From Phanerodontia chrysosporium (Eukaryota; Basidiomycota; Agaricomycetes; Polyporales; Phanerochaetaceae), in the NCBI GenBank assembly GCA_001910725.1, contig MJGA01000017.1, positions 1-64,000 on the forward strand: 64,000 bases of DNA, in the 5' to 3' direction. The position numbers and the translations under genes are program-made. Each line of letters begins with the position of its first letter. Positions within the stretch are counted from its first letter, which is position 1. The notes below the pieces were generated by a model, which worked only from the letters and a program-made list of their open reading frames with translations, had not been told where the DNA came from and did no database searches. Positions 1-64,000 of this stretch are shown one piece after another.

Positions 1-983
1 GGTCAAAGCGATCTCGGAGCCGCGACAGAGACCGGCACAGCTCTCGTAAGCACGACGGGGATCGAGAGCACAGGTCCAGCAGGCGACACAGGGAACGGAA
101 GCGATCCAAGTCGCCCGCTGGAGAATCGACGACAGAGGCGAGTGGTACTAGGTGCGCACGCCACGGAAACGATCGCGCTCACCAAAGCCAAGATCAGACA
201 GTGTCGAGTCAAGAGATAGGCCCGACAAACGCAGGCGCAAACGGGAACACGACGAGTCTCCTGGCAAGAGACCGCGGTCGACGTCTCGCGGACGTGACTC
301 TGTCCCTGATTCAGATGAGCCTCTGTCTCGCGCTGAGGAGCCCAGGCACCAGAGACACCGAGCGACCCGCCAAAAGAAGCGCAGGAGGAGGAGCTCCGTC
401 GTCAATTCAGCGACAAGGTCGCCCAGTTGCGTGCCTCTCTCGCATCGCGTCCGCGACCGTCCTCGAGAACGAAGGATGTCACGGGAACGGGAGCTCATCT
501 CGCACGCCGCGCAACGCCTCCCCTCACCGGGCCCGCACCCGCCTCACCCGCCCCGAGAAGTCACGTTCGAAGCGCAAGCGCGAGAAGGCGGCGCGCCGAA
601 GCGCCCACCCCCCACCGCCGGACTCGCCACCACCGCTGCCGGCGCACCTGCCGTCGAAGATGGACAAGTACTTCGAAGACACGTACGACCCGCGCCTCGA
701 CGTAGCGCGCGCTCGCGGTCCCGAGCGTGCCTGCGACGGGCCTGCTCGACGACGCGGACTTTGCGGGTTGGGAGGCGATGCTCGAAGTCATCCGCCGCCG
801 GCGCGCGAGGACAAGGAGGAACGCAAGCGCCTCGAGCGCATGGGCGTCGGCAAGGAGAAGACGAAGGACAGTGCGAGTGGAAGTCGGGGAACAAGCGAGG
901 TCGCGGATATCATGGCGATCGAGTACAAAAAGCGAGGGGCGGTGAGGGAGTGGGACCTTGGGGAAGGAGGGATTTTAGGGTAA
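1..983 (+). CDS. Ser/Arg-rich (SR-like) nuclear protein, 3' part
   Basis: The 5' end lies outside the window; the stop is TAA at 981-983. The first ~110 codons are RS/RD/KR-rich (RSRSRDRDRH, RKRSRSPKPRS), as in splicing-associated SR proteins. A coiled stretch follows (EAQEEELRRQFSDKVAQLRA), then a conserved-looking tail with MDKYFEDTYDPRLDV, TGLLDDADFAGWEAMLEV, EDKEERKRLERMG and IEYKKRGAVREWDLG. No RRM is visible. The coding signal hops frames at about 151, 341, 500-545, 700 and 795. The first two hops sit on GG and CCC runs where one added base keeps the sense, so I read it as one gene with base-calling gaps rather than many introns. A role in pre-mRNA processing is inferred from composition only; I do not recognise the family of the tail. 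Confidence 0.55.
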   Translation, partial: SKRSRSRDRDRHSSRKHDGDREHRSSRRHRERKRSKSPAGESTTEASGTRCARHGNDRAHQSQDQTVSSQEIGPTNAGANGNTTSLLARDRGRRLADVTLSLIQMSLCLALRSPGTRDTERPAKRSAGGGAPSSIQRQGRPVACLSRIASATVLENEGCHGNGSSSRTPRNASPHRARTRLTRPEKSRSKRKREKAARRSAHPPPPDSPPPLPAHLPSKMDKYFEDTYDPRLDVARARGPERACDGPARRRGLCGLGGDARSHPPPAREDKEERKRLERMGVGKEKTKDSASGSRGTSEVADIMAIEYKKRGAVREWDLGEGGILG

Positions 984-1203
984 CGTCGCGTCTAGAATGT
1001 GGTTATCATAATGGCATCTGACTTATGTATCGCTCAGCTCTTGCATTCGTTTCAGGATAATATCCGCATGGCTTATTGTATTACATGTCATGTTCCATAT
1101 TGTATACTAATTTACATCGGTCGAAAGGACAAAGAGCGCGAGTTTGGGATTCATGTAGTCATTCCCGCTACCGCACACTCCTCAGCACCGTTTTTGCATA
1201 GGG

Positions 1204-1601
1204 TCATTGTACACTTACATCGAATTCGTCTTCGGGGAATAATCTGCACGGCGCGTCGGTGCCCTGCTGATTCGCCTTCTGCAGGGGGGTTGGTTCGCGT
1301 CTTTGAAGCGTCGAATATTGAACTCACATCATATTTGGCAGCAGCCTGTGTCGCTTTCTTAGGGTTATAACTCGCGGGTTTCTCGCTGTCGATGCTAGCA
1401 TTGAACACAGTGGGATCAACGCTGCCCTCGATCTCCTCCAGAATACGGCGAGAACGCTCCTTCGCCTCCTCGCTGGTCTCCGGGTTGCTGATGGCGGCCT
1501 TGTGTCCGCGAGCAATCTACAGAACGAAATGAGGAATGATGCAGTCGCTAGCGCGATGGATTAAGACGCACGCTTTGCGCGTGAGCTTCTTGGTCGGCCA
1601 T
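1204..1601 (-). CDS. Conidiation-specific protein 6 (Con-6)-like small protein
   Basis: Three exons give about 97 residues: 1601-1572, 1516-1328 and 1278-1204, with introns 1571-1517 (GTGCGT..CTGTAG) and 1327-1279 (GTGAGT..CTGCAG). The exon-2 segment ARGHKAAISNPETSEEAKER matches the Con-6 repeat (GxKAxxxNPxxSxEAKxxA), a short hydrophilic motif of fungal proteins first seen as abundant conidial transcripts; its biochemical role is unknown. I chose MADQEAHAQ at 1601 because a TATAAA lies about 66 nt upstream. An in-frame ATG at 1652 (MEPAELPPNI) would add 17 residues but would sit almost on the TATA box. The tail DAPCRLFPEDEFDVSVQ has no recognised domain. Only one repeat is seen, whereas many family members carry two. 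Confidence 0.65.
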
Positions 1602-2040
1602 GGCTTTGATTCGTTGTTTAGGAATATTGGGAGGCAATTCTGCTGGCTCCATCGTTGGCGGTTCTCTTTATATTTACCGCGGTTGGCGGTACGACCCCAA
1701 GCCAACCGCGATATGCATGATGTCAGGCGCGCCATGAAGTTGACGTCCTTCCGCGGCGGAGTGGCGGCAAAGGAGGAGCTCGCCTCAGGGGACGGGTATC
1801 CGAAAGTGGATGTCGCGAGTTGTGGTGCAAAATATTCCTATTGCCAGTTGGAGACATATGGTGTGGTGTGGACGTACAAGTACAGATGCATTGATACAGC
1901 AGACGGCTCTCGGATCTGGTGGTACAATATTCGTGGTGACCCGGCGCTGCCGGTCTGTCCATGTGGTGAGAAATAGAAAATCTGCAATTGTTGCACTCAG
2001 CGTGGGGTCGTAAACACAAAGGATAGTTAGCGCGCACCAG
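1602..2040. other. Intergenic, Con-6-like gene to hypothetical gene
   Basis: Both flanking genes are on the minus strand. Apart from the TATA-like site near the Con-6 start I see no coding signal, RNA gene or repeat; the ORFs here lack family resemblance and consistent frame use. Confidence 0.5.
1667..1672 (-). promoter_or_regulatory. TATA-like element upstream of the Con-6-like gene
   Basis: On the minus strand the sequence reads TATAAA, 66-71 nt upstream of the chosen ATG at 1601. The position suits a core promoter and supports 1601 over the ATG at 1652. This rests on sequence only. Confidence 0.35.
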
Positions 2041-2676
2041 TCATGCCCATAATGTAAGCTTCACGAGCTGAAGCGACCCCGCAGATTTTGGCCTCACGAC
2101 AAACATGGTGCCTAGGCGTGTTGCTGCTTCGTGTGAGTCGTCACGTGAACGACCAGCGACGAGGGACGACCCACCTTCTGGAAACCCAGCGACGTCGCAA
2201 ACACTGGTCACCAACCCGGCATCCTCAAAAGCGTCCACAATCTGCCCGAACGTCCCGATGTAAAGCGTGCTGGACTGCATCGGCGGCAGCGCCCCGTTTT
2301 CCCTGAGCGCAGAGTCGATCGGGTCTGGCGGCTGCCCGTCGCCCGCGAAGCCCATCCCGGCCTTGACGACTGCGCTCGCGATGCGCCGCTTCAGACGCAG
2401 TGCCCGCGCCGGCGAGAGCTTATGGGGCGGCAAACCCGCGTACGCTGCCCAACACACGTACAGGCCCTGCTCGTCGATCGAGGCCTTGTCAATTATGGGG
2501 ACGGCAAGCGTTGCGGAAGATGCAGAGGCAAATTCCCAGTCGCTGTCGGAGAACTCGGAGTTGGCATAGACGGTGGACTTGGACTTGCGCTTGGACTTGG
2601 AGGAGAGGAACGAGAGACGGCTCTTCCGGCGGAAGGCGAGCCGGAGGAGGAATGGGATACCGAAGGAGGGTGACAT
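2041..2676 (-). CDS. Hypothetical protein, ~211 aa
   Basis: The ORF runs from ATG at 2676 (MSPSFGIPFLLRL) to the stop at 2041. The N-terminus is basic and Ser/Lys-rich (KSKRKSKSTVY); the rest is mixed alpha/beta-like, with segments such as QGLYVCWAAYAGLPPHKLS, STLYIGTFGQIVDAFEDAG and TRLGTMFVVRPKSAGSLQ. No signal peptide or membrane span is convincing. The segment at about 2171-2121 (GTGGGTCG..GAAGCAG, 51 nt, phase-neutral) could be an intron, joining FPE to ATRLGTMFV; both readings stay open. I do not recognise a family, and the even composition argues for a real gene. Confidence 0.5.
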   Translation of the reverse strand: MSPSFGIPFLLRLAFRRKSRLSFLSSKSKRKSKSTVYANSEFSDSDWEFASASSATLAVPIIDKASIDEQGLYVCWAAYAGLPPHKLSPARALRLKRRIASAVVKAGMGFAGDGQPPDPIDSALRENGALPPMQSSTLYIGTFGQIVDAFEDAGLVTSVCDVAGFPEGGSSLVAGRSRDDSHEAATRLGTMFVVRPKSAGSLQLVKLTLWA

Positions 2677-3491
2677 GGGGGCTTGGTATGAAGGGGTTGC
2701 TCGACAATCAGATCGACGGCCCAAAGTGCTAGCAAGATGTGCGGTAGACCGCGTAGGTGCTGGCAGTGGGTGTGCGGAGGTATGAAACGCTCTGCGTCCT
2801 TGAGGAGCACAGGGCTCTTATGCCGTGTCAGGCGCAGGCGACACGTTGCATAGGTAACAGTGCCGAATGAACGCCCTCGAGATAACCGTGGATAGGCCCG
2901 AACACATGCCTGAATGCCCCAGTACGGGTTAATAGAGGTCGGGAACGGTTGTCCTGAGAAGGCCTGCACGGCAACTATCGGTAGCTAGGAGTGAGTACCA
3001 GCAAGACTCAAGCATCTGGAAGCAACATACCTGCAACAAGAGAAGCCTGGCCCAACTCGACACTTCCCGTCGAGGAAAGCTCACCATAACATTCATGAAT
3101 GTTCTGTGCTGATTGGTAGGCAGTCAGCCCGCGTGTCAGCGTGTGCCATCCGAACACCTGTCCTCAGCATGGTCGCGTATACAAACCTGCCTGGGTATCC
3201 GGCTCAGGGTTTCGAGGCAACCTTCCGGCGGCCACACCTGCAGCGCAAGGCAGGCTCGAGTGAGTGGGCGCCGTCAAAGCATAACACCTGCCGCATCTGA
3301 TCTGCACGATCCTCGCGGCAATCGCCGAGACTGTGCCTAGTCCAAACGGGCATCTTATCTTATCTCCTCCACGACGTTCTAGTCGCAAGACCTGTGAAAT
3401 GACTTGGCTAGCTGATTCCGATGGCCTCTCGATCCTGCGTGTCCCGAACGACCCTCTGCTCGCGACGGTCACCTCGCCCAACGTGAAGAAC
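2677..3491. other. Divergent intergenic region before DAAO
   Basis: It separates the minus-strand hypothetical gene from plus-strand DAAO. The frame is open through 3333-3491 into DAAO, but that upstream part resembles no oxidase, so I treat it as 5' UTR. Nothing else is recognisable. Confidence 0.45.
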
Positions 3492-4854
3492 ATGGCACAG
3501 ACGACCCGAAGCCCACCGCACGTCGTCGTTCTCGGAGCAGGCGTCATTGGGCTCTCTGTCGCCCATGTCCTCTCTGAGAGATACCCATCGTGCAAGTTTA
3601 CCGTAGTCGCGCGGGACCTTCCTGAGGAGGGCGACCTGAACTCGCAGGCATGGGCCAGCCCTTGGGCGGTGAGTCCTGTCCGCACTTACACGCGCACATG
3701 TCAGTTGAAAGAAGCAGGGCGCTGACTGGTCACCTATCGGTGACTACGAAGAGAAGAGATATAAACGCGAGCTCATCACTTTGTGAGAAAGCCAATACTC
3801 TCGGGGACGTATGCTCACGCAGTCATGGACTACAGTAACCGGTTATGGGACATGATTCCGTCTGGTCTCGTCCGAGTATGTCCATTCACAAGTTGCACCT
3901 ACGCCCTCTTAACCGTCTTGGTTTCAGACGCTTCCCTCGCGCATCTGCTACACTGAACCTATTGACGACGCGAAGATCTGGTACAAAGACCTTGTCCGCG
4001 ACGTAAGTGCTTGACCCTGAGTGCTCAGACGCTTGCTAAATTCTCTTGTAGTTCCGTATCCTGGACAAGGAAGAGGTACCAGCTGGCGCGGTCGCAGGGG
4101 TCGCCTTTACGACTGTCTCTCTGAACCCACAGCTCTACCTGCCCTGGCTGCGAAATGAGCTGAGCACACGCGGCGTGACCTTCCTTCGCAAACGCGTTTA
4201 CTCGATCCAAGAGGCTGCAGAGCTAGCTGGCCATGGTGGTGTCGTTATCAACGCGACGGCTCTCGGTGCGCGTTCTCTTATTGGCGTCGAGGACAAGGCG
4301 GTCTACCCCATCCGTGGACAGACGATCCTCGCGTATGCACCAGGCGTGCAAGAGTTTCTCTCGTACCCGCTCGGGCTCGCGTCGGTGCCGACGGGCGAGG
4401 CCACATACATGATCCCGCGCCCTGCACCGCCGGGCCATGTCCTCATCGGCGGGACGTTCCAAGAGGACAGCTGGGACCTCTCCGTTGATTTCGACACGGC
4501 GCGCAACATCTGGAAGCGCTGCCTCGAGCTTGCGCCTGCGCTGAACGACCCGGAGACGAAGATCCTGGGTCACAACGTCGGGCTGCGTCCTGCTAGGAGA
4601 GGTGGTGCTAGGATCGAGGCACAGTGGTACAAGTTGCCGCTCCAGAGCGAGTTCCTACCACAACCCCCTGACGGCGCAGAAAAGCATGACTTCCTGGTGA
4701 TCCACGCGTATGGTTTCGGGTGAGTGCGTTTAGATTCTGTGCAATTTCACGGCTACTGAGGCGCCGCTGCAGTCCTGCGGGTTACCAGGGGTCTTGGGGC
4801 GCCGCCGAAGAGGTCGCGGAGCTCTTTGCAGAACACTTCAAGCTTACCGCGTAA
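3492..4854 (+). CDS. D-amino-acid oxidase (FAD-dependent)
   Basis: Six exons: 3492-3668, 3718-3782, 3836-3875, 3928-4002, 4052-4719 and 4773-4854; all five introns are GT-AG and 49-55 nt. The product oxidatively deaminates D-amino acids to 2-oxo acids, NH3 and H2O2. The N-terminus ([20 protein letters not shown]) is the GxGxxG dinucleotide fold for FAD. The exon 5/6 junction rebuilds the DAAO signature [15 protein letters not shown] with the downstream A-x-x-VAELF helix. Length (~340 aa) is normal. The protein ends HFKLTA, so the C-terminal SKL-type peroxisome signal common in this family is missing; it may be cytosolic or imported another way. No frameshift is needed. The start MAQTTRSPP is the ATG nearest to the FAD fold. 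Confidence 0.93.
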
Positions 4855-5213
4855 CGAATCGCTATAAGTTAACTGTGTATATTCAAGAGATCTAGGGGAA
4901 TTTATGGCTGGACGCTACCTGGATATCGTTTCTGCATGACTCAAGTCACGGCCTTGCGTGCAAGTGGCCATGAATGCTTTGCACACCTTCGCCAGATGCC
5001 TGGGGATGTACTGCTGGTGTGTCGTGCAGCGTCCACCCAGTATGGAGGGTCAGTGATACATGTGAAAGTATCCCGTGCGGCCGCATGTCCCCAGACATTC
5101 TTCGCCTCAGCGCGCTCTGGCTGGATTTTAGGTTCATTCTCACGTGCAATACACCCGAGGCCAAATGAACGCCGCCGTTCTTGCTGTCGTACACCCACCA
5201 TCGCAGAGTCGAC
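4855..5213. other. Intergenic, DAAO to CCCH gene 1
   Basis: It holds the DAAO 3' UTR and the promoter of CCCH gene 1. The only distinct element is the E-box-type motif at 5133-5148. Confidence 0.45.
5133..5148 (+). promoter_or_regulatory. Shared E-box-type element upstream of CCCH gene 1
   Basis: TTCATTCTCACGTGCA ends 65 nt before the ATG at 5214. The same 16 bases recur at 9367-9382 upstream of the second paralogue, and TTCGCACGTG lies upstream of the third. CACGTG is the core of bHLH/bZIP sites. Confidence 0.45.
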
Positions 5214-7271
5214 ATGTCGGGCCCGCAACGGAATGTCGACTACGCACGGCGTTCGATGTGTCGCGCGTTCGCGCAGGGGAAATGCACTCGTCAAGCCTGC
5301 TCATTCAGCCATACGCTGATTGATCCTACTCGACTGCTGCAGCTCGTCGGCGACGTTGGATCATACGGCCTTACACATGCGCACTCCGTGACGCAGCCCC
5401 CGGCCTACCTGATACTCGAGTTTAGCGTCCGCGATCGTCCCTTGGATTCGGGGAAGTGGACGGTCAAGCTGTGCCACGGCGGGCGCGTCTCTCTCCGCGG
5501 TGAGGGGTGGACCATCGACCGCCAGCCGGCATATCCCCGGGAAGCGACAGCGAACAACCTACTCGAGGCCGTCACGAAGCTTGAGAGGAAGTTGTTCGGG
5601 CGTACCGTGCCAGTGAGTCGCTGTATATCCACCCCTGTAGATATCGAGGTCGATCATGATTGCAGGTGTCGTGGAAGGCCGGTGACCCAGGCGTCACATT
5701 GTGCAAGAGCCTTGCGGATGGCCAACGAGCTAGCTGCAAGTGTCGCAACAGCCACGATCTCGTCGATTTCTCAAGTATCGAAGCCTTAGTCGTCGACATC
5801 AGCAAAAAGACACAGGGCAGTCTTACCACGTCTGAGCCCCCCACGATTCGTATCGCGTATCTCAAATCACACCGCGCTGATTTCATTTGGCACGTCACGG
5901 AACCAGGCGCACGGGATCAGTCTGAAAATGTCGTTGAGGCTAGTCGTCTTACGACTGCTCTCAAGGCACTCAAAACTCGTCTGGAGGCTCGAAATGTATT
6001 GTCATGGGTAGCTCCGCAGGTGGGAAATATTGCACCGTACCCTCGATTACCGCTTAGTGAGAGGTTACCTGCAGGACTCTGTTGGTTCTAGTTCCCAACA
6101 ACGCCACACAACGGCGGGAGGAACTACAGCAGCGCGTAGATCGACAGCAACGACAGAACCTACAACGAACCCTGAGGTCCAGCAGGAAGCGCCTCCTCCA
6201 TACTCAGAGCTGCCTCCTTCTGGCCCACATCGTTCTCCCAGCCCTACCACAGTAGCTCCGACGGTCACGCCTCAGTCTTCTACGAGACTTCTCTTATCAG
6301 CTGTGCCAAGTTACCACTCTGTCGTATCCTCTCCTTCGCCTTCGCCAGCTGCTACTAGTAGCTCGTCCGCCTCGGGTTCCGCAACTGTTGTGCAGAAACC
6401 CACGCCTCTCGAGGTTAGCGTCAAAGTGAAAGCGACACCCCGCTCATGGGCTAGACAGCCATCCTCTTCTAATGTGAAGTCTAGTCACACAATCACGGCG
6501 CCGTCCGCTGTTATTCAGGTCGATGTAGGCGTCAAGACGAAGCCGACGCCGTCTTTCTCTACGCCGTCGCCGTTCGCGAACCAGGTCTCCAAGCCGCCTG
6601 CTGCAGCGGTCAAGGCCGAGGTCAAGGCCAAGGTCAAGGCCGGCACCGGCTCGCGATGCTCTCACACAACATCCTCGGCCTGCTCGTCTTCTTCCTCCGA
6701 GCGACAACCATTGCTGTCCTCCGCAGCCTCTCACGTCACTCTCCCATCGAAGCCGCCCGCGAGCTGCGCCGCCACGGTCGACCGACACTCGCAATACAGA
6801 GCAGTGTCGTACAGCTCCGTCGACGTGCGCGGTACGCTAACTGAGTCGTCTGCCCGCGTTCAGCAGTGGGTGTGGACGCTGCCGCCGCGTGCGACTGCGC
6901 CCCCCGCCGACAGCCGCAGACGCACGTTCCTCAAAGCGGCCGCATCCTTCACAGTCATAGTTTTCACCGCATCCTTCACAGTCACAGTTTTCACCATGCT
7001 CGCGCGGATCGCCGTCTTTGCGCTTCTCGTCCTGGCCGTCGCCGCGGTCGTGCGCTTTGTATGGAAGGCTCTCGCGACCTTCAGCATCGTCATCACCGAG
7101 GCGTGCATTGCGATCTTCCTGGCAATCTGGGGCTGGGTATTTTCTGTATGCATTGCGATCGTTCAGGCAATCGCTGGATTGTTAGCTCTTGCGGCGATGG
7201 CTGCCATGGTGTATGCCGGGGGATTGCCTGTCCTTGCTCTCTTCTGTTGCTATATGTGTCTCGGCGCATAG
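5214..7271 (+). CDS. CCCH zinc-finger family protein 1 with C-terminal membrane segments
   Basis: Three exons: 5214-5612, 5666-6019 and 6075-7271. Finger 1 is CRAFAQGKCTRQACSFSH (C-x7-C-x4-C-x3-H), followed by an alpha/beta stretch ending KLERKLFGRTVP at a phase-0 intron. Exon 2 opens with a degenerate second finger, LCKSLADGQRASCKCRNSH (the C-x-C spacing is too short), and a second alpha/beta stretch. Exon 3 encodes ~200 residues rich in Ser/Pro/Thr with a PPxY motif (EAPPPYSELPP), then about 100 hydrophobic residues able to form three or four membrane spans (VFALLVLAVAAVVRFVW; CIAIFLAIWGWVFSVCIAIV; GLPVLALFCCYMCLGA). CCCH fingers usually bind RNA; a membrane-anchored form is unusual. Paralogues are at 9558 and 12019. 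RNA binding and membrane location are inferences. Confidence 0.75.
6942..6995 (+). repeat. 27-nt tandem duplication, two copies
   Basis: Units 6942-6968 and 6969-6995 differ at one base and encode ASFTVIVFT/ASFTVTVFT at the start of the hydrophobic tail of CCCH gene 1. The frame is kept. A looser echo (CIAIFLAI / CIAIVQAI) lies at about 7105-7175. Confidence 0.75.
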
Positions 7272-7600
7272 GCTCGTACATCTTGAACCTGCGCCGGCCT
7301 CTCATAGTACTGAGTCTGTACAATTAGTCGCATTGGACTCTTGCATCCTCTTCCAAATCGGACGTTGTAACTGGGTGTATCTTCGACGGATCGAACGTGT
7401 AACTGTATTGAATGTGTAGGAGCGAGTTTAGGCTGAGACTGACACTGAGGCAGCGTTTTGCCCGAGGATATCGACAAGCCAGGCAGCATTACATCGCAAA
7501 CGGAAGCGCGTTGCGTTAGATCATCTTCAAGACAATACTTTGCGCCAGCGCTGTGTAGTATGTACATGAGGTATCTCGACCTCGTGCATCCTTCCGGCCA
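7272..7600. other. Convergent intergenic region
   Basis: It lies between the 3' ends of CCCH gene 1 (+) and the MYND gene (-) and presumably holds both 3' UTRs. I see no further element. Confidence 0.4.
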
Positions 7601-8703
7601 CTACTGATGTACAGGTACGCCGTCCTCCGAGAGCCGCTTCCCACATATCATCCTATGAGGTTGGGGGCCTTCTTTCCAGTCCTTGGCTTGGCACTCTCTA
7701 TGGGATACTAGAGATTAGTCACCAACCTCGAACGGTAGTAGATGTGGCGGCCCGCCTCGCGACAGCGACTGCACGCCATAAGAGTTTCTGCCCTTCCTCG
7801 AGATTCTTCGCTTGAATGCGGCACCTGTTACAAAAATGGTAGCGACGTATTCCACAGAACGGCAAGCCCTCTTGCGCGAGTTGCTTCCCAGTGGCGCGCC
7901 CTACCTTCCGCAACTCCGGGTCTAGGTTGGCGATCACATCGCGGGGTAATGGCACGTTCGACCGGGGGCACGGTATGTTCTCAAATCAGCCTAACTACAT
8001 GGGAGATGAGCGCGCAATGTGTGGTAAAGTGACAGATTGGAAAACGCGCGAACGAGAGCACGACACCACGGACCACCTTTCCAAGGAGGATCCCCCGCGC
8101 CAGCCTGTGCGAATGCGCAAGTGCGCGATAACCGGGTCTCGCCAGCTCGTCCTCTGAAAGGGTGAGAATGCGGTCGAGAGCAGGGTGCGGTACGAGGATT
8201 GGGGTGGCATCCTCTGACGCGGCTTCCCCAGGCACGGCTGCGATGGACTTCAGAAGGTCTAGGGAGCTGTTGCCGTCGGGCGAGCAGAGGTAGCTCAGGG
8301 TGGAGTCGGAGCAGAACCAACGGGTGATCTCGAGGTCACATGGGGGCATGGATTGCATGAGTAGCTGCAGGCCTTGCGCAACACAATCTCTGCGCTTCTG
8401 CGAGGGCGCCGTTATCCAGTCCTGCTCGAATGTCGGTCTGGGGCTGAAGAAATCGGCGACGGCGCGCTGATTGCATAAAAGTGACCTGGCGTTGTGTTGC
8501 AAGATGACGAGGTTCTCGTTGTTATCTCAAAACTTAGCAACATGTTGAGGTGTCATGGATGACAAGGCGCCCTTCTCCGGTATGCGATGTGGCGATTCGT
8601 AGTTGCGCTTAAGATCGCGTTCCCATGAAGCCTCCCAGGTCATGAAATCAGTCCTCACATCGGGACGGGGAATCGTCCAAACGAACAAAGGCATGCTGCT
8701 CAT
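7601..8703 (-). CDS. MYND-type zinc-finger protein, disrupted
   Basis: The reading starts at ATG 8703 (MSSMPLFVWTIPRPDVR). A TGA at 8529-8527 interrupts it between HVAKF and DNNENLVIL in the same frame. It continues to LARGILLGK, passes a probable intron (donor near 8072, acceptor near 7976) and gives PRDVIANLDPELRKVG. The C-terminus holds a MYND pattern: CNRC, then after a one-base shift near 7775 CSRC, then ECQAKDWKEGPQPHRMIC, joined through a very short (~29 nt) putative intron; stop TAG 7603-7601. The fifth MYND ligand is Arg (HIYYRS) where YCS is expected. MYND fingers mediate protein-protein contacts. A stop, a frameshift and a lost ligand together suggest a decaying gene, though sequence error could explain part. 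Family call good, integrity doubtful. Confidence 0.55.
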
Positions 8704-9557
8704 GTCAATCAGTCGAAATCGTTTTGCATGCCGAATTCATGACCGACCTGACAACAAGAGTGTAAGCGGTGTCTGCGTCGGTTAGTGAGGGATGTTCCAA
8801 CACTACTAGTACTGCCTGCACACCAGTAGAGCCCTCAAACCTCAGGCATCGAGGCCCGTGAAGCATGAGGCAAGGTCATGCGCACGACTGCGGTCCATAT
8901 ACCAGGTCCGTGAGTTCTCGATTGGCCTCATCGGGAGGACACAACGGTCGCATGCGCAAAGACGAAGCGCGTGGTTCGGTAAAGCGGTGCGTAGTCAATG
9001 CGGTCCTCAGGCCTCGAGGCTTGAGTGCGGTACCATGGACTGACGGCATCGTTCTGGCAATGTCTTCTGCGCGCATCTTCCCATGTCCAGAGTCCGGGGC
9101 TCCGATAATGCTGCATTGTAGCGCGGTCGAGACATCGGCGGAGAGAGGAAATTGTGGGAGCTGCAGACGTGGTTGCGTCGCGGACTCGGAAAGCTGAGCT
9201 CGAGCGCTGCCTGAGCGCCCATCGCGGACGCAAACAGCGCAGGCAACTTTGACCTCAGCTCCCACCTCCGTCTCAGACGAACTCGCGGTGTTGCCCTGCC
9301 GTGCACCCGTTCGAGGGCTCACACAGGCTCCCGACAAGCTCGAGGACCGGCAAATCTCAATCAGCATTCATTCTCACGTGCAGTGTCCTGTCAACTCCCG
9401 CACAGCTCGGACAGCCCTGGATGTAGATATACCGGGCCCTGCGCTCATGTCTTTTATCTGCCGCATCCGCTACGACCCACTGAAGCTCTGCGACCGTTTC
9501 CCTCGTATACCCGCTCACTCCTCATTACTCCAAGACTGATACGACTACGAACGAGCC
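8704..9557. other. Divergent intergenic region, MYND gene / CCCH gene 2
   Basis: 850 nt with no convincing gene. A 163-codon minus-strand ORF (9367-8876) has arbitrary-looking composition and no motif. The E-box-type element at 9367-9382 is the only feature singled out. Confidence 0.4.
9367..9382 (+). promoter_or_regulatory. Shared E-box-type element upstream of CCCH gene 2
   Basis: TTCATTCTCACGTGCA, identical over 16 nt to 5133-5148 upstream of the paralogue, here 175 nt before the ATG at 9558. Confidence 0.45.
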
Positions 9558-10683
9558 ATGCCGGCTCCTGACGCCCAATATACCCGCCAATTCTGCATCT
9601 GCACTAAGCTCGCCACGGACGGGGCCTGCACCCGCGGAGCATGCCAATATAGCCACACTCTCCTCGACACTGCGCGGCTTACAGCATTAGTGGGGGAGCT
9701 CGCGCCTACCGCCACAGAAGAGCAGGTGTACTGTCTGATCGAGTACACGAAATACTCCGCGATGCTTGATGGTGTAGACCCCGACGAGCACAAATGGCGG
9801 ATGCGACTTCTTGCCGGAGGGCGTGCGACGCTCTATGAGGCGGGGCTTGGTACGTCAGGGAGCGGGGGGAGCGTGAGCGTGCAACCGGTGTACCCGGTGA
9901 AGGGCCAAGGAGCTGAGGCGTATGCCGCCATGGACATCCTGGAACGGCGGGTATTCGGACGAACCCATCCTGTCAGTGCCTTATCTATTCGCATACAGTT
10001 TCTCACGCTCACCTCGCCATACCTTGTAGCCCGACCCTATAAGGCGCACGCTCTGCCAGCAGCACATTGCGGGCAACTGTCGGCTGGGCAGCGCGTGCCG
10101 CTTCAGCCACACCCTCTTCAATATGCAGCGCATCGACACGATCCTCGCTGAAGCCGTACGCGAGCGCGGCTACGCAGATTACCGTCCGCTCGTCGAGGCC
10201 GAATACATGCGCCCAGCCGGTGCACCCGCCCTGCTCTGGCGCGTGACGCTCCGCTGTGTCGTTGGCGGATACCAGCAGAAGGCCGCGCCACAGCCCGTGG
10301 TCGTCACTGCCCCGGATCTGAACGCCGCGTTCCGCCTTCTCGAGGGCCAGTTTGCTGCAAGCTCGGGCAAGCCCCAACCCACACCGGCGAGCTCGACCCA
10401 TTCGGGGCATCGCAGACATTCGGTATGTCCAGTATCCTCCTTCGCTGATACGATACTCACGGTGTGGTGATCAAAGACTGCCCCACCCCGCCCTGCAAGG
10501 GGGCGTCCCCGCCAGCAATCTGCGCCGAACCGGCCAACACCGCCACATAGTGCATCAGCACCTGCAGACCCCCAACACTCGTCCGCGCAGCCATCTGCGC
10601 CCAATGACCCTCCGCCGTCGTACCACGATGCGATGCGGGGTGGTCACCCTCCGTCGTCCTTCAGTGCCAAGCGCACGCTTTGA
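9558..10683 (+). CDS. CCCH zinc-finger family protein 2 with PPxY tail
   Basis: Three exons: 9558-9971, 10030-10422 and 10477-10683, ~337 aa. Finger 1 is CTKLATDGACTRGACQYSH. Finger 2 is canonical, CQQHIAGNCRLGSACRFSH (C-x8-C-x5-C-x3-H), the best finger in the family. Each finger is followed by TL-x-RI/RL and an alpha/beta unit; the first ends ILERRVFGRTHP exactly at a phase-0 intron, as in the paralogues. Exon 3 is a Pro/Ser-rich tail with a PPxY motif (NDPPPSYHDAM). Unlike gene 1 there is no membrane segment. Tandem CCCH proteins commonly bind AU-rich or poly(A) RNA, which is the likely but unproven role. No frameshift is needed. Confidence 0.75.
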
Positions 10684-11101
10684 GCAAGCTTTGTATTCTG
10701 CACGCATCCCAGCTCCGTCAGTCAAACTTGTCTTCATGCCTCGCTTGGAAGGTGTTGCTCAGTGTACTCAACGTTCCTCGACGGCACCTTTGCCATTTCC
10801 CAATCAGACCGGAAAGCTGGATTGTCTTCACTTCACTGGGTAGAAAGTTTCCTCTGGTTCATCTTGTAACAGAACTCGGGTCCCACATAGCTGTACATTA
10901 TTTGTATCAGGTACTTTGTCACGAACGTTGTATAATGGTGTGAAGACTAGCCTCCTGCTGAAGATGTAGGAGCCCGAGCTCTGATGGTTGCAAAAACGGC
11001 AAGTAATATCTGCGATGCTGGATGGAATGCGAAGGTATGTGACGCGAAAGAATCCGCGAGCCCCTCGATTCCTTTCCTGTACTAGCCAGGGCGTGGTGTG
11101 T
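10684..11101. other. Convergent intergenic region, CCCH genes 2 and 3
   Basis: The minus strand stays open below 11102 in the unspliced frame of gene 3 (to 10828), but that part lacks family similarity, so I take it as 3' UTR. Nothing else is recognised. Confidence 0.4.
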
Positions 11102-12019
11102 TCAAGTTGTCTGCCTCGCGGGCTGCAAGTTAAATCAGCATTTGCGTACAAAACACGGTACGACAACCGACCCACCGTAGTCTCCAGAAAGCTTGCCATG
11201 TACCCCACAAAACTCCTCTCGAGCCCCGCCAGATCGGGCGCAGCCGTGACATAGTCCTGCAGCATGTCCGAGTTGAGCTGCATGACCGCCCAGTACGGCT
11301 CCCCGGGGCCGCTCTCGGGGGCCGTGTACGTGAAGAACGTCGGCGAGCGCAGCGGCCGCACCGGGCGCGCGGACCACTCGCGGAGCATGCGCTCGACGGC
11401 CGTGAAGTCGACGAGCGCATGGCTGTGGCCGCACGCGCAGCCCGCGGCGGCGTCGTAGGTTCCCTCTGCGACGGCCTTGCACAGTGTCGCCTGCGGGTCG
11501 CCGGCCCTCCACGCGACCTGGGAGGTGTGGCACAGCTCAGCAGACGGGGTGCCAAGGGGGGGCAGGCGGGAAACGCACCGGTGCGACGCGCCCAAATATG
11601 CTCTCCTCCAGGTCCTGCACCGCCGCGAGCGCGCTTGCGAACGCGCGCCGCGGGTACTTTGGGCGCGCGGGCACGGCGTACACGGTGCTGTCGAGCGCGA
11701 GGTGCGCCACGCCGTACACGCTCGCGGTCCACTCGCCCGCCAGCACCGCCCCGTCGGCGGCGCGGCGCACGCTGAACTCGAGCACGAGCGAGCGCGGCGT
11801 CGCCGCGGCCGTCAGCTTGAAGCGTGCAGGCCCTGCGGTGGGGCCGCGTGGTGGCGCGGTGTTGCGCGGCGGCGGCGGAGCGAGGCGCAGGAGGCGTGCG
11901 GGGTCGAGCAGCGTGTGGCTGAAGGCACACGCGTCGCCGCGCGGGCATGCGCCCTCGGCGAAGGCATGGCACATCGTGCGGCGTGCGTGGGCGGGGTCGC
12001 GGCGGTGGCGGCGGGGCAT
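11102..12019 (-). CDS. CCCH zinc-finger family protein 3, short form
   Basis: Three exons: 12019-11579, 11517-11176 and 11122-11102. Finger 1 is CHAFAEGACPRGDACAFSH (C-x7-C-x5-C-x3-H). An Ala/Pro-rich linker and an alpha/beta unit (SLVLEFSVRRAADG.. VQDLEESIFGRVAP) end at the same phase-0 intron as in the paralogues. Exon 2 opens VAWRAGDPQATLCKAVAEG, close to gene 1's VSWKAGDPGVTLCKSLADG, with a degenerate second finger (C-x13-C-x-C-x3-H). The last exon would code only PARQTT, so the Pro-rich PPxY tail is missing. An unspliced read-through to 10828 is possible but looks non-coding. Start ATG 12019; a second ATG lies next to the finger. Function inferred as RNA binding. Confidence 0.65.
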
Positions 12020-12356
12020 CGCTGGGTATGTGGTTAGGTGGTGCGTGCGACGAGGAGGAGGAGGGGGAGGGGGACATGCCTCTGCGCATTGGCGTACATG
12101 AGTGTACCACGTGCGAACTTAGACTGCGGGACGCTTGAACAGCTGGTTGGCGGCATGAGGGGGAGGTGCGTGTGTGGAACGTGCAGCGCACCGGAATGCA
12201 GCGATGAGGTAGACAGGGTGCGACATTGTCAGAGAGCACGAGACCATTACATTACTAAGTATGGCTACAGAGCGAAGACCAAGAACGAGCGACATGAGAA
12301 AGAGACGAGTCCAGACGACCATGATCAACATAACAGAACCGGGAGAGCCCATCCAG
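12020..12356. other. Intergenic between F-box/WD40 gene and CCCH gene 3
   Basis: It contains the F-box gene's 3' UTR and the promoter of CCCH gene 3, including the CACGTG element at 12108-12117. Confidence 0.4.
12108..12117 (-). promoter_or_regulatory. E-box-type element upstream of CCCH gene 3
   Basis: On the minus strand TTCGCACGTG, 9 of 10 matches to the TTCTCACGTG core upstream of genes 1 and 2, about 90 nt before the ATG at 12019. Confidence 0.35.
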
Positions 12357-14603
12357 TCAACTCTTCGCTTCCCCATCCGGCCGGAAACTCCAAATCTCAA
12401 CCTGGGTCTTGCCCGCGCGCTTGCACATGATCGCGCAAGTACGCTCCGTGTACGCGACCTTCCACACGCTCTCGCACGGCTCGCTCATCTCACGCACGTA
12501 CTCGAACTTCCCGCCGAGCCCGCCTTCCGCGCCCGCAGCGCCGGGCGGCGCGTCCTGGCGGAACTCGAAGAGGCGCACCCGCCCGTCGTTCCCGCCCGTC
12601 ACGAGGAAGCGGCTGTCGAACTGGAGGCCAGTGACGCTGCTGTCGTGTGCCGCGAGGCGCTGCACGATGTTAAACGGCTTCGCTTGTGCCTGCGCCGTGT
12701 GGGCGCTAGCCGGAGGTGTGCCCGCGGTGCGCGGCGGGCTGGGCGGCGGCGGTGTCGCGGGCGACGGCAGCGAGAACGAGCGCGAGTATTGCAGGGAGAG
12801 CGCGTCCGCGGGCGCAGGGGGCGCCGGAGCGGGGAGCGCGCCGCGCACGATGGAGAAGATGATGATGCGCCCGTCGGAGCCTCCCGTGACGAGGACGTTG
12901 TTATACAGCTGCACCTGGCAGACGAGGGCTGTGTGGCCTTGAAGCAGCGCTGCGCAAGTTCTGCAAAGCATTCTCAGAGAATTACCAACGTGTTAAAGCC
13001 GTTCGACGTACCCAGTCTCGGCGTCCCAGACCCGTACCGTCGTGTCCAGGCCTCCGCTGGCGATGCGGATGCCGTCGAACGCGACGGAGTAGATCTGGTG
13101 GTGGTGGCCGCGCATGACATGCAGGCACTCGCCGGTGTCGATGTTCCATAGGCGGCATGTGAAGTCGTAGCTGCCGCTAGCGACCTTATTCCCACACACG
13201 TCGATGCTCCGCACACTGTCCTCGTGCCCCTCAAGTACACGGAGGCACTTGCCGTGCTGGATGTCCCACACCCGCAACGTGCGATCGCGTGAGCCGGTCA
13301 CGGCGATCGGGCGGTTGTGCAGGACCTTCAGGCAGCGGATGGTGGAAGTGTGACCCTTGAGTGTATATATGCAGAATCTATTGGGCAGGGTGAGTGGAAG
13401 CGGGAGAAGCGGTAGTCGAGTGACGCACCCAGAGACGACATCCCACACTCGGAGATCCTTATCGCAGCCTCCGCTGACCACCAAAGCGCTAGGCTGCCCC
13501 CACCCGTCCGAGGCTCCCGCAGCCTCGCTCGGCCGCCCATGTGGCCAGGACTGCTTCGAGGGCTTCTTGGATGGCTTCGGCACCTCCGAAGGCATCGTCT
13601 CCAGCCCCAGCGCGACACGCATCGAGAAGGACAGGGTGGAGCTCGCAGGCGCAGGCTCTTCTGACCTGCCTCTCCGATGCCTCGCGCTCGGCCCGCCGAG
13701 CTTCATGTCTCGCATGCATTCATCGATAGGCGGATCTATGCGCTCGCCGCCGGCCCTGACGAGTGCGACTGCCCACACGCCAGCGTTGTGCCCAACGAGC
13801 GTCCGGCAGCTGACCCCTGTGCGCGCACTGAAGATGTGAATGCGACTGTTCGCGAGACCGATGACGAGCCAGTCGGTGTCTAGGGCGATGGATGTCGGGA
13901 CTGCCGACGACGGGTTGGTCACCGGCGGCTGCATGGCATCGTTCGGCAGGTGTTGTTGGGACGTGAGGGGGATGCGACGTAGCAGTGTGCCACCAGTACG
14001 CCACTTTGTGACTGGGTGGGCGATTAGGGTCAGTGCACGCAGGAGGACAAAGGAACGCACGGGTCATCCAGCGTAGCTTGAAGTGAGTGCGATACGAGAA
14101 CTTGGGTGATGACGATTGCAGCTCGTGGCTGCTTGGGGATGGAGATATAGGACTTGGTGGTTGATTGTGCTGCCTTGAGGCAACGACGGAATCCCAGTCC
14201 TGGTCGATGTCGAAATCGTGCACCTCGCACATGTGCTTCCACAGGCAGTCCTCGAGGACGAGAGTGTGCCAGTACCGACTGACTTGGCCAGCCTTGAGGA
14301 GCGACTGGGATCATGAATAAAGCCAAGGATGTGGAGGGCGAGTTCTGCAGGCAGGTCCCGAAGGAAGTCGCGTTTCAGGAGAGGCGCGACGGTGGTGGAG
14401 ACAAAGAGTAGTTCATGTGGTGTGCACTCGCTGAGAATCGCCTCGAGGAGTTGTTTCCGCTGATGTGGTGGAAGAATGGAGAACTCGTGCTTGTAGAGAG
14501 AGCTGGTGAAGGTAGGCTGTGGTGGCAGGCTGGGACCTGGGGACGGTGCAGGTGTTGGCGGGGTGACGACGGGGATGTACAGCCCCGAGTTGTTGACTGA
14601 CAT
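12357..14603 (-). CDS. F-box/WD40 protein, Cdc4/FBXW7-type SCF substrate receptor
   Basis: Start ATG 14603 (MSVNNSGLYIP); introns at 14060-14012, 13428-13378 and 13011-12961. The F-box region reads FLRDLPAELALHILGFIHDP, then QSLLKAGQVSRYW after restoring one C at the run 14307-14309. A linker leads to WD40 repeats, e.g. TGSRDRTLRVWDIQHGKCL, ASGSYDFTCRLWNIDTGECL and VTGGSDGRIIIFS. The repeat spacing and the closing VWKVAYTERTCAIMCKR segment resemble FBXW7/Cdc4 more than Met30. Such proteins bind Skp1 by the F-box and phosphodegrons by the propeller, delivering cyclins and other regulators to SCF ubiquitin ligase. An Ala/Pro/Ser insert (about 12830-12700) interrupts the late blades and an acidic/Ser insert lies between early blades. 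The orthology is inferred from pattern. Confidence 0.85.
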
Positions 14604-14997
14604 GGGAGAGAGACCGTAGAGATGGGTTGGCGGTGCTGGAGGAAAGGGAGAGAGAGCAGTAGCAGCCGGCGGGAGAGCAGACCCGGTGGTCGCGGCAGCG
14701 GTGCAAGACGCAGAAAGACAATCCCGGCCTCGGGCGCCAATCGAGCTCACCGTTGTGGCGCTCCCGTGGGAAACCCCGCCGGCCGCCGGCGGATCACTGC
14801 GCGCTGATCCGCAGATGCGTGCGCGCGCGCTTCAGACGCCCCGGCGTTGACGTCACGCGGCTGGCGACATCGCGGACTTTGTCGGGCAGCCTCTTCGGAC
14901 GCCGAAGGCGTATTTCAACCGAGGACCTTTCCCTCGACCTCCCAGTCACGACCCTTTTCACGACCTTCCCCTTTTCTCCTCCTCCACATCCTCCAAA
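14604..14997. promoter_or_regulatory. Divergent promoter region, F-box gene / MARVEL gene
   Basis: 394 nt between two divergent start codons. The F-box ORF is open upstream of 14603 (to about 14750) without an ATG. I see no clear TATA box. Confidence 0.4.
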
Positions 14998-15781
14998 ATG
15001 GTCAGCTGGGATCCTCATGTCCGTCGTGGTCACCCCAGTGAGTCTGCAACTCGCACGAGTCAGCCTAAACTTCGCCTTACATCCCCGCAGTTATGCTGGG
15101 GCTCATCATCCTCTTCGGTATCGTCGAGGTACGACTCGTGTGTCCTCGAACCCGACCTCGCTTCTGATCCTTGTCTCTCAGATGTCCATCTCGGCGTGGC
15201 TCGTGTCCCGCTACAACGCCCACCACAACTACTTGAGCACCGGTGAACGCGACCGCACGCGCTTCCTCCTCTTCACCTCCGTCTGGACCATCGTCTTCTC
15301 CCTGCTATACTCGTTGCTCTTCTTCCAGTCCCCCGACGGCTCCTTCCTCACCAGCGTCGGCAGCCATGGCATATTGTGCGTCCCCTTTCTCCTTGCTTCC
15401 GCACGCCGCCGTGACGCTCAAAGTGGCGCCATTCTGTAGCATGTTCCTAACCTGGGTCTTCTGGCTCTCTGGAGCAGCGGCGATTACGCAGTCCCTGGGT
15501 GGGGGTCTCAACTGCGGGTGCGTCTCTCCCCTGTCTCTTGTTCGGGATCGGTAACCGAGACCTTGCCTAGACGCGATCATGTTACGTACTGTGGTCAGCT
15601 CAACGCGCTCGAGGCGTTTGCCTGGATCGAGTTGTACGTGCCCACTTCCTGTACCCGCGGTCATCTCCGTGCTCACTCCCTGATCAGCGTGCTCACCACG
15701 TTTGCCCTCGTGGTCATTATGCTGCGCGGTATCGCGGCTGCTCGGCGCGGCGATGGTATCAAGGGCTCCCTGGTCTCCTAA
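14998..15781 (+). CDS. MARVEL-type four-span membrane protein
   Basis: Six exons: 14998-15037, 15091-15128, 15182-15375, 15440-15517, 15571-15633 and 15688-15781, ~168 aa. Hydrophobic segments in order: IMLGLIILFGIVEMSISAWLV; SVWTIVFSLLYSLLFF; MFLTWVFWLSGAAAI; and, after CGQLNALEAFAWIEF, VLTTFALVVIMLRGIA. The Arg after helix 1 (SRYNAHHNYLS), the GERDRTRFLLF segment before helix 2 and the Cys/Ala-rich stretch before helix 4 fit fungal MARVEL proteins (Nce102/Sur7-like), which sit in plasma-membrane domains or vesicles. The many small exons all have GT-AG borders and keep one frame. Start is the first ATG (MVSWDPHVRRGHP). Confidence 0.8.
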
Positions 15782-16404
15782 AGACAAAGCATGCCCTCCA
15801 CGCCTGCATACGAACACTCCTGTGCACACTCTTCAGTCCCTTCCTGTCTGTTGTTCCCCTACTGCCACTTTTGGATTTGTATTCTACATCTGGGTTTGTA
15901 ATTTCCGTGCGTCTCTGTAGTTTATCTACCCCCATTCTGTATTTGCATGATTGTGTTCCCCTTGTCTCAGCCGCGGCGTGACAAGAAACATCCAAAACAT
16001 GATGTGGATGCCAGTGAACAGTACGTCGCTGCCAACTCGTCCTTAAGCCCTCACGCACTTCCTCGATACACATTTACAGCCCGTGCATCCTCAATCACCA
16101 TGGCACAAATAACGAACGCAAAGGCCAAGATAGGAAAAGAACAGAACTCGACGAGGACGCCGACACAGACCGCGTCCAGGCTCAATGGCATGCCCCCTGG
16201 AGTAAACCAGGGCAGCTATGAGCAGTGTCTCGAGCACGAACGGGATGCTCATGACGTCGCTGCTGCGCGACGCACCGTGCTCGGGGTTGGATCAAAACGA
16301 TGTGTTTTCAGAATAGTTGTGATTGATGAAAGGGTATACAATAGGGCATCGTGTATGTGCGTGAAATGTCAGACCAGAGAATGAGACAATCCTCGACACG
16401 TCCC
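15782..16404. other. Convergent intergenic region
   Basis: It holds the 3' UTRs of the MARVEL gene (+) and the PH-like gene (-). A 145-codon plus-strand ORF (15947-16384) has no coding character that I can defend. Confidence 0.4.
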
Positions 16405-17972
16405 CTACGTCCGGAAAATCCTCGACAGGACGCGCCTGATTACGCCCTGCGATCTCCCCACAGGCGGCTCCACACTAGTACTACCACCAGCCTCGCTAGC
16501 AGCCCGCGCAGAATACGAAGGCGGCGCCCCACGCGGCCCCGCCGACGGCGACGCAGCATCCGGCGCGCCGTCGTACTTCGGCGGGGGCGCCGCCTCGCTT
16601 GGCGCACCGTCGTACACCGTCTGGGTCAGGTCGACCTCTTCCGCAGCGTCGACGGCATGTGCGGGCGGCGCGCGCCGCATGCTCGTCGTCCAGTGCTCCT
16701 TGAACGCCTTCTCAAACGCGAGCGCCTCTGCGGGGGCCGCCGTTCCGTCAGCAACGACAACACGTGCGGGAACCAGGGCCGGGGGTGGGACGTACGGTCG
16801 CAGTCCGCGAAGCGCAGGCAGTACACGGGCGCGCGCGTGCGCTCGCTGCGCGGCAGTGCGTCGGCGCAGAGGCCCCAGACGCGCGCGCGCTCGCAGGCGG
16901 GGTGCGTGCGCAGCGTCATGGTCGCCGGCACTGGCGAGTGCTATCAGCTTCCGTCGCAGACACGGAGACGGAGGAGCAAGGAGCGCGCACTGCGGTGGTC
17001 GATGCACGTCTTGCGCGTCTCCCGCCGCACGGCGACGAGGTACACCGCCTGCGGGTCGCGCCAGTCCTCGGCGAACTTGACCTTGCACACGCCCTGCGCC
17101 GCCCAGTCGCGTGCGCCGCGCGCGAGGATGAAAAGCTTGGCGTGGCTGTTCAAGCGGGTCGTGGTCAATGTTTCGGGAGAATGCAGTGCTGCAGCGACGT
17201 ACGTGCTAAACAAGACGCGTGGCCCGCGGCGGTCGTAATAATGCCACGGTAAAGAACCGGGCACGGCGCGTACGCTCGCAGAGGACGCACTCTTCTTGTA
17301 GGCGTCGCGGTACGCGTCCTCGAACCCTTGTGCGACTGCTCGACAGCGCGTTGAGCACGGGCGACGACTGTATAAGAGTCTGAGCCTTGACCTACGTTCA
17401 GCCGTGTGGCATCGTAAGCAGTACACCGCGCCCTTCTCATAGTCGCGTCCCGCGGAAGAGTGCGTGTAGATGCTCCAGACGCGGCTGCGGCTGCACTCGG
17501 CGTGTGTGCGCATCGTCACGAAGGCCGGCACTGCATCCATGAAGTGAGCGTATGAGCCGCAAATACAAGAGCGTGCAATATCAGGGGCGTACTAGGATGG
17601 TCGGCATACCGCGTGCCGGTGCTCTTCCGCGCTACGACGACGTGTATCTCTTTTGTGGCACTTCTCTGCACAATTCTCAGCTCGCATGAGCCGATGCGGT
17701 CCCATAGCATTGTTTCCTTATCAAAAATGAAGAGTTGGCCGTCGCTACCGGCATTATCAGCGATGCCCTGGGTGCTTGGAACGGAGAAATTACGTTTGGA
17801 ACAACGTAGCCTCGTCTGCTTGTGTAGATGTGCTAGGTCCAAAGTCGACCGGCCAGTCTGATGAGGAGTAGTCCCGAAGTCTACGCCCAGAGCGGTTGCC
17901 GAACAACTCGACGTAGGTCGGAAGGTCTTCGTCTGACATTGTATTGCGCTGGTACATGCTGTACTCCGACAT
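16405..17972 (-). CDS. Protein with two tandem PH-like (RanBD/WH1-like) domains and PPxY motifs
   Basis: Start ATG 17972 (MSEYSMYQRNTMS); introns 17793-17745, 17592-17531, 17395-17336, 16990-16931 and 16795-16728. Domain 1: GQLFIFDKETMLWDRIGSC, then HVVVARKSTGTRYADH, then RTHAECSRSRVWSIY, then AVYCLRC and FEDAYRDAYKK. Domain 2 repeats it: AKLFILARGARDWAAQGVC, VAVRRETRKTCIDH, RTHPACERARVWGLCAD, PVYCLRFADC, FEKAFKEHW. The order (LFxFD..W..G, xxxRR.T....H, RxWxW-like, LxxRF, FxxxF helix) is that of Ran-binding/WH1 PH folds. The tail has two PPxY motifs (PPPKY, PPSY) and ends GVIRRVLSRIFRT. The two central introns of each domain are phase 1 at matching positions, showing an intragenic duplication. 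Ligand unknown; Ran binding is only suggested. Confidence 0.6.
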
Positions 17973-18412
17973 CTTAACTCGTCATGAGAGTTTTACACAT
18001 GAGCTTTACCAAGCACCTACCTCAAAACCAGAACAACGAGACTGGGGGGAACTTGCTGTCCGCGCGAGAGGGGTCCACAGCAGCTTGTAATAAAGGCGTA
18101 ATCATATGCACAGCCTCGTGATAACACGCGCAAGGCTCAATACAAACCTTTCCGTGTATACCGGGGCATGGATTCAGCACCTCGCCAGAAGGTCGCAGAC
18201 TAGAAGAACGGGCGGTGCCTGGCAGAGGCACTGTTCCGCATTGAACAAGCGCTGGCAATGCTGTCCGCCTAGAGGATGGCGGACGGGTTCTATAATCTTA
18301 TTTAGAAGTACACCGCGGCGCGAGGCTCCTTATCTACATATCGATCTCTGTATAGACTCGTTAGACTTACACGACTCGAGTGCGAGTCACATACCTAGCA
18401 CACACAACCACT
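17973..18412. other. Intergenic, malic enzyme 3' side to PH-like gene
   Basis: It holds the malic-enzyme 3' UTR and the PH-like gene promoter. No further element is recognised. Confidence 0.4.
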
Positions 18413-20662
18413 CTAGTGGAGACCGTTGGGATCGTATACGAAGTCTTTGTAGATCGGCTCCCACTGCGCAGCCTTCACGCGGTCGCGCACCTCGCTCTTC
18501 TTCCACTCGACGCCAGCGCTGCCCTCCTCAACCGCTTGTTCGGCAACGGCGACGGCGACCTCGAAGTTGACTTTCGGCGCAATGCTGAAGTCGGGCAGCA
18601 GCGGGAGGTCAGGGTCCTTCAGGGCGGGAGAGAGCGATGCAAGGCGTTGCGTGCCAGCGATGATCATTTTGTCGGTCATACTGCGCGCACGAGTGATCAT
18701 CGTGCCGAAGCCCAGACCAGGGTAGATGAGTGCATCTAGCAGAGTAGTGAGCAGCTGTCCGTTGTTGGCCAAACATGATACGTACTGTTGCATTCCGCGA
18801 TGCTAAGTGTCGACAATTGTTCAGCATATGCGTATTCATAGCGCCCATGGAACTCACATATACTCCTTGCCGTTAGGCTGGCGGCACGGCGGGAACGGAC
18901 TGCCCGTAGCCATGAGAGCCCGTCCTTCTGTCCAGTCGTTCGCGAGTCTCGGCTCTACCTCCGCAAGCCTTCCGGGGTTGGAGAGAGGCATGATGATAGG
19001 GCGTTCGGTATGCTTGCCCATCTCCCTGACGACCTCCTCTGTGAACGCGCCGGCCTTTGTAGAGCATCCGATCAGGACCGTCGGCTTAATGCGCTTCACG
19101 ACCTCGAGCAGCTGGATCTCGCCGTTTCCATCGCGCTCTGCACCCTCCCATTCCGCAGCAGGGCGCGCGAACTCCTCCTGATCGGCGCGCAGGTTGGAGC
19201 CGAGGGAGTCCGTGATGAGACCGTGCCTGTCGATGAGGTAAAATGCCCGTGTAGCGTCTTGCAGGTTGACATTGTCCAGGGTAACCATGCCGTCGCGAAT
19301 CTGGCGTGCGATACCAAGACCTGCGGAGCCGGCCCGAAGATTACGAATCTTTGGTCGGCAAGCGTGGTTTTGGTGACGCCAACAGCAGACATAATAGCAG
19401 CGAGCGTGACAGCACCAGTGCCTTGGCTGTGCAGACAATGTTCAGAACATTATTGGCGATACGCTGGAAGAATATTACTCACACGTCATCGTTGAAGACT
19501 GCATGCTGGCCGCGGTACTTATCCAACAGACGCTTCGCATTGCCAACTCCAAAGTCTTCGAAGTGCAGAAGACTGTTGGGGAAATGCTTTCGGACGAGTT
19601 GGACAAATCTGTGCCCTTTGTCAGGACGGAAATTCACCTTCGTAGAGGAGGCCTTACTTGTCCACAAATCTATCGTAGTCTGCACCGCGGACGCGTTTAT
19701 GGGGCCAGCCCTGAAGAGAAATCAGCATGTATGCGGGCTCGCACGAGACGCGTAGTGCGTACAACGTAGAGGTCGTCGTTGAGAAGTTCTTCATTATCCG
19801 TGCCAACGTCAAGGATGACCGAGCGTGATTTGTACGGGGTAATACCGCCCACCAAACTTGAGAAAACCGTGTCAGGTCTGGATGCAACTCTGGTTAACCC
19901 AGATTACTCACGTATAGAGTGCAGATTTAGCTGTGGAAATCTAGAGATAACACCTGATTCGAACTCTGTCATTGCGCCACAATGATGCTGCTGCTCACCC
20001 CAATGCCCTAGGAAACGAGGTTAGGCTTCTGTGACAGACGAAGAATAGCTCAACTTACGCCGACACCTTGATCACCTATCCCCAAAATAGCCTCTGCATC
20101 GCTAACAACAAAGAGCTGGACGTCTTGTCCCTTGGTTTGCTCCAGGAAATCCTCTTCCATGCTATCCTCGTTCGCGTACGTCAGAAACATGCCTTCGCTA
20201 CGTCTGAATAAGTGCGAGTAGTTGGCGATAGCTTCACCCTGGGTTGGGGTGTAGATGATGGGGACCAGCTCCTTCAAGTGACGTTGCACGAGGCCATAGT
20301 AGAGTACCCAGTTCTGATCTCTCAGGCTCTGCAACCACGCGTCAGCCAGAGTTCGTTACAGTCGCGACCGCCCAACAGTACCTGCAGGAAAGTGTTCTTC
20401 CGAATGGGCGTGTCGCGCGATTGCAGCTGATCGTACGCGCGGCGGCATTGCTCTTCGAGCGTGTTAACGCGGTAAGGCAGTCGGCCTGTCAATCCAAATT
20501 CTTTGCGTTCCCTGAGAGTGAATGCGGTGCCTGTGCACGACGGCTCAGCATAGGCTGAGCAAGGCTCGGGCCGGTCGTACCTTTGTTGAATCTGGGGTGA
20601 GTGAGGATAGCCTCGCTCCGGAGAGCGACGCGTACGGCGTTGGCTGCCGCCTTGCCCGCCAT
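18413..20662 (-). CDS. NAD(P)-dependent malic enzyme
   Basis: Start ATG 20662 (MAGKAAANAVRVALRSE), stop TAG 18415-18413, ~580 aa from about nine exons. Exon 1 ends at 20581, exon 2 is 20530-20382, exon 3 20328-20059; a 9-nt microexon (20007-19999, Gly-Ile-Gly) follows, then 19940-19912 and later exons. Motifs: NWVLYYGLVQRHLKELVP and IIYTPTQGEA; DAEAILGIGDQGVG; VILDVGTDNEELLNDDLYV; HFEDFGVGNAKRLLDKY; the dinucleotide fold RFVIFG-AGSAGLGIA; PTVLIGCSTKAGAF; RPIIMPLSNP; ALIYPGLGFGTMITRAR. It converts malate to pyruvate and CO2 with NAD(P)H, in mitochondria or cytosol. The FG/AGSAG motif is split by a one-base deletion at the run 19333-19335. No clear targeting peptide is seen. Confidence 0.9.
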
Positions 20663-21191
20663 AATCTATGGTCTACGGTCTATGGTCTAGACGTGCTAGG
20701 CAACGTCCAGCAACTTTCGGGGAGGGGGATGAGGGTAGAGGTCTGAGATATCTTGAAGGTTGATGACCATGGCAGTTCTGCGGTTATATACGCAATGCGT
20801 CATGGCATGCGTGGGATGCACGTCTCCGGCGCGGGGGCATCATACGCCATTGGGACCTTGCACGCTCCGCCAGGGCTTGATCCCCGCTCATTTTTCCAAG
20901 GGCCACACAGCTTGCAAGGCCTGCGACGTGCTTCCGTATATTTTTGCTTGTTCTGCGGTCGTTCGAGGGCAGTCTTGCATATTCTCGATCTGCGAAGATG
21001 AAAGAATACCTTCAAGAGACTGACGGCGCCTCTGACTGGATGCGATGCCGCCTCTCGCCGGCGGGTGATGGAGTAGCCCCGTTGTATATATAGCGTCGCT
21101 GTCTAGACTCCTCACAAAATCTTTCATGACCCCGATACCCCGTCTCACGACATACTCATAGGACTCTTGGAAACATACGACAGCATACAGC
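20663..21191. other. Divergent intergenic region, malic enzyme / LysM gene
   Basis: It carries a heptanucleotide repeat beside the malic-enzyme ATG. ORFs on the minus strand (to 21514) show no family features. Confidence 0.4.
20665..20692 (+). repeat. Four-unit heptanucleotide tandem repeat
   Basis: TCTATGG, TCTACGG, TCTATGG and TCTAGAC in a row, two bases upstream of the malic-enzyme start codon and thus probably in its 5' UTR (CCATAGA units in the mRNA sense). Confidence 0.6.
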
Positions 21192-22061
21192 ATGGGCCGT
21201 TGGACGCAATACGACGAGGTAAGTGTGTCACTGTACTCGTCAAGCGCCTCTAGCACAGGAAGTGACGTGGTCGTCCCAGGATGAATACCGCCTGCCAGAA
21301 GGGATGCGTCGCGTAGGGTACGATGCGGACACTGGCAAGTACTATTACAGGGACGGTGCCGGGAAGCTGTGGGAAGGGGCAGAGGGCGCGCAGTATGGTG
21401 AGCTAAGGCAAGGTGTGTGTCTGCCCTATTTCGAGCACATCCGTCCAGTGCCCGCTCATGCCGATTTGGACTTAAATAGTGGACAGTGCACCCGTAGTGC
21501 AGGATGATGTACACGAAGACGCGGACCTGGAGGCTGCTGGACGACGTCCAGACGGCTACCAGCCCCTCGCTACCGATGCCGTACGCACTGCCTTCTCTCG
21601 CTTGTGATGACCGCGCTCATGTCCATGCTTAGGGTGCTGCTCCACCCCGTTATGCCCGCGGTATGAATTCCCAAGCATACCGCTCTCTCTTTCCTTTCTT
21701 CATGATGGTCATTGTTGTCCTCCTTCTCGTGCTGCGCCTCGTGGGCCCGCGCCGCGACGAAAATGGCCGCAGCCCTGAGGTGTCCTTCTGCACCGGTAAC
21801 ACGACTGCGTACCACGTCAAGGCAGGGGATACATGCTGGGATATCTCCCAACAGCACGGCTTCTCACTAAAGCGACTCCGAGAAGCAAACCAAGGTTTGG
21901 ATTGCGACCGCCTGCGACCTGGCGAGACTATCTGTCTTCCTCCTGGTGACCCCAGCGCAGATAGTCATACGACTTGCATTGTTATGTCTTTCATCTTCTC
22001 TTCTATTTCTCCTCTGGATCTCCACTGTACCATAGCGCATTTCATTTTGCATAGGGACTAA
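21192..22061 (+). CDS. LysM-domain protein with one membrane span
   Basis: Exons 21192-21218, 21280-21412, 21480-21580 and 21633-22061. The N-terminus (MGRWTQYDE, then EYRLPEGMRRVGYD, GKYYYRDGAGKLWEG) is soluble, aromatic-rich and faintly WW-like. A Pro/acidic linker (DGYQPLATDA) precedes one hydrophobic helix (FPFFMMVIVVLLLVLRLVG). A LysM follows: TAYHVKAGDTCWDISQQHG, LKRLREANQGLDCDRL, PGETICLPP. LysM binds N-acetylglucosamine polymers. No N-terminal signal peptide is visible, so this looks like a type II or internally anchored protein rather than a secreted effector. The last ~40 codons after CLPP resemble read-through into UTR, so the true 3' end may differ. No frameshift is needed. Confidence 0.75.
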
Positions 22062-22281
22062 TGACTACTCACGACGCACGGTTAACTATCAGAGAGTGTG
22101 ACGACCACCCTACATACTATGTTGTACGCGAGAGTGGTCGATGCTTGCGTGTACATGAAAGCTGCAGACTTGCGACTCTTGCGAGGCGCGAGTATTTGTG
22201 ACCGTGACCCGCCCGCGTATGGCGGCGCGCCGGCGCTCAACTCCACACCTTTCAGGCGCAGACCACCACATTCCCTCAGCC

Positions 22282-23387
22282 ATGTCAGACATATCGGCAC
22301 CCCCGATGGGCGCACCAGCGATGGCTGCGCCGCCGCTGGCCATGGATCCCGCGCACCCGCCACCAGGGCCCATTGTCGCGCCTGCGCCAGTTCCTGCGGC
22401 CCTTCCCCCGGCCAGCCAGCCCAGCCCCAGCAGCAGGAACAGGCGACCGAGACCCTCTACATCCAGAACCTGAACGAGAAGATCAAGATCCCCGTGCTGA
22501 AGGCGAGCTTACGCGGTCTTTTCAAGGCGTACGGCGAGGTCCTGGACGTCGTCGCACACTCGAACCTGCGCATGCGTGGGCAGGCGTTCGTGTCGTTCGA
22601 GAACGCGGAGATCGCGAAGAAGGCGTTGAAGGAGGTCCGAGGGTTCCCGCTGTACTCGAAACCGATGGTACGTCTCATGGTTCTGTTCGGAGTGTGCATA
22701 CTTACCCTGCCGTAGCAAATCTCGTTCGCGCGGACGCGGTCAGACGCTGTCGTGAAGAAGCTTGACCCAGCCAGCTTTGACGCACACATCGAGAGGCGGA
22801 AAGAACACAAAAGTATGGTCTCTTAGAGATCATTACATGCACTCCTCAAGCTGAACCTGTGTTGCAGAGGCGACAAGGTACACCAACCCGATCAAGGCGA
22901 AGTTCCGCCAAAAGCGTTTGGCAGCAGAAAGTGAGTATTCTGTCCGTAGCTGTGCTAAAAATATATTGACCCGAAAAATAGTGGACGGTGCTGGTGCTGC
23001 TCCAGTATCAAGACGTCCAAATGTCATGATGCCCGACGAGTACCTGCCGCCAAACAAGATTCTCTTCTTGCAAAACTTGCCAGAGAATGTCACCAAGGAC
23101 CAGCTCATGGCTCTGTTCTCTCAGTATGCCCAACTGTATCATAGCTTCCTTTCCGTCGCTGACGCCATGCAGGTACCCCAACTTGTACGAAGTTCGTCTT
23201 ATCCCGACCAAGAAGGATATTGCCTTCGTCGAATACTTGGACGAGGCAAGTGCGACTGTTGCCAAGGACGCTCTGCACAACTACAAGTTGGATGGCGAAA
23301 ACAAGATCAAGGTGAGGGACATACGCTCTCTGAGCATGCACTTGACTAACCATGTTTGTTCCGTAGATTACATTCGCAAGAAAGTAA
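22282..23387 (+). CDS. U1A/U2B''-type snRNP protein with two RRMs
   Basis: Start ATG 22282 (MSDISAPPMGAP). A Pro/Ala-rich leader runs into a C run at 22405-22409, where one added C joins it to GQPAQPQQQEQATETLYIQN. RRM1: TLYIQNLNEKIKIPVLKASL with RNP1-like RMRGQAFVSF. An alternating charged linker follows (ISFARTRSDAVVKKLD, HIERRKEHK). RRM2: KILFLQNLPENVTKDQLMALF, EVRLIPTKKDIAFVEYLD, ending NKIKITFARK at TAA 23385-23387. NLNEKIK and the two-RRM layout are diagnostic of the U1A/U2B''/SNF family, which binds U1 stem-loop II or U2 stem-loop IV with A'. Several introns (about 22673-22715, 22815-22866, 22931-22981, 23135-23170, 23312-23366). One gene probably serves both snRNPs in fungi (inference). 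Confidence 0.88.
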
Positions 23388-23730
23388 TGGATACTGTATT
23401 CGACCTGTACCTGCTGTTATTTCCATACGACTTCTCGGGTGTATCAATATATTGTCCTCTGTACTTGACGTGTCCATCTTGGCCTGTTCAGAGGTGGCTC
23501 CCAGCTGCTGATGCTGAAGTTCGTACTGGAACACATGATGACCCCCGGCTTATGACGCAACACGCGCACGAGCCACACCGATCATCCCTGTCTACTCACG
23601 GCTACACACCAACGTTCGTGTTCTCACAGAGCGGTGTCCTCTGCTAAACTCTCGCACACGACTCCCTGCTCTCCCCGAGCGGTTCTACCTGCGGCTGCCC
23701 ACGTCCCTGCTGCTCCAGCTGCCACGCACA
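23388..23730. other. Intergenic, U1A-type gene to acidic-protein gene
   Basis: Both genes are on the plus strand. No coding or structural element is recognised. Confidence 0.4.
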
Positions 23731-24443
23731 ATGTCGAAGAAAGAGGACGAGCCTGTGGAGGAGCCCCAAGTACAGGAGGAAGAGGGCGAGGAAAGCGACG
23801 AATACGATGTTGAGGTAATGCGACACGCCGTATCGTAGATTAGCATCTCGATTGCTCACAAATTTCTGTCTATCTCGGACGCTGCCCCCGGCACTCGCTC
23901 ATTTCCTTGAATGCCCCTCCTACTCCTATATGATGGCCGTAGGAGGAGGAAGAGGAAGAGGCCGGCGGATTTGAAGAAGACGACGAAGGCGAGGAAGAGG
24001 ATGCCGGTCTGGTAGGTGGCCTCCGCGCAGCTGCAGGCCGAGCCCGTGTAACCTGACCACGCGACGCGTAGACACAGAAAGGCGAGAGCCTGACCGCGCT
24101 TCTGCTCGGCGGCGACGCGGTATGTCTCACGCATACTCCTGTCTGGGCCGCGTCCTCACAAACCTCGCGTGGATGTCCGAATGCAGCCCGAAAAGGAGGA
24201 TGAAGAGGCGGAAGGTGAGGACGACGACGACGACGAGGAATACACCCCGCGCCCGAGATCAAGGGGCCAGCGACGGAGGGTATCGCCGCCAACCCGCCCG
24301 AAGCCATCAGCCGGAAGCGTAGTCGCGATGACGCAGATGCGAATGGCGAGGATGACGACGTCTCTGGCGACTACGGCGAGTTCGAGGAGAACAGCGAGGG
24401 CGTGAAGAAGAAGGCGCGGGCGGCGGCTGAGGAGGAGGCGTGA
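23731..24443 (+). CDS. Small acidic nuclear-type protein
   Basis: Exons 23731-23814, 23943-24011, 24072-24119 and 24187-24443, all GT-AG. The product (~155 aa) is dominated by Glu/Asp runs: MSKKEDEPVEEPQVQEEEG, EEDDEGEEEDAG, GEDDDDDEEYTPRP. It includes TQKGESLTALLLGGDA and a basic tail (ISRKRSRDD, VKKKARAAAEEEA) that may serve as a nuclear signal. After TPRP one C must be restored at 24252-24254 to continue EIKGPATEGIAANPPEA; otherwise the frame becomes SRGQRRRVS. The composition resembles histone chaperones and nucleolar acidic proteins, but I see no specific family motif. Confidence 0.55.
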
Positions 24444-25057
24444 CTTCCCCCTCAATTTCCTTCGGTCTTTATTCTCTAATATCGGATGCTACGGGCCGTT
24501 TCTACTTTCTATCTTGTACTTCTCCGTGTAGACTTTCTAACTGGACAGTTTATTATCAGTGCAAAGGGACTTGCCGACGCAAAGCGCGGCGTAGGACGTA
24601 GGGCGGGATTGATGCGTACTGCATCTCAGATCTCAGATGCCGAACTTGACCCTCCCCTCGACGGACAGTAGTAGCACGATCCGCTTCTCGAGTCTTCAAC
24701 GTCGCTCTTCAATACTGTTCTATAGTCCAACGGTCATGCTATCCTATCCGCTCGACCTAGCGTCTGAATCGCGGCGCGCGATACCCATAGCGAGAGTTTT
24801 AACGCAAACTCAACATGCTCCAGAACGCTGAACACTTCAACACGAACACTCCAGGGCCCATCATTAGCGCATGTACGGCATGTACATACAGATACTCGCG
24901 CCACGAACGTGACTCGAGGTCCCTGAGCACAGGATGCTTGGTCGCGGGGCCGACGGTGGTACGTCAATTACTCATGACTCAACGTTGTTGATACAAGTGA
25001 CCGTGCTTAGCCTGAGCAGCCACATCATCTGCATCCTTGTACCCCGGCGCGAGTCCT
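24444..25057. other. Intergenic before the RNA-repair gene
   Basis: About 610 nt upstream of 25058 with no recognised gene, repeat or RNA. Confidence 0.45.
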
Positions 25058-27659
25058 ATGGAGTTGCAGAAGTACCGTGGCTGTCTTGCGTTGCTTGGCC
25101 CCAGGATCGACGAATTGGCCATTAGTGCACACATTGGCGACTACACCTTCCGACCGACCGACAGTCCATACCACGTCACTCTTATCACGAAAGACGAGTT
25201 CCGAGCCCTTAAGCACGAAATATCTGCTCAGGACACCCTCACTCGCCTGCACAAGACTTTCGCCTCCGATCCGCCGAAGCTGCATCCACTAGGTGTCGGT
25301 GGACAACCGCTTGCCAAACCCGATGTGTTCTTTGTTGTCACTGTGTGGGCAAAGGGCCAGCAACTTCGAAAAATGCTGGGCCTCCGCCAAAGGATTTCCA
25401 CATAACCCTCTCGAGGCAGGATGCTCACGACGTGAGCAAAGGCGTCGCCTCTCTCTTGCATCCCTTTCCTCCGGACGCTTCTGCAGAGTTACTCGACCAC
25501 CTAGTCTTCACACTTCACGCTATGGACGACCACGCACTCGCAATAGAGTACTCAACAAGGCTTTCTGCCCATTTTCCTGCATCAGAGAAGGGTTTCCTAC
25601 GCCTGGGAGACAGCGCTCTAAAACTCGGGAGCACGAAGCTTGCTATGCTGTCATACTCCTGTGGATTCCGCCTCACCGATGACCCCAAGGTCCAGGAATA
25701 TTGCGTCCGAAAAATTGCGAGCTGTGCCAAAGACACCGAGCTAGGGACAATCTGTGCTGAGTGGGAATTCTCGCAGCTGCCCAGCGAGCTATTCAGCCCA
25801 TTGCTCACGCCCTGGCCTCGTGAGTTGTTAGATGCTCTCGGTGAAGTGTCAAATACAGCTTCCCGTACTACCCTCTGCCGCTTCTCTCGGGATCAGCTCT
25901 ACATACCTGCGCCTGCCCGGTCAACAGAACAATGGTACCGGATACCGCGCTTCTTTCAATGGCTCGTCCCTTCAAGATAGCCCTAATGTCCACACCGAGG
26001 AATGCAACCGATATTACAGCACTCAGCTCGCCGCATATCGGCATACGCCACATTCTCACCCTCACTAAGGAGACCCCGCTGGACGCCAAATGGTTCACCA
26101 GCACCAGAGTCAAGAATACGTTCATGCCGATACCGAACTATCATCCTCCAACGATCGAGCAGGTCGACCTGATAATCAAGCTCTTGTGCGACGACAGTAA
26201 CCTACCCGTGCTCATCCACTGCGGCGGGGGAAAGGGCCGAGCAGGCACAATCGCGGCTTGCTTGCTCGTAGCCTTTGGCTTCAATGTCCCTACCTTGGAC
26301 CGTAGCATCACGCAGCCAGCAATGTCAGCATCCGATGCTATCACAACTCTTCGCATCATTCGTCCAGGCAGCATAGAGACAGAGCGACAGGAAGCGTTCG
26401 TGAACAAATGGGCAAGTACGATTTGGAAACGACAATCCATATTCCCCGAACCCGTCCCTGAACCGCCACCCTGCCCGTTGGAAGTAGACGGCACCCTTGA
26501 GCCCTCGAGCAACCTCTTCATCTTCGTCGGGCTGCCTGGTTCCGGCAAGTCCTGGGTTGCCCATTCGTTGCTAGCGCGCGACCCGCGAAGTTGGGAGTGG
26601 ATCTGCCAGGACGAGGCAGGCAGCCGCTCCGCCTGCGAGACGGCCATCGGCCGTGCACGGAGTAAGACGCATGTCATCCTCGACCGCTGCAACGCATCTG
26701 TCGCCGAGCGTGCCGCGTGGCTGGCGCTCGCCGCGCACTGGTGCGTCGCGCCCGTGTGCGTGTGGTTCGACTACGACGCTGCGCTGTGCACGTACCGTGC
26801 GCAGAACCGTGCGGGACACCCTACGCTGCCGCCAGGCGGGCGTGTCCGGAACGCCGTTGCGCAGATGCAGCGCGAGCTTGTCGTCCCCACGCGTGCAGAG
26901 GGCTTCGCCGCGGTGGTGACGGTGCGCTCGTTCGCTGCTGCCTCTGAGCTCATCACGAGGCTCTCGCCGCCCGTCGCACTCTTCAAGTTCCCGCGCACGC
27001 CGCACCTGCTCGACCTCGGCGCAGCGACGGCGGACGACGACGTCTCCTCGCTCCCACCTGCCGCGGGCGTGCACGTCGTCATCACCGAGAAAGTCGACGG
27101 TGCGAACATGGGCTTCTCCCTGGATCCGAACGGCACGCAGACCGTGGCGCAGAACCGCTCGCACTACGTGAACCCCGCCTCGCATGCGCAGTTCCGCAAA
27201 CTCGGGACATGGCTCGACGCGCACAGTGCCGGTCTACGACGCGTGCTCGGGCGCGACACGCACTTCCCGCAGCGCTACGTCCTGTTCGGCGAATGGCTCG
27301 CCGCGACACATTCTGTTGCGTACACACGCCTGCCGGACTGGTTCCTTGCTTTCGATCTGTACGATCGCACGACACAGGGTTGGGCGGACAGGCGGACGCT
27401 CGAGGCACTCCTCGCGAACACGGGTATCCAGCTGGTGCCTGTGCTATACCAGGGGCCTATGCCGGTCGAGGCCGAGCTGAGTGCCATGGTGCAGCAGCAG
27501 TCACGGTTTACCAACAGTCGATTGGAGGGTGTCTATGTGAAGGTTGAGAGAGACGGGCGGGTTGTGAGCAGAGGGAAAGTCGTTCGACAGGATTTCATTG
27601 CCGGGAACGAGCATTGGACGAAGGGACCGTTGCAGACGAATGATGTCCTCCACGATTGA
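25058..27659 (+). CDS. Multidomain RNA end-healing and sealing protein (2H-DSP-kinase-RNA ligase)
   Basis: ~866 aa in what looks like one exon. Start MELQKYRGCL at 25058. Residues ~35-120: 2H phosphoesterase with two HxT motifs, PYHVTLIT and DFHITLS. ~140-230: helical TPR-like repeats (HALAIEYSTRLSAHFP, AMLSYSCG). ~304-440: dual-specificity phosphatase, loop HCGGGKGRAGT (C-x5-R). ~480-640: P-loop kinase, GLPGSGKSWVA, then HVILDRCNAS. ~670-866: Rnl2-like ligase, motif I EKVDGANMGF (Lys nucleophile), FGEWLAATHS, WFLAFDLYD, motif IV EGVYVKV, motif V-like GKVVRQDF. Together these could open 2',3'-cyclic phosphates, remove phosphates, phosphorylate 5' ends and seal. Canonical fungal Trl1 has the order ligase-kinase-2H and no phosphatase. 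Two one-base deletions (25378-25380 GGG; 25968-25970 CCC) split the ORF. Function inferred from motifs. Confidence 0.8.
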
Positions 27660-27793
27660 GCGTGAATAAAGGTGAGCGTCGCACTATTCTTTACATCTGA
27701 TCATGAGCTGACTGTCAAATTCCAAGATTGTTTTGGCACTAATCTCGACTGTCATGATTCAAAGCCATTCTACACGTGTATCATCGCATGATC

Positions 27794-29094
27794 TCACAAT
27801 AAGTCGAAGCATTCGGGAAGCACGACGTTTAGCAAACTCTCGATAGTCTTTGTGTGCTCTTCTTCGACCCATCGGACGCAATGTCCACATAGGTTCTGCA
27901 TCAGACATCGCCTCCTCCACTCGTCAACCGCCTCGATTGGATGCATCTTCTTCGAGCCGAACCTACTCTCCGTGACGAATTCGAAGTCCGCCCAGCAGCC
28001 GTCCAGTGCGAGACCACGGACGCATACCGGGGAGCCCATCGGCTCGGCGTTCATCTCCCACACGTAGTCGCAAGACCAGGCCGCCAGGCGCGCTTTTCCG
28101 TCGAGAAGCTTGGCGATCAAGTCATCTGAGAGCCGGGTGCGGGTACCGTCGCTGAGGGTAGAGCCTTGCAGGATGCTCCGTGCGTCTTCGGTGCAGCAGA
28201 TGTACAGAGCAAAGGCGAGGACGTCTGTGAGGTTGAGTTCGTGTGCGAGGTTGGCAAGGAACAGGGTATATGCGGGTCCCATTGCACGGGGAGATCTGCC
28301 GTTTGCGTCTCGTCGTGCTTGACCATCTCCCAGCCCCTTGCACGCTCGTGCGTGTTCTTCTCATCTTCTATGATGTGGTCCTCTCCGGCATGGTCGCCGT
28401 CGTCTCTTCCGTTGGTCGTGGTCCGCAGGCGCATCGCATATAGTCGTATGTCGCGGAGACGCGAAAGAGCTTCCGTCACGAGTACTTCCGCTTGGAATTT
28501 GCGACCAAATTTGAGCATTCCCAAGACTGCGTCCATGACGAGGGGCGTCGAGCGAGTAAAGTACCTGTATAGCGGAGGCCAGATAAGGTGTCAGCGAGAT
28601 ATATATGCTATGCGGGCTTTGGGGTGTGTTGGGTTTCGTAGAGGAACATACCGGTGCTCGTAGATGGCTCTGAGGAAGTGCTCGAATTCGCAAGTGCGTT
28701 GGACGCTCAGGTCGAGGACAAGGCTAGGGCTTGCTTCAATGTAGCCGCGGCTGAGCTCGACCTTGTCGAAGTGCGAGCTTGCAAGGAGGTCTCCAGAGAA
28801 GGCGAGCGCATAGCGAGAGAGCAAAGTAAGGTGTACACGAAAGACAGTGACACCAATAGGAGAGCTGCAGCGGATAAGAGCGTTGCCGTCAGAGTACCAG
28901 AGATGTTTTGAGCGGACGTAGTTGAGAGCGTTCCGGAAGGCTGCTGGAGGGCGATGGCGGTCACGAGATGAGTCTGAGCTCGCGCTTTCAAAGGAAGCAG
29001 GTCGAGTTTGCTTGGTGTACGCAAGGAGGGAGAGATTCATGTTTGGACTCGACGAGTAGTGTGATGAGTAGTGGAGACTCTTAGCAAAGTGCAT
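27794..29094 (-). CDS. BTB/POZ-domain protein 1
   Basis: Two exons, 29094-28652 and 28564-27794. Start ATG 29094 (MHFAKSLHYSSH) or in-frame 29040 (MNLSLLAYTK). The BTB core reads HLWYSDGNALIRCSSPIGVT, FRVHLTLLSRYALAF, LVLDLSVQRTCEFEHFLRAIY, then YFTRSTPLVMDAVLGMLKFG and helical repeats; fungal proteins of this type use BTB to dimerise or to bind cullin-3. One C missing at 28274-28276 breaks the frame between PVQWDP and AYTLFLANLAHELNL. The C-terminal part has a Cys/His cluster (CLMQNLCGHCVRWVEEEH) and ends LPECFDLL, matching the end of the BTB gene at 39308. Such genes are numerous and fast-evolving in Agaricomycetes. Substrate unknown. Confidence 0.75.
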
Positions 29095-29456
29095 ACGCCC
29101 AGAGGCAGCTGCAAGTGATCATTGCGTCAGCAAGCAGTTTGATTCCCTGGACCCGATGCGTACAGCAGGGAACGACAATTATCTGCACAACCTTTGCCTG
29201 TGTGGGATGGTTGGGGACAGAAGGCGACCTTGGGGGAACGCGACGACAACTACACCTTCTCCATTTGGCTGTGTCCGTGGCGGGAGCAATTTGGGGAGAT
29301 CTCATCATCTCTGGAATTTCATCGAGATTTACCAGGGTGATTATTCAAGCGCCAACAGCAGCTGCGACTTTGCTTCACGACTCTCACCTTCGTCCAGTCC
29401 CCCTGCGTCCTTAAGCTCACGAGTTTGGTACCCGTTCACTCGTTTTCAGAACCAAA
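29095..29456. promoter_or_regulatory. Divergent promoter region, BTB gene 1 / adenosine kinase
   Basis: 362 nt between divergent starts with pyrimidine-rich stretches near 29380-29450 ahead of the adenosine-kinase ATG. No defined motif is claimed. Confidence 0.35.
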
Positions 29457-30726
29457 ATGTCCCCCCAAACGTACCCTCTCTTCTGCTTGGGCAACCCCCT
29501 CCTCGATATCCAGGTCTTCAACGGCGAGGAGCTCCTGAAGAAGTATGATCTCAAGGCGAACGATGCTATCCTCGCCGAGGAGAAGCACATGCCTTTGTAC
29601 GTTCTCATCCGCGCATCCCGCGCAGAGTAGCCTGCCTATCTGCATCTGATCAGGTACGATGAGCTTGTGAAGAACTACAAGCCTACCTACGTCGCTGGAG
29701 GTGCTGCTCAGAACGCCGCGCGCGGAGCTGCTGTAAGTCTATCAGTCCTCCACAAAGCGGCACATCCAGCTGATTATCAGCGCGTACAGTACGTCCTCCC
29801 TCCGAACTCTGTCGTTTACACCGGCTGCGTTGGCGACGATGAGCTCGCTGAGCAGCTCCGCGCTGCCAACCGCCGTGAGGGTCTCACCGATGTCTACCTC
29901 GTCAAGAAGGGCGAGAAGACTGGTGCTTGCGGTGTTATTATCACCGGCCACAACCGGTGCGCGTTCTTCTCATGGCGTCTGGGTAGCGTTCTCACACTCT
30001 AATTGCCAGTTCCCTCGTTACCACGCTCCGCGCCGCGGAGAAGTTCGAAAAGTCCCACCTCTCCTCGCCCGAGGTCGCGCCGCTCGTCGACGCCGCCAAG
30101 GTCTTCTACGTCGAGGGCTACTTCTTGACGCACGGCACCGAGTCCGCGCTCGAGCTTAGCAAGAAGGCGTCCGAGGCGTCCAAGGTTTTCGTGCTTAACC
30201 TCTCCGCACCCTTCATCCCGCAGTTCTTCGGCGTGCAGCTGCAGCAGATCATCCCGTACTGCGACATCATCATCGGCAACGAGTCTGAGGCCGAGGCGTG
30301 GGCGAGCGCGACCGGCTTCCCAGACAGCAAGGACCTCGGCGCGATCGCGAAGGCGCTCGCGACCCAGCCCAAGGCGAACCCCTCGCGCCCCCGCATCGTC
30401 GTCATCACCCACGGCGCAGAAAGCACGACCGTCGTGAGCTCGGACAACACCGAGAACGTCCAGATCGTCCCGTGCACGCACTCGCGGACTCGGACATCGT
30501 CGACACGAACGGCGCCGGCGATGCCTTCGCGGGCGGCTTCCTCGGCGCGTTCGTCGCGGGCAAGAACCTCGAGGAGTGTGTCGAGGCCGGCCACAAGCTC
30601 GGCGCGATGTGTGTCCAGCAGGTGCGCTTTGCTTTCTTCCTGCCCCAACGCTTTGCAGCCTTCTCACGTGCGTGTACTTCTTAGATTGGTCCCCAGTACA
30701 AGTGGCCGAAGGTCAACATCCTCTAA
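29457..30726 (+). CDS. Adenosine kinase (PfkB family)
   Basis: Five to six exons from ATG 29457 (MSPQTYPLFCLGNPLLDIQV) to TAA 30724-30726. PfkB motif 1 is split by an intron: YVAGGAAQNAARGAA, then VYTGCVGDDELAEQL. Downstream: VFYVEGYFLTHGTE; FVLNLSAPFIPQFF; CDIIIGNESEAEAWA; VVITHGAEST. The catalytic PfkB motif 2 is DTNGAGDAFAGGFLGAFV, with the Asp base in GAGD. It phosphorylates adenosine to AMP with ATP, salvaging adenosine from S-adenosylhomocysteine turnover. The frame breaks at the CCC run 30469-30471: one more C joins NVQIVP to HALADSDIVDTN. The last exon encodes IGPQYKWPKVNIL. The length (~345 aa) is typical. Confidence 0.93.
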
Positions 30727-30994
30727 GCGTAGACGCATCTTGAACGCTCTCAACAGCATGGCCTCGGTGTTCAACCACATTCCCCATCTTGCTCTCCCCA
30801 GCATGTATCGATAGTCTTGACACACGTTCTCGTTGCTCCTATCTCAGTAACAGCATACCCTCACGGTTCCGACACAGTTAGGCGCGTTGGTCTAGTGTAC
30901 AAATATGCAAAGTTCAAATTAGAAAGCTGTGGTATCATAATGTGTGAAGTGAAGAAGCATGTAAGAAGGTATATAGTCACGGATATGCGAGCTG

Positions 30995-32572
30995 TCATGT
31001 ATATGAGCATCCTGAAAAATAACATGAGGCAAGATCGCTTACCTGAGCTGAGCCTTCCTGCCCTGCATCGCCAACGCCTTCGCTCTGCCGTGAGTCTGCT
31101 TGCTCGTCGGCTGGCTGCTCAGCCGCAAGCGACTTTCCCTCTTGCCTCGCGCCTTCTGGCTGGCCCTCGTTGAGATGATTATTCGGCGACGCCTGCCTCT
31201 CCTCAGCCTCCGCAGCACCATCGTCATCGCGCTCGCCAGCATCACCCTCACTCGCGCCCTCCATTCCCTCGTCCTCCCCCTCCGACTCCTCGTCCGATGC
31301 GCTGTCTCCGTGCGCGCCCGCAGCAGGCGCGCTCGCGCCTACCGGGCGCAGCACCGGCGGGAACACACCAGGCGGGTACGGCAGGACGTACGCCGCGGGA
31401 TAGTGCGCGACGTACTCCTGCGGGCCCTGGTGTTGGTGGTGGTGTGGCGGCGGAGGGAGCGCGTAGGGCGGCACGTGCGCGGCGGCGTGTGCGGCGGCGG
31501 CGGGGCCCGCGCGGTAGAACGCGTGCGGCGGTGGCGGCGGCGGCGCGTAGAAGTGCGGGACGGCGTAGAGCACGCCGGACGCCGGCGCGCCGGCGTAGTA
31601 CGGCGGGAGCACCGGGTACACGCCTGCTGCAGCGGGCGGCGGTGCGGACGGACCTGCGTGCGGCGTGGGGGGCGCGGAGGCCGATTTTGTGGGCGAGGGG
31701 GCGGTGTCGGAGGGCGTGCGCGAGTGCGGCGTGCTGGGGCCGCCGCCATACGCTGTAGGCATTGTGAGGGTGCACATGGGGAGCAGCGCGGGCTGAGAGA
31801 CGTACTCGGGAGCATGGTGTGCGACCTGTAGTAGTTGCCTCGGGGTGCTTGAGGCGTCGGCGTGGCTCGTGGTGCATCTCGGGTCGTGCTCGAGGACGCC
31901 TCTTCGGCAGACGGGGGCTCGCTCGCAGTGGCGGACGGCGAGCGGGTAGCGGGTGCAGGGCTTTCCGCTTGTCGACTTGCGGCCCGCGCCTTGGTGGTGT
32001 TCGGCGGGTCGATCACGACGCCATGGTGTCTACCAGCAGCAAACTCTTCCAGCGACCCGGCGTGCGCAGCTATGGCAGACTTGACACACCTGGACTTCTG
32101 GTGCCGTTTCAGGGCGTCGTTCTAGTAGGGGTAACGCGCAGTGTGAGAACGACGCGGACGATCCGCGGAGAGTAACACGCACCCTCGTGAAGTTTGCATC
32201 ACACTGCGGGCATGAGCTGAGAAACGGGTGAATGCTCCTGTCAGAGCAACCGCGGATGAGAGGAAGCGAGGAGCGACGGACAAGGCAGGGACAGAGTGTG
32301 ACTTGGTCGTGCGCTGGTGCCGCTTGAGGTCGGCCTCGCGCGCGAAGACCTTGTTGCAGCCGTTGATCTTGCAGGGCCATGTCGTCGCGTCCGCCCTCTT
32401 CTTCGCTGCGGGCGACGGCGGGGGCGGGGCAACAGGCGGCGAGGAGCGTGCGGCCGTGGCGTCCTTCCTCTCGTCCTGTGTGCGTGCAGAGCGTTGTCAG
32501 CCACCAGTCGTTGTTTGTGGCGTCTGTGGCTGAAGTCCGCCTCACCGTCTGCTTGAGGTGTGCGCGGACCAT
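30995..32572 (-). CDS. C2H2 zinc-finger transcription factor
   Basis: Start ATG 32572 (MVRAHLKQT); an in-frame TGA lies just upstream. After an intron, exon 2 (from about 32473) gives finger 1: PCKINGCNKVFAREADLKRH, closing with QRTTKSH. Splicing at about 32269-32206 and 32174-32116 joins FSCPQCDANFTR to NDALKRHQKSRC, finger 2. The remainder is low-complexity Pro/Ala/His (PHFYAPPPPPPHAFYRAG) and acidic (DEESEGEDEGMEG), typical of activator tails. Two adjacent fingers of this spacing suggest sequence-specific DNA binding in the nucleus. A GG run near 31826 needs one base to join NYYR to VAHHAPEYVSQP. The 3' end may use a further short intron at 31050-31020, so the last residues are uncertain. 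Confidence 0.7.
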
Positions 32573-33168
32573 CGCAGACTCGCTCGGCTCGTGCGGGGCT
32601 CAGCGGGGCGGGCGTGGCGGGCTCGGGGATGCGTGCGGTGGCTGGCGAGTGCGCAGCGGCGGGCGTGAAGGAGAGGGACGAGGTGGGCGATGGCGGTGGC
32701 AGAATGACGGCGGCGAATGAAAGTCGGGGTGTGCCAAGCGACGGCCAGGTGGCACACCCTGCCCCGTTTTCCGCTGCCTCGTGTCCTCCGCATCGCCGTC
32801 CCGGCCGACGTCTCAGACGTTCGCGTAAGCTTTCCGGATGTAATCACCATGCGGCAATTGGTCCAGCCCAGGCACTCTCCAGAGCCAGGCCATGTGTGCT
32901 GATTATTGGAGGGTATACATAAGGAGGGAGAATATGCAATACGGAGACACATGTCAGATATAGTGAACAGCAGCGGGGAAATAATCCGTAAACGAAGGGC
33001 AGATGAACGGATGTGGGATGCGAAGAGAGTAAGTAGTCGTGAACTGGTCCAAGCATCATGCAAAGTGCGATTAGTCGAGAGCGAGATGTGCTAGTTCTAA
33101 ACGGAGGGTAAGAAGGAAGAGAGTGTCACTACTGTACGCAGGGAGAAAAAGTCATCATCCAGAATAAG
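32573..33168. other. Intergenic, disordered-protein gene to C2H2 gene
   Basis: Both flanking genes are on the minus strand. It contains the long disordered gene's 3' UTR and the C2H2 promoter. GC-rich ORFs occur near 32600-32750, but none connects to a family. Confidence 0.4.
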
Positions 33169-36100
33169 TTATACCGGCTTGAAACTCGAGGGTGGTGGTC
33201 CTTGTCGATTCCGTGCATGCTCGCGTGGCAGCGGCGAGTCCGCCGGTGATGTCTTCGTTCGCGGCCGCGGTGTGGGACGTGTATTCGAGCCTGCCGCGGC
33301 GTTGCTCGACGGCTCTGCACGCTGACCGTACGCTGACTGGCGGTTGTTGAACACGGCCGACGTGCGGCTGTTGCGCGCCGGCCCGCCGTACTCGCTGCGC
33401 GAGCCCCAGCCAACGCCGAGCTCGCTGCCCGCGGTGCTCCCCGCGTACATGGTCTGCGCGCTGGAGAACATCATCGGGTTGTAGCCCATCCCGAACGCGC
33501 CAGGCATCATGCCAGGCATGCCCATCGCCATCGGGTTCATCCCGGGCATCCCGCCGCCCATACCCATGCCCATGCCCCGAACGCGCTCACGCTCGAGCCG
33601 CGCTCCCACTCCTCGTTCGCAGCCGCCATCGCCTGCTGCGCCACCGCCATCTGGTACGCCTGCTTCGCGACCATCATCGCGTGCTGGTGCGCGGCAAGGA
33701 AGCGAGGGTCCGCGTTTGGCGGCGACATGAGGAATGGCGGGGCCCCCATCATCGGCGGTGCTCCAGGGGCGGGGCCCCAGGGGGCCACCTGTGGTGGCGG
33801 AGAGAAGTTCATCATGGGGTTGGTAGCCATGCTCATGCGGGGACCCAAGCTGTTCAGGGGCATGTCCTCTTCGTCGTCGTCCTCAAGGGTTATCTGGCCA
33901 TTGACAACCTTGCCGAGCTGCGGCGATGGCTATCAGCAATTGAAAGCTCATTACGGCGGTGATAGGAGAACCCACCTCAATAGCAGCCTTCGCTTCGCTG
34001 CGGCGTCTCTCCTTGCGCCTTTCTTCGTCATTGGCAGCCTTGGGTCCGGACCGCCCACGTTCCTTCTCCTCGTCCTCGAACGTAACGCTGGGACCTCGCC
34101 TGTGCCCCTTGCGTTTCTCACTGATGGCACTCCGACTGTCGTTGATGCCAAGGTCGCTTCCGTCGGCAGGTGTGAGAGGAGTCCGACCGCTGCTCGAATC
34201 GCCGGTAGAGCTTGCGGGACTGTTGCCCCTCTCGGTGACTGCGAATGGCTTCGAGGGCTGCTGCAACGTAGACATCGATCCGGAAGATGATGATGGGCCG
34301 TTGTGAGGAACGCGCGGCCGCTGGGGGAACCGATGCGCAGCGCTCTGAGCCTGAGACGAAGAAGAGGCTGGTACCGAGCTTGTCGACGGAGGCATTCGAC
34401 TGCTTCCACTGCTTGCTGTGCTGCCGGTCTCCACTCGTGGCGCAGGTGAAACATCCATTTGGGGTAACATGGTTGATGACCTCGCACGACCGCCGCGCAT
34501 AGCAGAAGGCGAGTGTAACTGTTTCTGTGCAGTGCTGGAGTTCTTGGGGTCGGTGGCTGTAGCAACAGAGCTTCCGAGAAGGCCGCCTCCCGTGAATCCT
34601 GCCGTGTTATCAAAGCTACTGTGAGGAACGAGAGTGGATGAACGCTGGCGGCCGCCGGGCGAGGGACGTGCTGACGGTGGCGAGGAGGCAGGGGGCGTAG
34701 GGGGAAGGTTTGTCTTGATTGGGGTGGTAAAACTGAACGGCGAAGGCTTGTTCATGGAGATAGGGGAATCCGTAAAGACAGTCGGCCCGGACGAGGACGA
34801 AGAAACGTTGCTGATGTGTGACGGTGTGGTCGGGCTAGACGACGGCGAGCTCACGAGCTTGACAGTTGCTTGCGAGTTGGAAAGTCTGTTCAACGAGAGT
34901 TGGGAAGAAGGGCGAGATGTCACAGTGAAGGCGGGCGGCGGGGAACGCTCCCTTATAGGAGTTGGGACGATAGGCTTCGGGTCGGTGAGATCATACGCAG
35001 CAGCAGCATTCGGGGACGGTTTCGGCCTAGACGCGGACGGTGGTGGCGAGCCTGCACGGTCGTCAAATGAGCCAAGCGGTGCGGTTTGGCTCCGAGGGGG
35101 AGGATGGCGCTCATGCTCGTTGCTATCAGTCGTGAGCATGGGCCGTGCATCAAGGGACCGTCGCTCTATCGGTGCTGCAGACGCGAGTTGCTCGACTGAT
35201 TTCCCGCCTGCACCCTGAGCGATACGTGCAAGCCTATCACTGAGACTAGGCTTCGCGTCATGGGTCGGGCGTGAGCTGCTGCTCCTGGAATCGGAAGACG
35301 ACGAAGTGATATCCCTATCCATCATGGGCGGGGAGGTGATCTTCTCCGGTACACTAGGAGCTGGAGACGGCTTCTCGGACCGTGGCAATGACGGGACAGG
35401 AGGTGTCGCACCGAGCGTAGAGATATCTATGAGGGGCTTCGCTGGCATACGAGAACGGGAGACATTCGAAGCAGCACTCCCAGGACGAGATGGACGCATG
35501 AATGAGGCGAGAGGAGCGTCGTCGGAATCGTCAGAGGATGAGTCCGACTCTTCAGAGTCACTATCTCTTGCTCTAGATTTGCTTCTAGCTCGGTCTAAGA
35601 TCATATGTCAATGGCAATCACGATCGACACATATTAGCACGCACCGGGAACCTTAGCGGGTGCCCGCTGTTGTGGTATGGGAGCAGGCATAGTACCTTTC
35701 CCTTTCTCCGTCTCGCTCGCCATCTGCGACGCTCGACGTGCGGCCGCGTCAGGCTGCATTGCAGAGGCCGACTTAGATGCCCTGCTCCGGAAAAACCCAG
35801 CACCTTGAGGTCGTTGGGACTGTCCGTTGTCGGAAGTGTCTTCCCCGTGCCCCAGGGCTGACCTAGAAGACGACGGTATCGGTACAGGTGCGGGCCGACT
35901 ACGGTGTCCTAGTTCTGTCGAGGCGCGTCCGGTCGTCTTCGGGGTGACGGTGCGTTGCCGCTTGGGTTTCATGGTGGACGACCCTGCAGACTCCTCAGAT
36001 TCAGAGTCGCCCGAGTCTTCCGATTCCGACGACGAGGAGTCGTGGTCCAGAGCAAGCGCAGAAGTACGATGTGCCACAGGGGCTCGCTGGAACGATGATG

Positions 36101-36928
36101 TGGGGCGCAGCTGGGCGTTCTCCAAGGAGTCTGACCTGGATGGTGGTCGAAGCAGAACAGGGGATGGCGTTGGGGAGTTCGCAGCGCTTCGACGTGCGGC
36201 CATCTCGCGGAATGCGGCAACGGATATCCTCTGTGAAGAGTCCGAGGCAACGCTGTTTCCTCTGGGACGCGGTATGACCGGAGGTGCCAGGGACGACGAC
36301 CCTGCTAAAGAGGAGTCAGGGGAGGGACTCTCGGGGCGTACATGCCGGAACGATTTGAGGTTAAATGATTCCGCGTTCACGTCCACGCTGAGAGAAGGAG
36401 AGGTATCACTCGGCTTGGACTTCTTGCGTTCCCTGTGTGCCCACGAGAATAGTCCGCCCTGCTTCTTCGGCGCTGGCAGCTCATTGCTGGAACGCTTGGT
36501 CGCACCATCTTGCGCCTCCTGTGCACCCGACGACTGATCGTTGTGGTTGGGAGGGACCGTGTAGAGAGCGTGTTCTTCGGGTCACCGAACAGGTTGGCCT
36601 TCGCCGGTGGCGGGCGGACCGCGTCGAGGTCTGCTTCAGAGCGCGAGATGGAGGTGACTGGCATGAGTGGCGGGCGCAAGAGGTTGGACTCGGCCGCGTC
36701 GAACGCTGGCGTCGACCTTTTGCGGAAGCCAAGATGAAACTTGCTCGACGACGCTTCAGAAGGGCGATGTCCGTAGACCGGATTTGGTGCCGCGGGGACA
36801 TTTCTGTCTGGTAGCACGTACTCGGATGTCTCTGCGAGTGAGGAGACGTCGGCCTGGGAGGCTCCGCTCGACTTGCTGGAGGCCTTGTCTTTCTTGTCGC
36901 GCTTGGAGAAGAGACCGAGCAGTGCCAT
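33169..36928 (-). CDS. Long intrinsically disordered Ser/Pro-rich protein, ~1200 aa
   Basis: Start ATG 36928 (MALLGLFSKRDKKDKAS). The N-terminus has many basic/Ser tracts (HLGFRKRSTPAFD, LFSWAHRERKK). After an intron near 35647-35590 comes SKSRARDSDSEESDSSSDDS and a 500-residue Ser/Pro/Thr-rich stretch (SLSDRLARIAQGAGG; AYDLTDPKPIVPTPIRE). A short basic helix (DEERRKERRRSEAKAAIE) precedes an intron and VVNGQITLEDDDEEDMPLN, then a Met/Pro/Gly/Gln-rich tail (PMMGAPPFLMSPPN; MNPMAMGMPGMMPG) ending GPPPSSFKPV. No folded domain is recognised. Frame breaks: GGG 36579-36581 and CCCC 33575-33578. It may be a scaffold or cytoskeletal/kinase-target protein of basidiomycetes, but composition is all the evidence. 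Confidence 0.6.
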
Positions 36929-37797
36929 CGGGGGTGGTAGGGAGAGACCTGCAGGCAGGCTGCAGGAAGGCTGGCAGACAGGTTCTCAGGCGTCTTGACG
37001 GGGATTGGAAGTCAAAAGGCGAAAGGGTAGATAGACCGTCGACCGGCGTGCTCACCGGAGGGGTGTGGAATTCTCTGACGACAACAACACGTGCGTGATG
37101 GGACGCGCGGTGCACCACACCAGCCTGTTGCACCCGCAGACAGAGCAAAAGGAAAGGGGAGATGGTGGTCGGAGAAAAAGAGAGAAAAGTGAAGGAGGAG
37201 GATGGAACGTCCGTGCTGCAGCCCACGCTCTGGACGCACCCCGACGGTTGCCATATTTGGCGCCAAATCATCGGCAAAGTCCGCGCGCTTGGCCCCGCGG
37301 TTGAATGCCCCCGCTGTCGATCCTGTCTTTAGGCTTTTCCAGTGCCTACTGTGCTCCCGCAATCCCACAGAAAAGCTCGTCGATCTCGAGCTAGGCACTG
37401 GCACCAGAAAACATACGCTCTCGTAGCAGGCATATCGTCTCCTGCAGGCCGCGGTGAGTCTCGATCACGGTCCTCCCGCACACTACCCGCGCGGAAGCGT
37501 CATCATGCTACACTGCTGCTGGAATGTTCGCCCGAGCAACCGCAATGTCCCCATGCAACAGAGTCATTCATATTATTCAGTCGAAATGACGTTGAAGGTA
37601 AAGGAGCCATAATGGGGCAGGTCTGATCACACCCTCCGGGAGGGGCAGTGTGAACCAGTGGCGAAGCCGGCGTGATCGTTGCACGAGGTCGTGGCGTTCG
37701 TTCACATTTCTATTTCGCATTATCCAAGAAGACAAGTGGTATAGGGTACAGGTGAGTTTATGACGAGGATATACAATGTCTAGCCAGCGATAGTTTC
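36929..37797. other. Intergenic, thioredoxin to disordered-protein gene
   Basis: About 870 nt with no recognised gene. Both flanking genes are on the minus strand, so the part near 36929 is the promoter of the long gene. Confidence 0.45.
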
Positions 37798-38280
37798 TTA
37801 CGCAGATCTAAGCAGATCCTGCGGATGCAGCCATCAATGCCGTCTCACTCAGGACCATGAGACGAAGAGGCATACCTGAAGACCGCCGGGGTTGGCACCC
37901 ACTAGTTCCTTGACCTTCTGCCCGTTCTTGAAAAGAATAAAGGTCGGCATCTAATCATATGCTTGGTATTAATACACGCGCTTTCGCTCAGCAGTGAGAG
38001 TGTTACTTACTGCGCGGATACCGACTTCCTGGGAGATCTCGCTCTGTTCATCGACGTCTACCTTGTAGAAGCCAACATGCGGGAATTGGTCGGCGAGTTT
38101 CTCGAAAATGGGGCTGATGATTCTGCAAGGACCACACCAGGTGGCCCAGAAGTCGATAACGATGGGTTTGTCTCCCTGGATCTGAGAGGGTATAAATGTC
38201 AATGGTTACTCGGCTTAGTATCCACTACGCATACGTACGAGAGTTTGGAACTCGGAGAGGCTGTTGATCGGTGCAACCAT
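37798..38280 (-). CDS. Thioredoxin
   Basis: Four exons from ATG 38280 ([14 protein letters not shown]) to TAA 37800-37798, ~107 aa, the classical size. The active site is [17 protein letters not shown], with the CGPC redox pair. [20 protein letters not shown] follows, then an intron, then the cis-Pro strand [15 protein letters not shown] and [11 protein letters not shown]; the short last exon is DLLRSA. It reduces protein disulfides and is recharged by thioredoxin reductase; the lack of a leader suggests the cytosolic form. Splicing at 38000-37953 and at the GLQ/DLL join uses GTAAGT and GTATGC donors. No frameshift is needed. Confidence 0.93.
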
Positions 38281-39307
38281 GATGCTACGGCTTGTGAGCG
38301 AAATAGAGGAGTTGAGGTGAAGATATGTGCTACGGCGGACTGTGGGGGACTCTACAGCAAGATGCACAACCTTATATACGATCTGGAGAAAGAGCGCGGA
38401 TGGCAGACCCATTTCCACATATCTGTAATGTCGTCACGTGGAGGACCGCTGCTAACTCATCGGTGGGTGACAAATTCCTGGCAAGGCCCGCTGGTCATCG
38501 CATAAGGCAGTGTGCACAGCTACGTGTCCATTGCCAGCCTGTCGTTCTGTCAGCGTCGGCGTACGGCGCAGCGACCGAGAACATTCTGCTGGCGGCCGGA
38601 CTGGGTCGTTACCGACAGCTCACCCACTCGGGGTGCGAGAGTTGCACGCAAGGAACGCCCGTCTCACTAAACATCGCTTCAGAATGCCGCAATCCGACGT
38701 TCTCTAATGGCTACCATTCGGTGTGCGTGGGCCACTGTCGGACAGGGACCGCATCTGACCTCAGGACGATGGTTCAATGCTCGGTGGCAGGCTGTTCTCG
38801 GCATTGCCTCGTGTGTGCATACCACATACATACGGAGCTCCGGGCCACTCATATCGGCTACCAATCGTGACAAGAAGTTCTCCACTCTACAGCAGCTAAT
38901 CCAATTGGTACCACCTTCTAGGATGGTCTGTATGCTCAGGTGTTGGACACGTTTCCACTCTATCTGGCTACGCTTCAGACGGTACACGTGCGAATGCCGT
39001 TCCGCCAGCTGACTAGCATATATGTGGCGATGGCCGGCGTATAGCATTCATGGAGATATGAGCCTCCGACGCCATGTCTACCCGCTATAGTAGCCTTTTC
39101 CTTCCTAGATCTCAGCTATGTCTGCTCTCGCTTGCTGCAACTCAAGCGCCCACCCGTCCTACACCTCGATATGTGGTGACGTCATGCCTCCTCCCTCTCC
39201 ATAGCAGCTATCACTCGACAAAATACATATAAACTCCTCACGACTGTCGCGCAAGATGCGCGCCACTTCTTCCCGTCCATCGCCTCCGAATACCGAGATC
39301 CGACTCG
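38281..39307. other. Divergent intergenic region, thioredoxin / BTB gene 2
   Basis: About 1 kb. A 181-codon plus-strand ORF (38325-38870) looks random. A TATA-like site is at 39228-39233. Confidence 0.45.
39228..39233 (+). promoter_or_regulatory. TATA-like element upstream of BTB gene 2
   Basis: TATAAA, 75 nt before the ATG at 39308, is a good core-promoter position for a fungal gene. Sequence evidence only. Confidence 0.4.
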
Positions 39308-40594
39308 ATGTTACCTGTGCTCTCCGCCCAGTCTTCCCTGAAGCGCGCTCGCTCTTATACTGAGTCTAGCGATTTGGACCTCAGGGAGTCGAAGTCTGCC
39401 AAGTTAGAAGATGCCAGACGTACAGGATCCGCTCCAGGCTGCGAGCCAGGGATCTCTTCAATGCCTCTCCCGGCAGCTTCTGCTCCGCGTCCTTCTACGA
39501 GCCAAACTAGTGCGGCCAAAGGACCTGCTAGTCCTATTAGTCGACTCAACTTCTACGAACGCACCACACTAGACTTGAAATCTGATGAAGACTTCATTTA
39601 TCTGCGACCGGCTCTGGAAACCCGCTGGCGAGGTGCTTCTCTGGCTCTGTCTCCCACTCGGAAGAAAGTTCTCTTCAAAGTCCATCGTGGTCTGCTTGTG
39701 CACTACTCGAAGACCTTCCAGCGGGAGCTCGTGCTTGGATTCCCAACCGGCGGCCGACTCTTCAGATCAGTGTTCTTTGCGGCATAGGTGCTCCTACCGC
39801 GTTCACAGTCAAGCTCGAGGACGATGCGACCGACGTAGAGCATTTCTGTGTTGCTTTATATGAGAAAATGTGCGCGTTACAACCACTACGAGGCGCTTAC
39901 ACTCACGTAGCACGATCAACAGGCTGATCGGGAGTGTACCTCCTCTGCGCACGGACGCTGCCCTCGCCATCCTGAAGCTGAGCCGCAAGTAGGACGTCAA
40001 ATTCGTCCCGAAAGAGATCGTCGCTCGTGTTATGGAGTGCCGTATGGAGATTGCGAGCGTGAAGACCAACCGAGGTGGTGGCGACCGTACCGAGGACGCA
40101 AGCTTGGAAGACGACCTCCCCACTGGCAAGGCCCAAGATGGACAAGCTTCGCCAGTGCTGTGGGACCCCATCTATTCCGTCTCCCTCGCCAACGCCGCGC
40201 ACGACCTCGGCTTGAAGAAGGTGCTTCCCCTCGCTCTCTATGCATGCTATCAACTTGTACCTCTAGAGCTCGCAACGGGACAACCTTACCAGACGGCACT
40301 CACGAACAGCTGCACGACACTCTGCTCGCGAAGCTGACGGCAGACAACGTCGCCTTTGAGGACCCTTTGGACGAATGCATTCCTTCGCGCCATGCTGATA
40401 CTTGCTGGAAGGACTACCGCTACCGCCGCCCGAGCGATGGAGACGCATCCCCTCGGCGTGCTGAGGACTGCAGAGCCGTCTGTCTGGAGAGGGACATGTG
40501 CGGCTTCTGCACGCGCTCGGTCGAGAGCAGGTACAAGAGACGAGTTCAGTATTTCTTCGCACACGCGATTCCCAAAGCGTTCGGTTTGCTCTGA
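39308..40594 (+). CDS. BTB/POZ-domain protein 2, disrupted
   Basis: Start ATG 39308 (MLPVLSAQSSLKRARSYTES). After a Ser/Pro leader the BTB motif LFKVHRGLLVHYSKTFQREL is clear. One C missing at 39742-39744 separates LVLGFP from RRPTLQISVLCG and VKLEDDATDVEHFCVALYE. An intron (about 39871-39911) joins EK to ITINRLIGSVPPLRTDAAL. A TAG at 39990-39992 then stops the frame between LSRK and DVKFVPKEIVARV where Tyr would fit. A further shift near 40271 leads to THEQLHDTLLAKLTADN, a Cys-rich tail (CGFCTRSVESRY) and the end IPKAFGLL. The tail parallels the BTB gene at 27794. The shifts may be sequencing errors, but the TAG is not a homopolymer error, so this copy may be a pseudogene. Confidence 0.6.
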
Positions 40595-41542
40595 CCATGG
40601 TTTGCTCGCCCATCGCTGCTCTCCGTCCCTCAGACACTTTACGCTCGGACTCTCGCAGCAGGACGATTTCGGCAGAACATGTACTCGTATTGCAAAGGCA
40701 GTTCGAACAACAAGAAAGGATGTCTGTCTCAAAACTACGAGCATAGCCACGGATAAGATGCCCGCGAAGACATAGACTGCACTCAACTCTACTGAGACGC
40801 CGCACACCCACCGCCCCGTGGCCCACCACACCCCATAACGGGGCACAGTGGCAGGGCAGACAGGTGGCATTGATCTTCCATGACTGTAACAGAAGCAGCG
40901 CGGATGGGGTATTTGCGCTGTTTCTTGACTTGAGTACATGGGGGGTTTGCCGCAGAGGGCGGGGTTCACACTGCTGGTCACTGGCCAGCACACCATGGTC
41001 GGTCTGTCGGGCAGAGATATCGTTAGCAATGCAACGAGGAGGAAATCGCGGACGTCGATGGACATTGTGAGAGCGTGAAATTTTGGTGCAGGAACAAAGC
41101 CGCGTCGCGCGCTTCCGCCGCAGACCTGAGCGCGCGGGTTTAGGGCAGGCGCCACGAACAGGCGGTGATTACAATATGGGAGGGTGGGCTACAAGAGCAA
41201 GATACAAGTCTATCGACGAACAGCTACTAATACACCTGCACGTATGGCGTACAGCGAAAGCGAGACACAGCAAACGACGAGAGACATGCGGAAAGAGGAA
41301 GAAAGAAGATGTGCGTGGTATTCTAGGAAGTGGGCGAATGCGTGCATATAGTCGAAAAGGGGAGGGGCCCGCGAAAAGAAGACTGTCCGGCGGCGAGTCC
41401 GACGTGTACTGACAAGAGGCAGGTCCATCATGTGTTGGAGGGGGTACAGAAATCATGGTGTGCGTATCCAGGCTTTTGGCGGTCAAGAATCACTGACACG
41501 AGGGGGGTATAGTATGGTACAAGAGGCCGGATATCCAAAGTT
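40595..41542. other. Convergent intergenic region
   Basis: About 950 nt between the BTB gene 2 stop and the F-box gene stop. A 289-codon antisense ORF overlaps the end of BTB gene 2 and is rejected. Nothing else is seen. Confidence 0.45.
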
Positions 41543-43906
41543 TCAGACAGAAGCAGACCCTGCGGGCTGCGTGGGGCTCGAGCGGCTCACGATGAAGGGG
41601 CCCTCGAGCGGGAGCGCGCTCCAGTTGTTCGTGAGCGGCCGCCAGGTGCCGACAAAGTGCTCGTTCCCGACGAGGTACCCGCGGAAGATGGTCGTGCCGA
41701 GCTCGGGCGTGTACGTCGGCGTGCGCACGATCGCGACGAGCCCGTCGTACCGGCGCACCCGCCCGTAGAAGCGGTAGTGGTGCCACGCCTGGCCGTGCTT
41801 TGGCAGGGTCTGGGAACATGGTCAGCGAACGTGTGCGCGAAGCGAACGGCGGCGGATGAGCGTACCTCGCCCACGACGATGATGTCTTGCACACCGTCGC
41901 ACGGTGCCGCCGCGCCTGGGTCCCTCATCTCAGCGTCGATGAGGTCGTCGACCTGGATGCTGGGACCGAGGACGGCCTGTACCTCCGCGCGGTGCGCATG
42001 TATGGGGCCATCCGTGACTTCGAGGCCCTGCGCAACGTCCACCGCGTCAGCGTCGGCAGGAATGGGGGCAGCGGCAGGACCCGCCGCGTTGCGGTCGGCG
42101 GAGGGGCTTCGGACCCGGGCGCGCTTCGAGCGGTCCCTGCCGTCGTCCCTGTCGTCCTCGTCCTCGTCGTCATCTTCATGCATGACGTGGTCATCATCGT
42201 AGTCGTCGTCCTCGTCCATTCCGCTCGGGCTCTTGCGCTTCCTCTCGAGGGCCAACTCCGCCTGACGCTGTGCCTCCGCCTGCTCAATGCAGTTCCTGCA
42301 TGTATCCGGGTTATGCCCGTTGGCCTGGCCCTCCTGCCAGCGGACATACTCACAGTCCTGGATGCGAGTACCTCCGCGAGGTGCACACGCAGCTTGCCCT
42401 GGGCCTCGCGCAGCTCCCAGTTGTCGGGCACCCACGCGCGCATGACGCCGTCGTTGAAGAAGTCGTCGTGGTTCTCCTTTGGCCACTGCCCGCCCCGGGG
42501 CATGGGGACCTTGGGACTAACGCTGTGGTACTCGCGCAGACGAAGCGAGATGGGCACGGTCGTCATCATCGGCCGTTGTGTCTCGAAGACGGACGCCGTC
42601 TGGAGGGCGTGGTACTGACTGCGGTCCGGCAGCTGACGACGGTGTCAGAACGAGCTAACAGGCATGGTGTAAGGACGCACCAGCATCCGCCCCTCCCAGT
42701 CCCCGTCTAGCGAACCCTTCATGTACGGGAGAGCCTTGACGTTCGAGACATACCACGGGTCGAAGCAGTACAACATCCTGTACCAATCGTGTCCCACTTC
42801 GCGCTCTTCGCCTTCAACGTCTTCTTCCACACTCCCTCATCCTCCTGCCGCGCATCCTGCTCGCCAGAAGGCTGAGCCAGTCCCACGATCCCCGCGGTAT
42901 CGGCGCGGCGGCCTTGTGCTCGTTGAACCGCCGGTAGTCCTCCTGCGTCGGCCGAACGTCGGTCTGACCCTGTGCCATGGCCTCGTCGCGCGTGGCGGGG
43001 AGGTTAGCGGGAATGTGGAAGGGCGTCGCCTCCGAGCGTGCAAAGTAGAGCAGCTTGGCGGCGATGGAGATTGGAGGGACAGAGGCCCGGAAGCGCAGGC
43101 CGTGGTGGCGGTGCGTGCTTCCGAGCTGCTCTGGGTTGCGATAGGGTGGGTAGTAGCCGTGAGGGGTAATGGCGTGGTGGACGGGACGGCCATTAGGAAT
43201 GGGGAACTCGAAGATGTCGTCCGGCTGCCAGAAGGCGGGGTACCGAGTAGGGAGCACGACGTAAGGTCTGACGAGTTCCATCAGCTGCCGGCGGGCGTCG
43301 GCGGTCTCTTCCCGTAGTGTGACTGTGCGTACAGACGATTAGGTCAACCCAGAAGGGCCTCGGACACGGAGATAAGTGCACACCTTCGTCCGTCGTGAAC
43401 CACATCAGCCACAATGCAAGCGCATTCAGCTCGCTCTCTGGCGGCCACCCCGCAGTCTCGTTGCATCCCTCATAGAGCCTCGTGCGCACGAAACGGTCCA
43501 CGAAGGCTTTCAGGTCTGCCCGCTCGAGCTGGGCCTCGTTCTTGCCGTCGTTCTCGAGGAGCATGAGGAGCGCCGTCCAGAAGTCGGCCTTGATCACCTC
43601 GGAGTCTGCCGCGGTATCGCCACCACGTATGCGCCGCAGCATCGAGCAGTAGACCTTGAGCTGGTGTGCGACGATGTCCACACGGGCGCAGCGGCTGCCG
43701 AACCGCCTGACGACGGCGCGGGAGTCGAACATGGAGCGGAAGATGCGGGCATAGAGGTAGCGGTTGTTGTCGTAGGAGAGCCAGGCGTAGATGTGTCGGC
43801 AGGTGCAGAGGAGGGCGACGAGGTCGGTGGGAGGGCCGAGCGGGTCTAGGACAGCGACCTCGAGGCCGATGTGCTCGAGGATGGTGAAGGGAAGGTGGCA
43901 GAGCAT
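41543..43906 (-). CDS. F-box-domain protein with acidic insert
   Basis: Start ATG 43906: MLCHLPFTILEHIGLEVAVL and LVALLCTCRHIYAWLSYDN form an F-box, followed by YLYARIFRSMFDSRAVVRRF. An intron (about 43381-43325) gives VTLREETADARRQLMELVRP and PAFWQPDDIFEFPIP. One G missing at 42834-42836 precedes VEEDVEGEEREVGHDWYRM; an intron near 42683-42640 leads to LPDRSQYHALQTASV, KVPMPRGGQWP and NWELREAQGKLRVHLAE. A second missing base (42371-42372) precedes GTRIQDCEYVRWQEGQ and CRNCIEQAEAQRQAELALER. After a long Asp/Glu block, the last exon reads HHYRFYGRVRRYDGLVAIV, IFRGYLVGNEHFVGTWR. F-box proteins recruit substrates to SCF ligase; the large C-terminal domain is shared by many basidiomycete F-box proteins and its ligand is unknown. 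Confidence 0.72.
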
Positions 43907-45772
43907 GGCGGTGGTGGTTCGCAAGAGACTGGCCGCGAAGTGCCGCAGTTGCTTTTGAGGGTGTGTGCAGGTGCGCAAGCCGTAAGCGAGAGCATTCCCC
44001 ACGGATTGAATGATATATCTGTCTTGCAAGCTGGACGTCAATTTCCAAGCCCAACACGCCGTCTCGCAGCGTGTCCTCGCCGCCGCCGCCGTCGGCTAAA
44101 ACACCCGCGCGTGCTCCTGCGCTCTGATGGCCGCCCTGGCGGTGTTCATGAATGCTCAGAGGTCTGGGACGCTGGTTCCTCGGGGTGCCTGTCGTGCGCT
44201 CGGGAGAGCAGAATATTGGGACCACGATGCGGTGGAACGCCGGGGAGGGCGATGCATTCAAAGACCGCCGGCGGCAGGGAGCCCAGCAATCGCCCCCGGG
44301 CCTCCCTCCGCGCGTGAGTCGCCACCTCTTTTCTGCTCCGTGCGGCGAGAAGGGTTCTGCGTACGTACAGCCCACCCGCTCCTTCCCAGAGCGTCCAGCA
44401 GCGACCCTGGATGGCCGCCGGGCTCGGCAGACTGCCCCGACGGGGACTTGGTCTCTTACAGCACCTCCGTGTCATGCCCCTCAGGGTCCCGCAGGGCTCG
44501 AGCCCGCCTGGAATGCGAGTCCGGAGTGCGCGCAATAAGAGCCGTCGCCCGGGTACACACGCCCAGCCCGGCGGGTTCGCGTTTGCATTCCGCGATCGTA
44601 TGTGCATTGTCTGCCCGCGCACGCTTAGCCGACAGCGGCACCCAGTGCAAGGCACGTTATCCACCAATCTACCAACGCTCATCTCGGGTGCCTGCAGCGG
44701 CGTGGCGCATCCGAGTGCGTCATGCACATCCTCCGACTCCGTTGCGAGCTTGCCACGACTTGGACCGTGTGCGTGCTAGTGCCCAATATCGGCCTTTGAA
44801 TCTATTTTTCTTCTGCCTGGAGCCTGGCAGTTGATACCCGTGATGGACAAGCCCAGCTCGAGGCTGCCGCCACAGCGCTGTCGGATCGGAGTACCCTGTG
44901 CGCGTCTGCAGGTAGACCACACCGAATGCGCACGAAAGATACAATATCTTGCTGCATCGCAACCACGATCTCTGCATCCGTCGCATCCTTGCTCGCAGCA
45001 AGCTTGTCGCCGCGTTTCCATGTCGGCGGTCGCGCGCTGCAGCCAGTCACGCCCCGGCGCTTCCCAGGCGCCATCCTCGAAGCGCCCGCGGTGATGCTCG
45101 AGGACTTGTCGGACGGTTGCAGTAACCCCCTCTACCTCCTCCGACCCTGTCCTCGTCTGCACTCCCATTTCTTTGATACCTCGCCGACTCAATACCCTCA
45201 TTTACATGTATTAACGTTGCATACGCTTCCTCCACATCTGCAGCCCTCGTGACAGCTCGTCATCTGCTCCAACCCGTACTGCCTCGTTTCCGTTCTTCCA
45301 TCTAATCTACAACCGTGCGAACTCGCCGTACTACCTCATTGAACGCTTTGATCTCGTCCACCTCCCATCCACGCGAAGCCGTCTGACTGCGAAGCGAGCC
45401 ATCTGCGCGTTCTGGTTCTTGAACGCGACTGGAGAGTAACGCGTCATACCAGGGGGATCTGTTCCAAGGACCTGACCATCCGAAGCGTCGTACGTCTCTA
45501 CTTATACCTCGTTCCTTTCGGACTTTTCGTCATAGGCCGTCACTGACGTTTGCTTAGATATCGGCGTCGCATTCTCTCGTCGCCGTCCCTGCTGCGCTTG
45601 CTACGGGCTAAACCTATTCACCCTACCAAGGCCGACTTGTCCGTCGGGTTGCACCTGCGGAAACCCGCCTGAACTGATCTGTACGTCGGCATGCTGCCTC
45701 GGAACTACACCTATGATGTGAGATCTTGACACCCATGCCTTGCACAGCACTAGGGAGCGTTCAAAGGAAGAG
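43907..45772. other. Long divergent intergenic region
   Basis: 1.87 kb between the F-box gene and the GRAM gene. The 3' part (45100-45770) is pyrimidine-rich and fits a long, perhaps intron-containing, 5' leader. Around 45201-44800 the minus strand has a weak coding look (see findings). No repeats or RNAs are recognised. Confidence 0.45.
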
Positions 45773-48700
45773 ATGGCGCCGAACTTCTTCACGAAACTGG
45801 TCAAACCGAATGCGAACCGCGATGGAGCACGGTCTCCCTCACCCACCTCCCCAACCCAGTCGCAGAGACCACAACCTACAATATCAATCTCAAGACCAAG
45901 CCAGAGCACCCACAGACCGTCCCAGTCGTTCAGCAGCCGCGCAAGCGATACAGACACCGACTCCATTAATCCGAGTGTGACCGTCATCCCGCCATCACCA
46001 CGTAACAGTGACATGTCTATGTCGTCCTCCAGCACTACGCGAGACACACCATCGTACGATGAGATAAAGGGGGGATCGAAGAAGTCGCGCCGCCAGCACA
46101 CGCTCTCGCTTGGAAGCAACCCACTACCACCATCGTCTCCTCTCGAGGACGACGCAGTGACACCTACTCCGAGCCGTCCGACAATGTCGGAGCGGGAGCC
46201 GACGGTGCGCCCACTTTCGAATTCGAGCTCGACGGGGAACCTGCGCGAGCTCGTCCATACGGGGCAAGTGGACCATCCGCGTTCTGCCACAATTGCGGCC
46301 AGCTTTGAGCGGCAGCGCACTCCTTCGCTTAACTCCAACAAGTCGAGCAAGTCTAGCCGGAGCGGACTGCGAATCAAGCTCAAAGGCGACAAGAAGGAGC
46401 TCTCATCTCCGCCGCGGAACACGCACGACCGCGCCTCGACATCCCCTCCGAGCACGGGTGGGAACCTGTCATCAGTCGACGAGGACAACGCTAGCGCGGG
46501 GCCGCTTGTGGAGTCCCCCACGAAGATGAGCGCGGGCAATGCCATCATGGACGTCGGCCCATCGAGACACACCTTGGCCACGAGTGCGACGGTCCCCTCT
46601 ATTCCCAACTCGGCTCTGCTCTGCGCCCCAGACAAGTCCGATGCCGCATCCGTCCACTCTGTGGGCAGCACGTCCAAGAAGCGCAGGATGTTCCGGCGCC
46701 TGTCCATGAAGGAGTCCGCCCCCGTCAGTCCTGCTCCAACGTCCGCCAGCACCTCCGGCTCCAAGTCGCCCAAGCGTAAAAACACGGGCCTCGCTGGCGC
46801 CATCGCTGCGTCCGGCCTCGCCATGGCGAACCCCGTCGTGTCCATGCCCACCATCACACCCGCCGAACTCATCTCGCGCGACCAGCGGTCCAACACGATC
46901 AGCTCGTACCGCTCGCGGTCTTCGGTCGACCGGGCACGCAGCCCGGCGCGGTCGCGCCAGGCGTCCCTGAGCTACCCGCAGAGCGAGCTCTCGGACCGGG
47001 ACTCCTTTGTCTCGGGTGTCGAGGGGTCAGATGAAGACGACGACCTCGACCTGGACGCAGACGACATACCGGTGACCGGCTTCGCGGTGGCAAGCGCGAG
47101 GAGAAACCAGGAGTTCCACGAGATGTTCCCGGCAGTGCCAGAGGGCGACTACCTGATTGAAGGTGCGTGCCCCCTAGCTGTTATATGCGCCCGTCATATC
47201 CGCTACGCGCAGAAGCGATCACGGCGTGCTCTGGGCGTTGCTGACCTGCCCTCTTGTTGCGGTGATCAGATTACGGCTGCGCGCTCCAGCGCGAGATTCT
47301 CATACAAGGCCGCTTGTACATCTCGGAGAACCATATTTGCTTCCACGCGAATCTTTTTGGTTGGGTGACGGACGTGAGTCTCTTCATTTGCACTCCCCCG
47401 GGACGCCGCTCATTTACGTCGGACGCCGCGCAGCTCACGATACCGATGTACGACGTTGTCGCGCTCGACAAGCGCATGACGGCCTTTGTGATTCCAAACG
47501 CGATCCAGGTTACGACACGCAACACCAAATACACGTTCACCTCGTTCTTGTCTCGGGACACGACCTTTGATGTCATCTATAATGTGTGGCGCCTTGCCCG
47601 CCCGGACGACTCTGCGTCCCAGGTCGTCAGCGTGCGCGGCTCGCTCGACCAAAGCAACGACAGCCAAGAGGGCGCTCCAGGTGCCGTCAACGGCAAGGCC
47701 AAGGCCAAGCCGAACAAAGTCACGCAGTGCGGGTGTGGCAGGAATGGAGAGCACTACAGCGAGGTCGCAATGGAGGCGGTGCTCCCGGGCACGCCGGAGA
47801 AGATCTACAATCTCATGTTCACGAGCGGGTTCATCAAGGAATTCATGCGCGACGGACAGAAGCTCATGGGTGCGCGAGGGATTCTTTCACGTCTTTTGCT
47901 ACCTGCTTGCTGACTGCCGTGTCGCTGTTGCCTAGACATCCAGATTTCAGACTGGGAGCCGCTGCCCGGGAACCCCACGCTTTTGGCCAGGAACATGTCC
48001 TACATCAAGCCCCTGACCGCGAGCATTGGGCCGAAACAGACGAAGTGCGAGCTGAGGGACGAGATGGCGTACTGCGATTTTGATGACTACGTCTCGATGC
48101 TTACGACGACGCGCACCCCTGAAGTCCCGAGTGGCGGTGTCTTCTCTGTGAAGACCCGAACATGCATCATGTGGGCCAGCAGTGTCTCAACGAAGGTCAT
48201 TGTGACGACCCAGGTGGAATGGACTGGCCGAAGCTTCATCAAGGTAGGCCTTCCTTTCTCATCATGAAAAAGCTTTCCTCACCTCGTGCCCCCAGGTATC
48301 GTGGAGAAGTCTGCTATTGATGGCCAGAAGACGTATCACATTGACCTCGAGAAGGCCATGCGGGACTATATCCACAAGCACCAGTCGGAGTTCATCCCCG
48401 AGGGCGTCGACGTCGACGAGGTCGAGGACGCCGTGCCGGCGTCGCCCGTCGTGACGAGCCCGACAAAGGAGATGAGCGACGAGGCGAAGGCGCGCGAGCT
48501 CGAGCGGAACCAGCGCGGGCTGCAGTGGGCGTACGACACCTTCGAGGGCGCGATGAAGGTCGCGCGGCAGTCGACGGAGGGCGCGCTCGAGCTCATCCAC
48601 GACGCGTGGGACCAGTCCTCGTCGAGCACGATCCAGTACTTCGTCATCGTCCTCCTCGTCGCGAGCAACATCTGGACGCTCGTCATGATGGGCAAGCGCG

Positions 48701-48942
48701 AGGAGGTCGGCCGCCGCAAGGAGATCCGCCGCACCGAGGAGCGCGAGAAATGGGTCCAGGGCGTCGTCACCGCCCTCTGGGACGAGCTTACCGCGACCAA
48801 GGCCGTCGCCGGCGGCTGGCCCGCGATACGCTCGGAGCCCGTCGGCGACGTGAAGACCGAGGTCGCCGAGCTGAACAGCATCCTCGACCGGGTCGAGGAG
48901 CGTGTGCAAACACTGAGGAAAAGTTTACAAGACTTGGACTGA
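45773..48942 (+). CDS. GRAM-VASt (Lam/Ltc-type) sterol-transfer protein at membrane contact sites
   Basis: Start ATG 45773 (MAPNFFTKLVKP). Exon 1 to 47162 is Ser/Pro-rich and disordered with an acidic block (GSDEDDDLDLDADDIPVTG), then FHEMFPAVPEGDYLIE. Exons 47270-47373, 47434-47869, 47936-48243 and 48296-48942 complete it. GRAM domain: LIQGRLYISENHICFHANLF, MTAFVIPNAIQVTTRNTKY, FTSFLSRDTTFDVIY. VASt domain (StART-like): EVAMEAVLPGTPEKIYNLM, WEPLPGNPTLLARNMSYIKP, TTQVEWTGRSFIK, GIVEKSAIDGQKTYH. A C-terminal membrane span YFVIVLLVASNIWTLVMM and a coiled tail follow. Yeast homologues Lam1-6 anchor in ER at plasma-membrane contacts and move ergosterol. All joins keep frame with no missing bases; ~960 aa, close to family size. 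Confidence 0.9.
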
Positions 48943-49414
48943 TAGCATCTTTTTCTATTCTCACTAATTCACTGTCATCTCGCATTCCTGTGTATTTCTT
49001 GGAATTATCGTTATCTATTGCGCGTATGGTCGCTTTGCCGATTTCTATTGTATTGGTAGTAGAGGGATAGGTTTTCGGTATGATTGGTCGTACTATGAGA
49101 TCCACATGATTAAAGAGCGACTCTAACGAGGCTACGGTTTGCTATTCGACTATTGCGAGCGATTACACAGAGGGGGCAGTGGTAAGTGCAATGGAACAAA
49201 CTATAAAAACAATGTGAAGAACGAGTGTGGTATCATCGAAGAGCAACGAGATGAGCGAATGGTCCTGAACGCGTGATTGCGGTGCGCGAAACATTAAAGA
49301 AGGGAGAGTCATGAATGATCTCGAGGCCAGGCAATATATAAGCATAGGCATCCAAACACTGAGATTCCACGAAAACATGTAGATAGCGTCGCAAGAAGAC
49401 CGTGAAATGCTGGG
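48943..49414. other. Convergent intergenic region
   Basis: An AT-rich stretch of about 470 nt between the GRAM gene (+) and the PX-kinase gene (-); probably both 3' UTRs. No further element is seen. Confidence 0.45.
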
Positions 49415-52400
49415 CTACCGAGGTGACTGGAAGATCGACAGCATCTTCTCGGCCCCTTCCTTGTACTTCTTCAGAACCTTGCTCTTTTGTTTCTCTTCGA
49501 TGGACACCACCGACGCTCCGCGAGGTGCGTCGCCGTTGGTCGTTGCGTCCCCATTGACAGATTGATCTGATGATTCACTGGGGGAGCCCACAGACATGGC
49601 GGATTCCTTGGACTTTAGCGATGGGGATAGAGGGAGGGCAGACGACTGAGAGGCTGAGGGCGTGATAGGACCAGAGGTGGACGCCGTGGAAGCTGCCGAG
49701 AGGGCCTGCTGAATGCGCGACTTGCTGCTCGACAAGCTCGGCGGAGGGGACTTGGGGCGCAAGAACTCCTTGGGGCTCTTCCGGAAGTTGAGCCCAGGGT
49801 TCCTGCCGCGTCGCTGCTTCTCAGAGAGCGTCGGCGACTGTGCGCCCTCTTCCAACTCGCTCCGTAGGCGACCGGTGGACCTGCGTGGGTCGACTTACGG
49901 AACACGGTAAGCCTGTAGCGGTCGACAACGCCACCACGAGTGAATAGGCCTGTGCCCTTCGCGCCGTTCCGTTCCTCGTCCACGTTGGTCTCCACGAAGT
50001 CCCAATCTTCCTCGTCCTCGTCCCGCTCGGTTGCAGCTTCCTCGTCGTTCTCGAGATCGCGGTCCAACGCAGGATACCGGACTTCTCGCGGCGCGCTCGA
50101 ACCTTCGCGGCAGGTCGTGGCGCAGGAGGCTTGACGATGATGGTCTCCTCCTTGACCGGCACTGTAGGAGCGGCCTCCGGTTGCGGCTCGGGCTGTGATG
50201 GCGGCTCCGCGGGCTTAGCGGGCTCTGCGGGTTCGGCAGATTCGATTGTCGCAGCCACGATAGCCTCGGCAACGGCAGCTGGCTCCTCCGACTCTTCGAC
50301 CTTGACCTCTTCTTGCGCCTCCTGGACGATCTCCTCGGCCATGTGAGGTGGCGCCTCCGGCTCGACAGGTGCCACAACTTGAGTGACCTCCTCTTGCGCG
50401 GGTTCCTCGGAGTCGGGAAGATCCTTGGACTTTGACTCAGGGGTAGTCGGCTCGGGCTCAGGTACCTCGTCGACCGTCTCCATCTCGTTGACCACGGATT
50501 CTTCGTATTCCTCCTCCGACTCTTCGTCCTCATCGCCCTCCTCGTCACTGGACTCGTCGCCGTCGCCCTCTTCACCATCTTCATCCAAAATGACTGAATG
50601 ACGGCCCTTGAACGAGTAGCCGTCGAAGACGTCAACGGTATCCTCCTCTGGGTGCACGGACGGACTACGTGACTGGGATGGAGTTGCGACCGAATCTTCT
50701 CCATCAGTCCGCTCGTTGTCGGTCTGGTCGGTCTCCGCATTACTATCATCGGCTTCGTCAGCGATCACCGGCTCCATTTCGAGGTAGGTATCATCGAAAT
50801 TCTGGGTGTCGCCGGCATTTGACGGGTCGATTGGCGGAACGAAAGGCGCTGTTAATTGAATTAGTAAACGAGGACAAACGGCGCACTTGAAGCACTTACG
50901 GATATACCGTTTGTGATATACATGTGACCAATCACTGTACGTAAGAAATGTCAGATCTGTCCAAGTAGACGTACTGAGCCTAAGCACGTACATCATTGAG
51001 AAATAAGGATGTTTCTTGATCCTCGGCTCTTTCATGCGTAGGGCGGGATTGCGTTGGAGCAGCTATGCTGTAGTTAGATAACAGAGCAGAAGAAGGGAGG
51101 TCCGGACATACTCCTCTGATTAGACTCCTTGTGTCGCGGTCGATATGGATTTCGTCAGGGAAGACGAGCTCATCTTGCAGCACCCTATAATACATATCGG
51201 AATGGTTGTCCGCCCAGAATGGCGTCTTTTGTTGTATTGTCAGTATTTGGCAAAGGGTGACTTGATAGGCAAGACTCACGATTCCAACGAGCATTTCGTA
51301 CAACATCGTACCGAAACTCCACCAGTCGACTTCATAACTGTATGGCAAGCCCTGGATGACCTCGGGAGCGAGGTACTCGGCAGTACCGCAGAAAGTAGTG
51401 GTCGTGTCATTGGCACCCGTCCACGGGTTCGCAATGCGCTGCTCCTCCATCCAGGGAGGGCTAGCAGGCTGTCCATAGCCGTCGAGGAACTCATTCCTGG
51501 ATCCAGATGGCGTTGGCGGCGCAGTGACCGCAGCTGACCGACGCGGGAACTCCTTGGACAGACCAAAGTCTGTCAAGACGATGTGGCCGTCGCTGGCGAT
51601 GAGAATGTTCTCCGGCTTCAGGTCGCGGTAGATCACGCCGGCCGCATGGAGGCCTTCCACACCCTCCACTATTTCCACCGCGTAGAAACGGGCCCGGTCA
51701 CGACCTAGACGGCCAAGACGAGCGAGCTGCGTGGCAAGATCTCCACCAGGATGGAAGTCCTGTCACACTGTTAGGGAGATCCTCGCGAGAACACTTTCCG
51801 GAGAGCACGCACCATGACCAAGTATAGGTATTCCTTGTCATGGAAACTCCACCAGAGCCTGACCACGAAAGGATCCGTGCCCTCGGCAGCCATCCTCTTG
51901 AGCACAGCCTGCTCCGTGAGAGTGTGCTGGAGCTCTTGATGAGCGAGCACATGGCGTTTCGTAATGGCTTTGAGGGCGTACACGCCGGACGTGGGTTTGT
52001 GGCGCACAAGGAGTACCTTGCCAGCGCAGCCTTTGCCGAGGACTCGCACCAGCTCGAAGTCGTCGATGACCACCTTTCGCTTCGATTTCTTCTTCTCGAG
52101 CTGGGCAGGGTCGACGGACTTTGAGCGCTTCTTCCGACTAGAACGCCGTCCAGTGGTCGAAATAGAGGAGTCATCACCGGTCATAGAAGCCTGGGAAGAG
52201 CTGCCCCGAAGCGACTGAGTTACAGCGGACGAGCTTGAGTAGATGCGTGACGCTCGCTGCATGGGGTCTGCTGACTGGGACCGGACGATATGTGAATTTC
52301 TCGAGGAGGGCGGCTCTGAAGGTGTGGGGGTGGACCGGCCAACATCCTCGGTCTCCTCGACAGTGCCGGCGACAGATGCTGGATCCAGTGGGACAGTTTC

Positions 52401-53771
52401 ATGGTCATCTTTGTGAGGCTCTGGGGAGGGCTGTTCTCCAGTTTCCGTCTGCACCGGCTCGCCAGCCTGATCGGAGTGTCCATCGCGCTGGGGGCAGCGC
52501 CGGCCTCGTGAGCGGGCTTCTCGTCCGCGACGGGCGGTACATCGCCATTGTCCATGTCCTCCTCGGGAGCAGGCTCGGTAGGAGCCAGGTTTACCTCTTG
52601 AACCTGGTCTTCAGGCGTCTTGGCGCCACTGGCGATGTTCTCGGCGTCGCTGAGAACTTGACTGACGGACCGCGTGACGTCCGTAGTGCTACCCGGACTC
52701 GAATGGGCAGCGAGGTCGGAACGCACACGTTTGATTGCGCGTTCTGGTCGTGCACTTTGGAGGTCGTCCGTGCGTACTCTCACGAACCGCTTCCAAACGC
52801 GTGTCTGGCGGACATCAGAGTCGTTCGCCGCAGTCGTGAGGTAGGCAGCGAGGGCAGTCACGGTAGCGTGCGACGGGTGGGACTCTCCGTTAGCTCCGTG
52901 AAGAGCCTCCGGAGCAAAGGACGAGAACGGGTCGTCGCGTTCCTGCGAGGGAGAAGCGATCGGAGTATTCGCCGAGGACGTATGTGAGCTCGAATGCGCA
53001 GTCGCTGTGGTCGGGCGACTTGAGGAAGCCTGCCGTAAGGTAGAATTCTTTCCCGATGGTGACGCGAGCCGGGAAAGCGTGTTGAGGAAGTTGCCCTTCT
53101 TCTTCGGCGGAGACGGTAATGCGGAAGCATCGAGTGGCAGTTTGGGCAACTTGAGACCCGGCACGGCGTCGCGCAGCTTTGCGTCCACCTCGACGATCTC
53201 CGCTGCGCTGCGGGTAAGCGTCAGGTTGTGGGTCGGTGCTGGAGATGAACGACATCAGTAAAGCTCGTGTCTCCCGTGCGCGGCGCGTCCGACAGCATGG
53301 AAGGATGCTGGAGGTGCCGTGCAGTAAACGCGAACGAGACTCACTCTTGATGTACAGGCTGTACGACGTCGAATCATGTGGAGTCTCAGCGACACTAATA
53401 GTCCAATGTCCCTCCTGCTTCTCTCCGCGTCCGGGTATCCTGCGCGAGGGCGTTGAGCGAAGTGCAGCGCCATTCTTCATGGTTCCGGGTACGTCCTTGC
53501 TGACGGTCACGACGTCTTCCTCAAAGAAAGGACCGTCCGCTACGCTCGTACGCTTGGTGCGAACCTTGCCTTTGACTTGGTAGCTAGCTACGCTGTCAAT
53601 GCTCCGACGAGAGAATGCTTGAGCACGGTGGTAGCCGTTGTTGCCTGCGATGGACGAGAGCGTGTCGACGTCCTTCGGCGTTCCACTTGCTGCAAAGCCA
53701 AGTACTGATTTCAGCTTGGCTTTAGGTTCGGACACAGGAATCGGAGACGTGGCTTGGAGAGCCTTGAGCAT
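49415..53771 (-). CDS. PX-domain AGC-family Ser/Thr protein kinase
   Basis: Start ATG 53771 (MLKALQATSPIPVSEPKAKL). An N-terminal PX-like region (WTISVAETPHDSTSYSLYIK, then after an intron TPTHNLTLTRSAAEIVEVD, LRDAVPGLKLPKLP) should bind phosphoinositides. A long Ser-rich linker leads to the kinase: VIDDFELVRVLGKGCAGKVL, YALKAITKRHVLAH, VIYRDLKPENILI, LTDFGLSKEF, TTFCGTAEYLAPEVIQGLPY, VDWWSFGTMLYEMLVG, TPFWADNHSDMYYRVLQDEL. The glycine loop reads GKGCAG. The C-terminus has PPFVPPIDPSN and the turn-like region DDTYLEMEP, then ~300 very acidic residues and EDEEDWDFVETN. Frame breaks: 52490-52494 GGGGG, 50072-50073 GG, 49887-49889 GGG. The lipid-binding plus AGC layout recalls SGK3/YPK types; the role in growth or stress signalling is inferred. 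Confidence 0.83.
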
Positions 53772-55537
53772 ACGACCTAGTCCGCTGTCGAAAGGTGGGC
53801 AAGGTGGTGGGGTGGACGGCAACGAGTGATGGAGGGAAGAGACGAGTAAAGTATAGTGTCAAGAGGGAGGAAGACCAAAATTTGCAGAATTAGAAAGAGG
53901 AAAGGGGATTGTGAGGCGTGCAAGCCACGAGTTGGGAATATCCGGGCTTTGGTCTTGGAACGGGGACAGTCTTGCCTCGAGGCAGCAGGCGCCGCTGATG
54001 CGAGAGCACTTGTCCGAGTGTTGTTGCGGGACAACGGGCACGAAACGCAGGTCGGCGTAGACGAGTGGGTTGGCAACGAGAGGTTCAAACGAAGGTGGTC
54101 GTCGTCGTCGGAAAGGCGGTGGTGGTGCGAGTCTCTACTTTTGTTCAGGCTCAAGCAATCAACTCTAGGGCCGAAAAAGGCAAACGACCAGGCGGGATCG
54201 TCTCCCCCGCTGAACCACCAGCACGACTGCTCATCTCGCCTTCATTTTCACCGCAATATCTGCGGAAACCAGCTCTCCAGCAACGCACCAGAGGCCACCA
54301 TACTGAGGATGGCACACAACGCTTTCGGAGGAATAATCATGGGCCCGCACATGCGGTGATATCACCATCACACATAGCTGCCTATCACGCTGCAGTACAG
54401 GGCCTGTGTCGGACAGACAGATAATCCTCCTGAGACCTCTGGCGGATGCAAATCAGCGAGATCGCACACGAGTACCGTCGTCCCTGGTCAGTACGACGGT
54501 GAAGGTTCCCTTGGGGAGACCACTGACGCTACGGCGACGCTGAAATGCACACCCTTGCGCTGCCCCATAGCTACCACATATATCCTCCACGTCACCATGA
54601 AGTAATAGCGGACCGTCGGCGCTGCGGGGCCGCGTGTGGGACGGTCGATGCCGCCAAAGTCCACGGCGCCCAACAGGACGACCACACTGGTGACACAGGG
54701 ACCCAGCAGGAACACGCCGGACCTGTGTGGTACAGCCCATCCTGTGAGCCAAGTCCGTTTGCAGTCGGCTGTGAGACATCTTGCCCCTAGCGGGTACGCG
54801 AAGATCATGAGCTGGATATGATAGCGCAGCGGGCACTGCTCGAGAGGACGACGCCTGCCGTAGGGCGGATATGCGCGATCGCTACACGATAGTACGCGAG
54901 CGTTGCGCACCCAGCTGAGAAGCTTGTCAACGCTATCTCAGAGCTACGCTGCGCATGATGTCAGAAACATCTCAAAGGGTCCGACTGCCCGTGGACAGGT
55001 AGGGTAAAGGGCTCGGTAGCTATCGCCAGTCTGCCGCCCTATGTGAGTGCGCGGGAACAGCGAGGGCAGGGGCAACGCAAACCTTACCTCGTTGACAAAC
55101 TACCGGCTTCGCACGCCCATCGCCCGCCTGGACCTGTGCCGGTCCTGGCCCTCCAGCGGAAGGGCCGCGCCTTGAGCATCGCCGTGAGAGCACAAATCGG
55201 GCACATGGGCGCCGCTGCGCTACTGACAGCGTGCCTGCGCATCTCAACCACCAAGCCGAAGCTTTACCTTGCGACTGCTAGGAAAGAGGAGCTGGCGGAA
55301 GGCATGGCAGAGTAAGTGAGAAACTGAGCTGGCCACAGCTTGGATCGGAGTCTGGACGATGAACAGTCGGAGCGTTGTGTGTTTTGATCTCCGAATGGGA
55401 AATGTGTGGCGTTACGAGAACTGCATGCCTCTAAAGTCAAATCGCACCTGACAACAGTTGTAGAGCATACACGAGGCAGAATGCATGCTACCATATCGAC
55501 AAAGGTAGCTCAGTGCACATGCAATATATGAGCTGAC
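53772..55537. other. Long divergent intergenic region, PX kinase / Swi5
   Basis: About 1.77 kb. ORFs at 54488-54910 (-) and 55043-55315 (+) lack motifs and splice context. No RNA gene or repeat is recognised. Confidence 0.45.
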
Positions 55538-55947
55538 ATGCCAACCGCAAATTGGGGACAGAAACAGCAGGAGCGCATCGCGGCGCTCGAGCGAGAGATC
55601 GTCGAGCTGCAGGCGAAGCTTGGGTGTGTTACCAACGCATATACCCAGGCATTTGCACTCACACTATTTTGAAGGGCCAATGAAGATGCGGATGCGATAG
55701 TATCAAAGCATATCAAGTTGTTGCACAGCTACAACGAGGCGAAAGATGCAACTCAGGTGAGCCACATGTATCTAGCTTCCGCAGTCGTTCACTCAATATC
55801 TGGTTACCCAGATACTCATTGGGCGGGTAAGTTGAGCAATCTTTGTGCACAAATAACCGCCTAACATCACGAATACAGCTTGCTGCCCACAGAGGAGTCA
55901 CGATACGGCAGATTCACAATGAGTACGGACTCACCGACAAAGATTAG
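55538..55947 (+). CDS. Swi5-like recombination accessory protein
   Basis: Four small exons: 55538-55623, 55675-55756, 55812-55826 (15 nt) and 55879-55947, ~83 aa, the normal Swi5 size. It reads MPTANWGQKQQERIAALERE, then ELQAKLGANEDADAIVSKHI, LLHSYNEAKDATQ, ILIGR, LAAHRGVTIRQIHNEYGL and TDKD. The pattern K-LL-x-YNE-KDxxQxLIGxLA and the closing YGL are characteristic of Swi5/Sae3. With Sfr1/Mei5 it loads and stabilises Rad51 or Dmc1 filaments in homologous recombination, in the nucleus. The coiled N-terminal helix is the Sfr1-binding part. GT-AG borders are all present, and no frameshift is needed. The tiny third exon means simple ORF calling misses this gene. Confidence 0.88.
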
Positions 55948-56117
55948 ATGCAACCATGCTTTAAAATCGAGGGTGAGTGATGAGAAATAAGATGTAGTCA
56001 TATGCCTATGAGGGGTATACCATGATACAGGGGAATCATGTATGATAGATGCGTCTAGCAGATGAAGTGTAGTAATCCGTTCCATCGAGAACGCGGGAAA
56101 GAACGACAGGGAAACAA

Positions 56118-59100
56118 TCACTGCGATACCACAGCCTGAATGCTGTTCGTCCGCTCAAGCAAGCCCTTGACACGGCGGCTGAGCTTCTCGCCCTCCATGC
56201 GGCGCTCCCACACCTGGTACGCAGGCGTCTTCTTCTTCGGTACCCACGCACGGCTGTGGCCGTCTTTACTGGTCCGCGAAGTGATGTCGACCACCCGTGG
56301 CGAGGCGGTGTACTTGAAGACTTCGCGATAGAGCAGCTTGGACTCGGCAGCGAGAGTTGTGAGGGAGACGGGCGTGCTCGGGCCTTCGGAATCTGAATCG
56401 TCCGTGTCTGAGAGACCCGAGGGAACCAGGGGAGGTGTCTGTTGACGAGACATCGGGAGGGGAAGCTTGGGGAGAGCTTCGATCTCGCGCAGCAGGTCCT
56501 GACCTTTGAGGAAGGAGTTCTCCGTACGAAGGAACCGCACGGTACGCCGCAAGGCATCGAGCTGAGCACGCATGAGCACGATATCATTATAGAAGAACAA
56601 GTGACGATCACCTGTTCTAGAAGATAGGATGTCTCGAGATTGCCTTCTACCTGGACACTCTCAGTCTCAGCGGGTTGCACACCAGTGGATGCTGTCACCA
56701 AGTCAGCACGCATATCCAGCAAGGCAAACGGCATACACCCACCTTGCCGCTCAACGCTGCTCGCCGCAGCCTTGAGTTTCTTGTTATCCTGCTCAAGGGC
56801 ATCCAGGTCGGACTGCAGCTGCTCCATCGCTTCTTCGTACGCCCGCTCCTGCTTCCTGGCCTTCTGAAGCTCGGCCTCAAGGTCAGCGATCATCTCGCCT
56901 TGTTTCTTTACTCCTTCCATGCGGCGCTCCATGAGTTCAATCTTGACACTGCTCTCTTGTATGTGTTGGTCTTTCGCCTTGAGCGTGCGGACGAGCGCCT
57001 GCATTTCATCGTTAAGTTGAGCAAGTTTCCGCTCAGCCTCAACGTTAACAGCCGTCGCAGATTTGATCTCAGGAATGCGGCTAATCCAGGGCGCCACACC
57101 AGAAACTACAGACCATTTAGCGCACAATCTGTGTTACTAGAGAGAAAACTCACTCTTCTGCACGTTCTCGCTCTCACTTGCCGCTTGGATGAGCGTGTTC
57201 ACCTCCTGGCTGACCTTCGTGAAGAATTCGGCGACAGCTTCCCATGACGCAGACGCGCCATCACCTGCATTCTTCCCAATGGTCGACGCAGCACACTTCT
57301 TGACGAACTCCAAAATCGACGCGAGCTTGACGGCGGCTTTGGAGCTGCGCGCCTCGCTCAGGTGTGGCATCACCTGCTGTGCCAACGAGAACCCAAAGTT
57401 GACAAGCTCCGGGACATTCTCGCTCAGTGACTTCAGCTGCGGTACCAGGTGAGCCTTTACGGCCGCTGAATCCCCAATTAGATCCTCGAGGCGCTTGGCA
57501 AGCTTCCTGCAGAACAACATGAGTCTAGAGCTCATGATTAGTCTAGCGACCTTACCTTGTTAGAACCTTCATGCCCCTGCATTGGTCTAGGAGCTTCTGT
57601 AGGGGCTCGAAGAACTCGGCTTGTGAGTCGATGCCATCAGTGTCGACTTCTTGATCTAACCCAATGTGAGCTGCAAATAGGGACCATGAACAATGTAAAC
57701 CCTCACCTTCGTCCTCCATGACACCGTTAATAGCGGTTTTTATGAGGCCAAGAGAAGCAGAGAACATCTCCAGGTCGTAATCACATGAGAGGGCGTAACC
57801 AAGCTCGCGCTCGCCAAGGTCGAAGTCGAACCCATTGAAGTACGTCTCAACCAAATGGTCGAACTGTGATTGAATCCTGAGGGAGCGCTCAGTTAAGAAA
57901 TCACGAATCACGAGGAAACTGCGCCTACTTTGCAGCGTCGCTAACACACTCGTATGCGCGGAACTCTTCGCGACGGAGCAAATCGATATGCATATCGATG
58001 CGCTTCTCCATCGGTGCGACGTCGGGGTAGATGCGACCGATGTTCAAGAACGATTCGACATCGCACCGACGCAAAATCGCTGCGAAACGCTGGCAGGTGA
58101 TAGACAGGTTCGACAAACGTCCACGCAGCTATAACGCAGTGTCAACATGACAGCCTAATGTTTATACGATGGGACGTACCTCGCAAATACCAACAAGCGC
58201 TTCCGACACGGGTCCAGTGAGGGCATCTGGCAGATTGTGCGCTTGAGCCACGAAGGTGTTGATAAGGTCGATCTTGGCTGCGAGCCGCTGGAAGAAAATG
58301 TACGTGTTGGTGGCGTCCATGTCCGTCTCGACATAGATTTGTGGCAAGTAGGGCTGGATGATGTCGAGCATCTCGCGCGTCTCCTTCGCCTCGATCCGTC
58401 TGAGTTCGAGCTCGATAGCCCGTGCTTGGTTCTTCGACGCAGAAGACTGCAGCTTGAGGTTAAGAGACATCATGGCAGCGGTCTGGGATGCAGCTGTCGC
58501 AGACTCGTGCTGGGCAGTCTGTGTCTCCGCACGCAAAGTGTCGAGCTCGTTCTGCAACTGCATGACCAATTCGCGGAACTGTACGATGGTGCCCTCAAGG
58601 TCCTGGCATGCATCTTCGAGCATCTGAATCTTGCGAGCCTGCTCGCGAATCTCGACATCCTTTGCGTCTGCAGAATGTGAGCTATGGATGCAAGTCCAAC
58701 GCATAAACACGTACTGAGGTCCTCCTGCATCGCCTTTTCTGTTTCGATATGGTTTTCCTCGAGTTCATCGTTCAACTCTTTCAATGCCTCAAGATCCTCA
58801 ATGGTGACGCGCATTTCCTCGATTTTCTCTCCAAGCATGAGGTTGCGCTCGGTGAGCTGCACAAGCATCTCTTCTGCACCAAGAGCGTCATCAAGCTGCG
58901 CTTTGAGGTCATCTATCTGAACTTCGGCATTCGCGAGCTTGATGAGAGTCGACTCGTATTGTGCTGCACGAATGGTGAGGTCTGTGCGAGGAATACGCGA
59001 AGACGACAGAAACATACATTGCAACTCTTCGAACTCGGCCACGTCTTTCTCCATCTCCGCGATGCGCCTCTTCTGCTCTTGGTCGGTCTCCTGTGTGATG

Positions 59101-60493
59101 TCTCGCAGCCTGACCTCGGTCAGCTATACCCCACGCGGTGATTGACCAGTAAAGCGCACCTGATCAAGGCCTCCTTGAGCCTTTCGTTCTGCTTCTCCAG
59201 CTGGATATACGGCAGTGAGTGCTTGACGCCCTCATTTCCATCTTCGCTAGAGCCGCCTTCTCTGGAGTGCTGTAGTTCCACCTCCATGATGGCCAAACGT
59301 TCCTTGAGCTCCTCAACCTCGAGCTCAGCAGCTTCTGCGCGCTCCTCAGCAACCTCCTTGTCCAACGTCGCCATTTCCAGCTGCTCCTGCCAATCCGCGA
59401 TTCGGTTGTCAGAAAGCTGGGTTAGCTGCTGGGCATCTGCTAACTCGCGTTTGGTGGCGATGAGTTCCGTTTGAAGTTGGTTGAGCTTCGCTTGTAGCTT
59501 GGGTCGCAGAGCAACGAACGATTCAGCTTCGCTTAGACGAGTCTCTAGTTCGCGAATATGACGTGCGTCGTCTGCACGCTTGATTTCGAATACACGAATC
59601 TTCGCGCGTAGCTCTTGCAGCTCGGTGTCATCTGGAGGTGGTGGTTGCTTGGCTTTCTCGTGGGTACAATGCCTGATAGAGTTAAGATGCACTTACTGGG
59701 GGCGTGCTAGGACGTGTTGGGGGCAGGTCCTGTATGGGCTCCGGCGACGGGGCAGGGGGAGGGGTAGCAACGCGACGCAAGTGCGACTGCTGCAGAGGGG
59801 AAGAGGACAGCACAGAAGCCGTCGGAGGAGACTGCGAAATAGGCGAAGGCTCAAGCTTATGGACCCTGTCCTGTGGAAACGCGTCTGTGCTCCGTTGCTT
59901 CAGAATCCCGGGGCTCGGAGGTGCGTCGGAGATCACAGACGTTCGACGCGCAGCCGCACGTGGTGTGAGGGATATCGAAGGCTGCCGCCTCGCTGGAGAA
60001 GCACTGGCAGTAATCTTCGCACGCGACGGGGAGGCAAGCCCAACACTAGGGTTCGGACTGACACTCGCGCTGGATGTCTTCGAGGGGCTGTTGGCACGCG
60101 CGGAACCTATAGAACGAGCGGTGTTCGTACGAGAGAGCCCGGTGCTTGTGGTTCGCTGATGCCCTAGCGTGGGCCTGGAAACTACGGGCTAGCACGCACA
60201 TTCAGCCTTATACATGCACAGTCAGCTGCGTGCACTCACTGGCGGCGCAGGCGTGGGCTCTGGTAATGCAACGATGGCCTTGACCTGACTGGGACGCACG
60301 AACATGCCATGTTGGGGCTTACAGGTGAAGTATTTTACGCCCTGTACACTTCCGTCATTCTTTCCAGTTGGCTCATCCAGTTCCACTCCGACCCATTTGC
60401 CGCGGAGAAGGAGGTCGCCCCGCAGAAGCGAACCACGCCTCGACCTGCAGGGATTTCTACTATGGCGCCGATAGGAGGGTCGGTCGGCGCCAT
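56118..60493 (-). CDS. Dynactin p150Glued subunit (CAP-Gly, coiled coil)
   Basis: Start ATG 60493 ([15 protein letters not shown]). The CAP-Gly domain reads [15 protein letters not shown], then [40 protein letters not shown]; one base missing at 60400-60401 falls inside it. A Ser/Pro linker ([17 protein letters not shown]) leads to long coiled coils ([35 protein letters not shown] heptads; [20 protein letters not shown]) and the conserved middle: [56 protein letters not shown]. The C-terminus has another coiled coil and [20 protein letters not shown]. About a dozen short introns. The protein binds microtubules and links dynein to cargo and nuclei; hyphal nuclear migration needs it. ~1250 aa, as expected. 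Confidence 0.88.
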
Positions 60494-61020
60494 TGCTGCG
60501 ACCTCGGAGGGAGACTTCGAGCGAGGCTCAGATGTGGAAGATGGTCGCGGTGCAGTCGACGACGCGTGCGGTAAGTAACAAGGTAAGTTCGCGCTTTGAT
60601 CGTTGCGTAATCCGCGTCCTTACTTATACTGACCGTGAGAATGTTTGCAATAAGCGAGCGTTGTATGGTCGGCTCTTAGGCTTGTGACCATAAACAGTGA
60701 CGTCTGGAGCGGTGCGCCCGGACTTCTTCACTGTACAACTGGTTGCTCGTCTTGGGAGAGATCCCCGCCTGCTGTCGGCGTGGTTCATTTTGCTGTGAGC
60801 AACAGTGTCGGTGAGGTCGGTTCACTGGTGAGCACACCTGCTCTCTGCTCAGTCTTTACACTCTGAATGTCAGCCTTGTCGTTCCATTTTAGTCGGCATA
60901 AGGTGGAATATTCCCTGTACGCCTCGTGGTCTGCTCACGCTTGCGGCGCAGAAATAGGGCTGTAGGACTATGATGAATATGAGGAATGGACATGATAGTG
61001 CGTCCCCTACTTGATGTCCC
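60494..61020. promoter_or_regulatory. Divergent promoter region, dynactin p150 / Raptor
   Basis: 527 nt between two divergent start codons, so both genes may share regulatory DNA. No specific motif is claimed. Confidence 0.4.
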
Positions 61021-64000
61021 ATGGTTCCGATTTTGAACCTCGTCCGTTCACTAGACGGTGTTCCATGGCCACCGAGCCGCAATGGGCTCAACGGTCGTGG
61101 ATCCGAAGAATCAGAGACTGAATACCGCTCGCTATCACGATCCGACCCCTCTTCTGGCCAACATCGGAATGGCAGGGGCATAAACGGTCACCATCTTGAG
61201 GCCGGTCCTGCTCCCTCTGTCACCACTGCACCTGAAGCACCCCCGAATGTCCCATACTGGTCTGCGAAGCGGCACCTCACTTGTGGCAATCCCGCGCCTC
61301 CTCCGAAATGGGCCCCAAAGATGAAGCCGTGGCGTGCATCTCCCTCGAAGCTCAAGACCCATAATGCTTGTCTAGTGCTCTGCTTGAACATCGACGTCGA
61401 CCCTCCAGATGTTGTGAAGACTCATCCATGCGCGAATCTGGAATGCTGGGTTGACCCACATAGCATGCCATCGTACAAGGCCCTCGAGATCATCGGAACG
61501 AACTTACGCCACCAGTTCGAAGGCCTCAGCCCGAAGATCATGTATAAGGCATTCTTGGATCCCTCCGACAATGAGCTGCGCGAAGGCTGTATCAAGGCGC
61601 GAAACTCTGCGAAGGACGACGCGGTGCTATTTCACTACAACGGCCATGGAGTGCCGAAGCCTACACCTAGCGGCGAGTTATGGTGCTTCAACAAGAACTA
61701 TACTCAGTACATACCGATGTCGCTGCAGGAACTACAGCGCTGTCTCGGGACGCCGTGTGTCTACATCTGGGATTGTTCGTCCGCTGGCCACTTGCTCAAC
61801 AACTTCATAACGTTCGCCAAGCGCCTCGATGAGGATACGCACATGAACACGGGCAGCTATCCTGACCCACCTTTCCAAGATGCGATACAACTTGCCGCTT
61901 GCCTTGCTGATGAGCAACTTCCCTCTTGCCCCGAACTCCCCGCCGATTTGTTCACCTCGTGTCTGACATCGCCCATAGACATTGCTCTTCGTTGGTTCAT
62001 CATGAACAATCAGCTACCGAACAACATCACAACCGACATGGTCATGCAGCTCCCTGGAGACTTGAAGGACCGGCGTACCCCACTCGGGGAGCTCAATTGG
62101 ATCTTTACCGCGATTACAGATACGATCGCATGGACTACATTCCCCGAGAGATATTCACCCGTCTATACCGGTCCGACTTGCTTGTGGCGTCGCTCTTCCG
62201 TAATTTCCTGCTTGCCGAGCGCATCATGAAGAACTATCACTGCACGCCACATACATCCCCTGCGCTACCCGCCACCAATACCCATCCACTTTGGGCCTCG
62301 TGGGACCTGGCCGTCGATGCTTGCTTGCGGCAGCTACCGGAACTGCTGAGACACGCAGACCCTCCACCGAACGGCCAGATCCCAGCATCTCTTACGACCA
62401 GCCGACGCAGGGCCACTGCTGCTGCGCCAAGTGCTCCTGGCAATGAAGCCAACAGCGAGAAGCAATACACCTACGTTCCGAGCCGGTTCTTCTCCGATCA
62501 GTTAACAGCGTTCGAGGTATGGATCTCGAGAGGTGGTTCGGCCTTGACAAAGAGGGGACCACTCTCGCTCCCTTTGAGTAGGGAACAGTCGCCAAGTCCG
62601 GAGCAGAACGGTTCCGCTAGTCCATTCCCACCTCCGGCCAGTTCAGATTCGACCAAGGATCTTGTGCCTCGCAAGCCTCCTGATCAGCTGCCTATTGTGC
62701 TCCAAGTGCTTCTCTCTCAGCCCCATCGCCTTCGCGCTCTCATCTTGCTGTCGCAATTTGTCGACCTAGGCCCATGGGCTGTACATCTAGCCTTAACCAT
62801 CGGCATCTTCCCCTACATATCTCGACTTCTCCAAGCTGCGGGACAGGATCTGCGGCCCGTCCTAATATTTATCTGGGCCCGAATCCTTGCAGTCGATCCC
62901 ACATGTCAGGTAGATTTGTATAATTCGCAGGGCTATCGCTACTTCGCGAACGTGCTGGCCGCTCAGGAGGATCCCCGTGCTCCCGTAATTCCCAATGGCT
63001 CGGAGCACAAGGCCATGTGCGCCTTCATTCTGTCTGCGATCGCGCGCGACTATCCACATGGCCAGCGGGTGTGCTGGAGTGAGCGCGTCTTCGATGCCTG
63101 CTACGAGCTTCTGGACGACAGCGACTTCTTGCTTCGGCAATGGTCAGCTCTGTGCATCGCGCAGATCTGGGACCAGAACGATGAACTGCGAATTTTCGGC
63201 GTGGACAGAGGGACGCAAGACAAGCTTATCGCCCTGCTGTCGGACGACTCTGCCGAAGTTCGCGGTGCGGCATTGTACGCTCTCGGGACCTTCCTCGGTG
63301 CTTCAGGCTCTGGGGATCTCGGCAAACTCGGCGGTGGCGGATCTGGGACCATGCAGCAGCTGGAAGAACGTATCCACTTCCGGATGGAAGTCGCAGTCGT
63401 GACCGGCGCCGCCCTTGCTATCAAGGAGGACGCGAGTCCGATGGTGCGGAAGGAGCTTCTGGTCGTTATCAGCTGCCTTGTCAAGGAATGGCGTGGTTAC
63501 TTCATTGTCTGCGCGTGGCTCTACTGGGAGGAAGAGCGTCGTCGCAACAGTCAGAACGCGCACAGGATGAGGATGTTGCGGAACAAGCAGTCGCGGAATG
63601 GCTCGGTGGCTTCGAGGACGACAATGTCCGCGAAGAGAACCGAGTCTGGCTCTCGTCATTCTTCACCATCTTCTCCGTCTTGCTCGAGCTGTCGTGCGAC
63701 CCCTACCAGGAAGTTGCGACGAATGCCCAGACGGTTGTTGACTACATCATCGCGTTGCTCCTGGAGTCGCCGTTCACCAGGCTGGAGAGCACATCCCTGA
63801 ACAAGCCTCCGCCGAACGCGCTCTCAGCCGTCATGAAGCGTCGCACGAGGGCCCGTGTGCCATCCCACGGTTCTCAGACATCCACGACACAGGCACCCCC
63901 TTCGCCAAGCACAAGGCCGGGCTGACGCGGAGCGAGACCATGGGCAGCGCAATGTCATCTGCGACCTCGTCGGTCGTCAGCAACACCCTGAAGCGGACGT
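61021..64000 (+). CDS. Raptor (Mip1/Kog1), TORC1 scaffold, 5' part
   Basis: Start ATG 61021 (MVPILNLVRSLDGVPW); the gene runs off the window. The Raptor N-terminal caspase-like domain is plain: LVLCLNIDVDPPDVVKTHPC, FHYNGHGVPKPTPSGELWCF, YTQYIPMSLQELQRCLG and VYIWDCSSAGHLLNNF, holding the His (GHG) and Cys (DCS) of the caspase-like fold. The armadillo-type part follows: EIFTRLYRSDLLVASLFRNF, LPIVLQVLLSQPHRLRALIL, VLAAQEDPRAPVIPNGSEHK, DSAEVRGAALYALGTFLG. Raptor presents substrates to TOR and senses nutrients with Rag GTPases. Frame breaks lie at 62142-62145 (CCCC), about 63520-63575 and about 63845-63858; beyond the last, PRFSDIHDTGTPF and RSETMGSAMSSATSS continue the gene. Confidence 0.93.

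Follow-up and report, generated by a model that had tools for sequence, protein, structure and literature searches.

Introduction

Proteins in which a 2H phosphoesterase, a helical segment, a DSP phosphatase, a P-loop kinase and an RNA ligase follow one another on a single chain are already known: in Pfam they form a family named Swiss Army Knife (SAK), with the dedicated models PF22547 (2H-SAK) and PF22784 (PTP-SAK), and the name reportedly goes back to Burroughs and Aravind in 2016. The literature, searched by title and abstract start, yielded no work on the biochemistry of an entire SAK protein, and nothing relevant on Mucorales kinases or under the SAK names. The classical fungal ligase Trl1 has a ligase of the PF09511 type and no DSP, and its domains stand in an order different from that of SAK. 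In T4, end repair relies on separate proteins and on a phosphatase of the DxDxT type, and this branch leads to a 2',3'-diol and a 5'-phosphate, while the yeast and plant branch leaves a 2'-phosphate (PMC3400036).

The window analysed here, i.e., the whole stretch of 64,000 nucleotides from Phanerodontia chrysosporium (contig MJGA01000017.1, positions 1 to 64,000), had been the subject of an original prediction, made from the letters alone, of a five-module RNA repair polypeptide whose architecture might have been listed before; the dedicated Pfam models bear out the latter supposition. What the present analysis contributes is the coexistence of SAK with Trl1 domains, the Asn in the WPD loop of the DSP together with a remote Glu, and the presence of the SAK core in bdelloids, oomycetes and a fern.

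Results

The SAK gene occupies positions 25058..27659 on the + strand, as delimited by collinear tblastn matches of five relatives, and reads as one exon in which the frame shifts twice by one base; its 2,602 bases correspond to 867 codons and a stop minus 2. Three open frames cover it (25037-25405, 25345-25980 and 25932-27659, +), and the motifs originally quoted were all found there on the + strand in the expected order (PYHVTLIT, DFHITLS, HCGGGKGRAGT, GLPGSGKSW, EKVDGANMGF, EGVYVKV). The encoded modules are, in order, a 2H phosphoesterase, a TPR-like helical segment, a DSP phosphatase, a P-loop kinase and an Rnl2-like ligase. Pfam profiles matched the pieces of the window with E-values of 1.1e-14 (2H-SAK), 2e-51 (PTP-SAK), 1.6e-14 (AAA_33) and 3.8e-35 (RNA_ligase), values which, with 79% identity over 560 residues to a Phanerochaete sordida protein, exclude a chance match. 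PF22547 scored 55.2 bits and PF22784 174.5 bits, against a cut-off of 27 for each. The 2H and the ligase, the two domains on which the original prediction had staked its reading, are thus both matched by their profiles. A search for HAD_SAK_1 gave no match in the fungus's own genome, and the control genomes were equally silent, so this result is uninformative.

The 2H phosphoesterase (25058..25431, +) is matched by PF22547 on the first piece, and its HxT motifs at 25172 and 25399 flank the first frame step; on the second piece its tail is matched weakly by Pfam (E 0.16) but at E 4.4e-8 by a family-specific profile. A search of PDB sequences with the 2H piece gave no match up to an E of 10. What had been proposed as a helical linker is indeed a helical segment (25474..25845, +), refined here to TPR-like on the strength of weak matches: two designed chains of consensus TPRs gave whole-sequence matches to the family profile (E 3.8e-4 and 1.3e-3) with no single stretch passing alone, the AF2 model of this piece has pLDDT >90 over most of its length, Foldseek returned TPR proteins as best, weak matches (best E 2.2e-3), and the Pfam TPR models were each found in just one of 30 members. 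There follow the DSP (25968..26429, +; P-loop Cys at 26220), the P-loop polynucleotide kinase (26502..26966, +; AAA_33) and the nucleotidyltransferase domain of the ligase (26979..27611, +; motif I Lys at 27090), which match in structure the folds of DUSP23, PNK kinases and T4 Rnl2, respectively. The crystals of the closest solved kinases contained GDP. By its nucleotidyltransferase domain, motif I Lys and Rnl2 fold the ligase fits the Rnl2-like class (PF09414), though it stays below the cut-off of the NCBIfam Rnl2 equivalog TIGR02307 (11.8 bits vs. 197.15, E 0.12). Full-length T4 Rnl2 has a C-terminal domain; a domain of this type is absent here, with 25 residues past motif V in the P. sordida protein and 18-29 in five others examined.

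The closest named relatives were Phanerochaete species (among the best 120 of 685 matches), and the locus is collinear with residues 1-862 of the 867-residue P. sordida protein (P0001), whose residues 1-109, 99-303 and 303-862 matched frames 2, 1 and 0 in tblastn with identities of 57, 62 and 79%, respectively, the segments joining at 25384 and at 25968-25971. All five relatives aligned in order to the three frames, starting at 25058 (25064 in one) and ending at 27647-27656, and in four of them the query ranges abutted or overlapped at the frame changes, P0012 leaving two residues over at the first step. Their matches revealed no further break beyond the steps from frame 2 to frame 1 (25372..25402, +) and from frame 1 to frame 0 (25955..25985, +), both in C-rich stretches. 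An intron at the frame changes was ruled out, as the homologue matches leave no intron-sized gap, so that a single gene is read across the three open frames. DSP, kinase and ligase lie in the same open frame; that the 2H and TPR modules belong to this chain we infer from the collinearity of the locus with relatives that have all of them on one chain. The proposal of one gene with five modules is supported. Separate genes for the 2H-TPR part were considered and appear unlikely: a search with that part alone gave four proteins (238, 281, 371 and 422 residues), two of which also carry PTP-SAK. P0236, of 281 residues, has PF22547 only and might be a separate protein; P0233 from the same search, whose longest contig equals that of P0003 in length (16186), may form with P0003 the two parts of one split gene model. 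A 575-residue piece of SAK found a single match in the 39.0 Mb assembly (145 contigs).

Between 2 and 3 kb downstream of SAK, a gene of the PfkB family (29640-30811, +), presumably an adenosine kinase by its motifs and as such a housekeeping gene, switches frame within conserved sequence, next to a short run of C; one frame carries the PfkB profile as far as position 249 and the other takes it up again at 243, with no room for an intron, and this switch is suggestive of base-call errors in the assembly. Upstream, two RRM frames (22086-23346, +; E 5.1e-9 and 4.1e-4, the latter just below the cut-off) perhaps make up one two-RRM protein of snRNP type. Signs of a conflict locus were absent from 20 other stretches of the window scanned with Pfam, and PADLOC contained no defence-library match to SAK. 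Trl1-type domains (PF09511 ligase, Trl1-type kinase and PF08302 CPDase) were likewise absent from the pieces of the window at E up to 10, and a profile search for PF09511 and PF08302 located both in the same genome on contig C63, at 183.6-186.0 kb, so that SAK is distinct from Trl1 as originally proposed. In the surrounding region (C63:182500-188500) the Trl1 domains are distributed over several exons, and the genome has both ligase systems.

Catalytic residues were counted over 232 aligned homologues, made up of the best 120 of 685 and the best 120 of 516 matches, 8 being common to both, from searches that each scored only the roughly 8,000 candidates with the most words in common. The Cys and Arg of the DSP P-loop (HCx5R, here HCGGGKGR) are kept in 220 and 221 of the 232 rows, the Lys and Asp517 of the kinase in 230 each, and the Lys and Asp679 of the ligase in 227 and 220. 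The HxT...HxT pair of the 2H is found in 108 rows; another 83 have gaps in place of all four residues, and in the remaining 41 the set is partial or variant. The claim that all catalytic motifs are intact has to be amended for the DSP, where alignment to solved phosphatases places an Asn at the general-acid position of the WPD loop (26136..26138, +), although the Glu equivalent to the remote general acid Glu134 of DUSP23 is present (26376..26378, +). In the alignment, by hand count of residues, N359 corresponds to D65 of DUSP23 and E439 of P0001, within the motif RPGSIET, to E134; the WPD-loop Asp itself is present in the five solved relatives aligned, two of which are DUSP23. Over the 232 rows, the WPD position is N in 203 (203 of 213 aligned), D in 9, K in 1 and gapped in 19, and the remote position is E in 226, Q in 1, G in 1 and gapped in 4.

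The taxonomic survey suggested along with the original prediction recovered all five modules, by profiles built here, in 142 of the 232 homologues, with TPR-DSP-PNK-RNL in 34, DSP-PNK-RNL in 49, PNK-RNL in 4 and no ligase in 3; these counts do not estimate natural frequencies, because the second query was trimmed to 470 residues and the length filter thereby dropped most of the 850-residue mushroom proteins. Some of the shorter rows may be incomplete gene models, and the four proteins of the 2H-TPR search lie outside the 232. Among the best 120 of 685, the source records give many relatives the name 'ATP dependent DNA ligase', by which the family is hidden. Among the best 120 of 516, the named holders outside Agaricomycetes include Kwoniella, two chytrids, Dothideomycetes, Sporobolomyces, Pseudohyphozyma, two Ustilaginomycotina, two oomycetes, Trebouxia, a fern and three bdelloid genera. 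All five modules were matched in Trebouxia C0004, Myriangium, Gaertneriomyces, Acaromyces, Sporobolomyces and Pseudohyphozyma; in the named oomycetes and bdelloids the three-domain core alone was matched, and in the fern also the TPR, weakly.

Core identity to P0001 was 56-57% in bdelloids and 47-49% in Sporobolomyces pararoseus and Acaromyces, a pattern that suggests horizontal transfer; identity alone is weak evidence for it, because a chytrid reached 52.5% and an oomycete 51.3%. In a tree of 72 rows (38 named), hand-picked from the 232 with none dropped for length, the fork of bdelloids, Agaricomycetes and an oomycete-chytrid group is drawn open (94/93), and thus fixes neither the sister group nor the direction of transfer. 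P0140, P0148, P0152 and nine more rows (559-605 residues) form a tight clade, the three named ones being bdelloid and matching DSP, kinase and ligase only; PF22547 is listed for none of the 12. The Kwoniella proteins P0123, P0126, P0128 and P0129 nest in Agaricales beside Moniliophthora, possibly by transfer between fungal classes or as a tree artefact. P0168, labelled Pseudogymnoascus, is 61% identical to the core of the window, far above the other named ascomycetes among the best 120 of 516, and is possibly a contamination. Among prokaryotic and phage loci (15 loci; 80 kept of 82; scans on two short peptide patterns each) none spanned the five modules, and matches covered the ligase only, the DSP only, the kinase only, or kinase and ligase. 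The latter span occurs on two viral contigs (L071 and L076), and phages may carry partial kinase-ligase fusions or adjoining genes.

Discussion

RNA end repair, as originally put forward, is the best reading of the predicted modules, and we assign a probability of about 0.75 to the SAK locus encoding an enzyme that heals and seals RNA ends, its phosphatase removing the 2'(3')-phosphate ahead of ligation. The activities, their order, the substrate and the role in repair are all predicted from the sequence. The 2H domain would open a 2',3'-cyclic phosphate to a phosphomonoester, and the DSP would then remove the resulting 2'(or 3')-phosphate with nucleophilic attack by the P-loop Cys and with the remote Glu, rather than a WPD-loop Asp, as general acid. 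The kinase would phosphorylate the 5'-OH, and the ligase, adenylated by itself on the Lys, would join the 3'-OH to the 5'-phosphate, while the probable task of the TPR-like segment is to hold the modules, RNA or a partner. The DSP could alternatively act on inositol phosphates, proteins or 5'-triphosphates. With DSP, kinase and ligase lacking any 2H or TPR profile match in 49 of the 232 rows, and TPR occurring without 2H in 34 more, the 2H step so appears not to be essential to the family, unless many such rows are incomplete gene models. One protein would hold every predicted RNA end-repair activity in many mushrooms, here beside Trl1, and the implication is that these fungi are repeatedly confronted with broken RNA bearing 2',3'-cyclic phosphate ends. 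The exchange of the general acid in the DSP opens the way to a direct test of the mechanism, as does a bdelloid core identity above that of some basidiomycetes for horizontal spread.

Two frame steps inside 2.6 kb are what would be expected of a decaying pseudogene, in which the steps are real and no full protein is made by this strain. Yet the match to P0001 extends over residues 1-862 of 867 with just those two breaks, its last 560 residues past the second step being 79% identical and ungapped, and the PfkB-family gene nearby, albeit a small sample of one neighbour, also changes frame in a conserved stretch. Since that gene has a step of this kind too, an error in base calling is more probable than decay, in agreement with the original view of the frame breaks as assembly errors, and we regard a pseudogene as quite unlikely. 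The SAK gene is real and well supported, and probably functional.

The replacement of the WPD-loop Asp by Asn in 203 of 213 aligned rows could also mean that the DSP is a non-catalytic, phosphate-binding or scaffold domain, the 2'-phosphate being left as with Trl1 and requiring a separate phosphotransferase. One study describes Glu134 of DUSP23 as the primary acid and Asp65 as subservient, and several PTP-fold enzymes, RNA 5'-phosphatases included, as devoid of the WPD motif (PMC9038691). For both reasons the loss of the Asp is no argument for a dead DSP, and because the remote Glu is kept in 226 of 228 rows the domain is probably active, which makes a purely structural role unlikely. SAK might equally be taken for the fungus's tRNA-splicing or HAC1-type mRNA ligase in another architecture, its Pfam domains offering all the chemistry for splicing-type ends. 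This we hold to be very unlikely, Trl1-type domains being absent from the pieces of the window at E up to 10; since the genome has Trl1 ligase and CPDase domains elsewhere, SAK is probably not its tRNA-splicing ligase.

A broader picture can be drawn tentatively, and is doubtful in its entirety: SAK would be a complete second fungal RNA-ligation pathway beside Trl1, leaving a clean junction because a VHZ-like phosphatase, with remote Glu and Asn for Asp, strips the 2'-phosphate left by the 2H, and its three-domain core would have been exchanged between fungi and bdelloid rotifers, in which it might form part of an RNA-ligase response induced by fungal attack. PF13563, which bears on the last point, is presumably a 2H family. 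According to the report on that response, fungal attack makes bdelloids strongly induce RNA-ligase genes that they acquired horizontally, the domain named in the induced set is PF13563, RNA-ligase enrichment is absent under desiccation, and the top matches of the induced ligases are bacterial or phage (PMC11258130). Those top matches disfavour the induced ligases being the SAK core. RNA ligases also figure among the genes over-expressed after rehydration or radiation in a further study (PMC10809525).

Compared with the SAK family of Pfam, the locus has the same domains in the same order and no difference in architecture, this copy being out of frame twice in the assembly. Trl1 combines in a single protein the ligase, the kinase and the 2H activity that SAK is predicted to have as well. 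T4 Pnkp with Rnl1/Rnl2 shares the logic in which the 3' end is brought to a diol, the 5' end is phosphorylated and the two are sealed, and T4 Rnl2 has the ligase fold of SAK, whereas SAK possesses a 2H and a Cys-based DSP and has all its modules fused. SAK would resemble T4 Pnkp plus ligase, and not Trl1, because its phosphate is predicted to be cleared before sealing and no 2'-phosphate would stay at the junction. DUSP23/VHZ, finally, has the fold, Cys P-loop and remote Glu of the SAK DSP, but in SAK the Asp of the WPD loop is Asn and the phosphatase is fused to RNA repair modules.
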